DNA from: Scytolyngbya sp. HA4215-MV1
Lineage (GTDB): Bacteria; Cyanobacteriota; Cyanobacteriia; Leptolyngbyales; Leptolyngbyaceae
DNA length: 64,000 nt
Assembly (NCBI GenBank): GCA_019359045.1
Contig: JAHHIA010000004.1
Location: 186,001-250,000 of the forward strand
Direction of reading: 5' to 3'
The notes beneath the pieces were generated by a model that worked only from the letters and a program-made list of their open reading frames with translations, made no database searches and was not told the DNA's origin. Position numbers and translations under genes: made by a program. Below, piece after piece: positions 1 to 64,000 of the stretch. The number at the start of each line of letters is the position of its first letter. The first letter of the stretch is position 1.

Positions 1-1902
1 CAACTGCAACAGGCAAACCGCCAAGTCAAACCTGCCACCCGTATGAAAGCCATTACTGCTTTACGAGATGTGGTATACCAAATTCGGGAGCATAATTCCT
101 TGCCAGGACACCATCAGCAAGTTTTGGGCGTTGCTTTCAGTCCCGATGGCAAAACGATCGCGTCTGCCAGTGTCGATCGCACCCTCAAACTCTGGAGTGT
201 GGACGGCAAACTCTTGCGCACCTTGGAAGGGCATACGGAGGCGGTCAATGCGGTCAAATTTAGCCCCGATGGCAAAACGATCGTCTCTGCCAGTGCTGAC
301 AAAACCTTGCGCCTCTGGTCTTTAGAGGGGCAGGTGCTCAAAACCTTAAATAGCCCTGACGCCGTTAATGGGGTTGCTTTTAGCCCAGATGGACAGACGA
401 TCGCCTCGGCAAATCAAGACCAGACGATCCGCTTGTGGAACCGCCAGGGTAAACTGCTCAAAACTTTGAAAGGCAGTCAAGATGCATTGCTCGATGTTGC
501 CTTTAGTCCCGATGGCCAGACGATTGCTGCCGTTGGGTTTGATGACACCGTGCACCGCTGGACAATCCAAGGAAACGCCCTGCCTTCCTGGGCAGCTCAG
601 ACCGAGGGCATCACTGCCATTGCCTTTAGCCATGATGGCAAAACGATCGCCACTGCCGGAGCCAATGGCAATGTCCGGCTCTGGAACCCGGCAGGACAGG
701 TTGTCAAAACCCTGCGAACGGGCAGTCCCAGTATTGCCAGCGTGGTTTTCAGTCCTGACAGCACTACCCTTGCCACTGCCGGAGCCAATGACCTGATCCA
801 AATTTGGAACCGAGCAGGGCAAGTGCTCCAAACCTTGAAAGGACATCGCAATAGTGTTTCTAGCCTTGCCTTTAGCCCCGATGGCAAAAGTCTGGCTTCT
901 GGCAGTTACGATCGCACCGTCAAACTCTGGAAACTGCAAGGACAAGCCCCGATTATTTTGGCAGGGCATGGCAGCGAAGTTTGGGATGTCAGCTTTAGCC
1001 CCGATGGACAAACGATCGCCTCGGTTGCCAGCGATCAAACAGTCCGCCTTTGGAGCCGCACTGGGCAACTGTTAAAAAAATTATCTGGACATGTGGGCAA
1101 GGTGTATGGTGTGGCGTTCAGCCCGGATGGCAAAACGATCGCCTCCGTGGGGGAAGACAAAACCATTCGCCTCTGGTCGCTGGATGGAAAATTACTCAAT
1201 ATCCTCAAAGGTCATACCAATGAGGTTCGCGGTGTAACCTTTAGCCCTAATGGCAAAACGATCGCCTCCGTGGGCGTAGACAAAACTATTCGTCTCTGGG
1301 ATCGTCAAGGAAAATTGCTCAAAACCCTCTCAGGGCATCAAGATATTACGAATGATATTAGCTTTAGCCCCGATGGCAAACTCTTGGCTTCTGCCAGTAC
1401 CGACAAAACCATCAAACTTTGGAGTCTCGATGGCAAACTGCTGAAAACACTGGCTGGACATAGTGAAGCAGTTTGGAATGTCAACTTTAGTCCCGATGGC
1501 AAAACCTTAGCAACCACCAGTGAGGACAGCACGGTACGGATCTGGAGTCTAGATGGCAAACTACTCAATGTTCTAAAAGGCTATACCGACTTTGCCAGTG
1601 GTATGAGCTTTAGTCCTGATGGTGAAGTCATTGCCACCGGGGGAGGCGATCGCGAAGTCAAGCTCTGGAGTCTGGATGGACGCCCGATCTCCTTTTTGCA
1701 AGGACATCAAAATCCGATTAGAAGTGTTTACTTTAGTCCCGATGGCACCGCCCTTCTCTCCGCCAGCGATGACCAAACCGTCATGGTCTGGGATTTGAAT
1801 CTGGAGAGTTTGATGAAAGACGGCTGTCATTGGGCTAAAGACTATCTCAGCAGTAATCCAGACTTGGCTTCGGCAGATCGTTCCCTCTGTTCAGGTAATT
1901 GA
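1..1902 (+). CDS. WD40-repeat protein, C-terminal part (5' end outside window)
   Basis: The frame is open from base 1 to the ATG at 43, so the gene very probably starts upstream and this is its C-terminal part. I count 14 consecutive WD40 repeats, each about 41 residues with the pattern GH..V..V.FSPDGKTIAS...D.T.RLW, which would make two seven-bladed propellers. Repeats 4-6 lack the GH dipeptide and are the most diverged. The tail after the last blade (CHWAKDYL..NPDLA..D..LC) is the ending I associate with large cyanobacterial NTPase-WD40 proteins, so the missing N-terminus may carry a NACHT, STAND or protease domain. The role is likely as a binding platform; the ligand is unknown. Confidence 0.9.
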   Translation, partial: QLQQANRQVKPATRMKAITALRDVVYQIREHNSLPGHHQQVLGVAFSPDGKTIASASVDRTLKLWSVDGKLLRTLEGHTEAVNAVKFSPDGKTIVSASADKTLRLWSLEGQVLKTLNSPDAVNGVAFSPDGQTIASANQDQTIRLWNRQGKLLKTLKGSQDALLDVAFSPDGQTIAAVGFDDTVHRWTIQGNALPSWAAQTEGITAIAFSHDGKTIATAGANGNVRLWNPAGQVVKTLRTGSPSIASVVFSPDSTTLATAGANDLIQIWNRAGQVLQTLKGHRNSVSSLAFSPDGKSLASGSYDRTVKLWKLQGQAPIILAGHGSEVWDVSFSPDGQTIASVASDQTVRLWSRTGQLLKKLSGHVGKVYGVAFSPDGKTIASVGEDKTIRLWSLDGKLLNILKGHTNEVRGVTFSPNGKTIASVGVDKTIRLWDRQGKLLKTLSGHQDITNDISFSPDGKLLASASTDKTIKLWSLDGKLLKTLAGHSEAVWNVNFSPDGKTLATTSEDSTVRIWSLDGKLLNVLKGYTDFASGMSFSPDGEVIATGGGDREVKLWSLDGRPISFLQGHQNPIRSVYFSPDGTALLSASDDQTVMVWDLNLESLMKDGCHWAKDYLSSNPDLASADRSLCSGN

Positions 1903-2013
1903 CGATTTTAGAGGTGAATTGCAGATTATAAACTTCTCGATGAGTGTTGAGTCTTTGTCTCCAATATCTGATACTGATTTCTGACCACTTAATTTCTTGT
2001 TGAAAATTAACTG

Positions 2014-2640
2014 ATGTCCAAACCATTTAAGCCCCTCCGTCGCGTTCTTTTATTTCTTGCCGCGATCGTCTTCGCGGTGCTGCTCAATGTCCCTGGATAC
2101 GCAAATACTTACATTGCACAAGGGACTTCTGAAGATGACCCTTGCCAACTGGGCATGGAGACCTATACCGCAGCCGAAGATTTAACCGTCTACTCCGAGG
2201 ATCAACTCTTCTGCTTGTTTGAGGAAGAACTAGAAGACATTGAGCTTGATCAAGAAGAGTCTAATCAGAAAAAAGTGGATGCCATCGTCTATGGACTCGC
2301 AGACTGGGGCGATAACAACGACAATGACGACGATGATGATGTCATTACCGAAGCGAACCTATCCGAAGTGTTGCCGCCTTCAGAAGTGCGGAACATTGCT
2401 GAATCCGTTGCTGAAACTACTGCCCAGTTTCTAGCACCTGCGATCGCCCTAGAGCAGAAAGGACAACAATTCGCCCAAACGATTGCTGAAAAGTCAGTAA
2501 CAATCAAAAAACAACTGCGGTCTCCCATCGATCGCATCTGGCAAAAGCTGCAACTGATTGCCGCAGACAATAGCACTACCGCTGGCTACTCCAAAGCCTT
2601 TGCCAAAGCAGTAAGTAATAAGAAAAAGAACCTGTCATGA
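2014..2640 (+). CDS. Secreted acidic hypothetical protein
   Basis: A 208-residue protein of no family I recognise. Residues 1-30 form a classical signal peptide: a basic start (MSKPFKPLRR), a hydrophobic stretch, then GYAN as a likely cleavage region. The mature part is acidic, with a run of seven aspartates at about 103-109 that could bind cations, followed by a helical alanine- and glutamine-rich segment. Its stop overlaps the ATG of the next gene by four bases (ATGA), so the two are probably translationally coupled. Periplasmic or outer-envelope location is inferred from the signal peptide alone. Confidence 0.75.
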   Translation: MSKPFKPLRRVLLFLAAIVFAVLLNVPGYANTYIAQGTSEDDPCQLGMETYTAAEDLTVYSEDQLFCLFEEELEDIELDQEESNQKKVDAIVYGLADWGDNNDNDDDDDVITEANLSEVLPPSEVRNIAESVAETTAQFLAPAIALEQKGQQFAQTIAEKSVTIKKQLRSPIDRIWQKLQLIAADNSTTAGYSKAFAKAVSNKKKNLS

Positions 2641-3416
2641 CCCAAACTGCACTTATCACTGGGGCTTCGGGTGGCATTGGCTACGAGTTGGCGAAACTGT
2701 TGGCACAAGACCATTACAATCTGGTGTTGGTTGCCCGTAGTGAGGCCAAGCTCCATGCCATTCAGCAGGACTTAACCCAGCAATACGGAGTCAAGGTCAA
2801 GGTGCTGGCAAAAGACCTGGCAATTGCCAACATGGCAGAAGAGATTTTTTGGGCATTGGAGTCAGAGCAAACCTCGATCAGCGTCCTGGTCAACAACGCG
2901 GGCTTTGGGGATTTTGGCTACTTTGCCGAAACTGACTGGCAGAAAACTGCAAATATGCTTCAGGTGAATGTGGTCGCCCTGACTCAGTTAACCCACCTTT
3001 TGCTCCCTGGGATGGTGCAGCGGGGACAGGGAAAAATTCTAAACCTGGCTTCTACTGCGGCATTTCAGCCAGGTCCACTGATGGCGGTTTACTATGCCAC
3101 CAAAGCGTATGTGTTGTCTTTTTCGGAAGCGATCGCCAACGAACTGCAAGGCACCGGGGTCACCGTCACCGCCCTCTGTCCCGGCCCTACAGAATCAGGA
3201 TTTCAGGCAGCAGCGGCGATCGAAGACTCCAATCTGGTCAAAGGCAAAAAACTCCCTACTTCCGCAGAAGTTGCCCGCTTCGGCTACACCGCTCTGATGA
3301 GCGGCAAAGTCGTTGCCATTCACGGCTGGTGGAATTGGTTGATGGCACTAGCAGTTCGCTTTTTGCCGAGGCAACAAGTCACCGAGACCGTTCGCAAAAT
3401 GCAGTCAACAAAGTAG
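2637..3416 (+). CDS. Short-chain dehydrogenase/reductase (SDR)
   Basis: Classical SDR of 259 residues. The Rossmann nucleotide-binding motif TGASGGIG is at residues 8-15, NNAG at 86-89, and the catalytic set Ser139, Tyr152 and Lys156 (YYATK) is intact, so it should be an active NAD(P)H oxidoreductase. The substrate cannot be read from sequence; similar cyanobacterial proteins are annotated as general SDRs of the DltE/YqjQ-like group. It overlaps the preceding secreted-protein gene by four bases. The C-terminus is hydrophobic and basic (WWNWLMALAVRFLPRQQ), hinting at membrane association. Confidence 0.9.
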   Translation: MTQTALITGASGGIGYELAKLLAQDHYNLVLVARSEAKLHAIQQDLTQQYGVKVKVLAKDLAIANMAEEIFWALESEQTSISVLVNNAGFGDFGYFAETDWQKTANMLQVNVVALTQLTHLLLPGMVQRGQGKILNLASTAAFQPGPLMAVYYATKAYVLSFSEAIANELQGTGVTVTALCPGPTESGFQAAAAIEDSNLVKGKKLPTSAEVARFGYTALMSGKVVAIHGWWNWLMALAVRFLPRQQVTETVRKMQSTK

Positions 3417-3572
3417 AGATCGCAGATAACAGGTTGCAGGTGTCCGATGATAGGAGCAGCACCAGAATTGGTGCAAAGGTTGGCACTTTGAGGTTCAGAC
3501 CTCCTGACTCCTGACTCCTAATTTCTCTTACAGCCGCTTTCATTGGCATAAGCCACACTCAGACCCATCCAC

Positions 3573-4610
3573 TCATCCACTCATCCCCGAACTGAACTGA
3601 CTCGTCCGAAAATTGCTGTAAGCCACCTCCGGCTCTTCCGTATTCCGCTGAATAATCACCATCTCATCCCCTACAACTGGACTGCGTGCCAGCAACATGC
3701 CATCGGGATCGGTGATTTCTAGCTTACTGAAATCCAGCAGTTTGGAACGGCGCAGCATCTCTGCCGCCAGTTTGTCTTGCTGCGAGGGCGAGAGAGTATT
3801 CCAACTATCACTGACCCGCACAATTAACAGACTGCCTTTGAAATTTGCTTGCACTGACTCAATCAACCCGTTGGCATACTGATCGCTCACTTGCGCCACT
3901 TGATCCTGGATACGGGCGATCAGCTTTTGTTCGGGCGTCAAATTGAGCACAGGGGAAGGCTTAGGTTTGGGCAACGGCAGGGGCGAGGGAGAAGGCAGAG
4001 GCGTGGGAACCACCAGTGGAGGGGGAGAAGCCGCAGGGGGCGGATAGAGGGGCTGGGGATCGGCTTGGGGCGGGACGCGCTGGGGCGGTGGGGCGACAGC
4101 CACTGGGGTGGGTGGCTTGCTAGGCGAGAGCGCCGAAGGAATCCAGAGAAACAATAGCAAAACTCCGACGATCGCACCGCTCAGTGCCGAATCAGAGAGT
4201 TTTTGGTTGGCGGAGTCGGGTAGGCGCGATCGTATCCCTGCCAACAACCTCATCCACCAGGGTTGCACAGATCGCCAGAGCGGACGAATTTTTTCCCAAA
4301 GGGGGTGCCAGGGGGCGATCGTTGAATCGCCCGTCGATTCTTCCACCGCAGCAGCAAAACTTGGTGCCGATTTGGGGGGTGGCTCTGCCTCCAGTTTTTC
4401 CACTGCCCCTTCCAAAACCCGAATCGTGCGCCGCAAAACCTTGATACTTTGTGTTTTGAGCACCGGACGAACCTGTTCCCACATGCCCTCAGCCGGGGGG
4501 GAAGGTTCTGTCCCAACTGGGGGAGGGCTGCTTTCTGGGGGAGAAGCCGAAGGTTGAGAATCTGGCTCAGAGTTTGGGGAATCGGGGGGTTGTGGCAGGT
4601 CTGATGACAT
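3573..4610 (-). CDS. Proline-rich single-pass membrane protein
   Basis: A 345-residue protein with a cytoplasmic, proline/serine-rich N-terminus (about 1-45), a helical segment, one transmembrane helix near residues 142-165 (GAIVGVLLLFLWIPSAL), a second very proline-rich linker, then a folded C-terminal domain from about 225. That domain has a charged helix followed by an LLIVRVSDSW strand pattern. This is a common layout in cyanobacterial conserved hypotheticals. I cannot assign a function. Transcription is convergent with the SDR gene; the space between them (3417-3572) contains no gene. Confidence 0.75.
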   Translation of the reverse strand: MSSDLPQPPDSPNSEPDSQPSASPPESSPPPVGTEPSPPAEGMWEQVRPVLKTQSIKVLRRTIRVLEGAVEKLEAEPPPKSAPSFAAAVEESTGDSTIAPWHPLWEKIRPLWRSVQPWWMRLLAGIRSRLPDSANQKLSDSALSGAIVGVLLLFLWIPSALSPSKPPTPVAVAPPPQRVPPQADPQPLYPPPAASPPPLVVPTPLPSPSPLPLPKPKPSPVLNLTPEQKLIARIQDQVAQVSDQYANGLIESVQANFKGSLLIVRVSDSWNTLSPSQQDKLAAEMLRRSKLLDFSKLEITDPDGMLLARSPVVGDEMVIIQRNTEEPEVAYSNFRTSQFSSGMSG

Positions 4611-4797
4611 CCTTAGCCTTCCAAAAGACAGCGCAAATTGACGGAAATGAGGTAGATTTTTACGGGAACTACCTGAAGAAACGTGGACTAGATAACATCC
4701 AGGTCCTAAAGCAAGAATCTACCACTTTCCTGATACTTGCAGCTTGCGAAGGATGACTGCGTGAATTTACAAGATGTAACAGACAAAGATTAAACCT

Positions 4798-5964
4798 ATG
4801 GGTCTTAAACGTCGTCAGTTCTTGGCGCTGACTGGTTCTCTGGGGGGGCTAGGTTTGGCAATGGTTGTCCAAAAAGCGCTCACAGGAGCGGCTTTTTCTG
4901 GCAACTCGACTCCGGCTTATTCCGAACCTAAGTTGACCTCTGCCCCCATTAAGGCTGCGAAGGCGATCGCTCCCAAGGGCTTATTTGCGCCAGTTCGGGG
5001 AGATGTTCGCATTGCTGTGATCAGCGATTTGAATAGTGCTTATGGCTCCACCGACTACGAGCCAGAGGTAGACCAGGCAATTGCCCTGATTCCCGATTGG
5101 CAACCCGATATCGTCCTGGGCGGTGGAGATATGGTGGCTGGACAGTCACCTTCGCTGACCCAGTCAGAGATTCAGGCGATGTGGGCAGGGTTCGATCGTC
5201 ACATCGCTGCGCCGCTGCGACAGGCAGGGTTGCCCTTTGGTTTTACGATTGGCAACCACGATGCCTCTGGAGCCTTGGCAGTCAGCGGTAAATTTTTATT
5301 TTCTAATGATCGGGAATTAGCCGCCGCCTACTGGAACGATGCCAAACATGACCCCGGACTCCAGTTTGTCGATCGCGCTCAATTTCCCTTCTACTACACC
5401 TTTCAACACAACGATATTTTCTACCTGGTGTGGGATGCTTCCACGTCTCAAATCCCGGCGGCACAGATTGCTTGGGCAGAAAAAAGCCTTGCCAGTGCCG
5501 CTGCTCAATCTGCCAAAATGCGCATCGCGATCGGGCATCTCCCGCTATACGCCGTTGCGGTGGGGCGCGACGAGTTGGGCGAAATTCTGGCAAATGCTGA
5601 TCATCTTCGGGCAATGCTGGAACGCTACCAGGTACATACCTACATCAGTGGACATCACCATGCCTACTACCCTGCCCATCGCGGTAAGCTAGAATTGTTG
5701 CATTCTGGTATTTTGGGCAGTGGACCGCGACCGCTTCTCAACAGTAACCTGCCCCCCTTTAAAGCCCTCACCATTATTGATGTCAGTTTGGCAGACCAGT
5801 CCACTCGCTACACCACTTACAACATGAATACCTTGCAAGTGGTCGATCAAAAAATCTTACCCCGCTTAATTGTGGGTCCGAATGGTCGTGTGGTGCGGCG
5901 CGATGTGCCAGAATCTGAGCTAACTGCGAGTGAGCAGGCAATGACCTACACACCCAGTAGTTGA
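4798..5964 (+). CDS. Tat-exported metallophosphoesterase
   Basis: The N-terminus carries a twin-arginine export motif (KRRQFLALTG, residues 4-13) followed by a hydrophobic stretch, so the folded enzyme is likely exported with its metals. The calcineurin-like phosphoesterase fold is shown by VISDLN (Asp77), GGGD (Asp111), GNHD (152-155) and a C-terminal SGHHH. The first motif reads D-x-N where D-x-H is usual, so one metal ligand may differ. The substrate is unknown; phosphodiester or phosphomonoester hydrolysis is the family activity. It ends four bases before the next start codon, suggesting co-transcription with the CobT-like gene. Confidence 0.88.
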   Translation: MGLKRRQFLALTGSLGGLGLAMVVQKALTGAAFSGNSTPAYSEPKLTSAPIKAAKAIAPKGLFAPVRGDVRIAVISDLNSAYGSTDYEPEVDQAIALIPDWQPDIVLGGGDMVAGQSPSLTQSEIQAMWAGFDRHIAAPLRQAGLPFGFTIGNHDASGALAVSGKFLFSNDRELAAAYWNDAKHDPGLQFVDRAQFPFYYTFQHNDIFYLVWDASTSQIPAAQIAWAEKSLASAAAQSAKMRIAIGHLPLYAVAVGRDELGEILANADHLRAMLERYQVHTYISGHHHAYYPAHRGKLELLHSGILGSGPRPLLNSNLPPFKALTIIDVSLADQSTRYTTYNMNTLQVVDQKILPRLIVGPNGRVVRRDVPESELTASEQAMTYTPSS

Positions 5965-5968
5965 GTTC

Positions 5969-7078
5969 GTGATCCGAGTCTATACGCAGCCTCAACAAGG
6001 GCAAAACTGGTTGGTTCGGTATCGTGGGCGATCGCCTCTGTTTGTTTGCGTTCTAGGCTTTACCGCAACCGGCTTAATCCCAGGCATTTCTGCTGCTGGA
6101 GCGACCCCTCACGATCGCCAGTCCACCGCGATCGCTGATGCCGAGTTTTTGATCAACGGTCCCCAACCCCAGCCTGCCTATCCCCTCCCTCCCTTGCATG
6201 TCGGGGCTTCGCCAACCCTGATTTCTCGTGCCATCACTCAGGCACAAACCATCCCTGTACACCTCTTCAACGCCGGATTGCCCCATCCCCCGCCAGTACC
6301 CTACATTGACCTGGAGGGCAGCCCTGCTGGCTGTCTCAGTCAGGGACGAGCGCTGTCCCTGCAGACGGTGAAACATCTACTGGAGCAAGGATTGCACTGG
6401 GGACAAAAACTCGCTGCACAAGTGCCCGCTGGCTACTTGGTGATTGGAGAATGCGTGGTCGGAGGGACAACCACTGCTTTAGCGGTGTTAACAGGGCTGG
6501 GGGTTGATGCTAGAGACAAAGTGAATAGTAGCCACCCCACCTGTAATCATCAGCAGAAGTGGCAATTGGTTCAAGCCGGACTGGCGAAAGCAAGCGAACT
6601 AGAACGAGATCTAAAAAATAACCCCCTGGCGCTGGTGGCTGCGGTGGGCGATCCGATGCAAATTGCGATCGCCGGAATGGCGATCGCCGCGAGCCGTAGC
6701 AGTGGGGTTTTGCTGGCAGGGGGAACCCAAATGCTGGCAATTTACGCCCTATTGCGTACGATCGCCCAAACTTATGATTTGCCCTGGCAACCGACCAACA
6801 TTGCGATTGGAACAACACGCTGGGTGGCAGAAGACGCGACTGGGGATACCGTTGGGCTAGCAACCGTTGTGGGAAAAGTACCCTTAATGGCAACGCAATT
6901 AAGCTTTGCAAACTCACGCCATGCCCAACTGAGGGCTTATGAGCAAGGCTATGTGAAAGAGGGGGTAGGGGCAGGAGGCTGTGCGATCGCAGCGCACCTT
7001 TATCAAAATTGGGGACAAGCGGAATTGCTCACCCACATTGATGCTTTGGCAACAAACTATTTGAACCTCAATTTCTAA
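5969..7078 (+). CDS. cobT: CobT-like nicotinate-nucleotide phosphoribosyltransferase (cyanobacterial family)
   Basis: A 369-residue protein matching the cyanobacterial and archaeal CobT-like family, proposed to form alpha-ribazole phosphate, the lower-ligand nucleotide of cobamides, from nicotinate mononucleotide. Hallmarks are the N-terminal RYRG....FVCVLGFTATGLIPGISAAGATP, the GECVVGGTTTALAVLTGLG glycine-rich motif and the C-terminal KEGVGAGG. The start is GTG at 5969; MIRVYTQ is the expected family start, and it directly follows the phosphoesterase stop. It lies far from the main cobalamin operon at 35-40 kb. The exact base specificity is not established for this family. Confidence 0.85.
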   Translation: MIRVYTQPQQGQNWLVRYRGRSPLFVCVLGFTATGLIPGISAAGATPHDRQSTAIADAEFLINGPQPQPAYPLPPLHVGASPTLISRAITQAQTIPVHLFNAGLPHPPPVPYIDLEGSPAGCLSQGRALSLQTVKHLLEQGLHWGQKLAAQVPAGYLVIGECVVGGTTTALAVLTGLGVDARDKVNSSHPTCNHQQKWQLVQAGLAKASELERDLKNNPLALVAAVGDPMQIAIAGMAIAASRSSGVLLAGGTQMLAIYALLRTIAQTYDLPWQPTNIAIGTTRWVAEDATGDTVGLATVVGKVPLMATQLSFANSRHAQLRAYEQGYVKEGVGAGGCAIAAHLYQNWGQAELLTHIDALATNYLNLNF

Positions 7079-7211
7079 CGGCTAAAAAAATTACCGTAGG
7101 AAAACATTAAAGTAGTCTAAAATTCTGAATGAAATTGTCTGTCCCTTGCCTAGTAAACTATTAGGCTTGTTCAAACCATTCTGTTCAAAATCTTCTACTT
7201 TTCTTCAGGTT

Positions 7212-7586
7212 TTAATGAATGCGATGAGACAGCAGCTGTTCTTCTAGGGCTGCAATGCGATTATAGGCTGCTGTCAGTTGAGCCGTAAGTCGCCGAATCT
7301 GAATTTCAGGGGCTAATTCGCGTTCACTACTTTGAGAATTGACATCCAAGTTATTGCTATCGACCAACACATCTTTGTGCTCCATCACACTGTCCATCGC
7401 TCCGGAGCTATAAAAAGAATAACGACTATTCATGGTGTTGGAAATCAGGCGATCGCTGCCTTTTTCTGGGTTACGGCTCAACTCAGTCAAAACCTCGGAA
7501 ACTCTTTGGCTGAGGTCTTCAATGACCTGATACAGGGCATCTACTTTGGTATGTAAGGTTGCGACTTCTTTTTGCAAGGTATCCAT
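7212..7586 (-). CDS. Small coiled-coil protein
   Basis: A 124-residue protein with two predicted coiled-coil segments. The N-terminal heptads (LQKEVATLHTKVDALYQVI, residues 4-22) and the C-terminal ones (IRRLTAQLTAAYNRIAALEE, about 96-115) flank a low-complexity polar middle. No enzymatic motif is seen. The length and layout fit a conserved cyanobacterial hypothetical rather than a chance frame. It stands alone between the CobT-like gene and a 500-base gap, convergent with the former. Confidence 0.6.
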   Translation of the reverse strand: MDTLQKEVATLHTKVDALYQVIEDLSQRVSEVLTELSRNPEKGSDRLISNTMNSRYSFYSSGAMDSVMEHKDVLVDSNNLDVNSQSSERELAPEIQIRRLTAQLTAAYNRIAALEEQLLSHRIH

Positions 7587-8089
7587 TCAACGTCCTGATT
7601 GCCCTAACTGATCACCTAACATCTTAAGGAGTCAATGATAAAAGCTCAGTTTACTTATGATTCATTTAACTTTTGGGCTTCTATTCAATCTAAATGCATT
7701 GTTTGATACAAATAGGGTGTCCGATACCCATCGATTATGAGCATCAATTTTACATTCACTTGCTACGTAAATTTATCAGGTCAACATGTGACAAATTCAT
7801 TGATTCCAAAAGGTGAATTATTTTTTAATCGATTTCTATTTGAACCGGATTGATTAAAACCTTGCTGAATATAGAGAGAATGTTGTACTAAAAATTTCTT
7901 TCTGTTAGGGGGTTCCTCTCTCTTCTTCTCAGAATTTGAGAGGGATCTTTGCGATTCGAATGGGAAGGTTATCCAATGAAGCAAACCCTTGCTCATCCCT
8001 CTTTCTACAAAACAGGACAGAGCTCCGTTTTGTTCATTTGGAAGTGCGCGGTCAGAGATAATATTTCCGATATCTTGCCAGGGTTCTCT
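7587..8089. other. Gene-poor AT-rich spacer
   Basis: About 500 bases with no convincing gene. The open frame at 7781-7996 (minus) lacks a ribosome-binding site and protein-like composition. Promoters for the coiled-coil gene are expected near 7590-7660, but I cannot point to a clear box. Confidence 0.5.
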
Positions 8090-8419
8090 TTAAGATCCTA
8101 ATTTCATCGCATCCACAAATAGGCTATAAGTCACACCGATTTTGAGCGCATTGATCACTTCTCCCAGGGTCGATCGCGCAACCTGACGATTGCCATAAGT
8201 AAATCGACTAACCAACTCGATGAATATCACCATTAAACCCGCACTGATAATATCCCAGTCTGCGCGGGCACCTGTAGTTGTTGAGATGGCTGTTCCCAAA
8301 AAGTTACCCATTAAGAGCATAATCACTAAGACCGAGATCTTGCGCCAGGGATTCGTCAGCCAACGGTCGAACTGTCCGGTAATAACCTCTACCAAAGTAT
8401 TGAGTCGGGTATTCTGCAT
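8090..8419 (-). CDS. ycf20: Ycf20-like protein (DUF565)
   Basis: A 109-residue membrane protein of the Ycf20/DUF565 family, found in cyanobacteria and plastids; in algae and plants a relative affects non-photochemical quenching. Diagnostic stretches are TRLNTLVEVI, NPWRKISVLVIMLLMGNFLGTAIS, and a second hydrophobic segment DIISAGLMVIFIELVSRF. I place the start at 8419 (MQNTRL) rather than 8455, because AAGGAA lies nine bases before it and the family begins here. The membrane topology is two helices. Confidence 0.82.
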   Translation of the reverse strand: MQNTRLNTLVEVITGQFDRWLTNPWRKISVLVIMLLMGNFLGTAISTTTGARADWDIISAGLMVIFIELVSRFTYGNRQVARSTLGEVINALKIGVTYSLFVDAMKLGS

Positions 8420-8549
8420 ACAGATCGATTCCTTGAAGCTAAATTTATTGCTCAATAAATTTTAATTGGTTGACAAATTTCATCAGGAAAAAGTGGTCAT
8501 TCACTCAAAGATTGTTATTACTAGAGATAGAAGGTATGGGTGACAGATT

Positions 8550-9197
8550 ATGACGTGGGGTAAGTTAAGTCGAAATATTCGGTCAAGAGTATACCCCGCA
8601 GTTACGATCTCGTCCGCTGCTTTTTTACTCTTGGTCGGGGCTGGGTTACTCCTGGGTTGGTTACAGATTGAGATCGCACCCAACAAACCAGAGTCGGGTT
8701 CGATCGGCAATAATGAGCCACTCCCCATTCAGTTACCGCAAGGCACAGTTGATCCGGCAGCGACCAGTACGGTTGTGTCTCCTGCTGCCAAAGTCGTTCC
8801 CTCGCCTATTCTTAAGTCTAATCAACCTGCAACCCTGTCAGATGCTGTGACTGTGGCTGGTCGTTTGGGTGCCCTCCGTGTGAGCAACCAGACCCAGCAC
8901 CCGGTGCGGGTCGCTTTACTGTCAAAGCAACCGCAGACCCGTGGGATGGTTGCTGCCAAAGCGCTCAAACCTGACTACAGTCCGCCAGCTCATTGGGATT
9001 TTGCTCCAGAAGAAGGGGCAAAGCGGGGGTTATTGCTGTCTTTGCCCCATGTTGACCTCAAACTCCAACCAGGAGATGTCCTGGTTGCGTTTGCTGAAGA
9101 TGGATCGCGTCTCTATTGGGGACCTTATGTGGTGGGTGAAACGATCGCGCCAATTTGGGATAGCCAAACCGCAGAGTGGCAGTTAATTTTGCAGTAG
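8550..9197 (+). CDS. Hypothetical membrane-anchored protein
   Basis: A 215-residue protein with one N-terminal hydrophobic segment (about 16-40, VTISSAAFLLLVGAGLLLGWL), acting as signal anchor, a serine/proline-rich linker, then a beta-rich domain from about 110 (LGALRVSNQTQHPVRVALLSK). The last part (GDVLVAFAEDGSRLYWGPYVVGET) resembles a small extracellular beta domain. I do not recognise a named family. It converges on pgeF, with 22 bases between the stops. Confidence 0.65.
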   Translation: MTWGKLSRNIRSRVYPAVTISSAAFLLLVGAGLLLGWLQIEIAPNKPESGSIGNNEPLPIQLPQGTVDPAATSTVVSPAAKVVPSPILKSNQPATLSDAVTVAGRLGALRVSNQTQHPVRVALLSKQPQTRGMVAAKALKPDYSPPAHWDFAPEEGAKRGLLLSLPHVDLKLQPGDVLVAFAEDGSRLYWGPYVVGETIAPIWDSQTAEWQLILQ

Positions 9198-9219
9198 GTT
9201 GCAATATATGATGCAGGGT

Positions 9220-10011
9220 TTACACACTGACAATGCCCGACCACTGCACTTTTTTCAGTCGATCGCGGCGATAAGAGAAAAAGTGTTCAGGTTGTTGGTA
9301 GGTGCAATGCGGTGCAATCGCGATTTGCTCTGGTGCAATGCCTAATTGTTCGAGTTGCAAGACGTTGATCCGGCGCACATCCAAACGCACGCGCCCTGTT
9401 TGCGGATCAGGCAGCACAGGAGAATCAGAGATCTGGTGCAGTACCGCCACACTCTGGTCTAAATTATGGCTATCTAACGCTGCGATCGTCGCCCCTACTT
9501 CTACCGCCACCTGGGTGGAAACTTGATAGACTTCCCCTGCGATCGCGGGACCCAAAGCCACCTTCAAGTCTGCCAGTTGACTCCCCTGTGCCTGAAGCCG
9601 CGCGATCGCCTGGGGCACAATCTTCAGGGCAGTGCCTCGCCAACCAGCATGAACTGCTGCTACCTGTCCTGTGCGCGTATCTGCAATCAAGGCGGGGGTA
9701 CAATCGGCGGTGCAGACCCACACCGCCTGTTCCGCTTGTTCGGTGAGTAAGCCATCGGCGGCAGGAAACTCATCTGTTGGGAATGGCTCCACCCGATCGG
9801 CAAAGGCTTCAACTTCGGAAGAAGACAATACTGTATTGCCGTGCACCTGTTTCACCCGGTAAGTTTCAGCCTGGGGTTGCAAGGCGTGAACCAGTTCGGC
9901 TGGCGGTTGGGGAGAAAACTGTTGGGTAAAAAAGCCGTGAGGGAAGGAGTCCAGCAGGCTACAAGTCAGATAGGGTAAATTGTTCCAGGTTTGCCAGTTC
10001 CAGGTATGCAT
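9220..10011 (-). CDS. pgeF: Peptidoglycan editing factor / polyphenol oxidase family (YfiH)
   Basis: A 263-residue YfiH/PgeF (Cu-oxidase_4) protein. The family has purine nucleosidase and laccase-like activities in vitro, and in E. coli limits misincorporation of L-Ser into muropeptides. Visible hallmarks are VHGNTV, CTADCTPALIAD, AVHAGWRGT with the conserved metal-site His, and the C-terminal IAPHCTY with a FFSYRRD ending. The ATG at 10011 (MHTWNW) follows GGAA at a good spacing; the TTG four codons earlier is less likely. A repeat element lies directly upstream. Confidence 0.9.
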   Translation of the reverse strand: MHTWNWQTWNNLPYLTCSLLDSFPHGFFTQQFSPQPPAELVHALQPQAETYRVKQVHGNTVLSSSEVEAFADRVEPFPTDEFPAADGLLTEQAEQAVWVCTADCTPALIADTRTGQVAAVHAGWRGTALKIVPQAIARLQAQGSQLADLKVALGPAIAGEVYQVSTQVAVEVGATIAALDSHNLDQSVAVLHQISDSPVLPDPQTGRVRLDVRRINVLQLEQLGIAPEQIAIAPHCTYQQPEHFFSYRRDRLKKVQWSGIVSV

Positions 10012-10043
10012 AGAAAGTTCCAAATAATTGAGCGTCTTAATCA

Positions 10044-10160
10044 GTAGGTAGCCCTAATTAACTGGAAGAAAGGGGTTTGGGGGCTGCGCCCCCCAGGCAG
10101 GGGAGGTTGCCCCTCTACCCCCCAAAAACATCTTCAATTTAATTTAGCCCAGCTACTTAG
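10044..10160. mobile_element. MITE-like element with GC-rich hairpin core, copy 1
   Basis: About 117 bases with imperfect terminal inverted repeats (one end GTAGGTAGCCCTAATTAA, the other beginning CTAAGTAGCTGGGCT when read inward on the minus strand) around a G/C-rich hairpin. A near-identical copy lies inverted at 48413-48530. No transposase is present, so it is probably non-autonomous. Confidence 0.7.
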
Positions 10161-10490
10161 CGAACCATTTAAGAGGCTTAAGAAAACCTAAAGTCTATGC
10201 TAACGTAACGGCAAGCTGGCGATAGCAATCTCGATCGACTCAAAAAATTGTGTCAATCACCCGATGAGGGCAATCTAAAACCTCCGGTTTCATCAGTCTG
10301 AGTTATGGATCAGGATTCTAAAGTTGGGATTAAACTATAGCGGAACTCTTGCCCCCTAAAAAACGACTAGAATTGCGAACTGGAAGAGATTATTGATTTT
10401 CATAAACCCCGTTTAGTTTTTCGTAACATTTTTACGGCTCTAACACTCAAGCATCACCGTCTAACGGTCATACATACGAAGGATAAGGGA

Positions 10491-11561
10491 ATGACTCGAT
10501 CGCTCAGTGCTGCACAATCCTCTTTGCTTTCCTGGCAACGTTCTTTGCTCATCTCTGGCATTGGGTGTCTTGCTGGGATCGGGCTTTTAGGGAATAGCTT
10601 GCAGCCAGCGCAGGCAACTCAACCGTCTGGAGCTGTGACCGTAATTTCTGAACCCTCGACCCCTGCTGCCCAGGCGGCAACGACTGAATCGTTGGGTATT
10701 GCCGCACCAGAGACCGTTCCAATTTTGCCCGAAACGACTGTCCCTGCGACCCCAGTTCCCACCGCACCTGCGACTGAAGAGTTGCCCCTGGTGAATCTAA
10801 ATCGACCCGCTCCTCAATCCACCAGCACCTACGACAGTCCCACTCAGGTCATTCTGACTGAGCGATCGTCCGGATGCCAGACGGTGCTGCGACAAGGGCA
10901 GGCGGTTCCAGGCGATCTGTGTGGTCGTGAGCAAGCCGCTCAGGCCGCCCGCAATCACCAACCTCAAAATTGGAGCATCGCCACACCCAGCAGAGTGAGC
11001 GTTGCTAGCCCCAGCAGTCAAAACTCTACTTCCTGGCAAGCGTATTACAAACTCACTGCTCGTCCCCAAGGGCGCCTTGGCAATGGCAACCTCAATTTGC
11101 TCTTTCCATTGCCCATTCCCGCCATTATTACCTCTGCCTTTGGTTGGCGGGTGCATCCCATCAGCGGAGCGATGCGTTTTCACAGCGGTACAGACCTGGG
11201 TGCCCCCCTCGGTACACCTGTGCTAGCAGCCTACACCGGACAGGTCGCCCTTGCCGATTTTCTGGGGGGATACGGTCTCACGGTTGCGCTAGAACACCAA
11301 AAAGGCAAGGAACAAACTCTCTATGCTCACCTGTCTGAAATCTTTGTTAAGCCAGGAGAATGGGTACAACAGGGAACTGTAATCGGACGGGTTGGCAGCA
11401 CCGGCAACTCTACAGGTCCGCACCTCCACTTCGAGTTTCGCCAGTTGACTGACGACGGCTGGGTTGCCCTTGACCCAGGCGTGCAATTGGAATTTGCTCT
11501 GGCTCAACTGATCAAGACGCTAGAAGTCGCTCAAGCTGGTTCGGGAAAGTCGAAGAGCTAG
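10491..11561 (+). CDS. M23-family metallopeptidase (LytM-like), secreted
   Basis: A 356-residue cell-wall peptidase candidate. An N-terminal hydrophobic segment (about 19-36, LISGIGCLAGIGLLGNSL) ending in QPAQA is a signal peptide. A threonine/proline/alanine-rich linker runs to about 100, and the LytM domain occupies roughly 205-335. Zinc ligands are visible: FGWRVHP..G..RFHSGTDLG supplies His and Asp, and GPHLHFEF supplies the last His. The family cleaves peptidoglycan cross-bridges or acts as an amidase activator. A good AAGGATAAGGGA ribosome site precedes the ATG. Confidence 0.9.
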   Translation: MTRSLSAAQSSLLSWQRSLLISGIGCLAGIGLLGNSLQPAQATQPSGAVTVISEPSTPAAQAATTESLGIAAPETVPILPETTVPATPVPTAPATEELPLVNLNRPAPQSTSTYDSPTQVILTERSSGCQTVLRQGQAVPGDLCGREQAAQAARNHQPQNWSIATPSRVSVASPSSQNSTSWQAYYKLTARPQGRLGNGNLNLLFPLPIPAIITSAFGWRVHPISGAMRFHSGTDLGAPLGTPVLAAYTGQVALADFLGGYGLTVALEHQKGKEQTLYAHLSEIFVKPGEWVQQGTVIGRVGSTGNSTGPHLHFEFRQLTDDGWVALDPGVQLEFALAQLIKTLEVAQAGSGKSKS

Positions 11562-11593
11562 GTGATGGAAAGAGGAGAACATAAGCCTAGTCC

Positions 11594-11790
11594 TTTGGGG
11601 CGTAAGTTAGGCAACGATTCTGAGGGGGGCAGGAGGCAGGAGGCAGAACGGTAGGCGATTTCTGCCATGTTCTGCTAGTCTGAAGTCCCCCTTTTGAAGT
11701 TACGGTGTACACACCAGGGGGATCTGCAACGCTTTGCTACAGACGCAGCACTTGTGCCTACACGGTAGCTTTTTGAAGGGAGCTTTAGGG
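11594..11790. repeat. Composite of dispersed intergenic repeats
   Basis: Contains TTTGGGGCGTAAGTTAGGCA followed by ACGATTCTGAGGG, also found at 48768 and 50331. It also contains a GGCAGGAGGCAGGAGGC block whose inverted partner lies at 15725-15752, and a CCCCCTTTT...GGTGTACACA...AGGGGGATC segment of the large family seen at 24 kb, 48.8 kb and 57.6 kb. No gene is seen. Confidence 0.6.
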
Positions 11791-11890
11791 GGATCATCCA
11801 TTCGGTCTGTTTGCTCAATCTGTGTCAAAGCTTGAAACTTGCCAAAATTCAGGCAAAAGCAGAAAAAATGTAAAAATTGGCAGAATCGAA

Positions 11891-12574
11891 ATGTTTACAG
11901 GATTGATACAAGGGTTAGGCAAGCTGCGATCGCTCAATGAAAACCAATTGGAGATCACCTGTGTTGCTGGAGCGATCGACCAGATTTTGTCGGATTTGGC
12001 AATGGGCGATAGCGTTGCAGTGGATGGTGTTTGCCTGACTGTTGTAGACATTCTCCATCAAGGCTTCATTGCGGATGCTTCCCCTGAAACCCTCTGTCGT
12101 AGCACACTGGGACAGTTAGCAGCAGACTATGTCAATCTAGAAACCTCATTGCGGGTTGGTAGCAAACTCGGTGGACATTTTGTTACAGGTCATGTCGATG
12201 GCACAGGTTGCCTACAATCTGCGACCCAAACTGCGACTTCCTGGGAACTGGTTTTTGCCGTCAAAAGTCCACAAATTTCCCGCTACATCATTCCTAAAGG
12301 CAGCATTGCTGTCAATGGAGTCAGCCTGACCATTTCTGAGTGCGATTCAGACGGAACTGAATTTACGGTTGCCGTCATTCCGCATACCTACATCGAGACC
12401 AATTTGCAATTTCTGCGATCGGGGAGTTGGGTTAACCTGGAAGGCGATATTTTAGGCAAATACGTCGAGAAATTTCTCCGCCTTGATCCAAAAAGAAGTA
12501 GTGGCATGTCGCGATCGAGCCAACCTCTAGAACAAATCTCGCCTGATTTTTTGGCTGAGCATGGGTATTGGTGA
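11891..12574 (+). CDS. ribE: Riboflavin synthase, alpha subunit
   Basis: A 227-residue riboflavin synthase, which dismutates two 6,7-dimethyl-8-ribityllumazines to riboflavin. The start MFTGLIQGLG is universal in the family and sits at 11891; an upstream in-frame ATG at 11822 is not used by relatives. Two tandem lumazine-binding barrels are visible: the first has VDGVCLTV and GGHFVTGHVDG, the second has KGSIAVNGVSLTI and GDILGKYVEKF. The gene stands alone and is followed by a strong hairpin terminator. The symbol ribE is used as in most bacteria; E. coli calls it ribC. Confidence 0.95.
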   Translation: MFTGLIQGLGKLRSLNENQLEITCVAGAIDQILSDLAMGDSVAVDGVCLTVVDILHQGFIADASPETLCRSTLGQLAADYVNLETSLRVGSKLGGHFVTGHVDGTGCLQSATQTATSWELVFAVKSPQISRYIIPKGSIAVNGVSLTISECDSDGTEFTVAVIPHTYIETNLQFLRSGSWVNLEGDILGKYVEKFLRLDPKRSSGMSRSSQPLEQISPDFLAEHGYW

Positions 12575-12660
12575 GGCGGTAGGAGTCAGGGGTCAGGAGA
12601 CGGGAGATTCTCTACTCCTTTAATCGGTTCGGCGTTGCTCAACAACGGCATGAAAATGAT

Positions 12661-12701
12661 GCAGAATGATTTGAAACTTCGTTCCAAATCATTCTGCTTT
12701 T
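12661..12701 (+). terminator. Rho-independent terminator after riboflavin synthase
   Basis: A perfect 13-base-pair stem (GCAGAATGATTTG at 12661-12673 with its complement at 12685-12697) with an 11-base loop, followed by TTTT. It lies between convergent ribE and clpB and fits termination of the plus-strand gene. Confidence 0.8.
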
Positions 12702-12729
12702 CAGCAACGTCATCGGTTCAGATGAGGGA

Positions 12730-15390
12730 TTAATTCACGCCCAGCGGTTGGTTCACTTTCACATCGACTTTTTTGTCAAATGTCAGCGCTCCGTCCGTTA
12801 GATCGATCAAAATCGTGTCGCCTTCCACAAAGGTGTTTTCCAACAGTTTGGTGGCGATCGGATTTTGCAACTCGCGTTGAATCGCCCGCTTCAGCGGACG
12901 TGCTCCATAGACCGGATCGTAACCCACCTGGGCGATGTGATCCTGTGCGGTTGCTGTCATCTCCAGCGTAATCTTTTGGTCTGCTAGCATTGCCTGAATT
13001 CGCTTCAGTTGCAGCCCCACAATTTGCGCCAGTTCTTTGCGCGTCAGCGTATGGAAAATTACCGTATCGTCGATCCGGTTGAGTAACTCTGGGCGGAAGT
13101 GCTTGCGCAGGGCTAGCATCACCCGGTTAAACATCTCGTCGTAGCGTGTATCATCGCCAGAGATATCGAGAATGTGGTCGCTGCCGATGTTACTGGTCAT
13201 CACGATCACTGTATTGCAAAAGTCTACCGTTCTACCTTGCGAATCGGTAATGCGTCCGTCATCCAGCACCTGCAACAAGATGTTGAATACATCGGGATGG
13301 GCTTTTTCCACCTCATCCAATAACACCACCGCGTAAGGTTTGCGGCGCACCGCTTCCGAAAGCTGTCCGCCTTCTTCGTAGCCCACATAGCCGGGAGGCG
13401 CACCGATCAACCGCGCGACCGAATGCTTTTCCATGTATTCCGACATATCAATGCGGATCAGGGCATCGTCGGCATCAAACAAAAACTGTGCCAGTGCACG
13501 AGCCAGCTCGGTTTTACCCACCCCCGTGGGTCCCAAGAACAGGAAGGAGCCGATCGGGCGACCGGGATCTTTCATGCCCGATCGGGCGCGACGAATTGCC
13601 GCCGACACGGCTTCTACCGCTTCTTCTTGCCCAATCACTCGCTCATGCAAGTGCTGCTCCAGTTGCAGCAGTTTTTGCCGCTCTGACTCCAGTAACCGAT
13701 TCACCGGAATGCCCGTCCACTTGGCGACAATTTCCGCAATGTCGGCTTCACTCACCTGTTCTCGTAGCAGTGTTGCGCCGCGCGCCTGGATATCCAGCAG
13801 TTGAGTTTCCTTGGCTTCCAGGTCGCGTTGCAACCCTTCCAGCTTGCCATACTTCAGTTGGGCAGCGGTGTTCAGGTCATAGGCACGTTCTGCCTGCTCA
13901 ATTTGCAACCGCAGATGTTCTTCTTCTTCCTTGAGCTTGTTAATTGCTTCCAGGACATGCTTTTCTGATTCCCATTGAGAACTGAGCTGTTGCTGCTTTT
14001 GGCGCAGTTCGTCAATTTCCTGCTCAATTCGCTCCAGCCGTTCCTGGGAAGCGCGATAAGCACCTGCTACTACACTGGAACGTTGCCCTTCGCCTTCCAG
14101 TGACAGCTTTTCCATTTCGAGTTGCATCAGCCGCCGATCGATCTGCTCCAGTTCAACGGGCTTGGACGTGATTTCCATCTTGAGCTTGGCGGCAGCTTCG
14201 TCCACCAGGTCGATCGCCTTGTCGGGTAAGAAGCGATCAGAAATGTAGCGCGAAGACAGGGTTGCCGCTGCTACCAATGCAGAGTCGGTAATTTTCACCC
14301 CATGGTGGACTTCATAGCGCTCTTTCAACCCTCGCAAAATCGAGATTGTGTTTTCTACACTGGGTTGATCGACATACACTTGCTGGAAGCGTCGCTCCAG
14401 GGCAGCATCTTTTTCAATATATTTGCGGTACTCATCCACGGTGGTTGCCCCGATACAACGCAGTTCGCCCCGCGCCAGCATCGGCTTCAGTAGGTTGCCT
14501 GCATCCATCGTGCCCTGGGTAGCGCCTGCCCCCACCACGGTATGCAACTCGTCGATGAACAAAACAATTTGGCCATCGGAATGGGTCACTTCTCGCAACA
14601 CTGCCCGCAGCCGATCTTCAAATTCGCCCCGGTATTTGGCTCCGGCAACCAGCGATCCCATATCCAGGGAGATCAGTTTGCGGTTTTTCAGGGATTCGGG
14701 GACGTCCCCGTTGACGATACGTTGTGCCAAGCCTTCAGCGATCGCGGTTTTGCCCACGCCTGGCTCACCAATTAACACCGGATTGTTCTTGGTGCGCCGT
14801 GATAGTACCTGCACCACCCGCCGGATTTCTTCATCGCGCCCAATGACCGGATCAATCTTGCCTGCTTTTGCCTGTTCCGTTAAGTCGCGCCCATACTTAT
14901 CCAGCGCTTCGTACCGGGACTCCGGACTTTGATCCGTCACTTTCTGACTGCCTCGTACCTCGCGAATGGTGGCATCTAGCTTGGCAGTTTCCAGATTGAA
15001 GTTGCGAAACAACCGCAAGCCCAAGCGGGGATCATTGCCCAGGGACAACAGAATATGTTCAACCGAGATGAAGCCATCCTGCCAGTTTTCGCGCGTCTCC
15101 TCAGCCCGATCGAGCAACAAATCCAGATTGCGTCCCAAATAAAGCTGATCGGCAGCAGGCACTTTCGGTTGTCGTCGCGCAAAATCATCCACCTGTTGCC
15201 AAAACCGCTGAGCATCCACCCCTGCTTTGCCCAAAATCTTATTTGCCAGCCCATCCTGTTGTTCCAGCAAGGAAACCAGCAGATGTTCTACCTCTAACTG
15301 TTGATGTTTATAGCGACGAGCCACATCCTGCGCCTGGACGATCGCTTCCCATGCCTTGTCGGTGAACTTATTCGGGTCCGTGGGCTGCAT
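12730..15390 (-). CDS. clpB: ATP-dependent disaggregase ClpB
   Basis: An 886-residue ClpB, the Hsp100 hexamer that threads aggregated protein through its pore together with DnaK. Visible are the N-terminal Clp repeat domain (FTDKAWEAI...), the first AAA+ module ([18 protein letters not shown] Walker A, LFIDELHT Walker B), the coiled-coil middle domain (about 400-520, heptads rich in E, Q and R), and the second AAA+ module ([26 protein letters not shown]). Pore loops ([16 protein letters not shown]) are intact. Start at 15390 (MQPTDPNKF) matches the family; the frame extends 13 codons further upstream but without support. Cyanobacteria carry two ClpB types; I cannot say which this is. Confidence 0.95.
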
Positions 15391-15474
15391 ATTCGGTAGA
15401 ACTTCTTTAGAAATTAAGGGACATCTCAAGATTTTTAGTATAGTCCTTAATAAAACTCAAAAGCTGTTCAAAAG

Positions 15475-15501
15475 GCAGTCTCAAATTAAAGTTGAGACTG
15501 C
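15475..15501 (-). promoter_or_regulatory. Inverted repeat upstream of clpB
   Basis: A perfect 10-base-pair inverted repeat (GCAGTCTCAA ... TTGAGACTGC) with a seven-base loop, 85 bases before the clpB start. On the clpB strand it is followed by CTTTTG. It could be a weak terminator/attenuator or a transcript-stabilising hairpin. It does not match the CIRCE heat-shock operator. Confidence 0.5.
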
Positions 15502-15768
15502 TTAAAAGGATGTTTAACAGTCCTATCGCAAGTCGCAACAGACACAATCAGCCTCTAAATCCCCCTGCAAAAGGGAGACTTTGAGGCTGATTGATACTGC
15601 CTGGTTAACTCACCAGAGCTAATACGTGCATCAGCGTTCGATTTAATTGCACCCAGCCATTGATTACTTTCGTAGAATGTTGCATGGCTGCGGGCTAGCA
15701 GAACCTGGCAGCAATTCCCCACCATCCTATCTCCTGCCTCCTGCCTCCTGCCCTTCTACAACAAAGCC

Positions 15769-16356
15769 TTAAATAGAGCCTTGCAGAGCTTGGCGAAGTT
15801 TGAGTAAGCCTTGTCGGGATCGAGTTTTGACCGTTCCTAAAGGAAGATTCAACCGTTTTGCAATTTCTGACTGGCTCAGCCCTTCGTAGTAGGCAATTTC
15901 TAGAACTTGTCGTTCGGTTTCGGAGATTTGCATCAATGCTGCCTGAACGATTTGCGATCGTTCTTGCAGGGATGCCTGTTCTAAGGGATAGGCTGAGCCT
16001 GCTTCGCTTTGCACGACTCCTTGCCAGCGACGCATGAAGCGATATTGGACCCCCCGCGATCGCAATTTGTCGATCGATCGAGAGCGGGTCATGGTGGTTA
16101 AAAAACTGCCCAGGGAACCCCGACTGGGGTTGTATTTATCTTGTCGCCAAAGCTTTAGAAAGATCTCTTGGGTGATGTCTTCTGCCTCTTCGGAGTTGCC
16201 TAGAATTTTGAACGCTAAACTGAAAACCAATCTGGCGTAGCGATCGTAGAGCACTCTCAGGGCACTTGCCTGCCCGGATCGCAGTGCATTGAATAAGTCA
16301 ATATCTGATAGAGCATCCGTTGCCTTCGGTTCCTGTGCAGAAGAATCTGAGTCCAT
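15769..16356 (-). CDS. ECF-type RNA polymerase sigma factor
   Basis: A 195-residue group IV sigma factor. Region 2 (about 38-105) shows YDRYARLVFSLAFKILGNSEEAEDITQEIFLKLW, the -10-binding and core-binding helices. Region 4 (about 130-190) shows ETERQVLEIAYYEGLSQSEIAKRLNLPLGTVKTRSRQGL, the -35-binding helix-turn-helix. Regions 1 and 3 are absent, as expected for ECF factors. No obvious anti-sigma gene is adjacent, although the next genes on this strand (a VWA protein and a MerR-like protein) could be functionally linked. The regulon is unknown. Confidence 0.9.
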   Translation of the reverse strand: MDSDSSAQEPKATDALSDIDLFNALRSGQASALRVLYDRYARLVFSLAFKILGNSEEAEDITQEIFLKLWRQDKYNPSRGSLGSFLTTMTRSRSIDKLRSRGVQYRFMRRWQGVVQSEAGSAYPLEQASLQERSQIVQAALMQISETERQVLEIAYYEGLSQSEIAKRLNLPLGTVKTRSRQGLLKLRQALQGSI

Positions 16357-16462
16357 TGTGTTTCTAGAACAATGCTGAGATTAGGACGGCAGCATACATT
16401 AAATTTCGGCATGACTGCATCCATCATCAGTTGACTTTTTTGAATACGAAGATTTTTCTGAA

Positions 16463-16750
16463 ATGGATTTGTGTCGGATTGCGTGTTGGCTGATGCCTGT
16501 GAAAAGCAGAAGCTTGTCGCGGGAGCTTCTCGCCGATCGCGCGGCTGGCTACGATCGCACTGCCAGTTTTCCCAGAGAAGATTTTGAAGGCTTGTTTAAG
16601 GCGGGTCTACATGCACCTACTATCCCAATAGAGTGTGGTGGTCTAGGGTTAGGACACCACAGCGATCGTATTTTGTCATCCATCGGTCAGGAAATTCTGG
16701 GGCAATCTTGCGATCGCGCCTTTTTCAGGTCCGGGACAACACTGACATAA
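16463..16750 (+). pseudogene. Acyl-CoA dehydrogenase N-terminal fragment
   Basis: The translation contains RAAGYDRTASFPREDFEGLF, then KAGLHAPTIPIECGGLGLG, the N-terminal helical domain of acyl-CoA dehydrogenases. It stops after about 95 residues, before the FAD-binding middle domain and the catalytic C-terminus. Nothing downstream continues it. I read it as a decayed gene remnant; a truncated functional product is unlikely. Its start is poorly defined. Confidence 0.6.
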
Positions 16751-16788
16751 TTTCTCCTAGTGGAGACACCCTCGTCTGCGGATGAACC

Positions 16789-18042
16789 TTACGGATTGGG
16801 ACGACTTCGTTGCGAATTATATCGTTGAAAGATTGCTTTTTTGCGAGTTCCTATCGTATCTCCCGATTGTAGATCCAGATCTAAATCATCTAGCATGGCT
16901 AATTCCTCTGCTAGCTGGGGAGACCCAGGGGCTGCTTGAGTCATCGCTTTAGCCTCTTGTAAGCTCACTCGTGCGCCTGCCAAGTCTCCCTGATCCATGC
17001 ATTTAACTGCTTCCAGACGGGCACGGGCTGCCATTAAAATGGCGATCTGTTGCTGCACTTCGGTATGGGGAGGGAAATCACTCAATTGAGCAGGCGAAAC
17101 AATCGGTAGATGCAGAGTGACTCGAAGAATCTGACGCTCTGGGATTTCTGGATTGTCCCATGCCAAGCGAAACTGGCAAAGGTCGGTCGATTGCCCCAGT
17201 GCCGGGATTTTTAGACGTACTACGATGGAGATGGGGTTGCCAATCACAAGGTTGGGAAGTTTGTATCGTCCGGTCGAAGTTTGGTCGAGATCGTTCAAAA
17301 TATCGACGACTGTAACGCTTTCTAGAGGATTGATTCCCAAGCTGACTTTATGACCGATCGTGGTCATTAAGCCTTGCAATTCTGATTGAAAAATATTAGG
17401 CAGTTGTTCAGGCGAAGCAATGTGATAAAAGTTGCCATCACCGCTGCGTGCCATACTTTCTAGCAGGTCTTCGCTGTAGTCGTTACCAATTCCCATGGTG
17501 GTGGTGCTGACACCCCGTTGAGCAAGCCCATGCACATCGCTGGCGATCGTATCGGGATTGGTTTCTCCCACATTTGCCAATCCGTCTGACAACAGCAGGA
17601 CTCGATTGACCTGGTCTGGTTTCAACTGTTGACTGACCTGAGTTCCTCCCTCAATCCAACCACCATGTAATGCGGTCGAGCCTCGGGTAGAGATCTGCTG
17701 AATTTTGCTGAGAATCTCTGGTTTAGCAGTCGCCAGGGTGCTTGGCACAATGGTTTCTATGCGGTCATCAAAGATGGTGATGCTGACCCGATCGGTGGGC
17801 AATAATTGTTCTACGGCGTAAGCAGCTGCTTGACGGGCATAGTTCATTTTGAAACCTGACATCGAGCCAGAACGATCGATGACTAAGCCTAAGTTTAGCG
17901 GTGGGCGGTCTAATCTAATCTGTAAGTCTGGCGGTAAAATTTTGACTAAAACATCGAGGGTGGTGGGTTCATTTTGCGCGATCGCACCGCGTAGAGGAAT
18001 CAGTTCGATCTTGGGTAATTGCTGAGGTTGCGATGGGTTCAT
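16789..18042 (-). CDS. VWA-domain protein
   Basis: A 417-residue protein with a von Willebrand factor A domain at about residues 44-225. The metal-ion-dependent adhesion site is complete: DRSGSM (D-x-S-x-S), a downstream TALHGG threonine, and LSDGLANVG. After it comes a beta-rich domain and a helical C-terminus (IAILMAARARLEAVKCMDQGD...). No signal peptide or membrane anchor is seen, so it is cytoplasmic. Cyanobacterial relatives are uncharacterised. Its start codon overlaps the stop of the MerR-like gene by four bases (ATGA), indicating one transcription unit. Confidence 0.85.
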   Translation of the reverse strand: MNPSQPQQLPKIELIPLRGAIAQNEPTTLDVLVKILPPDLQIRLDRPPLNLGLVIDRSGSMSGFKMNYARQAAAYAVEQLLPTDRVSITIFDDRIETIVPSTLATAKPEILSKIQQISTRGSTALHGGWIEGGTQVSQQLKPDQVNRVLLLSDGLANVGETNPDTIASDVHGLAQRGVSTTTMGIGNDYSEDLLESMARSGDGNFYHIASPEQLPNIFQSELQGLMTTIGHKVSLGINPLESVTVVDILNDLDQTSTGRYKLPNLVIGNPISIVVRLKIPALGQSTDLCQFRLAWDNPEIPERQILRVTLHLPIVSPAQLSDFPPHTEVQQQIAILMAARARLEAVKCMDQGDLAGARVSLQEAKAMTQAAPGSPQLAEELAMLDDLDLDLQSGDTIGTRKKAIFQRYNSQRSRPNP

Positions 18043-18668
18043 AATGAATGTCTCCGCTGAGTTTCTAGACTGAGCAAATGATGTGCGATGATGTGCAATA
18101 AATTTTGTTGTTCTTGATGGCTATTGGGATAGCTAAAATCTTCCCGGATATGGATTTCTAGTCCTGGTAAAATCTCCAGTCGTTGCCAGGAGGTTGAATC
18201 AGGGGGGGAGGTGTTTTCCAGGGGAAGGGATTTGGTGGCAGGGGCAGGCGCTGAGGGAGCCGACGATCGTTTCTGGACTTGTTCTAAAAATGCCAGAGCT
18301 GGGTTGGCGGTCTGAACGGTAAGCTGCACACCGCCTTGTAGGAGGGATTCCAAATCGGTGTTACTTTTAGACGATACGAGCCGAGTGATGGTTGTGGCGG
18401 TATATCCTTCCATCAATAAACGGCGAACGATGAGTAATTGCAATAAATGACGATATCCATACCGTACTTCTCGTCCTTGTTTAAGGGGTTTATCGAGTAG
18501 ACCCTGAGTGGCGTAGTAGCGAACTAAACGGGGATTGACTTCTTCTTGGACTCTCGTAATGGCATCTTGAGTGGGCAAAAACTGCGGCAAATAATCATTG
18601 ACGATATGAACGAATTCCTCCAACGACCACTGCGGATGCTGCTGTGCCCACTGCTGTAATGTTTTCAT
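18039..18668 (-). CDS. MerR-like HTH protein, partner of the VWA gene
   Basis: A 209-residue protein with a MerR-type winged helix at about 45-95: RVQEEVNPRLVRYYATQGLL, then REVRYGYRHLLQLLIVRRLLMEGYT. The rest is a proline/serine-rich linker and a short domain (LEILPGLEIHIREDF) ending in helices. The first 40 residues (LQQWAQQHPQWSLEEFVHIVND) look like a separate helical module. It is the upstream cistron of the VWA gene. It may regulate its own operon, but no operator can be identified. Confidence 0.75.
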   Translation of the reverse strand: MKTLQQWAQQHPQWSLEEFVHIVNDYLPQFLPTQDAITRVQEEVNPRLVRYYATQGLLDKPLKQGREVRYGYRHLLQLLIVRRLLMEGYTATTITRLVSSKSNTDLESLLQGGVQLTVQTANPALAFLEQVQKRSSAPSAPAPATKSLPLENTSPPDSTSWQRLEILPGLEIHIREDFSYPNSHQEQQNLLHIIAHHLLSLETQRRHSL

Positions 18669-18759
18669 GTTTTCATTATATTGATGACAGTTTTGACTGT
18701 CAATATCGAATTTTGCTGTAACGTTTCTTTATTCTCTGGTGCCAAAGTGGTGGAAGTTA

Positions 18760-18953
18760 TACCAATTTGATTTGTGTTTGCGACAGATCTAGATCCCCCC
18801 TAGCCCCCGCGCTTTAGCGAAGCCATGCCGACAGGCTATATGCGCCGCTGCGCTAGAAAAAAGGGGGGAAACCCAAGCCAGTCTTGAAGTCCCCCTTTTT
18901 AAGGGGGATTTAGGGGGATCTCCTAAGTGTCACATTCTCAATTTAAATTGGTA
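18760..18953. mobile_element. 194-bp MITE with 3-bp target duplication, copy 1
   Basis: A 194-base element with terminal inverted repeats TACCAATTTGA / TTAAATTGGTA (10 of 11 paired) flanked by the direct repeat TTA. An almost identical 194-base copy at 40459-40652 is flanked by TGA. The T-N-A target duplications resemble those of IS5-type elements. The core holds CCCCC/GGGGG arms around GCGCTTTAGCGAAGCCATGC. No coding capacity. Confidence 0.85.
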
Positions 18954-19470
18954 TTAGCAAGTGTGAATATTTTCATGCAGGGATGAAGCGATATCGTGCG
19001 GTTACAGCGGTCGATCGAAACTGTGTGGCTGATTTCGAGGACTGCTGGATAATGAATGTCCTCCACCTGATATTGGGTATAGCGTTGGGGTTGGGCGTGG
19101 CATTGGGATAAACATTGTCGTTGGGATTTGTTAACTTCTGCTGGATTTTGTGTTGATCCGGCGTAGGGGCGCGGTATTCGGCAAATGATTTTTGGTTTTG
19201 TCAACCCTTTCCTGCCCATAGCTTGCTTCCCGTAGGGTATGCCACGCCCGGTTCGCGTGGGTCGGTTTGATCACTCTTTTCTGCCCGAAGGTCACGCCTG
19301 GTTCGGATGGATTGGGTCTATCGTTGGGGTTGGGCGTGGCATTGGGATAAACATTGTCGGTGGGATTTGTTAAATCGTTGTCCAATGCCGCGCCCCTACG
19401 GGGTTTGACATCTCGGACACAAAATCCATCAGAAGCGGGTTTTTTCTTCTCCTGGCACTATCTATATCGG
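18954..19470. repeat. Intergenic repeats, including a 52-bp direct repeat
   Basis: Two 52-base direct repeats lie at 19083-19134 and 19322-19373 (starting CGTTGGGGTTGGGCGTGGCA) with one mismatch. Fragments of the GTAGGGGCGYGGYATTCGG palindromic family lie between and after them. Short frames here (18938-19219, 19131-19385) are repeat translations, not genes. This is the distal flank of the CRISPR array. Confidence 0.6.
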
Positions 19471-21289
19471 GTTTTAGTCCCCTTACGGGGAAGAGGTAAT
19501 GAAACGTGTGGCTGCTAACCGCGCTTGGTGTTCCTTTTCTGGTTTCAGTCCCCTTGCGGGGAAGTGGTGATGAAAGGTGAAAAGATTTTTGCTGAACCCA
19601 GCAACCTCTTGGTTGTTTCAGTCCCCTTGCGGGGAAGTGGTGATGAAAGATCGCTGGTTTTTGGTGCGTGAAGGTAGCGTTATAACCGTTTCAGTCCCCT
19701 TGCGGGGAAGTGGTGATGAAAGAAAGGAGAATTCCGGGAGACGGTTTCAGAAGTAATTCTGATTGGTTTCAGTCCCCTTGCGGGGAAGTGGTGATGAAAG
19801 GCAACTTCTTGTTAGTGACCTCATTAAATTACCAGCGGTTGTGTTTCAGTCCCCTTGCGGGGAAGTGGTGATGAAAGCCTTTTTACCCCAAATGGTTCAA
19901 GGTATACACTAGTTCAAAGTTTCAGTCCCCTTGCGGGGAAGTGGTGATGAAAGGTTGTCCAAGTTCAGAAATGCTAAACTGTGGAGTGAAACTGGTTTCA
20001 GTCCCCTTGCGGGGAAGTGGTGATGAAAGTTGGCTACGGTTACGGTTACGGTTACGGTTACAGTTTTTTGTTTCAGTCCCCTTGCGGGGAAGTGGTGATG
20101 AAAGGAGGGACTGATGCAGGCGGTTCGTGATAACCGTGGGCTGTTTCAGTCCCCTTGCGGGGAAGTGGTGATGAAAGTCATCGGACTCGAGAAGAGTATG
20201 AGGAGGATAAAAAACGTTTCAGTCCCCTTGCGGGGAAGTGGTGATGAAAGCGCCTCAACTAACAGAGGCAACTGTTTCTACGGTGTTTCAGTCCCCTTGC
20301 GGGGAAGTGGTGATGAAAGTTTCCTGGAACCAGCAACTTCAATGTGTCAGAGTATGGTAAGTTTCAGTCCCCTTGCGGGGAAGTGGTGATGAAAGTTATT
20401 ACCGCAGGCTTTACCTTGCTCTTTCTTATTACTGTTTCAGTCCCCTTGCGGGGAAGTGGTGATGAAAGGGGAGCGTCTCAGGGTGGTCTCAACAATGAGA
20501 ATCGTTTCAGTCCCCTTGCGGGGAAGTGGTGATGAAAGTTTCAGACCCAACAAATGCAGCATACCCAAGACTTGAGAGTTTCAGTCCCCTTGCGGGGAAG
20601 TGGTGATGAAAGACTTCTCATTTGTAAACTTTACCCCAGAAAGGACAATGACGTTTCAGTCCCCTTGCGGGGAAGTGGTGATGAAAGAACTCTGTGAGCT
20701 TTGGCTTCATTAATGTGGGAGGAGTTTCAGTCCCCTTGCGGGGAAGTGGTGATGAAAGCGTCGTACTATTGAACGTTTCGGTGGCGACCCAGAAGGGTTG
20801 CGTTTCAGTCCCCTTGCGGGGAAGTGGTGATGAAAGGCACAGTAAGGAGAAGTAGTATGCAGGGTGACTTTGGATCACGTTTCAGTCCCCTTGCGGGGAA
20901 GTGGTGATGAAAGGACATCTCCTTGCTGTGTGCCTATACGACTGCAAGTTTCAGTCCCCTTGCGGGGAAGTGGTGATGAAAGCCTCGGTGCCACTGCGGA
21001 TACGAACGGGGAGGTGAATCCCTACGCAGTTTCAGTCCCCTTGCGGGGAAGTGGTGATGAAAGTACTTCTTCCAAGTTTTGGGGTGCATTGATTATCTTT
21101 GTTTGTTTCAGTCCCCTTGCGGGGAAGTGGTGATGAAAGGGTATTGGCGTATTTTCTTTCTCCGTGTCTCTGACCGGAGGAGTTTCAGTCCCCTTGCGGG
21201 GAAGTGGTGATGAAAGACTTCTGATATGAGTAGGTTACTGACTTTCCCTAAAGTGTTTCAGTCCCCTTGCGGGGAAGTGGTGATGAAAG
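19471..21289 (-). CRISPR. CRISPR array, 25 repeats, 24 spacers
   Basis: Twenty-four identical 35-base repeats plus one degenerate copy (19471-19505, five mismatches), separated by spacers of 34-46 bases. Intact repeats start at 19542, 19615, 19688, 19766, 19843, 19919, 19995, 20070, 20143, 20216, 20285, 20361, 20434, 20504, 20578, 20653, 20724, 20802, 20879, 20948, 21029, 21105, 21182 and 21255. Read on the minus strand the repeat begins CTTTCATC, forms a CCCC-GCAA-GGGG hairpin and ends exactly eight bases later with ACTGAAAC, the classic Cas6 5' handle. The degenerate repeat at the left is then the leader-distal end. Cas6 and the type III-A operon are 13 kb away on the right. Confidence 0.97.
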
Positions 21290-21525
21290 GGTTGCCTTCT
21301 GAAAAGATTTCAGAGTGGGGCTTCCCAAGGGCGAATTTACACAGGTCTAATTTGCAATGAATTAGAGGAGGCTTAAGCACAGCTTGACTGAAAACGAGCT
21401 GACCAAAACTCTTGCCTGGTAAACCTTTTACAGAGGTCGACGAAGTTATGCGGTTTTCAAGGTTCGAGGGAGGGGTGTAAATCCCGCTCACTTCCCTATT
21501 ATGCTTGAACCAATTAAAAAGTCAA
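21290..21525 (-). promoter_or_regulatory. CRISPR leader with sigma-70-like promoter
   Basis: The 200-odd bases between the leader-proximal repeat (21255-21289) and cas2. On the minus strand, TTGACT (21520-21525) and CATAAT (21498-21503) are spaced 16 bases apart, giving a predicted transcription start near 21490 and a leader of about 200 bases. The -35 box lies inside one arm of the cas2 terminator hairpin. No protein-coding frame in this interval is credible. Confidence 0.65.
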
Positions 21526-21544
21526 TAGAAAATTCTCTATTGAC
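21515..21544 (-). terminator. Terminator downstream of cas2
   Basis: A perfect nine-base-pair inverted repeat (GTCAATAGA at 21521-21529, TCTATTGAC at 21536-21544) with a six-base loop; on the minus strand it is followed by TTTTTAATT. It is placed 67 bases after the cas2 stop. Its downstream arm doubles as the -35 region of the CRISPR leader promoter. Confidence 0.65.
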
Positions 21545-21610
21545 CTGTTTAGCTGGGAATCAAAGGGCTTTGTCCTTGTTTGTCCTGCTGTGTAGCGGTA
21601 GCAGGTTGTC

Positions 21611-21886
21611 TCAAACGATGTAGACGGCAGGTGGTGCTTGGGGCGGGGCGCTGCCCACCGTCAACGTTCGGGGGACTGCATCCACCGGAATCCAATAAAA
21701 CCGCACGTTATCCTCAGCAGGCTTCACCTGACGTTTCACCTGCGTGTACAAGGTCTTCATTTCTTGCAATGAAAGGAAACACTCAAACACGCTCTCTTGC
21801 ACTCGCCGACCATAACCTTCCAAGAAAGTGGCAAGGCGATCGCGGCGGCGATCGTCGGCAATGTCATACACCACAAGGACTAGCAT
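21611..21886 (-). CDS. cas2: CRISPR-associated Cas2 (orphan)
   Basis: A 91-residue Cas2, the dimeric ferredoxin-fold partner of Cas1 in spacer integration. MLVLVVYDIADDRRR gives the first strand with conserved Asp8, followed by LATFLEGYGRRVQESVFECFL and the strand NVRFYWIPVD. It lies between the array leader and unrelated genes. No cas1 is present anywhere in the window, so integration would need Cas1 supplied from elsewhere. The normal length and intact Asp argue against a pseudogene. Confidence 0.9.
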   Translation of the reverse strand: MLVLVVYDIADDRRRDRLATFLEGYGRRVQESVFECFLSLQEMKTLYTQVKRQVKPAEDNVRFYWIPVDAVPRTLTVGSAPPQAPPAVYIV

Positions 21887-21953
21887 CAGGCTTACTCTCT
21901 GGGGGTTGTCTTATACCAATTTCCAAAAATAGCGCTACAGATGAGCGTCTTCT

Positions 21954-21981
21954 GTAGGGGCGTACGGCCGTACGCCCCTAC
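21954..21981. repeat. 28-bp perfect palindrome
   Basis: GTAGGGGCGTACGG followed by its exact reverse complement. The outer bases match the terminal sequence of the GTAGGGGCG... element family found at 19.1, 24.4, 60.0 and 63.0 kb, so this is probably a minimal or deleted member. Confidence 0.7.
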
Positions 21982-22142
21982 GAGGATATGTAAATGGAAT
22001 TGAGAGAATTATTCTTACCGGGCTATTGGGTCGGGCGGATAAACGGCTGGTAGAGCTGAGAAGACTGCAAGCACTGTTTGTAATTCTGCACTTGTAGATC
22101 GCTCCTTCATAGCCGCGTAACTGGTTGAGATCAGATTTAAAT

Positions 22143-22209
22143 GTAGGATGGGTTAGCGTTAGCGTAACCCATGCGGGAGTTGGGTTTCGTACCTCAACCC
22201 AACCTACGC
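22143..22209. repeat. GTAGG(A/T)TGGGTTAGCG palindromic repeat
   Basis: A 67-base imperfect palindrome starting GTAGGATGGGTTAGCGTTAG and ending AACCCAACCTACG. Relatives lie at 44318-44400, 51017-51085 and inside the MITE at 52952-53091. It fills the gap between cas2 and the next gene together with unassigned sequence. Confidence 0.6.
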
Positions 22210-22351
22210 AAGTGTTATATTCAATTGCACTCAGCTACTTTTAGACAGAATGGGTGTTGGGTCAGTGAAACAGAGGGGAGTAGATGAAGCAGATGGGAGA
22301 TGGATTGGGGTGATAGAGTAACTCCATGTCTGGCGTTGTTTGGAGTCTGTC

Positions 22352-23089
22352 ATGCTAGGGTCGATCGTCTGGTCTCCTTGCCCTGCCTGGATCGGGTGGC
22401 TTGCCCAAGCTTCACCCCCTCCCCCGGCGGCTCAGTCCGTGGATGCTGCCACCGTCGAATTGCTCAAAGGACAGTTTCAGTCGCTCACTACCAGCTTCAA
22501 CATCTACGTTGGGTTGCTCAGCGCTGTCACCGTGCTCTTTGTCGGGGTAGCTGCCTGGTTGTTTAAGCGCACCCTGAGCGAAGCCAAACAGGAAGTGGAT
22601 CAATTGGTCAAAGCAGAAGTGCGACGCACGATCGCTGAGAGCATCAAGAACCGGGTGGAGTATCTGGAGCAGATCCTGGAACGGGAGCAAGTTCCCAGTT
22701 TTGTCACAGTGGATTATGTGTTGCAAATGGCGGCAGGCACGTTGCCCAAAGAGTATCGCTTACTGAATGCCCGGTTTCCCCGCATCAAGCCGCGCAAGCT
22801 AGATAGCCGCAAGTTTACAGGCGATGTGGTGGTGCTGGATTTGGTCAACTATGTGCCAACGGGGAGTGAGTTGACCGAAGCGGAACTGGAACAGATTTTG
22901 CAAGAGACGATCGATAAGATGTCGCCAGAGTCGGTGCTGTCGGTTTATGTACGGGGACACTACAAGGCGATCGCAGCTTTGAGTCAGAAAGTGAATTACT
23001 ATACAGCGACCAATATTCCCACTCAGTTGTTGGGCAATGTGATCAATTCTGCTTATGTTGCCTATACGCTCCGAGATGCAGAGGAATAG
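22352..23089 (+). CDS. Membrane protein of unknown function in the CRISPR island
   Basis: A 245-residue protein. The ATG at 22352 has GGAG six bases upstream and is preferred to the TTG at 22340. A first hydrophobic segment (about 4-20) may be a signal, and a clear transmembrane helix lies near 47-66 (YVGLLSAVTVLFVGVAAWLF). A coiled coil of about 40 residues follows (LSEAKQEVDQLVKAEVRRTI). The C-terminal soluble domain (about 135-240) has strands such as DVVVLDLVNYVP and VLSVYVRGHYKAIAAL. I do not recognise the family. Its place between cas2 and TIR-SAVED makes it a candidate accessory, but this rests on position only. Confidence 0.6.
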   Translation: MLGSIVWSPCPAWIGWLAQASPPPPAAQSVDAATVELLKGQFQSLTTSFNIYVGLLSAVTVLFVGVAAWLFKRTLSEAKQEVDQLVKAEVRRTIAESIKNRVEYLEQILEREQVPSFVTVDYVLQMAAGTLPKEYRLLNARFPRIKPRKLDSRKFTGDVVVLDLVNYVPTGSELTEAELEQILQETIDKMSPESVLSVYVRGHYKAIAALSQKVNYYTATNIPTQLLGNVINSAYVAYTLRDAEE

Positions 23090-23125
23090 GCTGGGGCGAT
23101 TGGGATGCCCCCCGGTCAATGACTC

Positions 23126-23158
23126 AGCCCCCCGCAATCTCGAAGATCGCGGGGGGCT
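23126..23158. terminator. GC-rich hairpin, probable terminator
   Basis: AGCCCCCCGC pairs with GCGGGGGGCT across a 13-base interval between the stops of two convergent genes (23089 plus, 23204 minus). There is no strong T-tract on either strand, so termination efficiency is uncertain. Confidence 0.55.
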
Positions 23159-23203
23159 TGGCAGGGCTGCTACAGTCCAAAATCGACTGTCTAAAGTCCA
23201 ACC

Positions 23204-23632
23204 TCAATTGTGATTAATACTTGCCCCATTGGAGACAGCCATGTTTTGAGAAGAATTGCTGACCAAAGTCCCAGACGAAGCCGTTGCCGAGACTTGTTTT
23301 TTGACCCGGTTGTAACGACTGGGCGGTTTGCCGCCTGCCATCTCATATTCCTTACTATCTTTGCCATACATGGCAGCTACTGCACTGAGAATCCGCGACG
23401 ATAGCGCGGAGACCGATGCCTCGATTTCAGAAAATTCAATGCGGGTGCGATCGGCTTCGGCAAGGGCAGCATTATGCGTCTGTAAGCGGCTATCAGAAGA
23501 TTCGATCAAATCTGCATAATCTTTTAGCGTTAAGCCGTTGCCCAAGTCCAGGGTTGGATTAACCGATTGCAGCCCACGCAAGCGGGTTTGGGCTTTTTCT
23601 AAAATAGTAGAGCGACGTTTTTGATAAGCCAT
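23204..23632 (-). CDS. Conserved-looking hypothetical protein
   Basis: A 142-residue, mostly helical soluble protein. It begins MAYQKRRSTILEKAQTRLRG, has a central helix-rich part (DYADLIESSDSRLQTHNAALAEADRTR..) and a basic motif GGKPPSRYNRVKK at about 102-114, and ends in a low-complexity serine/asparagine tail. No named domain is apparent. It lies convergent with the membrane protein gene. Composition and length support a real gene. Confidence 0.6.
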   Translation of the reverse strand: MAYQKRRSTILEKAQTRLRGLQSVNPTLDLGNGLTLKDYADLIESSDSRLQTHNAALAEADRTRIEFSEIEASVSALSSRILSAVAAMYGKDSKEYEMAGGKPPSRYNRVKKQVSATASSGTLVSNSSQNMAVSNGASINHN

Positions 23633-23789
23633 CGCGTAAAGTTCCTCCAGATGCTTGATGGATGACTGATGACTTGCTTAAGTTGCCCCAGCCGAGGTTG
23701 CTCTAAACTCCGTAATTTTTTGTAATCTGCTTGATTGCTTGCGCTGCGATCGCGTTTTTTCTGTAATTTCCCTTAGGATCACAGATTAA

Positions 23790-24380
23790 TAGGACTTACG
23801 CAGAGAGATCCCCCAACCCCCTTAAAAAGGAGGCTTTCGGAGTTTCCCCCTTTTTAAGGCTATCGTGTACACACAAGTAATTAGTGATGTCGTTGAGTAG
23901 GTTGATCCCCCTAAATCTCCGCGCTGGCACGCCGCTGCGCTAGAAAAAAGGGGGACTTTGAAATCTGAAGCCCCCCTTTTCAAAGGGGGTTGGGGGGATC
24001 TCCAGGGTTTCGCCTTGAATCTGAGATTTGTGTGTACACCGTAGCTTTTTAAGGGGGGTTGGGGGGATCTCCAGGGGTTTCGCCTTGAATCTGAGATTTG
24101 TGTGTACACCGTAGCCTTTTTAAGGGGGTTGGGGGGATCTCCAGGGGTTTCGCCTTGAATCTGAGATTTGTGTGTACACCGTAGCCTTTCAAGAGGGGTT
24201 GGGGGGATCTCCAGGGGTTTCGCCTTGAATCTGAGATTTGTGTGTACACCGTAGCCTTTCAAGAGGGGTTGGGGGGATCTCCAGGGGTTTCGCCTTGAAT
24301 CTGAGATTTGTGTGTACACCGTAGCTTTTTAAGGGGGCAAGGAGGGATCAGGGTTGTAAGCTTCAAGTGCGTAAGTCCTA
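23790..24380. mobile_element. 591-bp element with 12-bp TIRs, ATTAA target duplication and internal 70-bp tandem repeats
   Basis: Terminal inverted repeats TAGGACTTACGC (23790-23801) and GCGTAAGTCCTA (24369-24380) are perfect, and ATTAA flanks both sides (23785-23789, 24381-24385). Removing the element restores a sequence that aligns with the intact repeat at 62990-63120, so it inserted into that older element. No transposase is encoded. The long minus-strand frame across it is a by-product of the tandem repeats. Confidence 0.8.
23984..24338. repeat. Five tandem copies of a 70-bp unit
   Basis: The marker TGTGTACACC recurs at 24031, 24101, 24171, 24241 and 24311. Each unit contains GGGGGGATCTCCAGG, CGCCTTGAATCTGAGATTTG and TGTGTACACCGTAGC. 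Since 70 is not a multiple of three, the apparent minus-strand protein is the same repeat read in three successive frames. Confidence 0.9.
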
Positions 24381-24500
24381 ATTAATTAAGATGTCATTCT
24401 CGGCGCAGGGGCGTGGCATTCAGTAAAACGTTTTCGCATTGCCCTAGAAACCTCAGCCGAATGCCGCGCCCCTACAGTAGAATTCGGTGTTATTGAATCC
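24381..24500 (-). repeat. GTAGGGGCGYGGCATTCGG-family element, interrupted copy
   Basis: The reverse complement of this stretch aligns almost base for base with 62990-63098, including inner inverted repeats around GGGGCGTGGCATTC. Its missing end (AGGATCACAG) is found at 23775-23784, on the far side of the 591-base insertion. Confidence 0.75.
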
Positions 24501-24505
24501 GTATT

Positions 24506-24558
24506 AAGGGGGATTTAGGGGGATCTCCTAAGTGTCACATTCTCAATTTAAATTGGTA
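24506..24558 (+). repeat. Right-end remnant of the 194-bp MITE
   Basis: The 53 bases are identical to the last 53 bases of the element at 18760-18953, ending CAATTTAAATTGGTA. The left three quarters are absent. Confidence 0.75.
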
Positions 24559-24572
24559 TAAGATATGGCTTT

Positions 24573-24983
24573 GTGAGCCTCAAAACTGGTTTTGAATGCC
24601 TGTTTCGGACACTCAGAAGCGATTTCGGACACCTCAGAAGCGATTTCGGACACCTCAGAAGCGATTTCAGACACCTCAAAAACCGTTTCGGACGCCTCAG
24701 AAGCGGTTTCAGACACCTCAGAAGCGATTGCAGACACCTCAAAAACGATTTCGGACACCTCAGAAGCGATTTCAGACACCCCAAAAACGATTTCGGACAC
24801 CTCAAAAACGGTTTCAGATACCTCAAAAACCGTTTCGGACACCTCAACAATGATTTTGGATGCCTCAACAATGATTTCGGATGCCTTGAGAAGAAGCTGA
24901 TGCAAGAGTGGATGCAAAAAAGCAATGCGATTTTAGATTTGATGCAAGATAATGAAGCGAAAGCTATTGGACCGCTTAGCTAG
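24573..24983 (+). CDS. Heptad-repeat (coiled-coil) protein upstream of TIR-SAVED
   Basis: A 136-residue frame starting at GTG. Residues about 14-108 are some 13 copies of a seven-residue repeat of the type LRSDFGH or LKNDFGH, encoded by a 21-base tandem repeat (24606-24889). Leucine and phenylalanine alternate at 4- and 3-residue spacing, the signature of a parallel coiled coil. A non-repetitive tail (KKLMQEWMQKSNAILDLMQD) follows. The stop is 15 bases before the TIR-SAVED ATG, suggesting co-translation. Because the unit length is a multiple of three, other frames on both strands are also open. I prefer this one for its non-repeat tail and its position. Confidence 0.5.
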   Translation: MSLKTGFECLFRTLRSDFGHLRSDFGHLRSDFRHLKNRFGRLRSGFRHLRSDCRHLKNDFGHLRSDFRHPKNDFGHLKNGFRYLKNRFGHLNNDFGCLNNDFGCLEKKLMQEWMQKSNAILDLMQDNEAKAIGPLS

Positions 24984-24998
24984 CTCCCAATTTTTGCC

Positions 24999-26219
24999 AT
25001 GACACCTGTGACCGTTTTCTTCTCCTATTCCCATCGCGATGAGAAACTGCGCGATAAGCTGGCACTGCATTTGGCACTGTTGCAGAAGCAGGGCGTGATC
25101 CAGTCCTGGCACGATCGCAAAATCATGGCAGGGATGGAATGGGCACAGGCGATCGATGATAATCTCAACACTGCCGAAATCATTTTGCTGTTGGTCAGTG
25201 ACAACTTTTTGGCATCAGACTATTGCTACGACATTGAGATGCAACGGGCAATGGAGCGCCATGCAGCCCAAGAAGCCCTGGTGGTGCCAATTATTCTCAA
25301 GCCTGTGGACTGGAGTGGGGCGCCCTTTGGTAAACTCCAGGCATTTCCCAAGGATGCCAAACCCGTGACCAAGTGGAGCAATCGGGATGAGGCGTTTATG
25401 AATATTGCTCAGGGGATTCGCACGGTGGCAAACACTCTGAGAGAACGCCCTCCAACGGTTTCAAAGGCTGCCCCAGTGACCGCTAAGTTGCAAATTCATG
25501 GCTGGAAACACCAAGCTGCTGATCAGCTACCAGATGTAGAACTGGATTGGACACCCTACTTTAATCTGGATGCCAGACCCCAACGCCAGGTGGCTGATCT
25601 CCAAACTTGGCATACGATTTTGCTGCCCCAACTGAAACAAGTCCGAGATCAATTAACAGGAGGACGAGCCAACCTAACTCTCGATATTCAAGGACTGTTA
25701 CCCCTCTCTGCTGCTTTGATCATTGGCACTGTTTTTCAAGATGCGGCTGGCTATACACTGCAAACTACCCAACGCACAGTGGGAAACAATCAGATTTGGC
25801 GATCGAATGCCAGTCCTTCCAGTTTGAAATTTAAAGTTGTTGAAGAACACGGGACGCCAGGCGATGATCTGTTGATGATTTTTGCGATTAGCGGCTCATC
25901 TTGGGCAGAGATGGGCACTGTTTACACCCACTCCAAGGAACAATTTAACGCAATGATCTATGTTGAACCAGAAACGGGGACTGGAGAACAATCTTTGGGG
26001 TCAGATGCTGATGCGATCGCGCTTGCTCTTCATGCGAAAACATTGATTCAGCACTACCGGGATCAATACCAAGCGAAACGCATTCACTTAATTTTCTATA
26101 CGCCAATGGGATTTTGCCTGTTTTTAGGCAGTCGCTTGAGATTAGTCGGGGATGTTATTCCTTATGAACGGGTTGCTTATGGTATCTATCAGCCCTCTGC
26201 TGAGCTGCAAACGGGGTGA
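24999..26219 (+). CDS. TIR-SAVED effector (putative cyclic-oligonucleotide-activated NADase)
   Basis: A 406-residue two-domain protein. The TIR domain (about 1-145) has VFFSYSHRDEKLRDKLALHL, a SWHDRKI box and SDNFLASDYCYDIEM, whose Glu80 aligns with the catalytic glutamate of NAD-cleaving TIRs. The SAVED domain (about 160-403) shows LLPLSAALIIGTVF, DADAIALALHAKTLI and the typical end RIHLIFYTPMGFCLFLGSRL. SAVED domains bind cyclic tri- or tetranucleotides, and TIR-SAVED proteins are known CBASS effectors that oligomerise and deplete NAD+. No CD-NTase lies nearby. The next plus-strand gene is cyclase-competent cas10, so Cas10-made cyclic oligoadenylate is the inferred activator. Confidence 0.88.
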   Translation: MTPVTVFFSYSHRDEKLRDKLALHLALLQKQGVIQSWHDRKIMAGMEWAQAIDDNLNTAEIILLLVSDNFLASDYCYDIEMQRAMERHAAQEALVVPIILKPVDWSGAPFGKLQAFPKDAKPVTKWSNRDEAFMNIAQGIRTVANTLRERPPTVSKAAPVTAKLQIHGWKHQAADQLPDVELDWTPYFNLDARPQRQVADLQTWHTILLPQLKQVRDQLTGGRANLTLDIQGLLPLSAALIIGTVFQDAAGYTLQTTQRTVGNNQIWRSNASPSSLKFKVVEEHGTPGDDLLMIFAISGSSWAEMGTVYTHSKEQFNAMIYVEPETGTGEQSLGSDADAIALALHAKTLIQHYRDQYQAKRIHLIFYTPMGFCLFLGSRLRLVGDVIPYERVAYGIYQPSAELQTG

Positions 26220-26513
26220 GAGTAGCCATCCTTAGGGTGAGTCAAGCCCTGGTGTTGATTGCATAGAGTGTGTTAGGCAACACCGTAACGCACCCTTGAT
26301 GTGTTTTGGTTTGTTACATCGTTGTCATTAAACGTAGGATGGGCAAAGGGCTGTGCCCGTGCCCATCGATAAGCAGATGATGGGCTAACGTCCGCGATAA
26401 GCTACAGGCTGACGTTCTGATTTTTCTTTGCTAAAGTAGACAAATTACTTTGCCGAAGACAATTTGTTCGATAATGACGATCTCACTGGATAACGATCAA
26501 AGCCCCAAACGCC
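26220..26513. other. Intergenic region upstream of csm1
   Basis: 294 bases with no gene. It holds one arm-pair of the GTAGGATGGGCAAAGGGC... palindromic repeat (26334-26390; relative at 56499-56576) and the expected promoter region of the csm operon. No clear Shine-Dalgarno precedes the csm1 ATG, and I could not identify a convincing -35/-10 pair. Confidence 0.5.
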
Positions 26514-28817
26514 ATGCCCAATGCCTCTGACTACGCCGCCTTACAAGTTATCCACGAGGCGATCGCGATTCTCGCAACTTGGTCAGGAACCTCGTTCTCG
26601 CTGCCCCGATCTCAACCCATTGAGGCAGTTCAGTCATTTGTTGCATCAGCCAAGGAAATTCTGAATTGGTCTGACCAGGCTCCAGCAGCGCTACAAATTG
26701 TGTTTGACCGAATTCATCTGGAGCATGGGGCAACCCCTGCTTACAAATATCGTCCTGCCTGGGCACTGGAAAGGCAAGGAAATGAGCAAACGCCTCGCAT
26801 TCCTTACCCCCAAACCTTGGAACAAGCGGAAACAGGCTTTGAGCAGTTACAGGCTGACATTCGGCAGGCGATCGCGCACCTGAATCCCGATAATTTGGCT
26901 CAATTGACCTTATTTTTAGAGAAATTTGGTTCTCACTTGAGTGTCGGTGACTCTGACATTGCTTTGATTGACCAGGCAAAATCGACTGCCGCGATCGCGG
27001 CGGCTCTTTCACAATCCTCTGATAAACAACTGGCACTGGTCGGCGGCGATTTGATGGGCGTGCAAAAGTTCATCTACACCATTTCGTCCGAAGGGGCGCT
27101 AAAATCCTTGCGGGCCCGCAGCTTTTACCTGGAATTGGCAACTGAAGAAGTGGTGCAGCAACTTTTGACCAGGCTCAACCTACCCCGCACCAATGTGATC
27201 TATGCCGGAGCCAGCAAGTTTTATTTGCTCGTTGCTGCGACGAATGGGTTAGCGGGAATCTTGCAGCAAATTCAAAAAGAGTTTAATGATTGGTTGTTGG
27301 AGACGTTTCAGCGCAAGGTGTTTCTGGCGATCGGGCACACGCCTTTTCCGATAGAGTCCCTACAACCTAATGCAAATGCTAAACAGCCTGCCCTGGCTGA
27401 AATTTGGCAAAAGGTCAATGACCAACTGACTGATCAAGCCTTTCGTAAGTTTGAACATCAGTTGGATCGGTTGCTGGTTCCCCAACGGAGCCATCAACCC
27501 TGCAAAGTTTGCCACCGGGATGATGTTGAAAGATTGACTCGTTTAAATCGTGAAGATCCCGGATCTGTAGAAGCCTGTACCATGTGTGCGCGAATGTTTC
27601 GGCTGGGCAGGCAGTTGCTCAGGGTTAACGCAATTGTACGATCGTCGCGGCGGAACCTGGCACCAAAACGGTTACGCTTCAAACTTAAATCTGGAACAAT
27701 CTATCACTATTTATTTGATAATCCGCAGGAAGCACTTCAAATTGCTGATGACGATGATTTAATTTTGTTGGTTAATGATTGGGACATTTGTCACTATCAA
27801 ACGTCACAGGTTACGCCTCTGTTATATGCCAACTACGCACAACCTAGCAAAGTAGACTTTGAGGAAAATGACCAGAAGAGACCTGGCACCATGCAGGCAG
27901 AAGAGTTTGCCAAAGAAGCAAAAGGGATTGAGCGAGTGGGCTATCTCCGAATGGATGTCGATCGCCTCAGCCAGATTTTTTCTAAAGGATTAGGGCAGGC
28001 ATATACCTTGCCTCGGTTAGCTTGTTTGTCTCGCCAGATGACCTACTTCTTCAAGGTATATCTCAATAGCTTAGCTGCACATAGACAAAGCAACCTACCA
28101 GAAACCCATCAGGCGTTGATGCTTGATGCAAATCATCAGCCCCATCCACGTCCCAATCTATTGTTTATCTATGCTGGCGGTGATGATTTATTCGTCAGTG
28201 GTGCCTGGAATGAAGTGGTGGAATTTGCTTTTGATGTGTATCAGAGTTTCCGCGCCTACACTGGCAATCATCCCGACATCACCTTATCTGCGGGGATTTG
28301 CATTACTGGAGCCAAGTTCCCGCTCTATCAAGCCGCAGAGGAAGCCGGAGATGTTGAAAAAGCAGCGAAAGGCAATGGACGCGATAGCTTAGGGCTATTG
28401 AATGCAGCATTGAAATGGGATGAATGGTTGGGCAATTGGAATCTTGCTTCTCTGAATCTAAACGATCGTGCTTATCTAAATTCTGTGGTCGAACCTGCGC
28501 TGTTTGGGGTATTCCCTTTTATCAAACACCTCTACGGAGAAGTGGGACAAGGCTATACCCGCAGTTTTGTTCGTAACTTGCTCAATACTGCCCAGATGCA
28601 AGAAGAAAAAATTAAGGAAGCCAAGAAAAAGCAGCCCGATCAGGTGCAAGATATTCGATATTATTTGCACTTGCCCAAAGTTGCCTACACCCTTGCCCGA
28701 CTGCCTGCCAGAATGCTAGATAATGCCGATTTTCGACAGTCCCTGATGAGTCCTTATAATGCGCCCTATTTTCGGGCGATCGCCACCTGGATCGAACTCC
28801 TCAACCGCAACTCCTAA
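26514..28817 (+). CDS. csm1: Type III-A Cas10 (Csm1), cyclase-competent, HD motifs degenerate
   Basis: The 767-residue large subunit of the Csm complex. Csm1 hallmarks are GGDLMGVQKFIYTISSEGAL (about 178-197) with SLRARSFYLELAT, a zinc ribbon with Cys330, Cys333, Cys355 and Cys358, a Palm-1 strand GYLRMDVDRLSQIF (476-489) and Palm-2 with the cyclase motif GGDD at 555-558. The palm domains convert ATP to cyclic oligoadenylates when target RNA is bound. The N-terminal HD nuclease looks dead: His14-Glu15 stands where HD is expected, and DQ (153-154) replaces DH in the later motif. It heads the operon, two bases before the Uma2 gene. Confidence 0.93.
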   Translation: MPNASDYAALQVIHEAIAILATWSGTSFSLPRSQPIEAVQSFVASAKEILNWSDQAPAALQIVFDRIHLEHGATPAYKYRPAWALERQGNEQTPRIPYPQTLEQAETGFEQLQADIRQAIAHLNPDNLAQLTLFLEKFGSHLSVGDSDIALIDQAKSTAAIAAALSQSSDKQLALVGGDLMGVQKFIYTISSEGALKSLRARSFYLELATEEVVQQLLTRLNLPRTNVIYAGASKFYLLVAATNGLAGILQQIQKEFNDWLLETFQRKVFLAIGHTPFPIESLQPNANAKQPALAEIWQKVNDQLTDQAFRKFEHQLDRLLVPQRSHQPCKVCHRDDVERLTRLNREDPGSVEACTMCARMFRLGRQLLRVNAIVRSSRRNLAPKRLRFKLKSGTIYHYLFDNPQEALQIADDDDLILLVNDWDICHYQTSQVTPLLYANYAQPSKVDFEENDQKRPGTMQAEEFAKEAKGIERVGYLRMDVDRLSQIFSKGLGQAYTLPRLACLSRQMTYFFKVYLNSLAAHRQSNLPETHQALMLDANHQPHPRPNLLFIYAGGDDLFVSGAWNEVVEFAFDVYQSFRAYTGNHPDITLSAGICITGAKFPLYQAAEEAGDVEKAAKGNGRDSLGLLNAALKWDEWLGNWNLASLNLNDRAYLNSVVEPALFGVFPFIKHLYGEVGQGYTRSFVRNLLNTAQMQEEKIKEAKKKQPDQVQDIRYYLHLPKVAYTLARLPARMLDNADFRQSLMSPYNAPYFRAIATWIELLNRNS

Positions 28818-28819
28818 CC

Positions 28820-29383
28820 ATGACCACCACGACCACCCCCACCAAACTGACCTTTGAAGAGTATCTTGCCTACGACGATGGTACCGATAACCGTTATGAA
28901 CTGGAAGATGGAGCACTGATTCTAATGAATCCTCCCCCAGGTCGCCATGCCCTGATTATTTATTTTCTAATCAATACATTTATCGCTGAGATTACCAGAC
29001 TTCAGCTATCCTGGGCAGCGATGCAATTGATTGGTGTCCGAACAGCACCCCGTCGCTCTCGTTTACCTGATATCTGCGTCGTCCCTGTTGAGGAAATTCG
29101 AGACAAACTTGATGTATCCGCAGTGATTGAGTCTGGCGCAATATTGGCAGTTGAGATTGTTAGCCCTGATTCTGTCAAACGAGACTACCGCTTTAAGCGG
29201 GCGGAGTATGCTTCTTTTGGTATTCCCGAATACTGGATTGTCGATCCGCTCTCCCAAAAAGTCACCCTCCTTTTGCTGGTCGAGGGACTTTACGAAGAAA
29301 CGGTTTATCAAGGTGAAGACCCGGTTCAGTCTCAAATCTTTCCAGAATTGACGCTTAAAGTTAACCAAATCCTGCAACCTTAG
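28820..29383 (+). CDS. Uma2-family PD-(D/E)XK protein inside the csm operon
   Basis: A 187-residue DUF820/Uma2 protein, a restriction-endonuclease-like fold abundant in cyanobacteria. Visible: FEEYLAYDDGTDNRYELEDG at the N-terminus, LPDICVVP with Asp84, and ILAVEIVSPDS with Glu112, followed by basic residues and FGIPEYWIVDP. It starts two bases after the csm1 stop, so it is translated with the Cas10 operon. Uma2 proteins are scattered and sometimes hitchhike near other genes, but this tight placement between csm1 and csm2 is suggestive. Nuclease activity is unproven for most members. Confidence 0.85.
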   Translation: MTTTTTPTKLTFEEYLAYDDGTDNRYELEDGALILMNPPPGRHALIIYFLINTFIAEITRLQLSWAAMQLIGVRTAPRRSRLPDICVVPVEEIRDKLDVSAVIESGAILAVEIVSPDSVKRDYRFKRAEYASFGIPEYWIVDPLSQKVTLLLLVEGLYEETVYQGEDPVQSQIFPELTLKVNQILQP

Positions 29384-29458
29384 CACTGTTTGGTGATCTC
29401 TACCTGCGTTGAGCTACTCAAAACAAAAGTATAACTTCCATCGTAAATTGCCAAAAAC

Positions 29459-29950
29459 ATGTTTGAACGACCCCAAAGACCTAATCATGAACCTGTGACA
29501 CAATCTCAATCTGAAGACATTGCTGATCAAATGTCTAAAAAAATTAGTCAACTAGCAGGATTGTCTGACTATGGAACTCGTGAGTTAGTTGAGGAGACTC
29601 AAAAGCTTGGCAAAAAGCTTGCTGACAAGGGCCTTAAGACAACTCAAATTCGTAAATTTTTGGATGCTGTCAATCAAATTAAGGCAAAGCTAAAAGTAAC
29701 TCAAAAACTAGAGGATATTGAAGAGATTAAGTCAGAACTTCCTCTACTTCGTGCAAAACTTGCCTATGCCGCTGCTCGCCAGCAGAAAAATAACGATCCT
29801 GGACCTGTTGAACCACTACGACAAGTTTTAGATGTGGCACTACAAAAAATACGCAAAGAGAGTGACTTCTTTTCAAAGGACTTTACGCGGCTTGGTCAGC
29901 TTATAGAATCAATCATTGCCTATCACAGATATGCGGGAGGAAAAGACTAA
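29459..29950 (+). CDS. csm2: Csm2, small subunit of the type III-A complex
   Basis: A 163-residue helical protein. The recognisable Csm2 region is KGLKTTQIRKFLDAVNQIKA, then ELPLLRAKLAYAAAR and the C-terminal DFTRLGQLIESIIAYHRYAGG, which closely follows the family pattern. Csm2 forms the inner filament that contacts target RNA. The N-terminal 30 residues are an extra polar extension. The stop TAA overlaps the csm3 ATG by one base. Its presence, rather than cmr5, sets the subtype as III-A (III-D also has csm2 but a different RAMP set). Confidence 0.88.
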   Translation: MFERPQRPNHEPVTQSQSEDIADQMSKKISQLAGLSDYGTRELVEETQKLGKKLADKGLKTTQIRKFLDAVNQIKAKLKVTQKLEDIEEIKSELPLLRAKLAYAAARQQKNNDPGPVEPLRQVLDVALQKIRKESDFFSKDFTRLGQLIESIIAYHRYAGGKD

Positions 29951-30927
29951 TGACAGCTACAACAGATGAACAACCTCAAAAGTCCTTGTTTGGAAAGGTT
30001 CGGATTGAAAGCACTTTATTGGTTGAAACAGGTTTACATATTGGTGGTGGAAATGAAACACTTAACATTGGTGGATTAGATAAACCAATTGTTCGCGATC
30101 CGATCACTCGCTATCCTTACTTGCCAGGATCTTCGATTAAAGGAAAGTTACGTTCAATTCTGGAGCGAATCAAAAGCCGTCAATTGAACCGTCGAGGAAG
30201 TCGAGATACTTATCGATATGAAAGCGATGATCTGGTTAGTGGCATCACTGAAATTGATGGTAATCTTATCCCCTTTGAGGGAGCAAAAACCTGTCCTGTA
30301 TCTCGCATTTTTGGCTCAACAGGTGCTAAATGTTGGGTCAAAACAGATGTTGCAAATCAAGAAAACTTGCTTGAGAAAGATGAACAAGGAAATATAAAGA
30401 ATGATACAAAAACTATCAATCGTGAGCAATATGCCTGGATTAATGGGCGTAATTTTCCAGCACGCTTAATAGTACGAGATTGTCACTTGAAAGAATCTTC
30501 CATTCAGAAGCTCAAGCAGGTAGATACAGGGCTTTACATGACCGAGTGGAAGTTTGAAAACGGCATCGATCGCATTACCTCTGCCGCCAACCCCCGGCAA
30601 GTGGAGCGGGTTCCCGCTGGCTCAGAATTCAAGTTTGAGTTGGTCTACACCATTGAGAACGAAGACCAGGTGATTGAAGACTTGAAAAATCTGGCGATCG
30701 CTCTGGCAATTCTGGAAGACGATGCCCTGGGCGGTCACGGCTCGCGCGGCTACGGCAAAATCAAGTTCCAGCAGATTCAGTTTTTCTATCGCAGCCTTGC
30801 CCAATATCAAGGGATTGGCAGTGGCACCGTAGATTGGACGACCCCTCGTATCACATTTGCCGACACCACGGCACTGCTGGGTAGTTTTAGCGACATCCAG
30901 CAGCAGTTGTTGCCTGGAGGCAGCTAG
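29950..30927 (+). CDS. csm3: Csm3, backbone RAMP with target-RNA cleavage site
   Basis: A 325-residue Csm3, the repeated backbone subunit that cuts target RNA every six nucleotides. The diagnostic start is GLHIGGGNETLNIGGLDKPI, then VRDPITRYPYLPGSSIKGKL. Asp44 in GGLD aligns with the catalytic Asp of characterised Csm3 proteins, so RNase activity is probably retained. The glycine-rich C-terminal loop GGHGSRGYGKIKF is present. It is about 100 residues longer than the usual 220, owing to an insert around 85-190. The stop is one base before the csm4 start. Confidence 0.92.
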   Translation: MTATTDEQPQKSLFGKVRIESTLLVETGLHIGGGNETLNIGGLDKPIVRDPITRYPYLPGSSIKGKLRSILERIKSRQLNRRGSRDTYRYESDDLVSGITEIDGNLIPFEGAKTCPVSRIFGSTGAKCWVKTDVANQENLLEKDEQGNIKNDTKTINREQYAWINGRNFPARLIVRDCHLKESSIQKLKQVDTGLYMTEWKFENGIDRITSAANPRQVERVPAGSEFKFELVYTIENEDQVIEDLKNLAIALAILEDDALGGHGSRGYGKIKFQQIQFFYRSLAQYQGIGSGTVDWTTPRITFADTTALLGSFSDIQQQLLPGGS

Positions 30928-30928
30928 C

Positions 30929-31990
30929 ATGAGCCGTTGGCAACTGGTCAAACTCGATTTTGGACGCAATCCCGTTCACTTTGGTGAAGTGGGCATTGGC
31001 ATGGAAGAATCGAGCGAACGGGCTTATTCCGATACGCTATTTAGCGCCTGGGTGAGTTCCTACGCGCGGCTATTCGGGGGTGAGGCTGTAGAGCAGTTAT
31101 TTTCCCAATTTCCCCAACCAGAGCGATCGCCTCGGCTAGAACCACCCTTTCGCCTCAGTTCCACCTTCATCTATCACGGAGAGACCTACTATCTTCCACG
31201 TCCGATCAAACCTCCAAAAGGTTATCCAACCGAGAATCTAGCCTTCGCAAAAGAGTATAAAAAGTTGGACTATTTGCCTTTGAGTGTTTGGCAACGGTGG
31301 TATCAAGGAAAAGGTTTTACCAACTCAGATACAAACTCTGATCGAGCCGAACTTGAACTGAAGGTGAAACAGTCTAAAACGGGGGGAGCACTGGAGCGGG
31401 CACAAACCTTTGGCTATAGCAAAGCCTTTGAGTCACAGCGCATTCCCAAAGTCAGTCTCGATCGCACCACCCGTGCCAGCAATTTTTACCATGTGGGCTT
31501 TGTGCAATTTCAACCAGAGGCAGGGTTATATTTTCTGATTCACTTTCCCACGCCTGATCCGGCTCTCGAAACCCGACTGGCATCGGCACTCAGTCTGCTG
31601 GGTGAGGATGGGATTGGCGGAGAGCGATCGAGTGGGGCTGGACGCTTTACTGCAACCTGGCATGATCTCGATAAAAACTGGGGTAAGGTTGTAGGTTTTA
31701 AGCAACCCAATGCCTACAGCTTGATTAGTCTACTCTGGGAGTACCCCTTTGCCTCTGAGTATTTGCAAGGAGCCAGCTATGCCCTCCGAGAACGTAGCGG
31801 TTGGATTGTTTCGCCCGTGTCTGGTCAACAAGCGCGACGGCAGTCAGTGCAGATGTTTACCGAAGGATCTGTGTTTTCGCAACCCATCGGTGGGCTGTTA
31901 GCCAAGGTCACGCCAGAAAAGTTCAAAGCACACCCGATCTATCGCAGCGGGATTAGTCTCAGCCTCCCCATTCAACTCGCAGTACCATAG
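30929..31990 (+). CDS. csm4: Csm4, 5'-handle-binding RAMP
   Basis: A 353-residue Csm4, the subunit that caps the crRNA 5' handle and docks Cas10. MSRWQLVKLDFGRNPVHFGE is a typical start and follows a strong GGAGG site at 30916-30920, so I use the ATG at 30929 rather than an upstream one overlapping csm3. Further hallmarks are a DTLFSAWVSSYARLFG helix, GLYFLIHF, and the glycine-rich GEDGIGGERSSGAGRF, plus SLPIQL at the C-terminus. It completes the csm1-2-3-4 order with the Uma2 gene inserted. Confidence 0.92.
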   Translation: MSRWQLVKLDFGRNPVHFGEVGIGMEESSERAYSDTLFSAWVSSYARLFGGEAVEQLFSQFPQPERSPRLEPPFRLSSTFIYHGETYYLPRPIKPPKGYPTENLAFAKEYKKLDYLPLSVWQRWYQGKGFTNSDTNSDRAELELKVKQSKTGGALERAQTFGYSKAFESQRIPKVSLDRTTRASNFYHVGFVQFQPEAGLYFLIHFPTPDPALETRLASALSLLGEDGIGGERSSGAGRFTATWHDLDKNWGKVVGFKQPNAYSLISLLWEYPFASEYLQGASYALRERSGWIVSPVSGQQARRQSVQMFTEGSVFSQPIGGLLAKVTPEKFKAHPIYRSGISLSLPIQLAVP

Positions 31991-32051
31991 CAGTATTGGG
32001 TTCTGATCTCAGCCTTGGCAATTCTTGAAGCGATGTTTGTGAGGTTATATT

Positions 32052-32678
32052 ATGTCATTTAGCCAATACCAAAATTTAGGCGAGACGATTCAAGCATTCC
32101 AGATTCGCTATACAGAAGCCAATTTTATTCAGGAAGTTGCCTTTCCCATCTCTGACTATTTTCGACAAGATTGGGACTTGATGCTTGAAGAAGGTGTTGT
32201 GGATAACTCAGAGTTTGCGATCTGCCAAAATCTCATTTATCCCGTTTTGAAGGAAGTCTGGAAAGCTTATCGCAGTAAATTTCTGCTATGGACTCAAAAA
32301 TTTTTCAACTATAATGCCAGCCTATCTGGATTTCCTGAATATATCCTGGCACGGCGATCGCCCTTAGGCAAAGTTGTATTCGACAAGCCCTACTTTATTT
32401 TAGTCGAAGCCAAGCAAGATAACTTTGACGCTGGGTGGGGGCAATGTTTGGCGGAAATGATAGCAGCCCAGCAATTAAATGGTGAACTCAATATTACCGT
32501 CTACGGAATTGTTTCTAATGGGGATGTTTGGCAGTTTGGCAAACTAGAAGATAGCATTTTTACTCACAATAAAACTTTCTACACTATTCAAGCCCTGGAG
32601 CAATTATTTTCTGCGGTGAATTATCTCTTTCAGCAATGTGAAATCCAACTGGATCAGAAAATTCCTCTGTCTATCTGA
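32052..32678 (+). CDS. PD-(D/E)XK nuclease-like hypothetical between csm4 and csm5
   Basis: A 208-residue protein of a type common in cyanobacteria. The central motif is FPEYILARRSPLG, then PYFILVEAKQDNF (Glu119, Lys121 in the E-x-K position) and GWGQCLAEMIAA, matching the restriction-endonuclease-like core with a Q-containing helix. The terminal GIVSNGDVWQFGKL strand pair is also seen in this group. GAGG precedes the ATG by about seven bases. It interrupts the csm4-csm5 order, lying 61 bases after csm4. It may be a DNase partner or a passenger; no function is established. Confidence 0.75.
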   Translation: MSFSQYQNLGETIQAFQIRYTEANFIQEVAFPISDYFRQDWDLMLEEGVVDNSEFAICQNLIYPVLKEVWKAYRSKFLLWTQKFFNYNASLSGFPEYILARRSPLGKVVFDKPYFILVEAKQDNFDAGWGQCLAEMIAAQQLNGELNITVYGIVSNGDVWQFGKLEDSIFTHNKTFYTIQALEQLFSAVNYLFQQCEIQLDQKIPLSI

Positions 32679-32733
32679 GCAACATCCTCCTCACCAATTT
32701 CACCAACCCAACCTGCTCACCCCCGCGAACGCT

Positions 32734-34026
32734 ATGATTGCCGCTTCTGAAATAACTCTGACCAAGCGCCAGATTCTAGATTCTGCGACGATTCAACTAA
32801 CCAGTCCGATGTTGCACATTGGTTCCGAAGTGCAGCGGCTCAGTCCATTTGAATATGTGGCAACTCCTGAATTTGTCTATCAACCTAATGCAGAAGTATT
32901 AGCCCGATCGCTCTACAAACAAGGTCGCTTACCCGATTATCTAAACGCGATTAAGGAGAGGCGATCAATTCTGCCAATTCTGAAGCAAGCCTTTGGTGAA
33001 GAAGACTGGGCAAAAGCACAGGATGCTGATGGTCAGCCAATTTTCCCAAAAGTAACCCGCAGTTTGTGCTGGACGGATCATCAACGCATTACTGATCTCA
33101 GACCGATGATTCGCAATGGCTATGGACAACTCTACATTCCCGGTTCGTCAATTAAGGGAGCAATTCGCACGGCGATCGCCTATTACTTGCTGAAACATGC
33201 CGATCAGTTCCAAGTACCTAAGCAGAAACGAGTGAGCGCTATTGAACGTCAGCTTCAAGAGAAAATGGGTAGCCTCAAGCAAAAAGCAAAATTTGCTGAT
33301 GATGCCCTGTTTATGGATGCCTTATTCAGTGATTTTCAGCTAGAGGGAGATCGCAGTCAGGTCAAAAATGGCCCCAATACTGATTTCATGCGGGCAGTTA
33401 AGGTCTCTGACTCGGAGCCATTGAGCGAGCGCAAAATTCCCCTAAAGAATGGGAAACATCGGTTTGAGAACTTATCGATCACGGCTGAAGTGCTGGTTTC
33501 GAGTCGTTATGCAGACTATCGTGCCAAATATCGCGCTTCTATTTATGCGGAGTTAGCCCGCAATGTGCAGACTACGTTTACGATCGCGCTCGATCGCCCT
33601 TTGCTGGAGCAGATGCAACATCAGCAAGGCATGAAAATTCCCTTTCATTCGATCGCCGAGCTGCTGCAAATTTGTCAGGCTTTTGCTCAAGACCAATGGG
33701 ATGCAGAGCATGACTATTGGCAGGATGTGCAAAACAATCCCAATCAGCGCGATCAAAATGGCACGGTTCGCAATTTAGATTTTGCTGCAATGCGTGACTT
33801 CTATGAGGCAACCACCTGTCCCTATGGGCTGCGGTTGGGTTGGGGCAGCGGCATGAATGGGACAACGGTGGGGTTATTGCTGGACGAGCAACTGCGATCG
33901 CAAGTACGCGATACCTGTGGTATCAAGGCTCCCGGCTTTGAAGCACCCAAATCACGGCGAACGATCGTCAATTCCAAAGGAGAGATCCGGTTTGTACCGG
34001 GATGGATCAACTTCAAGGTGCTGTAA
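32734..34026 (+). CDS. csm5: Csm5, 3'-end RAMP
   Basis: A 430-residue Csm5, the cap subunit at the 3' end of the crRNA. MLHIGSEVQRLSPFEYVATP near the N-terminus, then GYGQLYIPGSSIKGAIRTAI and the C-terminal GLRLGWGSGMNGTTVGLLL are family signatures. I choose the ATG at 32734 (MIAASEI); an earlier in-frame ATG at 32638 would overlap the previous gene by 41 bases and add a non-homologous leader. No good Shine-Dalgarno is seen at either. It is followed after three bases by cas6. Confidence 0.9.
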   Translation: MIAASEITLTKRQILDSATIQLTSPMLHIGSEVQRLSPFEYVATPEFVYQPNAEVLARSLYKQGRLPDYLNAIKERRSILPILKQAFGEEDWAKAQDADGQPIFPKVTRSLCWTDHQRITDLRPMIRNGYGQLYIPGSSIKGAIRTAIAYYLLKHADQFQVPKQKRVSAIERQLQEKMGSLKQKAKFADDALFMDALFSDFQLEGDRSQVKNGPNTDFMRAVKVSDSEPLSERKIPLKNGKHRFENLSITAEVLVSSRYADYRAKYRASIYAELARNVQTTFTIALDRPLLEQMQHQQGMKIPFHSIAELLQICQAFAQDQWDAEHDYWQDVQNNPNQRDQNGTVRNLDFAAMRDFYEATTCPYGLRLGWGSGMNGTTVGLLLDEQLRSQVRDTCGIKAPGFEAPKSRRTIVNSKGEIRFVPGWINFKVL

Positions 34027-34029
34027 ATA

Positions 34030-34824
34030 ATGCTGATCCGCTCAACTTGGACTTTGCAGGTCACTGAACCGACAACGCTGCCTCGCACCTACGGGTTAGA
34101 GGTAGTCAAGTTTCTACACCAGCGGTTGGGAATAGAGATGGGAGCGGAGGCGATTCCTTCCACAACCTGTTCAGGAATATTGGGTTCGGTTACGGCAAGC
34201 GGCGATTTTGTGACGTTTCATCCAGAGGAGTTTTATCAACTGACGCTGTCTGGGTTGCAGGAGACGGCATCTAAGGCGATCGCGGCGCTGACTTTTCCCT
34301 CGGATGCGAATGCCAATCAAATATTGCAACTGTTAGGGGCAACCTTTTGGGTCAGCGATCGCGAAGACGAAGTAACTCACTACGATACGCTATACCATAC
34401 GCGAGTTGCCGCAGAACCTGAACCCATCAAACGGTTCGATCTAAAGTTTATTACCCCTACATCCTTTGCTCAAAATCGTATTCATCTCCCCCTTCCCGTT
34501 CCTTCACTGATGTTTCGGAGTTGGCTAGAACGCTGGAATCACTTTGCTCCGGTGTATCTTGGCGGGGATGACCTCATTGGCTATCTTAGTGAAACGATCG
34601 CAGTCACCCGCCACCATATTCAGACGCGTCCGGTGATGATTCACAGTGGCAGGGTGACTGGATTTACGGGATCGGTTTCGCTGCAAAGTCTTACTTCTGC
34701 TGATCCATTGATTGCCAATGTCACAAACTTGCTGGTCGAGTATGCACAATTCTCTGGTACAGGGATGAAAACACGATTGGGGATGGGGCAAACTCAGTTA
34801 AATCAAACGGTTCAGCCCTCCTAA
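34030..34824 (+). CDS. cas6: Cas6 pre-crRNA endoribonuclease
   Basis: A 264-residue Cas6, which cuts the CRISPR transcript at the base of each repeat hairpin, leaving an eight-base handle. The ferredoxin-like start MLIRSTWTLQVTEPTTLPRT, the GLEVVKFLHQRLG helix (His30 is a candidate catalytic residue), the LKFITPTSF segment and the C-terminal glycine-rich loop FSGTGMKTRLGMGQ identify the family. It is the last gene of the effector operon and converges on cbiG/cobJ, with 39 bases between stops. It fits the repeat, whose minus-strand form ends hairpin plus ACTGAAAC. Confidence 0.88.
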   Translation: MLIRSTWTLQVTEPTTLPRTYGLEVVKFLHQRLGIEMGAEAIPSTTCSGILGSVTASGDFVTFHPEEFYQLTLSGLQETASKAIAALTFPSDANANQILQLLGATFWVSDREDEVTHYDTLYHTRVAAEPEPIKRFDLKFITPTSFAQNRIHLPLPVPSLMFRSWLERWNHFAPVYLGGDDLIGYLSETIAVTRHHIQTRPVMIHSGRVTGFTGSVSLQSLTSADPLIANVTNLLVEYAQFSGTGMKTRLGMGQTQLNQTVQPS

Positions 34825-34863
34825 TACCAATGATGCAAGTGCCCCCACCCATTACTCAACCAG

Positions 34864-36372
34864 CTAACAAATGGATGAATAGTGGCGAGGCGTATACACC
34901 CATTGAGTTCCTGCGCGCTGTTGCACGATGCGAGTTTGGCTGGAACCAATTAAAATCACCGTTCGCATGTCGGCATCATCGATCGTCAAATGGTCTAGCA
35001 GTTTCACAGTTACGGTTTGTCCAGGTCTACCCAGGTTGCGGGCAAAGACCACGGGAGTTTGAGGCGATCGCCACTGCAACAACAATTCTTTGGCTTTCTC
35101 CAATTGCCAGGTGCGTTGTTGGGAAACTGGATTGTAGAGCGCGATCGCAAAATCGGCTTGCGCTGCTGCGCTCAATCGTTGAGCAATCACATCCCAGGGT
35201 TTCAAAATATCCGAGAGGGAAATGGCACAAAAATCATGCCCAAGCGGCGCACCTACCTGGGCAGCGGCGGCTTGCATTGCCGAAATGCCCGGACAGACCC
35301 GGATTTCAATCTTTGCCCATTCGGGTTTAGCATCCCGCTCCAACACTTCAAACACTGCCGCCGCCATGGCGTAAATGCCTGGATCGCCAGAGGAGACGAT
35401 CGCCACAGTGCCTCCTTTGGCGGCTAGATCGAGCGCCACACAGGCGCGATCGAGTTCCACCCGATTATCTGACTCGTGCCGCACGGTATGGGCTTTGCGC
35501 CAGGGTTCTGCCAGGTTGAGATAGGTTTTGTAACCGACCCAATCAGTCGCAGTTTGCAGAATCTTCTGGACTTCGGGTGACATCCAGTCAGCACTACCGG
35601 GACCCGTCCCCACGATCGCCAATTTCCCCGATGTGAACTGAGTCGTTGGTTCAGCTAATGATTGAACCAACGACTCAGCCGTAGTAGGGGGACGGGATCG
35701 AATGATGGACTGTTGAGTGGATGCTGCGATGTCAACCACCTGATATATCAAACACGCTGGACTGGGTTGGATTTCGGTCTGGGAATTGGAGACAATCTGA
35801 ATTGTCAGGCTGCCTTCGGGTGAAAGCGGTAGGCGACTGCTTTCTAGCCAGGGCGCATGACCCATCAGTTTGACCGTTGCCCCTGCCAACAAATCGGCAA
35901 GAAAGGTCTTGGCATCATCGGGATTCAGTAAACGGTATTCTGGCGGCGGTGACAACAGGGCAGTACGAAATCGAATCTCTCCAGTTGTGGTAATGGCAGG
36001 CTCAACCTGTAACTCAGCCGCAATTTGCCGTGCCAGATGATTCACTCCTTGCAATCCCCCCAGCAAGGGCACCACGGCACTGCCATCTTCTGCGATCGCC
36101 AGCACGGGCGGTTCTTGCCATTTATTAGAAAGTAGTGGGGCGATCGTGCGAATCAAAATCCCCGCTGCACAAATCCCTACGATTGGAGTGCCTGCTTGAA
36201 ATAACTGCCGCACTGTTTCGCCAAAATTGTCATAGGTCACGGTAGCAGACTGAGTGCGACTTGCTAGCCCATATATTTCAGCGTCTGGAAGCACCCCTTG
36301 GATTTGACGGGCAACGGGAACACTGGCTTCTCCCAAAATAACAATCGCAGGCGGATTCGTGGTACGGAGCAT
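34864..36372 (-). CDS. cobJ: CbiG-CobJ fusion (precorrin-3B C17-methyltransferase)
   Basis: A 502-residue fusion for ring contraction in cobalamin synthesis. The N-terminal part (about 1-210) is CbiG-like (GICAAGILIRTIAPLL, ITTTGEIRF). The C-terminal part (about 245-502) is a SAM-dependent methyltransferase: AIVGTGPGSADWMSPE, the GDPGIYAMAAAV loop and VCPGISAMQAAAAQVGAPLG. CobJ adds the C17 methyl and contracts the corrin ring. This fusion is normal in cyanobacteria. It is the last gene of the riboswitch-controlled minus-strand operon. Confidence 0.93.
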   Translation of the reverse strand: MLRTTNPPAIVILGEASVPVARQIQGVLPDAEIYGLASRTQSATVTYDNFGETVRQLFQAGTPIVGICAAGILIRTIAPLLSNKWQEPPVLAIAEDGSAVVPLLGGLQGVNHLARQIAAELQVEPAITTTGEIRFRTALLSPPPEYRLLNPDDAKTFLADLLAGATVKLMGHAPWLESSRLPLSPEGSLTIQIVSNSQTEIQPSPACLIYQVVDIAASTQQSIIRSRPPTTAESLVQSLAEPTTQFTSGKLAIVGTGPGSADWMSPEVQKILQTATDWVGYKTYLNLAEPWRKAHTVRHESDNRVELDRACVALDLAAKGGTVAIVSSGDPGIYAMAAAVFEVLERDAKPEWAKIEIRVCPGISAMQAAAAQVGAPLGHDFCAISLSDILKPWDVIAQRLSAAAQADFAIALYNPVSQQRTWQLEKAKELLLQWRSPQTPVVFARNLGRPGQTVTVKLLDHLTIDDADMRTVILIGSSQTRIVQQRAGTQWVYTPRHYSSIC

Positions 36373-36420
36373 TGTGGTAGCAGTTCAATGACGATCGCGG
36401 TGATGGTTGATCAAGGATGT

Positions 36421-37137
36421 TCAAGATTCTGGTTCAATGGTAGGTTGAACAAATGCCTGATGGGCTGCCGAAGTCACGCCTGCTTGCAAAACTGCCAGGA
36501 CCTGTTGCATATTCCCTTGCAGCATTGCTGACACATCCAGCCACAACCCTGGAAACACCTGACTGCAAATCACTCCTTGCGAATCTGGCAATAACGCAAC
36601 GTAATCACCTTCCTGTAAGTGAAACCAGTCAATTTTTTCGTCATAGACTTGCCAAACGATATATTCTTGCGCGCCATTGCGCCGATATGCCCGCTTCTTA
36701 TCGCCTAGATCAATGCTGACACTACTGGCGGCAATTTCTACCACCAATTCCGGTGCTCCTTCAAGATAACCGTCCTGGCTGAACCGAGCGCGCCCGCCCC
36801 GTTCTGGGCTAATCAGCAACACCCCATCGGGTTGAGGTTCGTTATCAATATCAAGCCGCACTGTTGGCTCAATCCCCATCAGTACCTGGGGGGTCGTCGC
36901 TTGGTAAACACCCAGCCAGGTAATCAAACGACCATGGGGTTCGGCATGAGGTTTAAAGCGCAATGGGGATGCCATGTAGACGACTCCTTCAATCAATTCG
37001 GCTTTTTTCACTTCTGGCATGGCGCAATAACGGCGCTCAAATTCGCGACGGGTCAAGCGATCGCCATTCTCCAGGGGCGGTAGAGTATGAGCGCGTACAA
37101 AGGGCGACATGCGAGATTCGGATTGTGAAGAAGTCAT
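36421..37137 (-). CDS. Uma2-family PD-(D/E)XK protein inside the cobalamin operon
   Basis: A 238-residue DUF820/Uma2 protein. RLTRREFERRYCAMPEVKKA, ELIEGVVYMASP, QPDGVLLIS with the Asp, and PELVVEIAASSVS with the Glu form the restriction-like core, followed by KKRAYRRNGAQEYIVW. I use the ATG at 37137 (MTSSQSE); the open frame reaches 37356, but that would overlap cobI. It has no known part in B12 synthesis and is probably a passenger between cobI and cobJ. It is not closely similar to the Uma2 protein at 28.8 kb. Confidence 0.82.
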   Translation of the reverse strand: MTSSQSESRMSPFVRAHTLPPLENGDRLTRREFERRYCAMPEVKKAELIEGVVYMASPLRFKPHAEPHGRLITWLGVYQATTPQVLMGIEPTVRLDIDNEPQPDGVLLISPERGGRARFSQDGYLEGAPELVVEIAASSVSIDLGDKKRAYRRNGAQEYIVWQVYDEKIDWFHLQEGDYVALLPDSQGVICSQVFPGLWLDVSAMLQGNMQQVLAVLQAGVTSAAHQAFVQPTIEPES

Positions 37138-37186
37138 GGCAACAATATCAGAGCGGGAGAGAAGCGTGCTTCTATTATCAGCGGTT

Positions 37187-37909
37187 TTATTGAGGTTGCG
37201 TTTGGCTGGGGATGAGAATGAGTGACCAATAGGGGACTTCTGCCGGGTCAATTTCGGTAATCGGAACAATGCGCTGATTAGGCTGGGTTGCTCGTTCAAT
37301 ATAAAGCGCCCGATCAAGGAGTCCCAACTCCTCAAGAAGGGTTCGGATTTTGGCAAAATGTCTGCCCAGTTTAATAATCACCGCTGCATCCGCCACAGCC
37401 AAGCGATCGCGCAAGGTCTCAGCATCCAATGTGGCAGGCATAATGCTCAGCACATCATTCCGGAACGTGATCGGGGCACCCAGCATTGCCGCACTTGCCA
37501 TGGTCGAAGAAATCCCCGGCACCACTTCTGTAGGAAATCGTCCTGCCAATCGCTGAAACAAATACATAAAGGAGCCGTACAACATCGGTTCACCCTCACA
37601 GAGCACCGCGACATCCCGCCCGGCAGTCAGGTGTTCGGCAATCTTTTCTGCAGCAAGATCGTAGTAGGGCTGCGACGATCGCTCCACACTAAACGGTAAG
37701 GGCATGGGAATTTCAATTTGTTCAGGACGAATAAAATCAGTTACGATCGCCCGTGCCAGTACTTTGCCATTTTCCATGGTGGGGTAAGCGATCACAGGCA
37801 CCGAGGTCAGAATCCGGTGGGCTTTCAGGGTCAGTAGTTCCGGATCACCGGGACCAATCCCTAAGCCGTAGAGCCGACCTGGAGGAGGAACAAGTTGGGT
37901 TTCTGTCAT
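37187..37909 (-). CDS. cobI: Precorrin-2 C20-methyltransferase
   Basis: A 240-residue SAM-dependent methyltransferase of the CobI/CbiL group that converts precorrin-2 to precorrin-3A. GLGIGPGDPELLTLKAHRIL, AVLCEGEPMLYGSFMYLF and EVVPGISSTMASAAMLG are the usual SAM- and tetrapyrrole-binding loops. It follows cobH by 27 bases on the same strand. Confidence 0.94.
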   Translation of the reverse strand: MTETQLVPPPGRLYGLGIGPGDPELLTLKAHRILTSVPVIAYPTMENGKVLARAIVTDFIRPEQIEIPMPLPFSVERSSQPYYDLAAEKIAEHLTAGRDVAVLCEGEPMLYGSFMYLFQRLAGRFPTEVVPGISSTMASAAMLGAPITFRNDVLSIMPATLDAETLRDRLAVADAAVIIKLGRHFAKIRTLLEELGLLDRALYIERATQPNQRIVPITEIDPAEVPYWSLILIPSQTQPQ

Positions 37910-37936
37910 GGTGGAGTCCTTGGGGGTGATGAGGAG

Positions 37937-38563
37937 TTACAATTCATTCTCGCTGGCTAAGGCATTGATCGCGGCGGCAGCGATCGCACTCCCGCCTCGC
38001 CGCCCGTGCAGGGTGATAAAGGGGACTCCCCGACTATCAGTTGCCAACTCTGCCTTGGACTCGGCAGCACCCACAAACCCTACTGGAAACCCGAGAATCA
38101 ACGCTGGTTTGGGTGCTCCCTGATCCAACAATTCCAGTAACCGAAACAAGGCGGTGGGGGCATTGCCGATCGTCACGACGGCACCTACCATCCCCGCTTG
38201 CCACAGATCCAGCGCTGCTGCCGATCTCGTATTCCCAATGCGCTGAGCGATATCTGGCACTTCAGGATGATGCAGCGTACAAATAATCTCGTTATTTGCA
38301 GGTAATCGCTTGCGCGTAATGCCATTTGCCACCATTTGCGAATCACAGAAAATCGGTGCCCCGGCTGCCAGGGCTTGCCGTCCCGCCTGAACTGCACCGG
38401 GAGAAGCTGCCAGATCCTCCACAATATCAGTCATCCCACAAGCATGAATCAACCGCACAGCAACCTGGGCTAAATCATCAGGCAAGCGATCAAGATTAGC
38501 TTCTGCACGAATCATGGCAAAAGATTTGCGGTAGATATCGTCGCCGTTGCGGATGTAATCCAT
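37937..38563 (-). CDS. cobH: Precorrin-8X methylmutase
   Basis: A 208-residue CobH/CbiC that moves the C11 methyl to C12 to give hydrogenobyrinate or its cobalt form. The motif IHACGMTDIVEDLAASPGAV carries the catalytic His of the family; GAPIFCDSQMVANGITRKRL and PALILGFPVGFVGAAESK are also diagnostic. It is the second gene of the operon, about 100 bases after cobG. Confidence 0.95.
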   Translation of the reverse strand: MDYIRNGDDIYRKSFAMIRAEANLDRLPDDLAQVAVRLIHACGMTDIVEDLAASPGAVQAGRQALAAGAPIFCDSQMVANGITRKRLPANNEIICTLHHPEVPDIAQRIGNTRSAAALDLWQAGMVGAVVTIGNAPTALFRLLELLDQGAPKPALILGFPVGFVGAAESKAELATDSRGVPFITLHGRRGGSAIAAAAINALASENEL

Positions 38564-38663
38564 AGAGAAAGGGGTAGTGGAAGGAGTGAATAGGGACGAA
38601 GGCTGTCTAATTGCATTCTCTCTTTACCTTCGCCTTTTGGGTTTTGACAGTTTAATGGTTTGA

Positions 38664-40139
38664 TCATTGCTTGATTGAATTGCGATTAATAAATTCATCT
38701 AATGATTCATCAGAACTGTATCGATAGTTTTTATATTGATTCAGGAGTTGCTCGATTAAAGATGGGACGTCTGCTGCTGGAATGCTATGGAATTGTGGCA
38801 GTGATGATTGGGAATGAGTTCCCAAATAGATGTGATAACCTTCAATCATTTCATTGGGTCGTTCGATCGTTGTACCCAATAGCGTGATTTCCGCAGGGCT
38901 AGGCTGAGCACAAGACTTTGGACATCCGGTCAAATGAATATTGACGGGACGATCCAGCGTTACTTGTCGGGTGAGATAGTCCGCTAATGCTAGTGCATGA
39001 GGTTGGGTTTGGGTGACAGCAGCAGCACAGCCCGGTTTGCCCGCACAGGCGACGATCGCCGCATCAACGCGATTGACAGAAATCGGCAATCCCAAAGATG
39101 CTAGCTTTTGCAATTGATCAGACACTTGCTCGTTAGGGATATTGGGTAGCAACACCGTTTGCCAGGGGGTCAGGCAAATCTGACCGGGCTCAACAGTTTC
39201 TGCCAGTTGCGCTAACCCTAGGAGTTGGGCGATCGTCAATTGCCCCAACCGTACTCCTGTGCCGATATAAGACAAACCGGTTTGTCGTTGTGGATGCACG
39301 CCCAAATGACCATAGGGTTGAGTGGGCAGGGGCTTTCGCACCTCCGTGACTCGCCGTAGAGGCTGTTCGAGGCGATCGCTGACCCGATCCAGATAGGTTT
39401 CCAGACCCCACTCTTGGAGTAGATGCTTCATGCGGGGCTTTTTAGCGGCGGTCGGATGCGAACAAACATAGTCGAGGTAAACCCTCATCAACACCGCAAC
39501 GATCGAGACACACTCATCCGGCGCAATCAAGATCGGTGTATCCCACAACTGTTTATCGCCTCCCAGCGCTAAGCGGAAATACACCTTTTCCCTCGGTGTT
39601 CGTTGTTGCCTATTTTCTGGCACATTGGCTAAAACCGCTGAAAGCTGTATCTCGTTATAGCGGTGCTCCCAGGCAAGGGGAGCACGGGTGCCAATACCCA
39701 CGGCGCCGCCCCCATCGATGCCAATGCTCAATTTGGCAGGGAGTTGAGCCAGTTCTGCATGGTGTTGAATGTAAGTATCTAATGCCTGTACCAGAGGACG
39801 AGTGTCTATCCATTCTTGAGGATCAATCCCTGCGGTTGGACTGCTCATCAAGTTGCGGAGATGATCAACCTCAGGATTTTGGGCTGCTAAGCCAACCTGT
39901 TGTAGAGCTTGAAATGCTTCCAAGGTAGGCGATGTCTGAACTGAGCGAATTTGCAGATTCGCCCGATTGGTGACTTGAATGGTTTCACAACCCCATTGTT
40001 CGGCAAGTGTTGCGATGTGTCGTGCCTGCTGAGGATTGAGCCATCCACCCGGCGTCCGGATCCGAATCAAAAAACCGTCTCGCGCCGGAGTCCCATAAAA
40101 TAACCCAGGACAAACATTTGCTTCAGTCAGCCAATTCAT
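38664..40139 (-). CDS. cobG: CobG-type precorrin-3B synthase
   Basis: A 491-residue nitrite/sulfite-reductase-like protein. The start MNWLTEANVCPGLFYGTPARDG at 40139 has a GGAGAAGGAGA site; the frame runs upstream into the riboswitch and is not coding there. N-terminal and middle ferrodoxin-like repeats are followed by the siroheme/4Fe-4S type loop (VACAGKPGCAAAVT and HLTGCPKSCAQPSPAEITLLG). CobG uses O2 to form precorrin-3B in the aerobic route, matching an oxygenic phototroph. The last 30 residues are polar and poorly conserved. It is the first gene of the operon. Confidence 0.9.
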   Translation of the reverse strand: MNWLTEANVCPGLFYGTPARDGFLIRIRTPGGWLNPQQARHIATLAEQWGCETIQVTNRANLQIRSVQTSPTLEAFQALQQVGLAAQNPEVDHLRNLMSSPTAGIDPQEWIDTRPLVQALDTYIQHHAELAQLPAKLSIGIDGGGAVGIGTRAPLAWEHRYNEIQLSAVLANVPENRQQRTPREKVYFRLALGGDKQLWDTPILIAPDECVSIVAVLMRVYLDYVCSHPTAAKKPRMKHLLQEWGLETYLDRVSDRLEQPLRRVTEVRKPLPTQPYGHLGVHPQRQTGLSYIGTGVRLGQLTIAQLLGLAQLAETVEPGQICLTPWQTVLLPNIPNEQVSDQLQKLASLGLPISVNRVDAAIVACAGKPGCAAAVTQTQPHALALADYLTRQVTLDRPVNIHLTGCPKSCAQPSPAEITLLGTTIERPNEMIEGYHIYLGTHSQSSLPQFHSIPAADVPSLIEQLLNQYKNYRYSSDESLDEFINRNSIKQ

Positions 40140-40164
40140 CACTTTCTCCTTCTCCGTGCAACGC

Positions 40165-40395
40165 AGAGAATTAACAGCCCCATGCCCTTGAGCACATGTC
40201 TGAGGTTGGCATTCTGACTCAGCCAATCTTGGAAGAGCGATTAGAAAATTGGACTTAAAATCGATCGCGATTTTTCTCCTCAGTTCTAAGATTTTCCTCT
40301 TCGATCGCATTACAGTTGCGGCACAGTACCGGGATCGCACCGGACTTTCCCAACGCCAGGTCAATGTAGCGTATCACACTGGAGGCGCAGAACCT
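40165..40395 (-). promoter_or_regulatory. Cobalamin riboswitch controlling the cob operon
   Basis: On the minus strand the leader of cobG contains GGGAAAGTCCGGTGCGATCC and then GCCGCAACTGT (40312-40322), the core of cobalamin riboswitches. About 75 bases later come GAGTCAGAATGCCAACCTCAG and a GGGCATGGGGCTG segment. The arrangement implies repression of cobG-cobH-cobI-uma2-cobJ when adenosylcobalamin is abundant. Exact 5' and 3' ends are approximate. Confidence 0.88.
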
Positions 40396-40458
40396 TCATT
40401 TTCAAATCTTTCTTAAGACGCTAAAGCTTTCACCTGTGGGGGCAAATTGGTGATCTGA

Positions 40459-40652
40459 TACCAATTTGATTTGTGTTTGCGACAGATCTAGATCCCCCTT
40501 AGCCCCCGCGCTTTAGCGAAGCCATGCCGACAGGCTATATGCGCCGCTGCGCTAGAAAAAAGGGGGGAAACCCAAGCCAGTCTTGAAGTCCCCCTTTCTA
40601 AGGGGGATTTAGGGGGATCTCCTAAGTGTCATATTCTCAATTTAAATTGGTA
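40459..40652. mobile_element. 194-bp MITE with 3-bp target duplication, copy 2
   Basis: Same length and nearly the same sequence as 18760-18953, flanked by TGA on both sides (40456-40458 and 40653-40655). The ends are TACCAATTTG and AAATTGGTA. It lies upstream of the riboswitch and directly against a tRNA-like remnant. Confidence 0.85.
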
Positions 40653-40653
40653 T

Positions 40654-40694
40654 GAGATTCGAACTCAGAACCAACGGCTGAAGAGTCCGATGAC
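40654..40694 (-). pseudogene. tRNA-like remnant next to the MITE
   Basis: On the minus strand, CATCGGACTCTTCAGCCGTT resembles an anticodon arm (Lys CUU-like), followed by TCTGAGTTCGAATCTCA, a T-arm with the invariant TTCGAAT. The D-arm and acceptor stem cannot be folded convincingly, and the 194-base MITE cuts in at the end of the T-stem. It is probably a dead tRNA fragment. Confidence 0.35.
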
Positions 40695-40866
40695 CAGAGT
40701 TTTCTAAGCTTTATCAATCAGGACTCGGCGCATCAATTGCGAAGCTTGCCTAAAAATTTAGACCAAATCGACGCACCTTTGGACAACGCTTAATTGGCAG
40801 CACAGCACCATTCTTGCAATACTTCTTGGCGTCTTTTATCGGCTCAGCCGCGAGGGATGATTGCAA

Positions 40867-42552
40867 TTAATGAATTACCCGTGGAGCGATGAGATTACGA
40901 TCGCCTCCTGCACTTGAACCAGTTGCTAGAACCGGATCATGCGGTAGAGAATCGAGCGGCTGCCCGGGAGCGATCCCTATCGCGTCTGTCTGCAAATCCG
41001 ATGCCGCAAAAGATTGAAGCGGATCATAGCCAAGCTGCTGGGTAATCCGCGTTCTCGCTAATGCCCGGTACTCCCAAAAATGTTCACCAGCCGCACATAA
41101 GCCTAAATACATATCGAGCATCTGCGGCTTCTTCAGCAGAATAATCAAGAGTTGCTGCCAAAATTGTCCGCGAATTTCAGAACGACGTATGCCTTGATGC
41201 CAAATGAGTTGGGCAATTAACCGTAACCCCTTATGTAAGGGAAATTGCATGGCTTGCTTACGATGTTTTGGCGATCGAATCTTGAGGCATTGCTGCAAAC
41301 ATCGTCTGAGATAGCTCTGCGGCTCGTACAGCCGCCAAAACCCTTGAACATACTCCCTGGCAATTTCAGTAATGGGACGCGTCGGTACAAAGTTCATCAA
41401 GGTATTTTGGTCGCCTGTGGGATGGCTGTTGCTTTCAATCAACCGCTGTTCCTTTTGCAGTCGTTCCCAGAGTGCTGTGTTAGGCAATGCCTGAAGAATA
41501 CCCAGCATGGGTTGAGGAATACTGGTTTGTTCAATAAAGGATTGAATGCGATCGCCTGCGCCCGATCTCTCTCCATCAAAACCGAGGATGAACCCAGCGT
41601 AGATCAACAACCCCGCCTCATTGATTTTGCGACAGGCGTCTACCAGAGGATTGCGCATATTTTGCAGTTTGCGAGTCACCTGGAGACTATCCTGGTCAGG
41701 CGTTTCGATACCGAGAAAGACAGCATAAAAACCTGCCTCCGCCATCAACTGAAGCATCTCGTCATCCTCTGCCAAATTGACAGAAGCTTCTGTAATAAAA
41801 CTGAAAGGATAATTGTGCTGCTGCATCCAGGGAGTTAGCTCTCGCAGAAAGCGTTTGACGTTCCGCTGATTGCCAATAAAATTGTCGTCTACGATGAAGA
41901 GAGAGCCACGCCAACCGAGGTCATAAAGGGTTTGCAGCTCCGCTAGAGCTTGATTAGGTTCCTTGGTGCGGGGCTTGCGACCGTAGAGAGAAATAATGTC
42001 ACAAAATTCGCAGTTGAAGGGACACCCGCGCGAAAACTGGATTGCCATCATTAAGTAGGCGTCTTGCTGGAGCAAATCAAAGCGCGGCATTGGGCTATGG
42101 GTGACATCCGGTTTCTCCGGGGAACGGAAGATCCCCTGGGTTTCACCCTGGCTGAGTGCTGCCAGAAACAACGGCACTGTCATTTCCCCTTCATCCAAAA
42201 TCAGAAAATGGGCGCCAGCATCCAGAGCATCCTGAGGAACCGAAGTTGGGTACGGCCCGCCTACAGCGACTTTCTTTCCTAACTGGACAGCTTTCCGAAT
42301 CAGGTCTTGAAAATCTGCTTTTTGGACCAGCATGGCAGAGAGGATGACCAGATCACACCACTGCCAATCTGCCTCGGTTTCACAGCCAACATTGCGATCG
42401 CGGAAGCGAATCTCCCACTCTTGTGGTAACAGGGCTGCCACTGTGATAATTCCCAAAGGCGGAATCACTGCCTTAAGACCTGCAATTTCCATGAAGCGAT
42501 CGTAAGACCAAAAGGACTGAGGAAATTGAGGGTAGAGCAGTAGTGCTTTCAT
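40867..42552 (-). CDS. B12-binding radical SAM enzyme (DUF4070 type), paralog 1
   Basis: A 561-residue class B radical SAM protein. The N-terminal cobalamin-binding region (about 1-150; AVGGPYPTSVPQDALDAGAH) precedes the radical SAM core with the CPFNCEFCD cluster motif (C-x3-C-x2-C). The C-terminal half carries the DUF4070-like helical domain (MNFVPTRPITEIAREYVQGF). Such enzymes perform radical methylations; hopanoid 2-methylase HpnP has this same domain layout. I cannot assign the substrate. A clear paralog is at 53400-54980. Its cofactor links it to the adjacent cobalamin operon. Confidence 0.88.
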   Translation of the reverse strand: MKALLLYPQFPQSFWSYDRFMEIAGLKAVIPPLGIITVAALLPQEWEIRFRDRNVGCETEADWQWCDLVILSAMLVQKADFQDLIRKAVQLGKKVAVGGPYPTSVPQDALDAGAHFLILDEGEMTVPLFLAALSQGETQGIFRSPEKPDVTHSPMPRFDLLQQDAYLMMAIQFSRGCPFNCEFCDIISLYGRKPRTKEPNQALAELQTLYDLGWRGSLFIVDDNFIGNQRNVKRFLRELTPWMQQHNYPFSFITEASVNLAEDDEMLQLMAEAGFYAVFLGIETPDQDSLQVTRKLQNMRNPLVDACRKINEAGLLIYAGFILGFDGERSGAGDRIQSFIEQTSIPQPMLGILQALPNTALWERLQKEQRLIESNSHPTGDQNTLMNFVPTRPITEIAREYVQGFWRLYEPQSYLRRCLQQCLKIRSPKHRKQAMQFPLHKGLRLIAQLIWHQGIRRSEIRGQFWQQLLIILLKKPQMLDMYLGLCAAGEHFWEYRALARTRITQQLGYDPLQSFAASDLQTDAIGIAPGQPLDSLPHDPVLATGSSAGGDRNLIAPRVIH

Positions 42553-42604
42553 AATTCCCTTGGATAACTTAAGTTGAGTCTGATACGTAGGCAGCCAGGT
42601 CCAA

Positions 42605-42853
42605 TCAACCAGTCTTTACGCTGAGCGATCGCCCCACGCTCTTTAGATACGCCCAGGCAGGCATCACTTCATAGCAATGCCGACAATGCCAGAACAAGCC
42701 ACCCAATCGCATATGACGGAGCAGAGTGTAACCGCAGCATGGACAGGTGTGTTGGCTGGTCGTGCTTTGATCTAGCACGATCGTTGTGAACGAGCTGGTA
42801 CTTCGGCTCAGTGGGGAAGTTGAGCTTACTGGATTAATAATTAAAGCAATCAT
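42605..42853 (-). CDS. Small zinc-ribbon protein
   Basis: An 82-residue protein with two CxxC-type knuckles (CPCC and CRHC), 19 residues apart, and an ending EVMPAWAYL. This is a recurrent cyanobacterial small protein type with no known role; zinc binding is inferred from the cysteines. An alternative ATG at 42910 would add 19 residues; neither start has a strong ribosome site. Confidence 0.65.
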   Translation of the reverse strand: MIALIINPVSSTSPLSRSTSSFTTIVLDQSTTSQHTCPCCGYTLLRHMRLGGLFWHCRHCYEVMPAWAYLKSVGRSLSVKTG

Positions 42854-43284
42854 CTCAAACAAACTTACTATGTATTGAGGATAGTAAGTCAAATTACGCT
42901 CAATTCTCATCTATCTTAAGAATTATCCTGCAACTACGTAGCGTTTTGTAAAAATCGCAAAATTATATACTTAAGCCTTAAGAAGAAGTCATTGCAATTG
43001 TCATTATTTTATAGTCAATTGAGCCACAGTAAGTAGAAACCTGTAATTGAATTGAACCTACTTTTTTGGGGTTGGGGTTGCGCCCCAACCCCATTTTTTA
43101 CAGCTCATTCAAGCTACCTACTGGATAGAGATATCAAGGAACCGAGGTATTCATTGGTACCGACTAACAGAGTCTAGGTCGAAGAGTTGGATAATATAGA
43201 GGTAATCGATATTAGGTGAACGACGGTTCAGGAGCGAATGGTTTGGGAGTGAATAGTTTGGGAGGGTTTTCTGGATTGAGTATT
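42854..43284. other. Intergenic region with strong GC hairpin
   Basis: Contains a perfect 10-base-pair hairpin, GGGGTTGGGG-TTGCG-CCCCAACCCC (43068-43092), preceded by TTTTTT and followed by ATTTTTT on the plus strand. No plus-strand gene ends here, so it may belong to the repeat family rather than serve as a terminator. A small plus-strand frame at 43216-43494 is antisense to the OCP gene end and not credible. Confidence 0.5.
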
Positions 43285-44244
43285 CTACCGAACGACACCC
43301 AACTTCAGGAGCTCTTGAGGAGACGCCAGCAAGTCAATTCCCACAAAGAAAATCTTACCTTCGGGATTGAGCAGGAATCGCCATGCCAGGTTGATGCCAA
43401 CACTATCGCTGAACCAGGGAGTTTGCACTTTTCCCGCCACTTTAATTTGGGTGAATCCACCTTCGGCTGGCTCCGAAATCCCTTCCGCTGGTAGCAGCTT
43501 TAGTCCATAACATTCTTCGCGCATGTACGCGAGAATGTTTTCCTGACCAACGATCGGCTCCTGAAAAGGAGGTTTCAGGGCACCCTCTTCAGCAAATAAA
43601 GCCACAGCTGCCTGGAAGTCAAAAGCATTCATATGGTTCATGTAGCTTAGGACAGTTACATTCTTAATGCCTTTAATGTTGACCTTGGTTTGCAGTGCAG
43701 ACTCTTGAGGTGGAACTACAGGCTCTTTGACTTTTGGCGTGTGCCCCGTTGGAGCATACCCCATATTGATGACTACATCCTGGAATACAGTAAGTTGCTG
43801 TCCGCCTTCGAGTTGACGCATGGCTTGGAACAAATCGGATGCCTTTTCAGACATCTGATAGCCGACTGGAATGGGAGCTACGATTCCCTGTTTCATCCAA
43901 TCGCTTAACTGATACCAGAAGCCCAACTTCACATTGGTGCCAAATGACGAATAGGTTTGGCAAATAGGCGTATCTGTATGATTAACCAAATCACACATCA
44001 CCTGGGTTTGCTCCAAAGCTGGCATTTGTTTGATTTGGGTAAGGACGTTGTCTGCGAAGGCCATATTGACAACCTGCATAGCAGCGGGAGTAATCGTAAC
44101 GCCCATTTCGGTGTAGGTAAACCAAAGCAACGCCAACTGATCTTCCGCACTGAGCTGATTGAATGATTTCACAGTCTCTGGAACTGCTTCAGCAACTTGA
44201 GTGTCAGGAAAAATGACGCGAGCCGAATTAAGAGTAAACGACAT
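43285..44244 (-). CDS. ocp: Orange carotenoid protein
   Basis: A 319-residue OCP, the blue-green-light-activated, ketocarotenoid-binding quencher of phycobilisomes. The start at 44244 (MSFTLNSA) has GGAGG upstream. Carotenoid contacts Tyr44, Trp110, Tyr201 and Trp288 are all in place, as is Glu244. Arg155, which in Synechocystis OCP pairs with Glu244 and is needed for phycobilisome binding, is Gln155 here, and Trp101 is Phe. No fluorescence recovery protein gene is seen nearby. It heads a block of light- and nutrient-stress genes on the minus strand. Confidence 0.95.
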   Translation of the reverse strand: MSFTLNSARVIFPDTQVAEAVPETVKSFNQLSAEDQLALLWFTYTEMGVTITPAAMQVVNMAFADNVLTQIKQMPALEQTQVMCDLVNHTDTPICQTYSSFGTNVKLGFWYQLSDWMKQGIVAPIPVGYQMSEKASDLFQAMRQLEGGQQLTVFQDVVINMGYAPTGHTPKVKEPVVPPQESALQTKVNIKGIKNVTVLSYMNHMNAFDFQAAVALFAEEGALKPPFQEPIVGQENILAYMREECYGLKLLPAEGISEPAEGGFTQIKVAGKVQTPWFSDSVGINLAWRFLLNPEGKIFFVGIDLLASPQELLKLGVVR

Positions 44245-44645
44245 AATCAAAGCCTCCAAAAAAGTGGGAGTTTAGAAACATAAAAATAGATAAGTGGATG
44301 GGTTGATTGAAATCCGGGATGGGTTAGCGTTAGCGAAGCGATGCCAAAAGACCGTTAGCGTAACCCATGCGGAAATTGGGTTGAGGCATGCAACCAACCT
44401 TATATTTAATTGCACCTAGCTACTTATCACAATTGGATACATTGGGGCATGGATGAAGTGCTCATAGCCTTAACAGAGGAGTAGGCAGAACCCACTCCTC
44501 TGACAAGAACTCAAAATAGCAATCTTGGACGACTTGTGAGAGTCAAATCTATTGGAGGAGAGTTCCAGGAACCCCTCTCTCTCAATTCAACCAGATTCGC
44601 TATGGAGTGATAAAATCCAACCGCATTCGCTATTTAAGCGTTTGC
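44245..44645. repeat. Intergenic region with GGGTTAGCG palindromic repeat
   Basis: 400 bases without a gene. 44318-44400 is a member of the GATGGGTTAGCGTTAGCG...GTAACCCATGCGG family, with a 25-base insert containing GCGAAGCGATGCC. The OCP promoter must lie here, but no clear boxes are visible. Confidence 0.5.
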
Positions 44646-45047
44646 TTACGCAGGCATCAAAACAGCATCAATGATATGGATGACACCGTTGTCAGCTGCC
44701 ACATCAGCAGTTGTGACCATGGAATTGTTCACCTTAACGCCGTGAGAGGCATCGATTTTTACATCTGATCCTTCAACGGTTGTCGCTGACTTCAGCTTCG
44801 TAACATCTGCCGCCATCACCTTGCCTGAGACAACGTGGTAGGTCAGAATTTTCTTGAGTTGGGGAATGTCTTTGAGTAGTCCATCCACCGTGCCTGCTGG
44901 CAATTTGGCAAATGCCTCATCCGTGGGTGCAAACACTGTGAATGGTCCCGTCCCTTTAAGGGTATCGACCAAGCCAGCAGCTTTGACGGCAGCAACCAGG
45001 GTGCTGAAAGAACCAGCCTTAACGGCAGTATCAACAATATCAGCCAT
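44646..45047 (-). CDS. Fasciclin (FAS1) domain protein
   Basis: A 133-residue single FAS1 domain. Signatures are [35 protein letters not shown], and the second box [16 protein letters not shown], ending [13 protein letters not shown]. There is no signal peptide when started at 45047 (MADIVDT), which has AGGTGA six bases upstream; an in-frame ATG three codons earlier is less likely. FAS1 domains mediate adhesion in many organisms; the cytoplasmic cyanobacterial versions have no settled role. Confidence 0.9.
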
Positions 45048-45196
45048 GTATTTCACCTAGTTTGTGTCATTTGTTAACTTCGTCGTTTGTTAACGATTAT
45101 CTGCTAACACTCACTAGTATAACGGATTACCGTTTGACAATACGTTTAATTAATTAATTAAATTACGTAGTATTCTCAATAGAGCTTCTATCAATT

Positions 45197-45221
45197 AAAG
45201 ACTGGCAGAATGCCAGTCTTT
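45197..45221 (-). terminator. Hairpin terminator after the PII-like gene
   Basis: A perfect 11-base-pair stem (AAAGACTGGCA / TGCCAGTCTTT) with a three-base loop, about 80 bases after the PII-like stop on the minus strand, ending in TTTAATTG. Confidence 0.7.
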
Positions 45222-45298
45222 ATCAGTGAGTTTCTATTTCATTGTCAGTAGCAGTGATTGAGCAATAAAATTCTCTAAGATATTGTTTTAACCAAGTC

Positions 45299-45598
45299 CT
45301 AGTCAAACAAACCATCTACGGTTTGTCGAAACGCAATCAAGGCATGAGTCGTCTGAAAGGGTTTGAGTTCTTTGAGCAGTTGCTCACAGGTCTCTGAATC
45401 AACAATAGTGGTGATCTCGATGTTGGTGTTATAGCCAGCCATATCACCCATGCGTCGTCCATGGCTTCCGGCGCCCTGCGCCGGAATAAGCGTATAGCCA
45501 GACACACCGATTTGTGTCAGCAGTTGAATTAGACGATCCTGTAGAACCGCTTCACCAATAATCGTGACGAGAATACCCTGAGTTAAAGAAGAAGACAT
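45299..45598 (-). CDS. PII-like protein (SbtB-like group)
   Basis: A 99-residue protein with the ferredoxin-like PII fold. ILVTIIGEAVLQDRLIQLL is the first strand-helix. GVSGYTLIPAQGAGSHGRRM is the start of the T-loop in a form close to SbtB, the carbon-sensing PII-like protein, rather than GlnB (no uridylylation YGF motif). NIEITTIVDSETCEQLL and a final HALIAF strand follow. It starts at 45598, with GGAG eight bases upstream. It lies just downstream of ftsH on the same strand. Ligand and partner are unknown; there is no sbtA nearby. Confidence 0.7.
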   Translation of the reverse strand: MSSSLTQGILVTIIGEAVLQDRLIQLLTQIGVSGYTLIPAQGAGSHGRRMGDMAGYNTNIEITTIVDSETCEQLLKELKPFQTTHALIAFRQTVDGLFD

Positions 45599-45802
45599 AA
45601 GATACTCCAAGTTGAGTTAGAACATTGAATGAGTCGGACATCCGTGGTGCTTCTGTGGCTTGTGTCAGAGAGTCAGGATGGTGATTTCCGATGCTCTCCG
45701 ACACATCCCTCGTCTTAAATGACGGCGTTGCTGATTCTAGGTATGAATTTGGAGTTGTGTGAATTGAAACTTCTTCCAATTCACACTGCGATTCAGCACC
45801 AC

Positions 45803-47665
45803 TTAAATGACTGGCATCGCCTGAACCTGGCTGAGTAACTGATGAAGTTTCTCGCCTTCGATCGCTTCGGTTTCCAAAAGTTGCATTGTGATGGTTTCCA
45901 TCAAATCCCGGTTGTGTTTGATCGTCTCCAATGCTTGTTGGTGGGCAGCTTCGACAATTTCTTTGACCTCACGATCGATTGCCTGGGCAGTTTCCTCACT
46001 CATAGAACGACGGGCATTGGGCATCCCATCATTCAAAAACATTGGTCGTGTACCTTGCTGGTATGCTACTGGACCGAGGATTTTGCTCATGCCGAAGGTT
46101 GTCACCATTTGCTCAGCTAAGTCAGTAGCTCGTTGCAAATCATTGGATGCACCAGTGGTAATGCTGTTAAACACAATTTCTTCCGCCGATCGTCCCCCCA
46201 GTAACGTAGCAATCTGTCCCCGCAATTCTGCTTCATCCATCAAAAATCGATCTTCTGTGGGCAATTGCAGGGTATACCCCAGGGCTGCCATCCCACGGGA
46301 GACAATGGAGATTTTTTCGATCCGACCACTCCCCGGCATCAGTTGACCGACCAGAGCATGACCAACTTCGTGATAGGCAACGATTTTCTTTTCCTTCTCG
46401 TTGAGGACGCGGCTTTTCTTTTCCAGTCCAGCCACCACCCGCTCGATCGCCTCGGCGAAGTCTGTCTGCGCTACTGCCTGTCGCCCGTTACGCGCTGCCA
46501 ACAGCGCCGCTTCATTCACCAAGTTTGCTAGGTCTGCTCCGGCAAAGCCAGGGGTCCGGGTCGCGATCGCCCTCAAATCTACATCCTCACCCAACTTCAC
46601 TTTCTGGGCATGGATTTTGAGAATCGCTTCTCGTCCAGACAAAGCTGGGCGATCGACCAACACTTGTCGATCAAACCGTCCCGGTCGCAGAAGCGCAGGA
46701 TCGAGGATTTCAGGACGATTGGTGGCTGCCAACACAATCACAGTAGCATCTTCCACTGCAAAGCCGTCCATCTCAGACAGTAACTGGTTCAGCGTCTGTT
46801 CCCGCTCATCATTGCCGCCGTAGAAGCCGCTAGTACTGCGCGATTTACCGATCGCATCTAGCTCATCGATAAACACAATACAGGGAGCCTGCTTCTTGGC
46901 TTGCTCAAACAGATCTCGCACTCGAGAAGACCCCACACCGACAAACATTTCCACAAACTCAGAACCAGAAATACTGAAAAACGGAACTCCTGCTTCTCCG
47001 GCAACCGCCTTTGCCAATAGGGTTTTCCCTGTCCCTGGTGGACCCACCAGCAGCACACCCTTGGGAATTCGCGCCCCAATCTGGGTATAACGTCCTGGCG
47101 TTTTGAGGAAATCCACAATCTCAACTAATTCAGCCTTGGCTTCTTCCACACCTGCCACATCCGTAAAAGTGGTCTTGGCGGATTCTCCTTCAACATAGAC
47201 CTTGGCTTTACTTTTGCCGATCGAGAGCATTCCCTGAGCGCCACCACCACCGCGACGCGCAAAAAACTGCCAAATCCCCACAAAAATTAGCGGGGGAATC
47301 ACCCAGCCCAATAAACTTGTTAGCCAACCATTCTTGGGCGGTGGAGCCGCCGCAAATTCAACACCCTTTTCTTCGAGCAACTTGGGCAAACCTAAATCAA
47401 AGATAGGGGTGGTTGAGAACACTTGCCCAACCTGGTCACCGCTGGTTTTTAGCTGGAATTGAATTTGATTTTGTCCCACTTGCACACGTGCAACATCGCC
47501 TTCTTCCACCTGGTGAATAAACAGGCTGTAAGGAACACCGGGAATCTGAGAACCTAATACCAAAGGCAATATGAAATTGGCAATTAGAAGTCCCGCTCCT
47601 AGTGCCAAAAAAATATTACTAATTAAACGAGAACGGGGAGGAGTCGGTTGGTCTTTAATTGGCAT
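45803..47665 (-). CDS. ftsH: Membrane-bound AAA+ metalloprotease FtsH
   Basis: A 620-residue FtsH, the hexameric protease that removes damaged membrane proteins, including photosystem II D1 in cyanobacteria. Two transmembrane helices (about 17-38 and 115-133) flank the lumenal domain. The AAA+ module has [13 protein letters not shown] and IDELDAIG, with the SRH region [18 protein letters not shown]. The protease site is HEVGH with a downstream Asp. Which of the four cyanobacterial FtsH types this is cannot be fixed. Its setting among OCP, NblA and Hli genes suggests stress-linked turnover. Confidence 0.96.
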
Positions 47666-48020
47666 AATGATTACCCATTTTTTCTAAAGTTTCTTCTGGA
47701 CGTAGAGATGCAGAGTAGAGCGCTCAAAGGATTGCATCATGCCTTTGCAAAAATGCACTAATGCTTGCAAAACAAAGGTACGAGCGTCAAATCGATGATC
47801 ATTTTGTAGGGAGATCGATCGGGTTTTACATTGTCATCGGCATATGGATAGACATGGGTTGGCGACTCATCGAGTTGAAAAGCAGCAATCAACGAATGTT
47901 TTTGGAGGATAGGCATTGCCCACAAAATCCTGTTCTATCAATTTTTCACTCTTTGGCAAACAGTTTCCGTCGTTAGGTTGGCGGCATCAAGCCGTTCCCT
48001 AGTTGCTTTATCCTGGCTCA
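47666..48020. other. Intergenic region upstream of ftsH
   Basis: 355 bases. The plus-strand frame at 47761-47976 lacks a ribosome site and protein-like sequence, and I reject it. It should contain the ftsH promoter; no clear motif is visible. Confidence 0.45.
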
Positions 48021-48206
48021 TTAGCTCCCAGCCTTTACCAGCGATCGAATCAGATTCTCTTTCACCATTAATTGGCGAGTAATTTCTAAGAAGCTTGTGC
48101 GTAATTCTTCCGTAGAAGCTTGATTGGCGAGGTGGGTATAGCGAGCCAGTATAAACTGCTGTTCAAGTGTTAATTCAAAGTCGTGAGCGGTAAGTTTGGG
48201 TAGCAT
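48021..48206 (-). CDS. nblA: NblA-family phycobilisome degradation protein 1
   Basis: A 61-residue NblA/Ycf18 protein, the adaptor that brings Clp protease to phycobilisomes during nutrient starvation. FELTLEQQFILARYTHLANQ and the MVKENLIRSLVK C-terminus match the family. AAGGA lies nine bases before the ATG. It lies upstream of ftsH on the same strand, about 350 bases away. A diverged second member is at 49778-49975. Confidence 0.88.
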   Translation of the reverse strand: MLPKLTAHDFELTLEQQFILARYTHLANQASTEELRTSFLEITRQLMVKENLIRSLVKAGS

Positions 48207-48412
48207 GGATCATGTCCTTATTTGAGGATTCCAAAACGATTGAGCGAATGTTCTCGTAGGCATTTTTTCCTTTATCGCGATCGTTACCTGAGCATGACAA
48301 TCAGTTCTGAGTGTTGTAGCCTAACCAGTTTATAAGCTTGAGAAAAATAAGAGCTTTGCAGAAAGGCGATTCTAATGAACTGTAAATCTTCAAGGATGTC
48401 TCATCTCCGTTA

Positions 48413-48530
48413 CTAAGTAGCTGGGCTAAATTAAATTGAAGATGTTTTTGGGGGTAGAGGGGGTAAAACCCCCTGCCTGGGGGCGCAGCCCCAAAGCCCT
48501 TTCTTGCAATTAATTAGGGCTACCTACTTA
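48413..48530. mobile_element. MITE-like element with GC-rich hairpin core, copy 2
   Basis: An inverted, near-identical copy of 10044-10160, with ends CTAAGTAGCTGGGCT and AGGGCTACCTACTTAG. Internal arms GGGGTAGAGGGGG and GGGGCGCAGCCCC form hairpins. Confidence 0.7.
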
Positions 48531-49065
48531 GCGTGGCAGAACGCTGTTTCATTTTTGGGTTGATTCGGTTGACTACGACATGAAAAGTAATCGTATTCAA
48601 TTTCTACATTTCAGTGCCAAACGAGAAACGGTGAACGATCGTCCATCAAGAGCTATTGTTTTGAGAGCATCCCACTTCTGCAATCCTCACCCTAAATCCC
48701 CGTGCTCTAGCGAAGCCATGCCGATAGGCTATACGCAGCACTGCTCTAGAAAAAAGGAAGACTAGACTTTGGGGCGTAAGTTAGGCAACCATTCTGAGGG
48801 AGTTATATGTACACCGTGGCTTTTTAAGGTAGGGAGAATCTCAAAGAATCTAATCTCTGACCTGAGATTTGTATATACACCGTGGCCCAGAGCGGGAGAA
48901 GACTTTGAATGGATAAACGCCTTGCTCAGGAAAGCTGGAACCGAGGTGTTTGCACCCTCCATAAAAGTTGAACTCCCATCGATTCACTGAATTGGAAAAA
49001 ATGGGAGATCCAAACAGGCTAGAAATGATTAACTTCGAAAAACCTGGTCGGAAAAGCATTCAAGA
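48531..49065. repeat. Repeat-filled intergenic region
   Basis: Contains the CTAGCGAAGCCATGCCGATAGG core (48712-48755), the TTTGGGGCGTAAGTTAGGC element (48768-48806) and two diverged copies of the TGTACACCGTGGC / TGAGATTTGTATATACACC unit seen in tandem at 24 kb. Short frames here are repeat-derived. No gene is called. Confidence 0.55.
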
Positions 49066-49443
49066 TTATCCGATCGCAGCATAGGTTCCGTCGATCGGAT
49101 AGTTGGCAGTTTTCCAAGCAGTTAAGCCACCTACGAGTTCAGCAACATGCTGATATCCGGCATCACGCAGTTCAGACGCGGCTTCAGCAGTCTGCTCATC
49201 CGTCTCACCATAAACATAGATGTCACGAACCAGCTCAAGGCTAGCACGGGCACGGGCAACCAGTTCATTTAGGGGCATCACGATCGCTCCCATAATGTGA
49301 CCCGTATTGAAAGCGTTTCTATCTCTCACATCAACAATGGTTAGGGCAGGTTCGCCCCAATCCAGTCGATCTTTCAAGGCACCCACGCAGGATCTATCCT
49401 GTATCGCTTTAGGGACGACAATCGATCGCAAAAACTTAGCCAT
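49066..49443 (-). CDS. Rhodanese-like domain protein without catalytic cysteine
   Basis: A 125-residue single rhodanese fold. TIVDVRDRNAFNTGHIMGAI is the CH2A-type motif, and DIYVYGETDEQTAEAASEL is the active-site loop, where glycine stands in place of the sulfur-carrying cysteine. It therefore should not transfer sulfur and may act as a binding or regulatory domain. GGTGA precedes the ATG. It sits directly downstream of the Hli gene on the same strand. Confidence 0.85.
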   Translation of the reverse strand: MAKFLRSIVVPKAIQDRSCVGALKDRLDWGEPALTIVDVRDRNAFNTGHIMGAIVMPLNELVARARASLELVRDIYVYGETDEQTAEAASELRDAGYQHVAELVGGLTAWKTANYPIDGTYAAIG

Positions 49444-49531
49444 TATTTCACCAAAAGCGAGTGGTTAGTGCTGGCTGAGCTAACCACAAGAGATGGTTAA
49501 CCCAATCAGCTGAATGAGTGAGTGGGTTGAT

Positions 49532-49708
49532 TTACAACACATTCCAGAAGTGAAGGATGCCCTGACCCGAAAATAGTTCGATCAGGAGAACAGACGCGAA
49601 ACCAAGCATTGCAAAACGACCATTCCAAGTCTCAGCTTGGGGAGTAAATCCCCAAATCCAAGCATTGCGATCGATAGAAGTGGGAAATCTTTTGGTAGAA
49701 CTTGTCAT
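49532..49708 (-). CDS. hli: High-light-inducible protein (Hli/Scp)
   Basis: A 58-residue one-helix chlorophyll-binding protein, too short for usual gene-length cut-offs. Residues 19-35 read [17 protein letters not shown], containing the ExxNxRxAM chlorophyll motif, followed by the rest of the membrane helix ([15 protein letters not shown]) and ending HFWNVL. The ATG at 49708 has GGAG upstream. Hli proteins protect photosystem II assembly and chlorophyll recycling under excess light. It lies between the second NblA gene and the rhodanese-like gene. Confidence 0.93.
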
Positions 49709-49777
49709 GAGAGTAACTCCAAGTTTTGGGGTGATAGGAATTGATTGAAGCGTGAAGCATGAGCATGACTTGCCAGT

Positions 49778-49975
49778 TTAAAGCGAAGCAAAGTCTGAAC
49801 CCAATCTCCATTCCTGTTTCAAAATCTGCTGAAACATGATTTTCTGAAGCATCATGAGCTTGTACTGTTCGATGAGGAATTCTTGCGCTTGTTCGCGGGA
49901 CATCAGCTTTACCTGGTCTGCAAAGCCTCTAAGATTGAATTCCTGCTCTAAAGTCAGTTCGTCCATCTCGTCCAT
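49778..49975 (-). CDS. nblA: NblA-family phycobilisome degradation protein 2
   Basis: A 65-residue NblA/Ycf18 protein. ELTLEQEFNLRGFADQVKLM and SREQAQEFLIEQYKLMM are the family core. The C-terminus (QQILKQEWRLGSDFASL) is longer and differs from the first copy. GGAG lies eight bases before the ATG. Cyanobacteria often carry two or more nblA genes with different regulation. Confidence 0.87.
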   Translation of the reverse strand: MDEMDELTLEQEFNLRGFADQVKLMSREQAQEFLIEQYKLMMLQKIMFQQILKQEWRLGSDFASL

Positions 49976-50477
49976 AGCATCTCCAATGACCCAATTTGGG
50001 TAAATAATGTGAGCCTGACAATCAACTAATCGTCTTGAAACTTTGTTCTGAAGTGGATAGGGCTTGTTCCATTGGTTGCGTAGGCTCTAGGTTGTCATTA
50101 CTAGGAACAGCTCTAGGCATCACCTGTTACACCATGTAAACTAATATAACAAAATATTGAGGATAATTACCTAAGATACCCAATTAGGGTAAAGAAGTTT
50201 TTTCAGAGTCGATAGAGGTTGATAGTCCGTCAGGATAGAGTTGAGGGGTGACTCAAATCTACAAAAACCATTTTTGCGATGTTTTGGGGATTTTTAAACT
50301 CTCAAAACAGTCTTGACAGACCACTAGTACTTTGGGGTGTAAGTTAAGCAACTATTTTGAGGGAGTTAGGAGTCATTCCTATCCCACGGGCTTCTGGAAT
50401 GACCGATCGCGGCGCAGTGATTTCAACCAGCTTGCACTAGAGACCGTAGATTCTAGGCATTGCTTTATGGAAAGAAG
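49976..50477. repeat. Intergenic region with one dispersed repeat
   Basis: 50331-50370 is a copy of TTTGGGGYGTAAGTTARGCA..., as at 11594 and 48768. The rest is AT-rich, presumably the nblA promoter region. The plus-strand frame at 50332-50619 starts inside the repeat and is rejected. Confidence 0.45.
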
Positions 50478-50603
50478 TCATCCCCTCTCCTCGAGGTCTG
50501 CTCTGATTAAAGGAAGGGGTAGACATAAGGCGATCGTGCTAACGCAAGCAAACAAAACCAGTAGTTTAACTGGCAACGCAGCATCAATATTGGAAGCACT
50601 CAT
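50478..50603 (-). CDS. Possible 41-residue single-helix membrane protein
   Basis: From the ATG at 50603 (AGGAA about 11 bases upstream) the product is 41 residues with one hydrophobic helix (LPVKLLVLFACVSTIALCLP, residues 10-29) and a charged tail RADLEERG. The composition resembles small photosynthetic membrane subunits, but I do not recognise it. The hairpin terminator at 50686-50723 separates it from the next upstream gene. Coding status is uncertain. Confidence 0.4.
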   Translation of the reverse strand: MSASNIDAALPVKLLVLFACVSTIALCLPLPLIRADLEERG

Positions 50604-50685
50604 ATTGAAATTTTCCTGAATATTTAGAGATGACTCTTTCACTCTGACAAAGCCATGTTCCATTTGTTGGGTTATTTGATTGATT

Positions 50686-50723
50686 AAAAAAATCCCACCT
50701 ACTTATCTTAAATAAGTGGTGGG
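50686..50723 (-). terminator. Strong rho-independent terminator
   Basis: On the minus strand, CCCACCACTTAT...ATAAGTAGGTGGG folds into a 12-base-pair stem with one bulge, followed by ATTTTTTT. It sits 67 bases after the stop of the 41-residue basic protein gene. Confidence 0.8.
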
Positions 50724-50789
50724 CGTCTAAAATAATCGAGAGGTCACATTTACCGAGGAAAAACAAGGCCAAAAGACATCAGCAAAATT

Positions 50790-50915
50790 CTATTTTGTAT
50801 TGTCCGAGAGTAGCTCTGCTATCTTGCCAATAGGCACTTCAAAGCTTGTTTTATGCTTGGCAAAGAGTCCTTTTGGTTTTTTGGATTCTCTGTTGCCTTT
50901 TTGTTTCTTTGACAT
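50790..50915 (-). CDS. Small basic conserved-type protein (41 aa)
   Basis: Too short for usual cut-offs. It begins MSKKQKGNRESKKPKG and ends IGKIAELLSDNTK. The lysine-rich MSKK-KGN-E-KKPK start recurs in small proteins of many bacteria as far as I recall. GGAG lies about seven bases before the ATG, and a strong terminator follows. The function is unknown. Confidence 0.6.
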   Translation of the reverse strand: MSKKQKGNRESKKPKGLFAKHKTSFEVPIGKIAELLSDNTK

Positions 50916-51136
50916 CACGCTTCTCCAGTTATTTTAAAACATTAACCGCAGATGATGCTATTTTTAACGGCGTTATTCAGATGAATGGCACCGTTAAGTA
51001 GATAGCCTGAATAAGTTCCCGGATAGGTTAGCGTTAGCGTAACCTATGCGGGCGTTGGGTTTCATGCCTCAACCAAACCTACACTTGTCTCTAACTTGAT
51101 GGAAACCCTCTACTTAATCAGCAACAGATTGTTGAT

Positions 51137-51424
51137 TCAGACCCCAAAGAAATTGGCAGATTCCAAGTAATCATTGTGCATTCTGCCATCTGGCATTTTT
51201 GCTCCTTGAAAATTGGCTCCACTGAGATTAGCCCCTCTCAAGGTCGTCCAATTAAAATTAGCGTTGCTGAGATCTGAATTGCTCAAATCTGCCCCGTTCA
51301 GATTTGCTCCAGTAAAGTCAACTCCACTCAAATTTGCTTGGATAAAATTCAGACCTTGCAAATCTTGCAATCTGAAATTTCTTTCCCCATCTGCATATCG
51401 TTTCAAAACTTCATTGGCATCCAT
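51137..51424 (-). CDS. Pentapeptide-repeat protein
   Basis: A 95-residue protein. After an N-terminal helix (DANEVLKRYADGERNF), residues about 22-80 are A(D/N)LXX pentapeptides (LQGLNFIQANLSGVDFTGAN..., LSNSDLSNANF), which form a right-handed quadrilateral beta-helix. It is very common in cyanobacteria, with unknown role. The start at 51424 (MDANEV) is typical; the frame extends 16 codons further. Confidence 0.88.
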   Translation of the reverse strand: MDANEVLKRYADGERNFRLQDLQGLNFIQANLSGVDFTGANLNGADLSNSDLSNANFNWTTLRGANLSGANFQGAKMPDGRMHNDYLESANFFGV

Positions 51425-51492
51425 ATTGGTGCCTCGCAACGTGTAGCGTTGTCGCTGTTTATATGCTTTCATTGTAGTTCATAATTCATGAC

Positions 51493-52287
51493 CTAACTAT
51501 GAATGGATTCAGAAGCATCAACCCATACTTTCATTTCAGTTAAGGTAATCGGTCCAAACTGGGTTGCCAGGGCAACATCTGCAGCATCTCGACCATAGGC
51601 GATCGCAATCCGATTCCCGCGTGGCTCTGGCTGGGTTGCATCAAAAGTATACCAGCGCCCCCCGACAAAGGCTTCAAACCAAGCGTGGAGATCCATGGGC
51701 TTTAGTTGGTAGAGATAACCAACCACCATACGGGTTGGAATGGTCAAACTCCGACATAATCCAATGCCTAGATGGACAAAATCACGGCATACGCCCATGC
51801 GGGTTTTTACCGTTTCCAGCGCGGATGTAGAAGCATTACTGGTGTCGTAGCGATACTCGATGTGAGTATGAATCCAACTCCGAATAGCTTCTACTTGATC
51901 GTAGGCAGACGCAATATCACCGATAATTTCGTTTGCTAAATGACCTAGCAAATCTGATTGGCAATAGCGGCTGGGTAAGAGGAACTGGAGGGTATAATCC
52001 GGTAATTCTTGAACGGGTACGAAGGCTGCACCTGGCTCAATATCAATGGCATCTGATGTCTCAACCGTGGCGGTGGTATGTACCTGAAACGTCCCTTGAG
52101 GGGTAATCAAACGTTGACATAGATTGCCGTAGCTGTCGATATATTCGACCCCTGAGACCGTTGGCTCAAACCGATATTCTTCTCGCACAACCCACTGCCC
52201 CAATCCACTGCGGGGTCGTAGCATCAAAATCAGTGGGGAAGGGGCGATCGCTTCAAACAAAAGATGACAGCCTACATTCAACTGCAT
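51493..52287 (-). CDS. Transglutaminase-like cysteine protease family protein
   Basis: A 264-residue protein with a beta-rich N-terminal domain (about 1-130) and a transglutaminase-like core. The catalytic triad is visible: Cys in RMGVCRDFVHLGIGLCR, His in MDLHAWFEAFVGG and Asp in WYTFDATQP. No signal peptide is present. GAGGGG lies before the ATG at 52287. Relatives are uncharacterised peptidases or amidases in bacteria. Confidence 0.88.
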   Translation of the reverse strand: MQLNVGCHLLFEAIAPSPLILMLRPRSGLGQWVVREEYRFEPTVSGVEYIDSYGNLCQRLITPQGTFQVHTTATVETSDAIDIEPGAAFVPVQELPDYTLQFLLPSRYCQSDLLGHLANEIIGDIASAYDQVEAIRSWIHTHIEYRYDTSNASTSALETVKTRMGVCRDFVHLGIGLCRSLTIPTRMVVGYLYQLKPMDLHAWFEAFVGGRWYTFDATQPEPRGNRIAIAYGRDAADVALATQFGPITLTEMKVWVDASESIHS

Positions 52288-52618
52288 AAGCCCCTCAATC
52301 CTCACAAAAGCGTTTATCTAGGGAGTATCGTTATTCTAGCGAATACCCTGTTGAACACTTCAGTTAAACACACTTGGATCAGGCTATATAGCTAAGATAT
52401 TTGGATTAGGAAAGGCTAGTTCTACCTCAGTTTGTCTTGTCCTGGCGTAGGGGCTTAGCATTTGGCTAAAAATCGATGCAATCTTGCAAAGAATATTGCC
52501 CGAATGCTAAGCCCTTAAAGGATTTGAGAGATCTAACATAAAATCCGCCAGAATGAGAGGAAGGCAGGGATCAAGGATGCTTTCCTACAAAAGGGTGGTG
52601 TCAGGAAATTATATTTTC
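52288..52618. repeat. Intergenic region with diverged palindromic repeat
   Basis: 52444-52522 is a degenerate member of the GTAGGGGCGYGGCATTCGG family (GCGTAGGGGCTTAGCATTTG ... CGAATGCTAAGCCC). No gene is seen. Confidence 0.45.
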
Positions 52619-52855
52619 TCAATCCATTAAAGGTTCTTCCTCATCTTCTAAGATTGCTATGTCCGGTTCTAGAAATTCATCCAAATCTTCTGATACTTTT
52701 TGATCAAGTAATTCATCAGTTTCACCCGAATGAAGCCTACCTGTTCTTTCTAACCAGCCTAAAAGCGATTCTCTCGGTGATAGGGGAACAACTTTGATGG
52801 GTTGGTTTCGCGGCTCTTCAGTGAGAGCAGGGTTATAGCATACCGACTTTGCCAT
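52619..52855 (-). CDS. DUF3134-type acidic protein
   Basis: A 78-residue cyanobacterial protein. CYNPALTEEPRNQPIKVVPL, then SLLGWLERTGRL and a very acidic C-terminus (DEFLEPDIAILEDEEEPL) fit DUF3134. Start at 52855 with AGAGG upstream. The function is unknown. Confidence 0.75.
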   Translation of the reverse strand: MAKSVCYNPALTEEPRNQPIKVVPLSPRESLLGWLERTGRLHSGETDELLDQKVSEDLDEFLEPDIAILEDEEEPLMD

Positions 52856-52951
52856 AATATTTTCCTCTTTGAAAGAAAAGCTAAAAATTGAATTTGTTCG
52901 ATCGGCTAGGTACAATCAATCGATGCAACTGTTTTAGGAAAGAAGATGCAG

Positions 52952-53091
52952 CTGATTGACTGACAAAACTCCTCAAATCCTGATTCTTGCGTAGGTTGGG
53001 TTGGCGTGAGCGTAACCCAACGCAACCGCTGTTGGTGTTGGGTTGAACAACGTGAAACCCAACCTACAAAAAAGATTTGTCAGTCAATCAG
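52952..53091. mobile_element. 140-bp MITE with 16-bp perfect TIRs and 10-bp target duplication
   Basis: Ends CTGATTGACTGACAAA (52952-52967) and TTTGTCAGTCAATCAG (53076-53091) are exact inverse complements. GAAGATGCAG is duplicated precisely at 52942-52951 and 53092-53101. The core is a GTAGGTTGGGTTGGCG...AACCCAACCTAC palindrome. The intact duplication implies a recent insertion. Confidence 0.92.
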
Positions 53092-53118
53092 GAAGATGCA
53101 GTCACACCGATCGTCAAC

Positions 53119-53349
53119 TCAACGGTTGATTTTTAGATTGTCACGCTCGTGCAGAACAAAAGCCCGATGTTCTAAATGAAAGAGAACCGAATAGTGAATC
53201 GGAGGGTTTTCCCTGGGGTCTGGGTGTAGCTCATGGGAATCCTCGCATAGACTTAGACACCCCCGATCATAGTCTACTTTAAGCATCAACGCATTGAGAC
53301 AGCAAGTGTCTAAGCACTCAAGTTCTTGTGTGCTATAACTTACAGTCAT
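53119..53349 (-). CDS. Small cysteine-containing hypothetical
   Basis: A 76-residue protein with a cysteine-rich N-terminal half (LECLDTCCLNALMLKV, GCLSLCED) and a polar remainder ending FVLHERDNLKINR. The cysteine spacing could bind a metal or form disulfides, but it fits no family I know. There is no clear ribosome site. It is co-directional with its neighbours. Confidence 0.5.
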   Translation of the reverse strand: MTVSYSTQELECLDTCCLNALMLKVDYDRGCLSLCEDSHELHPDPRENPPIHYSVLFHLEHRAFVLHERDNLKINR

Positions 53350-53399
53350 TGAAAATTAAATTATTTAGGCAATTGACTAAAAAGAAGTAAAAATGAGTT

Positions 53400-54980
53400 T
53401 TACACCGAATTAGATCCTGCCAGTATCATCTCTTTCACTTTACGTGATGAGTAGTCTAGTAACTCCGCTTCAATTTCTTTCCGTATTATCTGACGATATT
53501 CCAGAAAGTGCTCAATATGGGCACAACTAGTGAGATAGTGAGTGAATACGCCTGGGTTTTTTTGCATGATGGTAAATAGCTGTTTCCAGAATTGCCAGCG
53601 GGTACTGCGCTTGATGCCTTGCCGCCAGCAAATGATGATTAGCGCCCGAACTTCCATCAGTTCCAGCATTTGAGGCTTCTTTCTTTTATGAGGAATGGGT
53701 GTCATCGTCAAATAATGACGGAAAACCCGTGCCAAATAGCGATCGGGTTCATACAGTTGCCAGAAGCACTGGACATATTCCCGCGCAATTTCCTCTAAAG
53801 GGCGGGTGGGGATAAAGTTCATCAGAGTGGTTTGTTTTCCGCTCACGGCTGTCTCTTCGGTTCGCAAGCGTCCTTCCTGCTCTAGCCTTTGCCAGAGCGC
53901 AGTTCCAGGTAGGGCTTGCAACATGCCGAAGAGGGCTTGGGGAATCGCCGTGGCTTCAACAAAGTCAATGATGCGATCGCCCGCACCGGATTTTTCGCCA
54001 TCAAACCCGATGATGAACCCTGCCATCACCCGCAATCCCGCCCGGTTAATAATTTGAACCGACTCTTTCAGTGAGTTGCGGGTATTTTGAAATTTTTGTG
54101 TCAGGGAAAGGCTATCCGTGTCTGGTGTTTCAATGCCTAAAAAGACCGCCCGAAAGTTTGCCGCAATCATCAGATCTAGTAATTCCTGATCCTGGGCTAA
54201 ATCAACCGAAGCTTCCGTTGAGAGATTGAAAGGATAGTCGTATTTTGCCATCCAGGGAACCAGTTCGCGTAACATGAGCTTGGCGTTGCGTTTGTTACCA
54301 ATGAAGTTATCGTCTACGATAAAGACCGATCGTCGCCAACCGAGATCATAGAGTCTTTGTAACTCTGCTAGCAGTTGAGCGGGTGTCTTGGTGCGGGGTT
54401 TGCGTCCATACAGCACAATGATGTCGCAGAATTCACACTGATAAGGGCATCCACGTGAGAATTGCACCGACATATCGCTGTAAGCGTTGAGATTCAGCAG
54501 ATCAAATCGAGGAATGGGTGTAGTGGTAACGTCTGGCTTTTCACCATGGGCGCGCAAGATGCCTGAGGTCTTTCCTTGCGCCAGGGCTTCTACCAGCAGG
54601 GGGAGGGTGACTTCACCTTCATCTAATACCAAAAAATCTGCCCCTGCCGCTTGTGCCGCTTCAGGCACCGAAGTGACATAGGGTCCACCAACCGCAACGC
54701 GTTTACCCCGTTGCTTTGCCGCTTTAATCAAGCACAACATATCGTCTTTTTGCACGATCATGCCCGAAATAATCACCAAGTCAGCCCAGTCCCAATCGGC
54801 TTCACGCTCATAGCCAACATTGCGATCGACTAAGCGAAACTCCCAGGTTTGAGGCAGGATTGCAGCAACCGTAATCAAACTCAAAGGGGGAAGCGAAACT
54901 TTGCGCCCAATTAGTTCCAGGACTTTGTCAAACGACCAAAATGATTTGGGAAAGAGAGGATAAAGGAATAAAACTCGCAT
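53400..54980 (-). CDS. B12-binding radical SAM enzyme (DUF4070 type), paralog 2
   Basis: A 526-residue paralog of the protein at 40867-42552, with the same layout: cobalamin-binding region (AVGGPYVTSVPEAAQAAGAD), cluster motif CPYQCEFCD, and the C-terminal domain starting near MNFIPTRPLEEIAREYVQCF. It is closer than paralog 1 to the HpnP-like consensus as I remember it, but the substrate is undetermined. It starts six bases after the stop of the coiled-coil gene at 54987, implying one transcript. Confidence 0.88.
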   Translation of the reverse strand: MRVLFLYPLFPKSFWSFDKVLELIGRKVSLPPLSLITVAAILPQTWEFRLVDRNVGYEREADWDWADLVIISGMIVQKDDMLCLIKAAKQRGKRVAVGGPYVTSVPEAAQAAGADFLVLDEGEVTLPLLVEALAQGKTSGILRAHGEKPDVTTTPIPRFDLLNLNAYSDMSVQFSRGCPYQCEFCDIIVLYGRKPRTKTPAQLLAELQRLYDLGWRRSVFIVDDNFIGNKRNAKLMLRELVPWMAKYDYPFNLSTEASVDLAQDQELLDLMIAANFRAVFLGIETPDTDSLSLTQKFQNTRNSLKESVQIINRAGLRVMAGFIIGFDGEKSGAGDRIIDFVEATAIPQALFGMLQALPGTALWQRLEQEGRLRTEETAVSGKQTTLMNFIPTRPLEEIAREYVQCFWQLYEPDRYLARVFRHYLTMTPIPHKRKKPQMLELMEVRALIIICWRQGIKRSTRWQFWKQLFTIMQKNPGVFTHYLTSCAHIEHFLEYRQIIRKEIEAELLDYSSRKVKEMILAGSNSV

Positions 54981-54986
54981 GATACT

Positions 54987-55415
54987 TCATTTCGTTGATT
55001 GAACTGCTGCGGCATCGCTTGCATCTAATCTGGCGGAGATCGCTTCTAAAATAGCGGCTTCTGCTTCCTCGATCGCTGCCATTGCTATGACAATACCGCT
55101 GGCAGCATAGTCTTCTGCTTGATCTGCACGACGATTGAGTTCTTCAATTTCCCGCTTCGTTTTCCATTCTTCAACTTTGGACTTAATTTCTGCTTGCTTT
55201 TCTTCTGCTTGCTTTTTCAGCTTTTCTCTGTACAAATTCAAGCCTTGCTGCTTCGTTTCTAACCTAGCTTTCACCTCTTTCAATTTGGATTCAATGCTTG
55301 TCTGAGTCTCTTGAGAAGCCGATTCTAGGGTGATCTTGACGGAGGACAGGCGATCATCAATATCGTTTAATTTATCTCGAAGGCTGTTGGTGAAATTGTC
55401 GATCTGCTGACTCAT
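54987..55415 (-). CDS. Coiled-coil protein
   Basis: A 142-residue protein, almost entirely charged helices (LNDIDDRLSSVKITLESASQ, KKQAEEKQAEIKSKVEEWKT), then a less charged helix pair rich in alanine (AIEEAEAAILEAISARLDAS). Start at 55415 (MSQQID), with CAGGAA upstream. It immediately precedes the radical SAM gene on the same strand. A structural or scaffold role is possible. Confidence 0.7.
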   Translation of the reverse strand: MSQQIDNFTNSLRDKLNDIDDRLSSVKITLESASQETQTSIESKLKEVKARLETKQQGLNLYREKLKKQAEEKQAEIKSKVEEWKTKREIEELNRRADQAEDYAASGIVIAMAAIEEAEAAILEAISARLDASDAAAVQSTK

Positions 55416-55459
55416 TGGTTTGTTCCTGTTTTTTTTGAAAACCACTTAACTTAAAGACT

Positions 55460-55753
55460 TTAACAATGAGTCTTTGCTGGATCCAAATTCTCGTGGACAT
55501 GCAGGGATTTACAGTCAATTTTGCTCGATTGTGTGCTATTAATTAGGCAAGAATAGACTTCTAGATAGGACTCTAGTGGCGATTCAAATAAAATACGTTC
55601 CTTAGAAAAAACGATCCGCTCAAATTGACATTTTGCCCCCCGCATTGCTCGAATAATTTGGGTGTTATCTGTGTGATTGATGTAATAGCAAAGAGCCTGA
55701 TTTGATTCTTTAGCAGGGGATTCGGCAGTTAAGAGAGAAAGCAAATAAGTCAT
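55460..55753 (-). CDS. DUF1830-type protein
   Basis: A 97-residue cyanobacterial protein; ALCYYINHTDNTQIIRAMRG and FERIVFSKERILFESPLES match the short DUF1830 pattern. I take the ATG at 55753 (MTYLLSL); a TTG further upstream is possible. The function is unknown. Confidence 0.7.
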   Translation of the reverse strand: MTYLLSLLTAESPAKESNQALCYYINHTDNTQIIRAMRGAKCQFERIVFSKERILFESPLESYLEVYSCLINSTQSSKIDCKSLHVHENLDPAKTHC

Positions 55754-55967
55754 CTTTTTTCGGCTCAATAGAGTAGTGCGAGATGAGTCATCATTTTCTA
55801 ATTTCAAACATCATGCCATAAGCCTGTTTGAAATGATGTTGATGCAAATGTTTGAATTGTGTGAGTTGTTTCAGAATGTATTAAGACTTCACGTCTAGCT
55901 CAAGCGATATTTACATTCAGTCGTAGCTTGTAGAAGCATAGTTTTGTAGGGTAGATGCTGTCTCAAA

Positions 55968-56177
55968 TCAGGCTGCACGCAAATCCGCTTCGAGAAGCAC
56001 CACCATCGTTTCTGCTCCGACTCTGCCAAAGTCAGGCTCTTGCCCCAGTGACATTTTGATCAGATAAATCCAGCTGCCAGCTTCAGGTCGGTAGCTCTGC
56101 ACAATCCCTTCTCCACCGACAAAGCTGACTTGTTGAGCCGGGTGAAAACTGGGTGCTTTAATTAGGGTTGAAATCAT
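55968..56177 (-). CDS. Small conserved-type cyanobacterial protein
   Basis: A 69-residue protein, APSFHPAQQVSFVGGEGIVQ then GSWIYLIKMSLGQEPDFGRV and ETMVVLLEADL. The beta-strand-rich pattern looks like a small SH3-like barrel. GGAGAG precedes the ATG. I recognise the type from cyanobacterial genomes but not a function. Confidence 0.65.
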   Translation of the reverse strand: MISTLIKAPSFHPAQQVSFVGGEGIVQSYRPEAGSWIYLIKMSLGQEPDFGRVGAETMVVLLEADLRAA

Positions 56178-56630
56178 ACAAATCTCTCCAATTCAACGGT
56201 TGGTATTTTTCACTAAAGCAGAAAGCATCGAGTATACTCTGTACCTTTATAGGTAAAGCAGAAAAGCATTTACTATAACTTTCGAGTGTTCTATGCAAAT
56301 TTGTATAAGTTACCGTTTATTCAAACAGGGATTCAAACATAAGTTTTAATCATAGTGTTCATTGTCTAACATATCCTACGCCTCACAAAAGGTATCTTCA
56401 ATGGGAACCTGGAGCATTCTCAAGACTGAATAGGTTGGTGAAGCATTTGTTTCACAGCTTTGACACAGAGGCTGTAAGTAAGTAGTTGTAGTCAAATGTA
56501 GGATAGGCAAAGGGCTATACCCCTGCCCATCTCTAGGCTGATCGATGGGCACGCGATGCTTTGCCCATCCTACGTAGTTTTATATTTAATGGCGCCTTCC
56601 TGTTTAGAGGCATGACTTTAAATCCTCACT
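56178..56630. repeat. Intergenic region with GTAGGAT(A/G)GGCAAAG palindrome
   Basis: 56499-56576 is an inverted-repeat element (GTAGGATAGGCAAAGGGC ... CTTTGCCCATCCTACG), related to 26334-26390. No gene is seen in the remaining AT-rich sequence. Confidence 0.5.
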
Positions 56631-57107
56631 CTAGTTGTCTATCCAGCTGTTATCGATATTCAACTTCATCATCAAATTTTGACTGGGTGAGACCATGGAC
56701 GGATGGGTCAGGTTGCAGACCTCACTCACAAAACGATCCAGGTCAAGGGGTTTGAGTAAATAGGCTTCTACTTTTTCGGTCAACTGTTGAGCCAGGATTT
56801 CTGAAGAGCAGGTGGAAGTAACTAAGATGGGGATCGGTTTGCCACTATGTCGGGACAGGTATCTGGCTTGCTGAATCAATGAGTGAACGCTTTCACCTAA
56901 AAATCTAAGCTCACAGATCAAAATATCCGGAATGAACTGATTCAGGAGATCCAATGCATCTTTGATTGAACTGGTCGTCGTTACTTTTGCACCATAGCTG
57001 GCAAATAAAACAGCATAGAGATCTCCACTGTCGCGATCGTTGTCTGCAACAAGAATCTGTACATCTTGCAGAATTCCAGGACTAGTCAGGATCTCAGTTG
57101 GCATCAT
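56631..57107 (-). CDS. Receiver-domain protein with Glu at the phosphorylation site
   Basis: A 158-residue stand-alone response-regulator receiver. VQILVADNDRDS carries the acidic pocket, ILVTST the conserved Thr/Ser and YLLKPLD the conserved Lys. At the phosphoacceptor position the sequence is DILICELRF, with Glu66 where Asp is expected, so it may be locked in an active-like state. There is no output domain. I use ATG 57107 (MMPTEIL); upstream codons lack support. It has no adjacent kinase. Confidence 0.82.
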   Translation of the reverse strand: MMPTEILTSPGILQDVQILVADNDRDSGDLYAVLFASYGAKVTTTSSIKDALDLLNQFIPDILICELRFLGESVHSLIQQARYLSRHSGKPIPILVTSTCSSEILAQQLTEKVEAYLLKPLDLDRFVSEVCNLTHPSMVSPSQNLMMKLNIDNSWIDN

Positions 57108-58177
57108 AATTGATAGCCCTATTGAAATGAAGATTTCAATGGAAAAGAGCGATCGGGAGCGTATGACACTTACCCCAGTGCTAGTATGCTTTGACAGTAA
57201 CAATGGCAATGTCAGTAAAGCCTTCTCGAATCAGCATGGCAGAATCAAACATTGAAACACGAGGGCATTGAAGTCTACCGTTCATCGCTTGATTGCAATC
57301 AAGCAGACTGGATTGCAATTGTGTCTTGGGGGAAAGCTTTTCTGGTGCGTTGTTTTGATGGGAAGGTTAAAGCAGCGATTGAATCATTTGAATCATTCAT
57401 TTCTTGCATTTTGATTATTAAATTCAGACAGTATCGTGCGCTGCCCTTACTCTGTGCCACGACCGTTTGATCTAACGGATGATTTGGTTGACCACGAAAC
57501 AAATCGTAATAAAATTTAAAAAATAGAGCCTTATAGCCACATGAAGGGTTTTATTTGTGGTTGGTTAGGTGGCTTTAGCGGCGGCTTAAAAAGCAATTTT
57601 GCAAGTAGCGATAGATGTGATCCCCTTAAATCCCCCTTCAAAAGGCTAGGGTGTATACACAAATCTCAGATTCAAGGCGAAACCACGGAGATCCCCTCAA
57701 ACCCCCTTAAAAAAGGGGCTTTAGATTCAAAGTCCCCCTTTTTTCTAGCGCAGCGGTGCGTATAGCCCTGTCGGCATGGCTTCGCTAAAGTACGGGGATT
57801 TAGGGAGATCAGGCAAGATTTTAGCGTCTGACCTGAGATGCATATACACTGTAGCCCTCACTGGGAGCGGGATTTAGCATGAGTGCCAAAAGTGAGATGC
57901 CCCCAAGGATTTAGAGAATGTTTTCAAAGTCCTTTCGTAAGTAGCAACAGACACGATCCCCCTAAATCCCCCTTAAAAAGGGGGACTTTGAGGCTGATCT
58001 CCCCTTTTTTCTAGCGCAGTGGTGCGTATAGCCCTGTCGGCATGGCTTCGCTAAAGCACGGGGGCTAGGGGGGATCTCTGAAGGCTCAACATCACAGCGA
58101 GCACCTTTTCAAACACCCTTTTAGGATGAGGGCAATTCATATCGTCATGCCGCAGCGCAGAGATTGCACGCCCCAAA
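57108..58177. repeat. Long intergenic region with two composite repeat blocks
   Basis: 57620-57865 and 57955-58080 each combine CCCCCTTAAAAAGGGG arms, the TTTCTAGCGCAGCGGTGCG...GGCTTCGCTAAAG core and, in the first block, the GTGTATACACAAATCTCAGA unit of the 24-kb tandem repeat in inverse orientation. The short frames 57252-57470 and 57541-57765 are not credible genes. Confidence 0.6.
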
Positions 58178-59572
58178 TTACATCTTCTCGAGTTCGATGC
58201 CTCGAGTTTCCTGGATGAAAAAGGCAACGAAAAAGATGGAGATGGCGGCTGAAAGAGTATAAAGACCATAAGTTGTCCCCAGTCCCAAATATTGCAAGAG
58301 GGGGGGGAAGGTTGTAGAAACGACAAAATTTGCTACCCACTGCGCAGCGGCAGCGATCGACAGGGCTAATGTCCGAATCTTATTATTAAACATTTCGCCC
58401 AAAAGCACCCAAACCACTGGTCCCCAAGAGAAGCCAAAGCAAAATACATAGAGATTGGCAGCCAAAAGTGCAAGGATGCCTGCCGAACCGACCAGTTGTG
58501 GATTGCCTGCAGCATCCATGGCGGCATTGCTAAAAATAGTCGTTAATATCCCTAACGTGACCGTCATGCCGATCGACCCAATCAGCAGTAAGGGCTTACG
58601 TCCAAACCTATCGACAAAAATAATGGCAATCAACGTGGTTATGATATTAACCGCCCCTGTAATGACAGTAAGTTTGAGAGAATCTTGTTCAGAAAAACCA
58701 ACCGCTCGCCACAAAACGCTGCTGTAATAGAAAATTACGTTGATGCCAACGAATTGCTGCAAGAGGGATAGGCTGACTCCGATCCAAACAATTGGCAATA
58801 GCCCGCCGTTTTTCCTCAACAAGTCAGAGAAGTTGGGCTTCCGCTCTTGAAATACGGTTTGCCGGATCTCTTCGATTTTTGCCAAGATATTGCCATCCAA
58901 AATCTTGGCAAGTACTGTTGAGGCTTCTTGCTCTCGCCCTTGAGCCACTAAATAGCGAGGAGATTCAGGAATTGTCAACACAGCCATGCCATAGAGTACG
59001 GCTGGAAAAGCTGCCGTTAAAAACATCCAGCGCCAAGCTGTAATACCAAACAAAAAAGGGCGCTCTGCTGAACCTGCCGATACGGCAATAAAGTAGTCAC
59101 TCAGTAAGGCAATGAAGATACCCAAGACGATCGCCATCTGCTGGAGCGATCCAAGTCTGCCCCGCATCTGAGCAGGCGAACATTCTGCAATATAAGCGGG
59201 TGCAATGACACTGGCAATGCCTACCGCAATGCCGCCCAAGAGCCGCCAAAAGGTAAAGTCCCAAATGCTAGCGGAAAATCCGGAGCCGATCGCGCTAATG
59301 GTAAATAGCCCTGATGCCACCACCATTGCCTTAACTCGACCGTAGCGATCAGCAATTTGCCCTGCGCAAAAGGCTCCTACCGCAGAGCCTAGCAACGCCA
59401 GAGATACGGCAAGTCCCGTTAACCAGCTACTGGCATTAAATGCTTTTGTGAGTGCTACCACTGCGCCATTCACGACTGCCGTATCAAACCCAAACAAAAA
59501 GCCACCCAACGCTGCAGCCCCAGAAATTAAGATAACGTAGTACGTACCCGCCTTACGAATTGTCGTAGACAT
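58178..59572 (-). CDS. MFS sugar porter
   Basis: A 464-residue transporter of the sugar porter subfamily with 12 predicted helices. GGFLFGFDTAVVNGAV (helix 1), the loop motif GQIADRYGRVKAM, PAYIAECSPAQMRGRL, PESPRYLVAQGRE at mid-protein, QQFVGINVIFYYSS (helix 7, sugar site QQ..G.N) and VDRFGRKPLLL are all present. It probably imports glucose or another hexose. Start at 59572 with a GGAAGGG site. It lies alone between repeat-rich gaps. Confidence 0.92.
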   Translation of the reverse strand: MSTTIRKAGTYYVILISGAAALGGFLFGFDTAVVNGAVVALTKAFNASSWLTGLAVSLALLGSAVGAFCAGQIADRYGRVKAMVVASGLFTISAIGSGFSASIWDFTFWRLLGGIAVGIASVIAPAYIAECSPAQMRGRLGSLQQMAIVLGIFIALLSDYFIAVSAGSAERPFLFGITAWRWMFLTAAFPAVLYGMAVLTIPESPRYLVAQGREQEASTVLAKILDGNILAKIEEIRQTVFQERKPNFSDLLRKNGGLLPIVWIGVSLSLLQQFVGINVIFYYSSVLWRAVGFSEQDSLKLTVITGAVNIITTLIAIIFVDRFGRKPLLLIGSIGMTVTLGILTTIFSNAAMDAAGNPQLVGSAGILALLAANLYVFCFGFSWGPVVWVLLGEMFNNKIRTLALSIAAAAQWVANFVVSTTFPPLLQYLGLGTTYGLYTLSAAISIFFVAFFIQETRGIELEKM

Positions 59573-60428
59573 CTTTCCCTTCCTATCTACTAAAGCAAAA
59601 TCTAAAGTTCTAGACTGCCGACCTCGCAAACAGTCGATGTCTAGTCACCGGCAACACATTTTAGAAATGACATGACCAGATTGTTGCTAGTGCATGCTTG
59701 GCAATGCAGCAGCAAAGTTTGGTGCCAGGGCTCATATCTGCGTTAGATGCAGTCGCGTCTGTCACTGAGTAGGTCGCTATCCTACTGGATGCAGCGATCG
59801 CGGCAACCCAGTCTTTTGCCAATCTTCGCGACAAGCAGCAAGAGACATTTTGGGTATTGGCTCAGCCAAGCTCTCTCATATTCCAAAAATATGTCTAGCG
59901 CATCAGCGATGTAATCAGTACAAAGAGGGAGTTCAATCCATGATGGTAGGGTCGCAATCACAGCCCTGATTAATTGTTAAAAAAGGGCGTTGCTGAATCG
60001 TCTGAATGCCACGCCCCTACGCCGAGAATTACACCTTCATTAATCTGTGATCCTTAAAGGTTTCGTATAAGATTTGCAAAATACTGTTACAGACGACCAT
60101 TTCTAGCCGGAGCCTTAGAGGGTGTTTGAAAAGGTGGTAGCTGTGATGTTGAGCCCTCAGAGATCCCCCCTAGCCCCCTTAAAAAGGGGGGAAGGTGCCT
60201 TAAAGTCCCCCTTTTTAAGGGGGATTTAGGGGGATCGTATTTCTTGCTACTTGTGAAAGGACTTTTAAAACATCCTCTTAGAAAATGCCTTTCGATAGCG
60301 CATTTTACAAGTGTTTGATTGGTTGTCTGAATTGGTTGATTAAGACACATCTTGTATGAGAAGGTGTGATATCTAAACACTTTTCAACTCATCCAATTTC
60401 CTCGATGGGTGTTGCTTCTCAGGCATAT
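59573..60428. repeat. Repeat-rich intergenic region
   Basis: 60004-60054 repeats 51 bases exactly with 63070-63120 (GAATGCCACGCCCCTACGCC...). 60160-60240 is a CCCCCTTAAAAAGGGGG palindromic block. The minus-strand frame 60087-60380 is read through these repeats and rejected. Confidence 0.55.
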
Positions 60429-62747
60429 TTAATCTCCTTGCCATTCTCGCTCTTCCAGTTCCTTTTGAGGCAGGAGCAACGTAGCTTCAATTTCTTGTCG
60501 GATTACTGCTGTGACTTCACAGTTACTGTTCAAGCAATCGATCAGGAGTTGATTGGCATCGTAGTAGCGCTGTAGGACTTGCTGTTGCTCAGCGCTAAAC
60601 TGCCAGGAATGATTAATATTCCGATAATGGGAGATCGTTTCCTGCAACTGTTTGATCCAGACAGAATAGTTTTTCTGCCACCAATCCTGAATCCGCTCTC
60701 GGTTTTGGCTCGACGATGGTAATTGGTCTCTCAATTGTTGCAAAGACTTATAGAATCCAGCATCCAGAACTATCATCAGAATGTTATTCAGCGCTGTGCT
60801 ACAAGCATTGGTATGAGCAAAGTCTTGACCGTCATCGACGGTGCACTCTAGCAATAATTTTTCCAACGCTGCATCTAAAAACATGCCTTGATCGAGTGTG
60901 CAAGCTAATGCAAAGTGAGCAGCCGTATTCGGATTGGTCGCAAGGGCAAGGTAAAACGATCGCTTGGTCGCCACTTTGAGTGCATCTGGAATCTGCTGAG
61001 ATTTTTGGCTTGCCCATCGCAAAAAATCTTGCAAATAGGGGTCTTGCGCGACTAACTCATCAATCTGTTGCTTCATCAATTGCACCAGCGAATCGGCACT
61101 GCGCAACATGGCAGCCGTTAACAGGAAAACTTCCCGCCAGTGGGGATCAGTAATGTGGCTGACCAACCCCCCTAGCGCTTGCTCTAATGCCCGCAGGTTA
61201 TGACTAGCAACAATTTTTCGAGCGGTGAAGTATTCCTGAAAGACCAGGTAGGAGAACGAAAAAATTCCTCGTGCTCGTTCGATCAGGAGTCCATGCTGCG
61301 CCTCGATCGCATGCAACATCGACTCACTTTCGAGCTGCAACTCCTCTGCTTCCAGAGGCGCACCAGGCATATTCCGCAGATAGTCCTCAATGTATCGCTC
61401 GATCGTACGTTGCTCAAAAAAGTACTGCCCTTGCTCAAAAGTCACAGCGGCCAACTGACTCAACAACCTTAGTTTTTGGGGCAATAAAAACCCTCGGTAA
61501 ACCTCATCCCGCTCAACCCCTTTTGCTTCATCCCATTGACCCAGCAACAGATCAAGCCCTTGCTTATAAAACTCAGGTCGTTTGGTCGGAAATTTTCCTT
61601 GACTATGAAATACCCAGCAAGCCAAATGTAGAAATAGCGGTGTGACTACCAATTGGCGAAACTGCCAGTTTTCTGGTAAATCCAACTTCTGAATAAACTG
61701 AGTTGCCTGATTTTGTCCCGATTGCGCGGTTGTTTTGGTCAACGCCACAAACCACTTTTGGGCAAAGGTGGCAACTTGCAGTTGAGTGAAGGGGGCAATT
61801 TCTACATCAGTGAAGCCTCGCAACCGCAACTTTTGCGCGGCGGTACGGCAAGAGACCACAAATCGATTTTTGTAGTATTTATCTGAGAATTTGCGAATTT
61901 CTTTGAGAACTGCAGCAATGTCTCGGTTCAGGACTTCATCCAGGCCATCCATTAATAGCAGAATCTTGCCCGCTTGCAATAGGGTTTCCGGGATAGACGA
62001 ATCGGAATTGCCAGCAGTGAGCAATGCTTGATGAATGTAGTTGAGCAGGCTAAATTCCTGCTGGCGTCTGGATTCTTCTGCAAAATCTCTTAACGAAATA
62101 AAAATTGGCACCTGGTCGGCAGAAAACCCGCCTCGATTACACTGAATCGCTAGATGTTGCAGAAAGGTAGTTTTGCCAACGCCAGGTTTACCTAATACCC
62201 TCAACTTGGAGTAGGTTTGCACGGCTTGTCTGCCTGGTATTTGGCTCTGTTCAATCACTCCCAAGCCAACGCGATCGAACTCAGCCGGTTCTAGTTTTTG
62301 CAGATCAGCAATCTCAAACCATTGTTGACTAGCAATTTCCTCCAAAATATTGACATCCACATAGATGTCATCAATGTTAACCGGATGATTGACATCCAAT
62401 AGGTGCAAGACACCACACTGGTTTTGAATCGTATCCCAATATTGCGATCGCACCTGTTGCACTAATCTATCCAGATCGGGCGGGGCAATCTCAGCAGATT
62501 CTCCAGGTTCAAAAAATTCTGCGGGTGGATGATCTGCAACCGCTCGCCAATCTAAATCCAAGATAGAACAAATCGCCAGGAAAATCTGCCGTTCAACTGG
62601 TTGCCCGGTGAAAAAGCGCCAAATCGGTTGGCGAGTCTTTAAGTTTACTTCCCCTGCTAGATTTTCCTGCGTCCATCCCTTGAGGGTAAATGCTCGTTTA
62701 GCCTGTTGAATGCCAGACAGGGATGCCCGCAGCGATCGCTTGACCAT
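60429..62747 (-). CDS. NACHT-domain NTPase with N-terminal HTH-like module
   Basis: A 772-residue STAND NTPase. Residues about 10-70 (LKGWTQENLAGEVNLKTRQ..) look like an HTH module seen in cyanobacterial NACHT proteins. The NACHT core has Walker A GKPGVGKTT (186-194), Walker B ILLLMDGLDEV (262-272) and the winged-helix LPENWQFRQLVVTPLFLHLA. The C-terminus (about 560-772) is helical, with no WD40 or LRR sensor. Bacterial NACHT proteins include antiphage NLR-like systems, so a defence role is plausible but unproven. It stands alone. Confidence 0.85.
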   Translation of the reverse strand: MVKRSLRASLSGIQQAKRAFTLKGWTQENLAGEVNLKTRQPIWRFFTGQPVERQIFLAICSILDLDWRAVADHPPAEFFEPGESAEIAPPDLDRLVQQVRSQYWDTIQNQCGVLHLLDVNHPVNIDDIYVDVNILEEIASQQWFEIADLQKLEPAEFDRVGLGVIEQSQIPGRQAVQTYSKLRVLGKPGVGKTTFLQHLAIQCNRGGFSADQVPIFISLRDFAEESRRQQEFSLLNYIHQALLTAGNSDSSIPETLLQAGKILLLMDGLDEVLNRDIAAVLKEIRKFSDKYYKNRFVVSCRTAAQKLRLRGFTDVEIAPFTQLQVATFAQKWFVALTKTTAQSGQNQATQFIQKLDLPENWQFRQLVVTPLFLHLACWVFHSQGKFPTKRPEFYKQGLDLLLGQWDEAKGVERDEVYRGFLLPQKLRLLSQLAAVTFEQGQYFFEQRTIERYIEDYLRNMPGAPLEAEELQLESESMLHAIEAQHGLLIERARGIFSFSYLVFQEYFTARKIVASHNLRALEQALGGLVSHITDPHWREVFLLTAAMLRSADSLVQLMKQQIDELVAQDPYLQDFLRWASQKSQQIPDALKVATKRSFYLALATNPNTAAHFALACTLDQGMFLDAALEKLLLECTVDDGQDFAHTNACSTALNNILMIVLDAGFYKSLQQLRDQLPSSSQNRERIQDWWQKNYSVWIKQLQETISHYRNINHSWQFSAEQQQVLQRYYDANQLLIDCLNSNCEVTAVIRQEIEATLLLPQKELEEREWQGD

Positions 62748-63279
62748 AAAATAGATGACTCATATTAAAACCGGGAATTCAACTTTTTATAAACAACCCA
62801 CGGTTGTTAGACTTTTCTATGTTAACGCTTTTCACCCTTGCCAAATCACACAAAGTCCAAAGAAGCTGCTCTAAACAGCTTCAGGTTGAAATTAAATCAA
62901 ACAGTTTTGTATATTCTCGCTTTCAGGTTCGTTCACGATTGCATTTAGCGATCGGGCTACGTTCGATTTGCAAACCTTGTAAGGAATATAGATTCAATAA
63001 CACCGAATTTCTACTGTACGGGCGCGGCATTCGGCTGAGGTTTCTAGGGCAAGGCGAGAACGTTTTACCGAATGCCACGCCCCTACGCCGAGAATTACAC
63101 CTTCATTAATCTGTGATCCTAAGCAATTCAACGGGGATGGGCACTTGCCCATCATTTCTCAAACTCAGGTTCAGCTTGAGGACTTCTTTGCGAAGAGGGC
63201 AACTTTCACGGTCATTTCATCCACTGCAAGTATCGTTAGATTAGGAAATGCCATCCAGGATTATTCAAGGAGTTGGATG
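62748..63279. repeat. Intergenic region with intact GTAGGGGCG-family element
   Basis: 62990-63120 is the intact form of the element that is interrupted at 23775-24500. The plus-strand frame 62804-63109 runs through it and is rejected. Confidence 0.6.
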
Positions 63280-63627
63280 ATGAATTACAAAGGCAGTTGT
63301 CACTGTGGGCAAATCTCTTTTGAAGTGGAAGGGATTTGTGAGCAAGCACTGGAATGCAATTGTTCCCATTGCAGCCGTAAAGGATATTTACTGTGGTTCG
63401 TACCCCGATCGCAATTTAAGCTTTTGACTCCGGAACAAACGCTTGCCACGTATACGTTTAATCGTCACGCGATCCAGCATCATTTTTGTCCACGGTGCGG
63501 CTGTGCACCTTTTGCGACAGGCTCTGATCCCAACAGTGGCGAAGTCGCCGCAGTGAATGTCCGTTGCCTGGAGAATGTGGCGTTGGATGAGATCGCGCGA
63601 AAGCCTGTGGATGGTCGGTCTTTCTAA
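63280..63627 (+). CDS. GFA / CENP-V family zinc protein
   Basis: A 115-residue protein of the family named after glutathione-dependent formaldehyde-activating enzyme. Zinc ligands are arranged as GSCHCGQISFEVEG, CNCSHCSRKG and HFCPRCGCAPF. AGGAG precedes two adjacent ATGs (63277 and 63280); NYKGSCHCG is the usual start, so I use the second. The substrate is unknown for most members. Confidence 0.88.
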   Translation: MNYKGSCHCGQISFEVEGICEQALECNCSHCSRKGYLLWFVPRSQFKLLTPEQTLATYTFNRHAIQHHFCPRCGCAPFATGSDPNSGEVAAVNVRCLENVALDEIARKPVDGRSF

Positions 63628-63691
63628 GACAGCGGGTTAACGTGATCTGATGCCCCGATCAGCCAGCCGATCTCGGACGAGATTCACCACT

Positions 63692-64000
63692 TCACCGATT
63701 TGGGCACCCTGGCAGATCATCCCCCAGCAGTAACCGTGCCAGACTCGGCAATGCTTCTCCATAGGTAGGATGAATGTGCACCGATCGCTCTAACAACGGC
63801 CAGGTTGCTCCGGCTTCCATCAAATCCAGAAAAACATGCACCAGTTCAGCCGTTTCGTAGCCGACCAGGGTGGCTCCCAAGATTTTGTCAGTATCGCGAT
63901 CGATCACCATGCGGTAGAACCCCAGCTCGTGTCCCCATTCGATCGCCCGGGCAATTTGGCTCATGGGTAAGGTGACGGCGCGGGCATTGATGCCTTGCTT
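63692..64000 (-). CDS. FAD-dependent disulfide oxidoreductase, C-terminal part (5' end outside window)
   Basis: The frame is open to the window edge. The visible 102 residues are the dimerisation domain of the pyridine nucleotide-disulfide oxidoreductase class (lipoamide dehydrogenase or mercuric-reductase-like): a GFYRMVIDRDTDKILGATLV strand pair, AELVHVFLDLMEAGATWPLL, and HIHPTYGEALPSLARLL with the conserved His-Pro-x-x-(G)E. The specific enzyme cannot be named from this part. Confidence 0.85.
   Translation of the reverse strand, partial: KQGINARAVTLPMSQIARAIEWGHELGFYRMVIDRDTDKILGATLVGYETAELVHVFLDLMEAGATWPLLERSVHIHPTYGEALPSLARLLLGDDLPGCPNR

Follow-up and report, generated by a model that had tools for sequence, protein, structure and literature searches.

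The window, by which we mean the whole 64,000-nucleotide stretch of Scytolyngbya sp. HA4215-MV1 DNA that was analysed, carries a type III-A CRISPR locus whose large-subunit gene, cas10/csm1, lies at 26514..28817. Unless a minus strand is given, all genes named here run on the plus strand. To the left of cas10 lies a CRISPR array (19542..21314; 24 repeats seen in 19500-21700, a 35-nt repeat with a spacing of 69-81, possibly extending further) and cas2 (21611..21886, minus strand; profile matches), while the two cas1 genes of the genome both sit on another contig. These are followed by a gene for a predicted membrane protein with a long helix and a receiver-like domain, here called Cam2-like (22340..23089; PADLOC and fold search), and by a TIR-SAVED effector gene (24999..26219, 406 aa; profile matches), which ends 294 bp upstream of the cas10 start. 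The same region holds a minus-strand gene for a 142-aa protein with no Pfam match (23204-23632), homologues of which, 64-65% identical, occur near cas10 in loci L002 and L017, as well as two repeat tracts upstream of the TIR-SAVED gene: a 70-bp repeat in 5 copies (23976-24337) and a 21-bp repeat in 13 copies with several frames open (24603-24881).

Downstream of cas10, a Uma2-family gene (28820..29383; Pfam) precedes csm2 (29459..29950; profile matches), csm3 (29950..30927; profile match and alignment) and csm4 (30857..31990), whose family match runs from residue 28 and whose true start is probably near 30938. A gene for a CRISPR-associated PD-(D/E)xK protein (32052..32678, 208 aa; PDLC01472) is placed between csm4 and csm5 (32638..34026, start uncertain; profile matches), and the operon continues with cas6 (34030..34824), which scores above the Pfam cut-off and below the NCBIfam cut-off. 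In other loci the place between csm5 and cas6 can itself be occupied, for instance by an annotated protein kinase in a Nostoc plasmid Csm operon (L042, 16151-17434) or by a protein with AriA and PtuA-type ATPase matches (L007, 16678-18225).

The 767-aa product of cas10 is a Csm1 by both profile and fold. It matches TIGR02578 with 533.2 bits against a curated cut-off of 170, its frame has Pfam matches to Palm2 and Csm1_B, solved Csm1 chains match it by sequence, and a fold search returned 4uw2 (Z 29.1, rmsd 3.5, 520 residues aligned); the C-terminal half of its AF2 model is weak (mean pLDDT 64.5). The cyclase motif GGDD at residues 555-558 (28176..28187) and the ribbon of four cysteines, C330, C333, C355 and C358 (27501..27587), are intact, GGDD at the position given in the initial annotation. 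Among the 44 aligned members of its clade, the window protein included, all four cysteines as well as D557 and D558 are invariant, and G555 is a glycine in 43. With a profile score above the cut-off, the GGDD motif and ribbon, and a csm2-csm5 operon all present, we assign the protein to the Cas10/Csm1 family of type III-A.

What sets the protein apart from nuclease-bearing Csm1s is its shortened N-terminal domain (residues 1-177, 26514..27044), which the alignment shows to be without an HD motif or an HH motif. The window protein was aligned with cyanobacterial relatives and plasmid Csm1s, among which five HD-bearing proteins served as controls (L036, from the same phylum but another family; L038, from Thermus thermophilus HB8; L039, L041 and L046), while L045 was excluded from the control count as its annotated start may be wrong. 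At the place of the HDxGK motif, where the five controls have [LF]HDxGK, the window protein has VIHEAIAIL (residues 12-20, 26547..26573). Further along, in DIALIDQAKSTAAIA (residues 148-162, 26955..26999), it reads D153-Q154 where all five controls have D-H or E-H; residue 153 is an aspartate in 44 of 44 clade members and residue 154 a histidine in none, the window protein counting in both. Both substitutions had been noted in the initial annotation, which described the site as one of degenerate motifs, and both are borne out by the alignment. The idea of a site that was merely mutated did not hold: about 50 residues that carry the next histidines of the controls, including an HH pair found in all five, are absent as well, and the palm begins at residue 166-174 as compared with 226-269 in solved Csm1s, that is, 60-96 residues earlier. 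The TIGR02578 alignment begins only at profile position 91, which leaves the opening section of that profile unmatched, and in a profile search against solved structures the alignment started only at profile position 52 or later.

Could some activity survive in this remnant? A non-canonical metal site formed by H14, E15, D153 and other residues might retain weak HD nuclease activity, given that H14 and E15 lie near the old HD place and that D153 is kept throughout the clade. Yet H14 is unique to the window protein (the other aligned members have Q in 39 cases, L in one, R in one and a gap in two) and is thus no relic of an HD motif, the second histidine is missing in every member, and the segment with the remaining histidines is gone; we therefore regard such a site as extremely improbable. 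A search of the window protein and its relatives for intact HD residues at any other place up to residue 160 found none, and the 12 extra upstream residues of the stop-to-stop frame hold no HD either. Judged by the presence of an N-terminal HD motif together with further HD-site histidines, the protein falls outside the HD-bearing Cas10s. The domain does not appear to have moved to a neighbouring gene, as no ORF of at least 80 aa lies wholly between TIR-SAVED and cas10, and the HD proteins near relatives (HD_4 in L042 and L029; HD_3, with a weak YfbR-like match, in L022) match general HD-domain families. Nor does a second Cas10 stand in, since the whole genome contains a single Cas10 palm2 match. 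Taken together, the sequence evidence strongly supports the loss of the Cas10 HD nuclease and fits the earlier proposal that single-stranded DNA cleavage by this subunit has been lost; what remains of the N-terminal domain is probably a structural scaffold.

The loss is shared by the relatives of the window protein. Searches of the phylum and class found Csm1 above the family cut-off in 21 of 386 genomes, and a similarity search with the window protein (E 1e-40) found it in 32 of 388 genomes, its own included. When 51 frames, with the window protein outside the set, were tested for HDxGK, the motif occurred in two, L036 and L038, and in none of the 44 cyanobacterial relatives whose N-terminus could be read (47 relatives minus L002, L014 and L090, which are cut short). 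Three of these relatives (L003, L013 and L030) have an isolated HD dipeptide in a different context, and two (L015 and L091) an isolated HH. L078 and L081 stood outside the motif-pattern test, their starts being cut in the alignment with the first 16 residues uncovered. Copies of the window (L001, L092, L060) and of L043 (L084) were dropped from the counts, and G558, G436, G602, G491, G534, G594 and G553 were taken for known loci on the strength of frame length and identity alone. A tree built from 51 proteins places 45 cyanobacterial Csm1s in a single clade with a support of 100/99, the very long outgroup branches being a reason for caution. On sequence grounds, HD loss is thus old, and it is fixed in the cyanobacterial Csm1 lineage as sampled. 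It probably happened more than once in Csm1, as three HD-less proteins outside the clade (L040, L044 and L047) also have neither the HD motif nor the DH histidine.

This distribution bears directly on the role of the neighbouring effector. The initial annotation had seen the HD loss as consistent with a dedicated TIR effector, and a TIR-SAVED gene does adjoin cas10; however, the loss spans the whole clade and TIR-SAVED is found in only three of the 51 clade loci (the window, L017 and, as another type, L002), which means that the loss predates the present effector neighbours of cas10 and that TIR-SAVED was not its cause. Neither is TIR a lone dedicated effector, since the locus also has the Cam2-like, Uma2 and PD-(D/E)xK genes. 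The TIR-SAVED protein combines both domains in one chain (PF13676, 4e-14; PF18145, 1.5e-24), its homologue in L017 occupies the same place at 63% identity, and its E80 aligns with the Glu of the Cat1 TIR domain that we take to be catalytic. The Cam2-like protein matches PADLOC Mem_02 (1e-40) and, on a weak model, has a receiver-like fold match (4myr, E 2e-4); its homologues precede cas10 in L004 and L005 and adjoin NucC in L007. As for RNA cleavage, D44 of Csm3 (30079-30081) aligns with the Thermus Csm3 aspartate, the established RNase residue, and D34 has this role in Serratia Csm3 (PMC13060164). A departure from this pattern occurs in Halocatena (L044, 10116-10853), where Csm3 has Asn at the place of the RNase Asp and the locus also encodes a SAVED protein and an HD-motif-less Cas10.

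In our view, then, the window Csm1 is very likely a type III-A large subunit that has lost its HD deoxyribonuclease and acts through RNA cutting and signalling. Upon target RNA binding, Palm2 with its GGDD motif would make a cyclic oligoadenylate, probably cA3, in response to which TIR-SAVED would assemble and destroy NAD+; Csm3 would meanwhile cut the target RNA, and the Cam2-like protein would probably respond to this messenger as a further effector. Immunity by Csm3 cleavage and second-messenger signalling, as first proposed, is hence still the best reading of the locus in the light of GGDD, D44, TIR-SAVED and the Serratia precedent, with the qualification that one of the other locus proteins (Cam2-like, Uma2 or PD-(D/E)xK) may cleave DNA.

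That qualification leads to an alternative in which a putative DNase encoded in the operon, Uma2 or the PD-(D/E)xK protein encoded after csm4, has replaced the HD domain and is recruited to cut DNA upon target RNA binding. The window Uma2 is a clear family member (PF05685, 112.7 bits against a cut-off of 27) with the conserved D, E and K present, and its gene starts 2 nt after the cas10 stop. The arrangement recurs: of the 47 HD-less cyanobacterial loci in which cas10 and csm2 are both visible, 17 have a same-strand Uma2 gene in between, and by estimated starts 15 of these 17 begin no more than 22 nt from the cas10 stop, with a 4-nt overlap in four cases. Locus L013 (12197-13430) has two tandem Uma2 genes in this slot. 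On the Cas10 tree, the presence of Uma2 (15 of 43 taxa) requires 7 changes against a shuffle mean of 12.5, a value as low as this being reached in 1 of 1000 shuffles. Relatives of the window Uma2, 66-69% identical, are also found in other type III loci, with Csx1, Csx3-AAA and a III-D-type Cas7 as neighbours in L097, a III-D-type Cas7 in L101, and Csx1 together with a PD-(D/E)xK protein of the same family in L100, where the core genes lie outside the scan. L098 and L099 adjoin each other in a single genome and together have Csx1 and Csx21; a III-D-type Cas7 lies in L098, and in L099 there are Csx10 and a Cas10 with no HD within its first 160 residues. Homologues of the PD-(D/E)xK protein, 57-67% identical, similarly occur near related Cas10 genes in seven loci (L002, L013, L014, L024, L079, L086 and L089), in L086 and L089 directly upstream of cas10.

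Against this stands the fact that a Uma2 gene is absent from the other 30 of the 47 HD-less loci, and that the family is abundant, with 49 matches in the window's genome. The residues D84, E112 and K126, which we take from the family to be catalytic, are kept in all 18 slot copies, but equally so in 20 of 20 free copies; slot and free copies are mixed in the Uma2 tree, where the slot copies form no clean clade, and the view that the embedded gene simply arose once is unsupported. Copies as close or closer to the window Uma2 (L093-L096, 70-75% identical) have no CRISPR gene among their scanned neighbours, L094, L095 and L096 being at contig ends, and for more distant ones (L102-L112, 53-58% identical) a scan that covered one neighbour each of L102 and L103 brought no CRISPR gene to light. 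Moreover, Pfam finds no further domain on the window Uma2, and thus no messenger sensor. Microcystis III-B systems have already been reported to include Uma2 among their accessory genes (PMC11855584), and no functional test of it was found in the portions of the open-licence literature covered (PMC11855584 and PMC9067536). On balance we hold the replacement of HD by an operon DNase to be rather improbable, and the loss of the nuclease in favour of RNA cutting and signalling remains our preferred reading.

Which messenger this signalling would use can be approached through neighbouring genes. We surveyed the 51 clade loci with the effector proteins found in them as queries (E 1e-10), supplemented by PADLOC or Pfam scans of selected neighbours. 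The window belongs to a sublineage of ten loci (the window, L002, L003, L004, L005, L007, L008, L014, L016 and L017, the last two being contigs from the same MAG). Trees of either half of the protein support its core (C-terminal half, 0.997; N-terminal half, 0.986), but L007 and L008 group with it in full-length trees only (92/96; 0.948). Eight of the ten loci carry NucC (L007, L008), TIR-SAVED, CHAT-SAVED (L003) or a Cam2-like gene (the window, L004, L005, L007, L008), while in L014 and L016 none of these four was seen. CARF or Csx3 was seen in none of the ten, of which only five (the window, L002, L003, L007 and L008) span at least 17 kb; the other five lie on 4-12 kb stretches, where such an absence means little. 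In the window's genome Csx1_CARF had no match, and the control of the corresponding Csx3 search was silent. The other 41 clade loci present the opposite picture, with CARF or Csx3 in 36 (34 by the survey, plus L083 and L085 by the neighbour scan) and none of the four sublineage effectors in any.

NucC is activated by cA3 (PMC8682760), as CHAT-SAVED is reported and Cam2 predicted to be (PMC11229360), and the TIR-SAVED of CBASS likewise responds to cA3 (PMC9704534). Given these activators and the tendency of type III loci toward one messenger each (PMC11229360), cA3 is favoured here, and the neighbouring genes suggest that the window sublineage signals by it. The competing view is that the TIR-SAVED of the window is switched by cA4, which its Cas10 would make like most of the clade. 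The CARF and Csx3 genes of most relatives speak for this, as do a Halocatena type III locus in which TIR-SAVED occurs together with Csx1 and a tentative assignment of cA4 to CRISPR TIR-SAVED by Hoikkala et al. (both PMC11229360). It fits poorly, however, with the NucC, CHAT-SAVED and Cam2-like genes of the sublineage, with the activator of the CBASS homologue and with the observation that characterised cA4 ring nucleases do not go with effectors of other messengers (PMC12409355). We consider cA4 signalling at this locus unlikely, if worth keeping in view.

A possible correlate of the messenger is found in Cas10 itself. Residue 183 and the contiguous residues 233-235 distinguish the six sublineage members of full length from 38 other proteins. 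The latter three lie in the Palm1 hairpin, between strands 228-232 and 235-241 of the predicted model, and read ASK in the window (27210..27218). Among the 47 clade proteins in which this place can be seen, nine have ASK, namely those of eight sublineage loci, the window included, and of L078, and the remaining 38 have GGN. We infer that this hairpin has a role in product choice. As the ASK cases mostly share descent, a Fisher test overstates the association between ASK and effector, and a fully clean link between ASK and cA3 is broken by L078 (8917-11307), which combines the ASK hairpin with Csx3-AAA and CARF-TM and so agrees with the cA4 view. A broader scenario, in which an embedded Uma2 replaced the DNase of cyanobacterial HD-less type III systems (III-A here; III-D-like in L097-L099 and L101) and the sublineage moved from cA4 to cA3 through a change from GGN to ASK, is distinctly doubtful as a whole; we treat the Uma2 replacement and the messenger switch as leads only.

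How does the locus compare with known systems? HD-less signalling Cas10 proteins, also in company with TIR effectors such as Cat1 and TIR-SAVED, are already known and common: a recognisable HD domain was reported in 39% of 1113 type III loci and in 65% of III-A (PMC11229360), and taken alone the finding in the window is accordingly ordinary. Its interest lies rather in the lineage, which, with HD loss fixed in the sampled members, offers a ready-made natural panel of Csm systems that have no HD nuclease. Two questions thereby become directly testable, namely whether an embedded Uma2 restores DNA cleavage and which Cas10 residues choose between cA3 and cA4. The type III-A Csm of Serratia marcescens likewise pairs a degenerate HD site with an intact cyclase; it makes mainly cA3, and interference relies on both its cyclase and NucC, with Csm3 contributing in part (PMC13060164). 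There the effector is NucC, whereas the window has TIR-SAVED and a Cam2-like protein, a Uma2 gene in the operon and a messenger that we infer from its neighbours. The Cmr system of Vibrio metoecus also has an HD-less Cas10 with a cyclase, for which cA3 was measured (PMC8682760), but it is a type III-B system with NucC, in contrast to the type III-A system with TIR-SAVED described here. The effector of the window shares its TIR and SAVED domains with the CBASS TIR-SAVED (PMC9704534), and TIR-SAVED was reported in seven type III loci, which came from an examination of HD-less, cyclase-positive loci (PMC11229360). Cat1 (CARF-TIR) is another TIR NADase that works with type III, with CARF as sensor and cA4 as activator, unlike the SAVED sensor of the window, and only about 10% of its homologues go with an intact-HD Cas10 (PMC12162218). 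Finally, Microcystis III-B clusters 4 and 5 also carry Uma2 within the operon, placed before cmr5 in cluster 4, while in the window it stands before csm2 (PMC11855584).
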